From Candidatus Latescibacterota bacterium (lineage in GTDB: Bacteria; JAAXHH01; JACQVL01), in NCBI GenBank assembly GCA_016209865.1, contig JACQVL010000215.1, forward strand, positions 1 through 5,685: a stretch of DNA of 5,685 bases. The letters are read 5' to 3'. Position 1 is the first letter of the stretch. Each line of letters starts with the position of its first letter. Below are positions 1-5,685 of this stretch, piece by piece. Made by a program: the position numbers and the translations under genes. The notes under the pieces were generated by a model. The model was given only the letters and a program-made list of their open reading frames with translations, did no database searches and was not told the origin of the DNA.

Positions 1-1393
1 CTCTGAACCCACGATCGGCCGGCGGCCTGTGCAACATCCAGACGGCGTTCTCTCCGAGGGTGAGCGCGGGCAAGGAGCGGGGCTGGAGCTGGAAGTCTGT
101 CTTCACTTCGAGCTGAGTGACGCCGGTCGTCGAACCCGGCTCGTTGCCGGAGTATGCGCCCAGCACCACATGCACCCCGTGCTCATAGGCGTAATCGTCT
201 TTGCCGGGATAGAGGAATTCGTCTAAGTCGATCTCGAACCGATGCCGCCCCGGCGCTGTCTGCCGGTAGAGTTCTTTCCGCTCGACCCGACCGGTCTTTT
301 TGTACCCTACCAGGCTCACATGATCGTATGCCGTGTCTCCATCCCGGAACGCCTCCCCCCGGATATGTCCGCCGACGATGAGATAGGGCAGCGGCCGGCG
401 GTACACCAACAGCGAGCGCGACCCGTCCCGGGAATCCTGAGGAACCTCGACGGTCAGTCCTCTCTCCGTCAATTTCACGTTCCGCGTCTCAAAAAGGTCG
501 GACTTACCATGCTGATCGAACGCAGCCGCGTAGAGGACAGACCCGTTGCCGTAGTGGACGGGCGGCCACGTTTTATGCGGTTCCTCCTCATTCAGCTTGA
601 ACCGGCTCTGTTCACGGTAGTCGTTGTGCTTCCCGTTCCCTTTCCAGGCGCGGACGAGCGTCTCGCCGGGGAACAACGTGTAATCCATCGTCTTCGTCGC
701 GTAGATGTGGGGATCGTAGTCGTACTGCACGTAGCGAGGGTGTTTCAAGTCATACCGGAAGGTGTCCGGCTTCGACTGGTGCTCGTGTCGCACGTTCCCG
801 TAGGCATCCTGGAACGTCCGTTGGAACGCGGCCGTCCTCTCAAAGAACGCCAGGTCTTGCTCCAATTGCTCGATACTGGCGATCGTCCGATTATCCGGAT
901 TCAGGAAGAAGAGCTGCATGTCCGGGTCGAGCATGTGCCATTGGCCATCGTAGAAGACCTCTCCGACGGTATGCCGGTAGATCTCCCAGACGCGAGCCTG
1001 CAAGCCTGCCGCCCGGGCAAGCGCGGTCTGCACGGAAGCGAAGTACGCGCAGATGCCGTACCCGAAGACGTTGAAGAACACCACCGGGTTGAGCGCTTGA
1101 ATGTCACCGCTGTATTGATGATCGCCGTGCGTGCGCACCCAGGTGAAGATGGCGAGGGCTTTTTCCTCATCTGTCGTGCAGTGCCGGGTAATCTCACGCG
1201 CGATATCTTCGGTCGTTGACCAGTTGTACAGGCCGTTCACCGTAACGACCGGGCTCTCGATCCTCGCCGTACCGATGTTCTCGATGACGATCTCATCGTT
1301 AAACGGCTCGACAGAGCCTTCTGTATGCACGCGATAACTCACATGATCAGGGGTGATCTCTTCAGTATGCGTTTTGGTGATGAACCGGGGCAT
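1..1393 (-). CDS. Transglutaminase-like cysteine enzyme, N-terminal 464 residues (cut by window edge)
   Basis: The frame starts with ATG at 1393 (MPRFITKTHTEE) and stays open to the left edge, so the C terminus is missing. An AGAGAG ribosome site lies 7 bases before the ATG. Residues about 60-165 look like a transglutaminase-like core: a helix ending in AIFTWVR, the nucleophile Cys115 in GYGICAYF, His141 in YRHTVGEVFYDG and Asp156 in WHMLDPD, which fits the Cys-His-Asp triad of the superfamily. Residues about 225-464 look beta-rich (alternating hydrophobics, many Tyr/Val) and I do not recognise a domain there. There is no signal peptide or membrane segment, so it is probably cytoplasmic. Family members cleave or transfer at amide bonds (peptidase, amidase or cross-linking); the substrate is unknown. 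It is the last visible gene of the group, 45 bases after the aminotransferase stop. I am sure of the coding frame and fairly sure of the family, not of the reaction. Confidence 0.85.
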   Translation of the reverse strand, partial: MPRFITKTHTEEITPDHVSYRVHTEGSVEPFNDEIVIENIGTARIESPVVTVNGLYNWSTTEDIAREITRHCTTDEEKALAIFTWVRTHGDHQYSGDIQALNPVVFFNVFGYGICAYFASVQTALARAAGLQARVWEIYRHTVGEVFYDGQWHMLDPDMQLFFLNPDNRTIASIEQLEQDLAFFERTAAFQRTFQDAYGNVRHEHQSKPDTFRYDLKHPRYVQYDYDPHIYATKTMDYTLFPGETLVRAWKGNGKHNDYREQSRFKLNEEEPHKTWPPVHYGNGSVLYAAAFDQHGKSDLFETRNVKLTERGLTVEVPQDSRDGSRSLLVYRRPLPYLIVGGHIRGEAFRDGDTAYDHVSLVGYKKTGRVERKELYRQTAPGRHRFEIDLDEFLYPGKDDYAYEHGVHVVLGAYSGNEPGSTTGVTQLEVKTDFQLQPRSLPALTLGENAVWMLHRPPADRGFR

Positions 1394-1400
1394 CGCGCAA

Positions 1401-1406
1401 CTCTCT
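1401..1406 (-). promoter_or_regulatory. Ribosome binding site of the transglutaminase-like gene
   Basis: On the minus strand, AGAGAG (inside AAAAGAGAG) lies 7 bases before the ATG at 1393. It is a partial Shine-Dalgarno match at normal spacing and supports this start. Confidence 0.55.
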
Positions 1407-1411
1407 TTTAC

Positions 1412-1432
1412 TGACCACCGATCACCGACCAC
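1412..1432. repeat. Heptamer tandem repeat, three units (YGAYCAC)
   Basis: Three abutting 7-bp units, TGACCAC, CGATCAC and CGACCAC on the plus strand, fill the 45-base gap between the aminotransferase stop and the ribosome site of the transglutaminase-like gene. The array is short but each unit fits the same YGAYCAC pattern. It is not coding in any annotated frame. Confidence 0.7.
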
Positions 1433-1438
1433 TATCTT

Positions 1439-2563
1439 TCAGGGCAACGCTTCGACGACGCGCCGCAGTTCGTCCTCCGTGTTGTAATAATGCGGGGACA
1501 CGCGCACCCCGCCGCCACGGCGCGCGGTGATGATGTTCTGGCTGCGGAGCGTCTTGTGCAAGTCCTGCACCGAATACCGGTCGCTGGCGAACGTCACGAT
1601 CCCCGACCATTCGTCGTCCCCGCGTGGGCTGAGGATGCGGTAGTCCTTGCGCCGGAGGCCCTCGATCAATCCGTCCGTCAGCACCCGGAGCCGCTCTTCG
1701 ATCACCTCGATGCCGACATCGAGGATCAGCTCCAGCGCCGCGCCGAGGCCGTAGATGCCCACGGTGTTGAGCGTCCCGCACTCGAACCGCCGGGCATCGG
1801 GGGCGAGGGTGAAATCGTACGTCGCGTAGTCCTCCGCATGGGCGACGGTGTGCCAGCCGACCTCATACAGAGTGATTCGATCCATGACCTCACGCGAACA
1901 GTAGAACATCCCGATGCCTTCCGGTCCCATCAACCATTTGTGGGCGTCGGCGGTGAGGATATCCACAGGCGTCTCCTTGAGGTCGAACTGGAGCGCGCCG
2001 AGCGCCTGGATGCCGTCGACGATGAACAGGATGCCGTGCTCCCGACAGAGCGCCCCGATAGAGGCGATGTCATTCCGAAACCCGTTCCCGTACTCGACGA
2101 GACTGAGGGAGACCGCTCTCGTCCGAGCGTCGACCGCCGCCCGGATGTCATCGACCGCGACCCGGCCAGACCGCTCGGCCACGAACCGGACCTCCACGCC
2201 CCGCCGTTGCAGGTTCAGCCAGGGATAGACGTTGGCCGGGAATTCCACGTTCGTGATGACGACGTTGTCCCCGTGCTTCCACTCGATCCCGTTCGCGGCG
2301 AAGCTCAGGCCTTCCGAGGTATTCTTCACGAACGCGATCTCATCCGGCCCGGCGTTGACCAGCCGGGCGGCGAGGTGCCGGACGGCGTCGTGCCGCGCTT
2401 CCCATTCCCGCGTGTGCATCGCGGCGTTCTCGTGATGATCCTGCACGAATCCTTCGATGGTCGTTCGCACACGCCGTGAGATGGGTGACACTGCCGCGTG
2501 ATTGAGGTACAACCAACGCTCCACCACCGGGAATTCCTGGCGAATCTCGTCGAGGTTCAGCAC
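1439..2563 (-). CDS. Class V PLP-dependent aminotransferase-fold enzyme (isopenicillin N epimerase-like / cysteine desulfurase-like)
   Basis: This is a complete 374-residue protein starting with GTG at 2563, supported by a strong AAAGGAG 6 bases upstream, and ending in TGA. The fold type I class V landmarks are present in order: LNHAAVSP near residue 20; the phosphate-binding KNTSEG at 80-85; the cofactor-ring residue Asp183 in VDGIQALGA with Gln186; the Schiff-base lysine Lys209 in DAHKWLMGPEG; RFECGTLN at 259-266; and a likely carboxylate-binding Arg354 in GVRVSPHYYNT. Length is normal for the family. The mobile cysteine that cysteine desulfurases carry before the C-terminal Arg is absent (ITARRGGGVRVSP), so persulfide chemistry is unlikely. 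An epimerase, lyase or transaminase role is more plausible; the substrate is unknown. It is cytosolic and co-oriented with its neighbours. Family assignment is very secure, the specific reaction is not. Confidence 0.95.
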   Translation of the reverse strand: MLNLDEIRQEFPVVERWLYLNHAAVSPISRRVRTTIEGFVQDHHENAAMHTREWEARHDAVRHLAARLVNAGPDEIAFVKNTSEGLSFAANGIEWKHGDNVVITNVEFPANVYPWLNLQRRGVEVRFVAERSGRVAVDDIRAAVDARTRAVSLSLVEYGNGFRNDIASIGALCREHGILFIVDGIQALGALQFDLKETPVDILTADAHKWLMGPEGIGMFYCSREVMDRITLYEVGWHTVAHAEDYATYDFTLAPDARRFECGTLNTVGIYGLGAALELILDVGIEVIEERLRVLTDGLIEGLRRKDYRILSPRGDDEWSGIVTFASDRYSVQDLHKTLRSQNIITARRGGGVRVSPHYYNTEDELRRVVEALP

Positions 2564-2569
2564 GTAAGG

Positions 2570-2576
2570 CTCCTTT
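2570..2576 (-). promoter_or_regulatory. Strong ribosome binding site deciding the GTG start of the aminotransferase
   Basis: Minus-strand AAAGGAG followed by a 6-base spacer (CCTTAC) and GTG at 2563. This near-ideal Shine-Dalgarno sequence fixes the non-ATG start and agrees with the expected family N terminus (LDEIRQEFP). Confidence 0.85.
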
Positions 2577-2585
2577 ATGATTCGG

Positions 2586-2613
2586 GGGTCAGGGGTCAGG
2601 ATTCAGGGGTCAG
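2586..2613. repeat. Heptamer tandem repeat, four units (GGGTCAG)
   Basis: Four abutting heptamers on the plus strand: GGGTCAG, GGGTCAG, GATTCAG, GGGTCAG. The array ends about 10 bases upstream of the aminotransferase ribosome site. The same heptamer recurs in inverted orientation at 2718-2730 and 2777-2811, so a minus-strand transcript of this gap could fold into a stem of at least 11 pairs. Confidence 0.85.
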
Positions 2614-2629
2614 GAAAGGCAAAACACTA

Positions 2630-2677
2630 TGGATTTCCGCTGAAGTTTATCCCCGCGAAAGCTGGGACGGGAATGAC
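2630..2677. repeat. Diverged hairpin-type dispersed repeat (CCCGCGAAAGC family)
   Basis: About 48 bases running from GGATTTCCGC to GGGAATGAC. The inner part at 2651-2666 is CCCCGC, GAAA, GCTGGG, a hairpin with one mismatched pair and a GAAA loop. The core CCCGCGAAAGC and the outer GGGAATGAC (reverse complement GTCATTCCC) are shared with the repeat at 4891-4912. It lies in the noncoding gap between genes 3 and 4 and is probably a member of a short dispersed palindromic family. The exact ends are uncertain. Confidence 0.65.
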
Positions 2678-2717
2678 AATCTCTGATTTACTTGCCACTC
2701 GTCGCTGAATTTCCCAA

Positions 2718-2730
2718 CCCCTGACCCCTG
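2718..2730. repeat. Inverted copy of the GGGTCAG heptamer array (CCCCTGA) just after the gene 3 stop
   Basis: CCCCTGACCCCTG on the plus strand, directly adjacent to the stop codon of the 316-residue gene (TAG at 2731-2733). It is the reverse complement of the heptamer at 2586-2613. On the transcript the two arrays can pair across roughly 100 bases, enclosing the hairpin-type repeat. No T-run follows, so I do not call it a terminator. Confidence 0.65.
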
Positions 2731-3681
2731 CTACAATAACGAAAGCTGGGTTCTATCTTCTTTTCCTGCTTCTTTTCCTGACCCCTGACCCCCGACTCCT
2801 GACCCCTGTCCATCAAACTGCTCGTATTGTTGGATCAGCGTCTCGAAACCGCCCGTCACTTCGGTCAGGACGAGCCGAAGCCGGGTGGTCTTCATCCAGC
2901 CGGGCGATGTGTCCTGTCCGAACAGGCTGAAGTAGAGGGAATTATGTGCCGCCACGTCGTCGTCCGAGTCATCGTGCGCGTACGTCGTGTCGATCCCGAA
3001 GCAGTCGTCCTGCTGGGCGAAGATGGCGCAGGCGAGCCGGCTGGCCGGGTCGGCGTAGAGACCGATGGGATAGGCGTAGTGCCGCGTCGCCGTGAAATGA
3101 ATCGGGTGCGGCCCATGCTCCCAGCGGCCGTCGTAGAAGAGGCGCGCGCTGGCCGCGTCACGCGGGAAGGCATGATAGCAGCCCTGGGTCGTGTCATTCA
3201 CCGCTGGACGAACGAGGATGGGAGTCCCGGCGTCGTGCTCGTGCCGGGTGTGCCGGACGAAGACGTGCGGGACGAACGCCCGGACGAAGTAGGAGGCCAC
3301 GAACAGCTCGAACGCCGGGTACGAGGCATCCGTTCGCAGGACGATCATCAGGTCGATGATGTTCGGGTCCTTCACCTCATACCGGGTGCGAATGGCGACC
3401 GCGCAGCCGGGGGCCGGCGTCCAGGTGACCTCCACCCCACCGTCGATCAGGCGGCTCTTATGCGGCGTCGTCCGCGCTGCTCCGAGCAGTGCGTCTGCGG
3501 CGAGCAGGCGGTACAGGTTGAGCGCATACAAGTGCGGGTTGATGAGGTCCTGCTCCGGATACGCCCGGTGGACGAGGCTCCGGATGCCATGCGTCGTCCC
3601 GTCCGCCTGGAGGACGCCACGCAGGTCAGCCGTCTCGAACTCGAACAGACCCGGCTCCCGACCCTGACGGATCTCTGCCAT
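2731..3681 (-). CDS. Hypothetical protein, probably beta-rich, with a repeat-encoded C-terminal tail
   Basis: I do not recognise this 316-residue protein. I start it at ATG 3681 (MAEIRQGREPG) because GGAG sits 6 bases upstream. The frame can be extended four codons to a TTG at 3693, but that TTG overlaps the GGAG. Residues 70-135 alternate polar and hydrophobic (GVEVTWTPAPG, RTRYEVKDPNIIDLMIVL, YPAFELFVASYFV). Further on are several His/Asp-rich stretches (RHTRHEHD, YAHDDSDDD at 234-242). The overall look resembles galactose-mutarotase-like beta supersandwich proteins, but this is only an impression. There is no signal peptide or membrane segment. Residues 291-316 are Gly/Ser then Lys/Glu-rich and are encoded by a heptamer repeat plus a 12-bp duplication, so the ancestral protein probably ended near residue 290. 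Codon-level signal and family-like motifs make it a real gene; function is unknown. Confidence 0.85.
   Translation of the reverse strand: MAEIRQGREPGLFEFETADLRGVLQADGTTHGIRSLVHRAYPEQDLINPHLYALNLYRLLAADALLGAARTTPHKSRLIDGGVEVTWTPAPGCAVAIRTRYEVKDPNIIDLMIVLRTDASYPAFELFVASYFVRAFVPHVFVRHTRHEHDAGTPILVRPAVNDTTQGCYHAFPRDAASARLFYDGRWEHGPHPIHFTATRHYAYPIGLYADPASRLACAIFAQQDDCFGIDTTYAHDDSDDDVAAHNSLYFSLFGQDTSPGWMKTTRLRLVLTEVTGGFETLIQQYEQFDGQGSGVGGQGSGKEAGKEDRTQLSLL
2777..2811. repeat. Heptamer array (CCTGACC, five units) inside a coding sequence
   Basis: Plus-strand units CCTGACC, CCTGACC, CCCGACT, CCTGACC, CCTGTCC abut without gaps. They lie inside the 3' end of the 316-residue gene and encode its Gly/Ser-rich tail (GQGSGVGGQGSG). 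Beside them, AGGAAAAGAAG is duplicated at a 12-base offset on the minus strand (2755-2777). The heptamer is the same family as the noncoding arrays at 2586-2613 and 2718-2730. Confidence 0.85.
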
Positions 3682-3687
3682 GATGGT

Positions 3688-3691
3688 CTCC
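3688..3691 (-). promoter_or_regulatory. Ribosome binding site choosing ATG 3681 for the 316-residue gene
   Basis: Minus-strand GGAG with a 6-base spacer before ATG 3681. The in-frame TTG at 3693 would place the ribosome site inside the gene and has only AACGTTCA repeat sequence upstream, so the ATG is preferred. Confidence 0.7.
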
Positions 3692-3694
3692 AAT

Positions 3695-3734
3695 GAACGT
3701 TAACACGTTGGAACGTTCGCACGTTAGAACGTTT
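3695..3734. repeat. 8-bp tandem repeat, five units (RMACGTTN), first array
   Basis: Units GAACGTTA, ACACGTTG, GAACGTTC, GCACGTTA, GAACGTTT follow each other with an exact 8-bp period. Each carries ACGTT, and three carry the palindrome AACGTT. The array begins 3 bases upstream (minus-strand sense) of the GGAG ribosome site of the 316-residue gene, so it forms the 5' leader of that gene. Confidence 0.9.
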
Positions 3735-3774
3735 TCAAAGCAATGAACATACCCTTCTTGAGGTACAGACAGGT

Positions 3775-3822
3775 TAATGTTTCAACGTTCTAACGTTCAA
3801 ACGTTTTAACGTTCCAACGCTA
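3775..3822. repeat. 8-bp tandem repeat, six units (NAACGTTN), second array
   Basis: Units TAATGTTT, CAACGTTC, TAACGTTC, AAACGTTT, TAACGTTC, CAACGCTA with an exact 8-bp period; the outer two are degenerate. It ends 2 bases from the stop codon of the MR/MLE gene. It is in the same 8-bp register as the array at 3695-3734, 40 bases away. Because the core is its own reverse complement, the two arrays are also largely complementary and could pair as a long imperfect stem around the 40-base spacer. Confidence 0.9.
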
Positions 3823-3824
3823 AG

Positions 3825-4877
3825 TTATTTCACCCCCCACCGTTCCAGCGCTTCCTCGTCCAGTTCCACGCCCAGACCGGGTCCTTCCGGCACACGGACG
3901 TGTCCATCCTCGTACTGGAGCGACTCCTTGACCAGGTCGTCCTGCCGGAGGAGAGTTCCGACGATGTCGCTCGGCAGGGTGGCGTTCTTCGTGGCCGCGC
4001 AAGCATGGATGAACGTGGCGTCCGAGATGGCCAGACCGACCCCGGAGCCGTGCCAGGTCGGGATGCCCGCCGCCTCAGCGATCGTGCTGCCCTTCTGGAA
4101 GCCGAGCATCCCCGGGCTGCCTAAGTTGATGTAGTCACACGCCTCACGCTTCACCGCGGCGATGACCTCCTGCGCGTGGTGGAGGTGGAGGGCTAACGGG
4201 ATGTGGAGCTTCTGACGGAGGAGCACGTACCAGTCGAGGTTCTGCTGGGAGACGGGACTCTCAAAACATTCGACGTTGTACCCGGCGAGCCGGTCGGCGA
4301 TGGAGACAGCCAGGGCGGGGGTGCTCAGCTTCTGGTTGGGGTCGATGCGCACCGCGATGTTCGGGCCTGCCGTCTCATGGATGAGCCGGACGCGGTCCGG
4401 GAGGTTGGCGTAGCTGCCGCTGGCTTTAACCTTATAGACCCTGTATCCGTGTTCGGCCGCGTCGCGAGCCTGGTCGGCGGCGTCCTGCGGCGTCCGGTGG
4501 CCGGAACAGAAGGCGACGGGAATCCGGTCATGGAACTTCCCGCCTAAGAGCTGGTAGACCGGGACGCCGATCGCTTTGCCGATGATGTCGTACAGCGCCA
4601 TCTCGAACCCGTCGAGCGTGCCTCCTGAGCACGGGAGTTCCTGGAGGTTGAACTCCAGCGGGCTTTTCCCGATGAACGCGGGGGCGTCGCGGTGGACGGC
4701 GTCTTCGGGCTTGCCCTTGCCCAGTTCGCCCAGGCCGACGATCCCGGCGTCGGTATGGACTTTCATGATGACGATCGGGCGTTGGTCCCAGACGTCAGGC
4801 CCGAATTCCGGGCTGTTCCATAATCCCGGTTTGAGGGGGACGATGACTTTGAATGTCTCGATATGGGTAATGGTCAT
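3825..4877 (-). CDS. Mandelate racemase / muconate lactonizing enzyme family protein (enolase superfamily)
   Basis: This is a 350-residue protein from ATG 4877 (MTITHIETFKV) to TAA. Residues 1-120 form the capping domain, and the rest is the modified TIM barrel. The catalytic KxK motif is Lys149-Val-Lys151. The first two metal ligands are Asp179 in RIDPNQ and Glu206 in FESPV. The third barrel ligand, normally an Asp or Glu after IP, is not acidic: the stretch reads IPLALHLHH, with His231 or His233 nearby. His276 (PTWHGSG) and Asp304 (LPSDIVG) occupy the usual far-side positions, and the end PEGPGLGVELDEEALERW is typical of the family. Members abstract a proton alpha to a carboxylate to racemise, cycloisomerise or dehydrate acids or acid sugars; which applies here is unclear. 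The frame extends six codons to ATG 4895, but that ATG lies inside a dispersed repeat and the family N terminus matches ATG 4877. Neither start has a good ribosome site. Confidence 0.93.
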   Translation of the reverse strand: MTITHIETFKVIVPLKPGLWNSPEFGPDVWDQRPIVIMKVHTDAGIVGLGELGKGKPEDAVHRDAPAFIGKSPLEFNLQELPCSGGTLDGFEMALYDIIGKAIGVPVYQLLGGKFHDRIPVAFCSGHRTPQDAADQARDAAEHGYRVYKVKASGSYANLPDRVRLIHETAGPNIAVRIDPNQKLSTPALAVSIADRLAGYNVECFESPVSQQNLDWYVLLRQKLHIPLALHLHHAQEVIAAVKREACDYINLGSPGMLGFQKGSTIAEAAGIPTWHGSGVGLAISDATFIHACAATKNATLPSDIVGTLLRQDDLVKESLQYEDGHVRVPEGPGLGVELDEEALERWGVK

Positions 4878-4890
4878 AGATGGACGTTGT

Positions 4891-4912
4891 GTCATTCCCG
4901 CGAAAGCGGGAA
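4891..4912. repeat. Perfect hairpin repeat (7-bp stem, GAAA loop) between genes 1 and 2
   Basis: GTCA followed by TTCCCGC, GAAA, GCGGGAA: a perfect 7-bp stem (4895-4901 with 4906-4912) and a four-base loop. The core is shared with the diverged element at 2630-2677, so this is a dispersed repeat and not a unique site. It occupies most of the 44-base gap between the TPP-enzyme stop and ATG 4877. No T-run follows, so it is not a classical terminator; processing, stabilisation or no function at all are equally possible. Confidence 0.8.
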
Positions 4913-4921
4913 ACCATTTGT

Positions 4922-5683
4922 TTACATTTCGTCCTTCGTCCTTTGTCCTTCATCCTTCATTCTGTACCCCGGACAAAACTTCGTCTCGATGTACGGACAC
5001 GGGCTGCGGAAAACGAGCACGCGCAGGCCGGGTGACGTCAGGCCGGTGCGCAAGGCGTCCCGGGTCGCGTCCGCATCCCACGGGTCGATCGTCCTGATGA
5101 GGTCGACTGGACAGGCCTCGACGATCCGTTCGATGCTGAGCGCGGGCGTCTCGTGGCCGAGCGCGTCGATGCTCAGGCCGGGGGTCGGCTGGAACCCGGA
5201 GAGAGCGGTCGTCGCGTTGTCGAGGACGAGCACCAGGATGTTCGTCCGATGATGCGCCGCGTTGAACAGCGCGTTGACGGCCAGGTGGAAGAAATCCGAA
5301 TCGCCGATCACCGCGACGACCGGGTCGGTCACCCCAGCCAGGACTAAACCGGACGCGATGCCGATGCTCGACCCCATCGAGTACTTCACGTCGAGCATCT
5401 CGAACGGTGGAGTGCTGATCTTCACTGCGCAGCCGGGGTCGACGACGTAGACCGGATGGAGGCCCAGGTCTGTGCTCAACCCACGCAGCATCTCGAACAC
5501 GGGAGTGTACGGACAGTTCTCCGGCAGGCCCGCCACGCTGGGCATGTACTTGCGCTCGTCGTCGGGGGAGAAGGCACGAACCGGAGTCAAACCGGGACAG
5601 AAACGCGGGAGGAGTTCCGCGATCTGCCAGCGGAACAGTTCCCCTTCGTGCGGGACGAGCCGGTCGGTCTTGCCCCGGATCGG
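4922..5683 (-). CDS. TPP-dependent 2-oxoacid:ferredoxin oxidoreductase subunit, IorA-like, C-terminal part (cut by window edge)
   Basis: The frame is open at the right edge, so only the last 253 residues are visible, ending in TAA. The visible part matches the C-terminal TPP-binding domain of indolepyruvate:ferredoxin oxidoreductase alpha subunits: a cysteine-containing approach (PENCPYTPVFEML, near 54-66), DPGCAVK at 82-88, MGSSIGIASGL at 103-113, and the TPP/Mg motif GDS (127-129) with exactly 26 residues to Asn156 in VLDN, followed by TTALSGFQPTPG. Such enzymes oxidatively decarboxylate aryl or branched 2-oxoacids to acyl-CoA, passing electrons to ferredoxin. Archaeal-type alpha subunits continue into a two-cluster ferredoxin domain. 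Here the protein stops after SPCPYIETKFCPGY with a Lys/Asp-rich tail encoded by a heptamer repeat, so no cluster domain is present. No beta subunit is visible. A related TPP decarboxylase remains possible. Confidence 0.85.
   Translation of the reverse strand, partial: PIRGKTDRLVPHEGELFRWQIAELLPRFCPGLTPVRAFSPDDERKYMPSVAGLPENCPYTPVFEMLRGLSTDLGLHPVYVVDPGCAVKISTPPFEMLDVKYSMGSSIGIASGLVLAGVTDPVVAVIGDSDFFHLAVNALFNAAHHRTNILVLVLDNATTALSGFQPTPGLSIDALGHETPALSIERIVEACPVDLIRTIDPWDADATRDALRTGLTSPGLRVLVFRSPCPYIETKFCPGYRMKDEGQRTKDEM
4924..4958. repeat. Heptamer tandem repeat (GTCCTTC, four units plus a degenerate one) inside the 3' end of the TPP-enzyme gene
   Basis: Units GTCCTTC, GTCCTTT, GTCCTTC, ATCCTTC at 4931-4958, preceded by a degenerate ACATTTC. 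On the minus strand they read GAAGGAC-type units and encode the last residues (MKDEGQRTKDEM) and the stop codon. The array borders the hairpin repeat at 4891-4912. Confidence 0.85.
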
Positions 5684-5685
5684 GA

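Follow-up and report, generated by a model that had tools for sequence, protein, structure and literature searches.

The window analysed here, 5,685 nucleotides long, is the whole of contig C169, one of the 356 contigs of a 3.75 Mb genome (G000, a fragmented MAG, 83% complete). Its minus strand carries five genes, coding for a protein with a TPP-enzyme C-terminal domain, a member of the MR_MLE enolase superfamily, a protein of 320 aa with no Pfam match, an aminotransferase of class V and a transglutaminase-like protein. The closest relative of the MR_MLE protein in the named collection (76% identity) belongs to a Candidatus Zixiibacteriota MAG (L068), the nearest named relative and not a cyanobacterium. 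We number the gaps between the genes as gap 1 (1394-1438), gap 2 (2564-2730), gap 3 (3682-3824) and gap 4 (4878-4921 with the adjoining gene end). Comparison of the window with Rfam matched no known structured RNA. All four gaps contain repeat arrays, as the sequence-only reading of this DNA had reported, and these were located both by TRF and by a separate period scan of our own. The features are as follows.

1410-1432, minus strand (G-rich strand): GGTCGGT/GGTCAGT-family heptamer array (TRF 1413-1432), single, 6 bp past the aminotransferase stop codon
2582-2614, plus strand: GGGGTCA-family heptamer array adjoining the aminotransferase gene start, G-rich strand directed into gap 2
2615-2776, no strand: spacer of the gap 2 pair, holding one degenerate member of the CCCGCGAAAGCGGG / GGGAATGACA palindrome family together with an incomplete GGGGTCA array (2713-2730)
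2777-2811, minus strand: GGGGTCA-family heptamer array, inverted relative to its partner at 2582-2614 and overlapping the 3' end of ORF 2731-3693
3695-3733, no strand: octamer array of the ACGT-core family, its five cores repeating every 8 bp, adjoining the start of ORF 2731-3693
3776-3819, no strand: ACGT-core octamer array, inverted partner of 3695-3733, ending 5 bp from the MR_MLE stop codon
4895-4915, no strand: TTCCCGCGAAAGCGGGAA palindrome of a dispersed family, the 20-bp version of which has 117 copies in the genome
4928-4963, minus strand: AAGGACG-family heptamer array, single, overlapping the 3' end of the TPP-enzyme gene

The arrangement differs in several respects from that first described. 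Instead of one array per gap, gaps 2 and 3 each hold two inverted copies, one at either end of the gap (33 nt and 88% complementary in gap 2, 39 nt and 82% complementary in gap 3). The arrays at 2777-2811 and 4928-4963 extend over the 3' ends of ORFs, and the last codons of two genes are thus supplied by arrays (encoding ...GQGSGVGGQGSG... in the tail of ORF 2731-3693 and the tail MKDEGQRTKDEM in the TPP-enzyme gene). Nor are the units three unrelated local sequences, since they belong to families repeated throughout the genome. Even the gap 1 array, which is weak when taken alone (TRF score 33), has a unit family that is also present elsewhere in the genome, and GGGGTCA-family arrays are paired at many further loci.

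Abundance was estimated from 40 contigs of the genome (390,684 bp), picked without regard to arrays. Arrays of period 7 occurred there at 20.2 per 100 kb, against 0 to 1.8 per 100 kb for each remaining period in the range 5-13. Dinucleotide-style shuffles of the sample yielded no period-7 array at all. In a set of 88 arrays, obtained with a slightly lower threshold than this count, 62 were found in gaps compared with an expectation of 14.6% (p = 4e-32), and 41 of the 133 gaps of at least 45 bp in the sample contained an array. The arrays are confirmed as real and far above chance, and both expectations of the sequence-only reading, namely that 7-bp periods are enriched and that arrays are commoner in gaps than expected, were borne out. 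By extrapolation from the sample, the whole genome would contain several hundred of them.

Most of these arrays fall into about six heptamer families (AGTGACG, GGGGTCA with GTGGTCA, GGTCGGT, GGATTTT, AAGGACG and GGGTTCG) and one octamer family with an ACGT core, with a few outside these. The AGTGAC pattern gave 222 overlapping matches in the genome but was absent from 15 further genomes of the same phylum. The GGGGTCA pattern gave two single matches (in G216 and G242) among 287 other genomes, nearly all of them related at the domain level only, which indicates that this unit is not widespread. One array each does occur in unrelated lineages. The heptamer arrays cluster in size at 23-25 bp and 30-33 bp, i.e., about 3.4 and 4.4 units, and commonly have four or five conserved cores, respectively. 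Of the eight octamer arrays that the sample yielded, five have a length of 36-37 bp, corresponding to ACGT(N4ACGT)4 with five cores. There are also a few longer arrays, one of them, in L046, of 52 bp.

Within a unit, substitutions are concentrated at between one and three positions. In AGTGAC-N the seventh position (N) is non-consensus in 28% of cases, compared with 0.5-6% at the other six, and in GGGTTCG two positions reach 38% and 27% against 0% at three others. The remaining families show a similar contrast between variable and fixed positions, the variability of GGGGTCA being inflated in part by the merging of the neighbouring GTGGTCA family. Furthermore, the variant unit of the AGTGAC arrays is in register when counted from the gene side; among 16 four-unit arrays the variant was at unit 2 in 11, at unit 1 in one and at unit 4 in one. 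On either side this family is bordered by A-rich sequence, with AAAANC toward the gene.

The arrays are also placed and oriented in a regular manner. Where the nearest edge is a stop codon, the G-rich strand is directed away from it in 43 of 51 cases (43:8), and where it is a start, in 22 of 31 (22:9). The median distance to the stop codon is 4 bp; distances to start edges are rough because gene starts were set by a simple codon-usage caller. Many arrays are single, but neighbouring arrays lying 12-200 bp apart were convergent in 17 out of 17 cases and belonged to the same family in 16 of them (41% expected, p = 7e-6). In a wider set, which includes contigs picked because they hold arrays, the two neighbours were assigned to the same family in 39 of 46 pairs.

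Some of these sequences have been copied as blocks. An exact 19-mer, GTCGGT-AACAATC-AGTGAC, in which two arrays are joined by a 7-bp linker, is found at six loci with unrelated outer flanks, and the exactness of this compound junction indicates that blocks are copied. Several gaps are nested, with an outer array, an inner array of a different family, a central palindrome and the outer partner. About half of the pair spacers are single-copy in the sample, including those of all the GGATTTT pairs tested, so the pairs do not descend from a single element whose interior they share. Some of the remaining spacers contain the CCCGCGAAAGCGGG palindrome family, which is separate and is found between arrays of differing families.

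The interpretation that we prefer, with middling confidence, is that the gaps carry dispersed and oriented modules that resemble REP/BIME elements but have a different build, based on evenly spaced cores that would be read by protein. The modules are probably multi-site protein-binding arrays, and the best reading of the data is that they are not slippage microsatellites. Each module is a block of ~24-36 bp containing four to five short conserved cores between A-rich edges, with a core spacing of exactly 7 bp (8 bp in one family). Modules are copied blockwise, either alone or as compounds with fixed linkers, and come to lie beside genes, the G-rich strand facing the gap; a gap that has a module at each end has them in convergent orientation, nearly always from a single family. 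Each family may act as the platform for its own DNA-binding protein, cooperating at 7- or 8-bp steps like the ribbon-helix-helix repressors omega and MetJ. The MetJ box has a length of 8 bp. Dimers of omega bind to heptad arrays in this manner (PMC4803016). A single cooperative protein per family would account for the exact spacing, for the variable positions between cores and for the same-family rule. The spreading itself might be due to a copying process, whether mobilisation in trans or recombination, and gene ends may simply be the sites that tolerate insertions.

An alternative that we consider rather unlikely is a role in RNA like that of REP/BIME elements, in which the convergent pairs would fold as long stem-loops in the intercistronic transcript and protect or terminate the mRNA. 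Gaps 2 and 3 do fold better than their shuffles (z -5.2 and -4.5), co-directional gaps are richer in arrays than divergent ones (1.78 versus 0.40 per kb), and the arrays lie just past stop codons as REPs do (PMC3733652). However, the partners of a pair are no more complementary to each other than to same-family arrays of other gaps (p = 0.26, 0.90, 0.996, 0.88 and 0.29). We have rejected a hairpin kept by base pairing because, although these two gaps fold well, there is no mirror covariation between partners, which argues that pairing itself is not being maintained. Besides, the many single arrays cannot fold in this way, and convergent gaps show no enrichment (4 of 16 hold arrays against 35 of 94, albeit with small numbers).

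The binding-array reading must also be weighed against that of STRR-type microsatellites, which would arise through slippage of the polymerase or through unequal recombination and be tolerated in the gaps, an option that we disfavour as improbable. The dominance of period 7, known from the heptameric SSRs of many bacteria (PMC4692102, PMC4679880), and the few longer arrays would be in line with it. Yet open-ended slippage would predict none of the size clustering, position-specific variation, orientation or block copying seen in the families; the in-register variants, the A-rich edges and the repeated compound speak against it as well. The process acting regardless of sequence that had been proposed from the window alone is not supported, on much the same grounds (few families, size clusters, position-specific substitutions, gene-edge orientation and block copying).

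There is a similarly small chance that these are ordinary MITEs, that is, non-autonomous transposons with the heptamer arrays as their terminal inverted repeats. The ends are inverted, of one family and oriented inward, the copies are dispersed, and the orthologous operon of L068 lacks the arrays of the window. This Zixiibacteriota operon is the same except for the absence of the 320-aa gene, has gaps of about 36 bp before the transglutaminase gene and about 24 bp before the aminotransferase gene, and its TPP-enzyme homologue has a different tail with no array. Nevertheless, target-site duplications were found neither around pairs nor around singles, the interiors are mostly unshared, or common only through the separate palindrome family that also occurs between other array families, and many arrays have no partner. 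G-quadruplexes, as proposed for the GGGAATC arrays of Xanthomonas, are very improbable, for although arrays of the GGGGTCA and GGGTTCG families contain four or five runs of G, the AGTGACG, GGATTTT, AAGGACG and ACGT-octamer families share their architecture and placement without runs of three G, and the reading given to the Xanthomonas and Nostoc heptamers cannot hold for most families here (PMC4692102). Integron-like attC sites, considered because the arrays follow stop codons, were set aside since the genes of the window form an operon in L068 too.

Separate reports have described heptamer repeats from Geobacter, Xanthomonas, cyanobacteria and Beggiatoaceae, explaining them by regulator sites, quadruplexes, slippage or translational control. 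The resemblance to REP/BIME elements is in being short, dispersed, 3' of genes, often in inverted dimers and in a mosaic with other repeats (PMC3733652); the arrays of this genome are likewise found downstream of genes and as inverted dimers. But REPs are single palindromes of 20-40 bp tagged by GTAG or CGTC (PMC3733652), in contrast to the asymmetric tandem cores found here. No such tag was recognised in the AGTGAC-family flanks. No Y1 transposase (RAYT, PF01797) was detected in the 83% complete G000, and a RAYT/REP system was rejected for that reason.

In Geobacter metallireducens, each site of classes 1-3 of the 'global regulator binding sites' and of a GGGACCG family holds three to five 7- to 9-mers in tandem, as here, and classes 1 and 2 are mostly opposite-strand pairs at variable distance, also as here; several families coexist in one genome and are lacking in the sister species compared, again a likeness (PMC2700814, for the parts of the account compared). 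The units are different, yet the class 3 consensus MTYCTGA matches an ATCCTGA variant unit of this genome. The same portion of that account suggests putative IHF/HU sites and does not quantify gene-edge orientation or a same-family rule (PMC2700814). The Xanthomonas GGGAATC and Nostoc GGGGA(C/T)T heptamers have four units in the majority, a unit that is conserved at positions 1-4 and 6 but varies at 5 and 7, ca. 90% intergenic location near a neighbouring ORF and, in Xanthomonas, 70-75 convergent pairs per genome (PMC4692102). All these traits have counterparts here, whereas a single family per genome was described there (PMC4692102). Tandem 7- or 8-mers, four to five per array, intergenic and in convergent pairs, are thus common to this genome and to those of Geobacter, in the parts of its account compared, and Xanthomonas (PMC2700814, PMC4692102).

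The parallel drawn earlier with the STRR sequences of filamentous cyanobacteria is a fair one. These are tandem heptanucleotides of several kinds per genome (three in Calothrix, as cited in the portion of PMC4692102 used here), and the arrays described here are likewise tandem heptanucleotide units, intergenic and in many copies; inverted-pair and gene-edge rules, both present here, are not described in the part of the STRR account compared. The TAACTGA repeats of marine Beggiatoaceae also occur as sets of two to six heptamers, intergenic, many per genome and patchy across phyla, but they have a single unit, mainly in direct sets directly upstream of start codons, with one indirect repeat (PMC4679880). 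What this genome adds is several families under one architecture, the same-family pairing rule and the evidence of block copying. Several families in one genome separate the common features (core number, spacing, orientation and pairing) from the incidental ones (unit sequence and G-runs), and lead to the predictions of protein binding at 7- or 8-bp steps and of block-wise gain and loss at gene ends.

It is tempting to go further, and to regard the arrays found here and in the relative G013, together with those of Geobacter and Xanthomonas, as one general element, a gene-edge cap with four to five protein-reading cores, spread in blocks and set in convergent same-family pairs, whose unit would change between genera under a constant architecture; we offer this as a tentative and rather doubtful possibility. 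Among the relatives, for each of which a small sample of the genome was used, no arrays were found in the sampled genomes of genus g3 (G007, G010 and G012) or in G001, while G011 had 2.1 period-7 arrays per 100 kb. In G013, from the same order, 100 kb contained on average 7.5 arrays of period 7 and 7.1 of period 8, built from a different set of units (AATCACC, AAATCACC, AAAGTAC and others). Taken together, these genomes indicate that the design can outlast replacement of the unit and can also be absent. In all five of the inverted pairs of G013, judged by reading the sequences, the G-richer member was on the left.

The C-terminal codons of two genes in the window come from arrays, the tails being as follows:

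4922-4963, array-encoded tail of the TPP-enzyme gene, MKDEGQRTKDEM
2731-2811, array-encoded tail, which includes GQGSGVGGQGSG

In L068, a Candidatus Zixiibacteriota stretch with the same operon and none of these arrays, the homologue of the TPP-enzyme gene has a different tail. The L068 operon, syntenic in other respects, also lacks the gene for a 320-aa protein (window 2731-3693) that had no Pfam match and is flanked by two different array pairs, one on either side.

A palindrome and its degenerate relatives make up a dispersed family:

4895-4915 and 2640-2680, family of palindrome TGTCATTCCCGCGAAAGCGGGAATCCA

The genome-wide pattern count gave 117 exact matches to ATTCCCGCNNAAGCGGGAAT, and copies of the palindrome often lie a few bp inside an array. 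Another nested palindromic family, rich in GGTCACA/GGTCG, sits within GGGGTCA pairs and looks like decayed heptamer arrays:

L012 15892-15970, L015 4561-4665 and L027 56-162, stretches carrying this family

The sampled relative G007 (L077-L081) has 9.0 period-9 arrays per 100 kb and no period-7 arrays. G242 and G216, related at the domain level only, each carry the same GGGGTCA-type heptamer array, with one exact pattern match apiece (L107 1494-1525 and L108 1501-1528).
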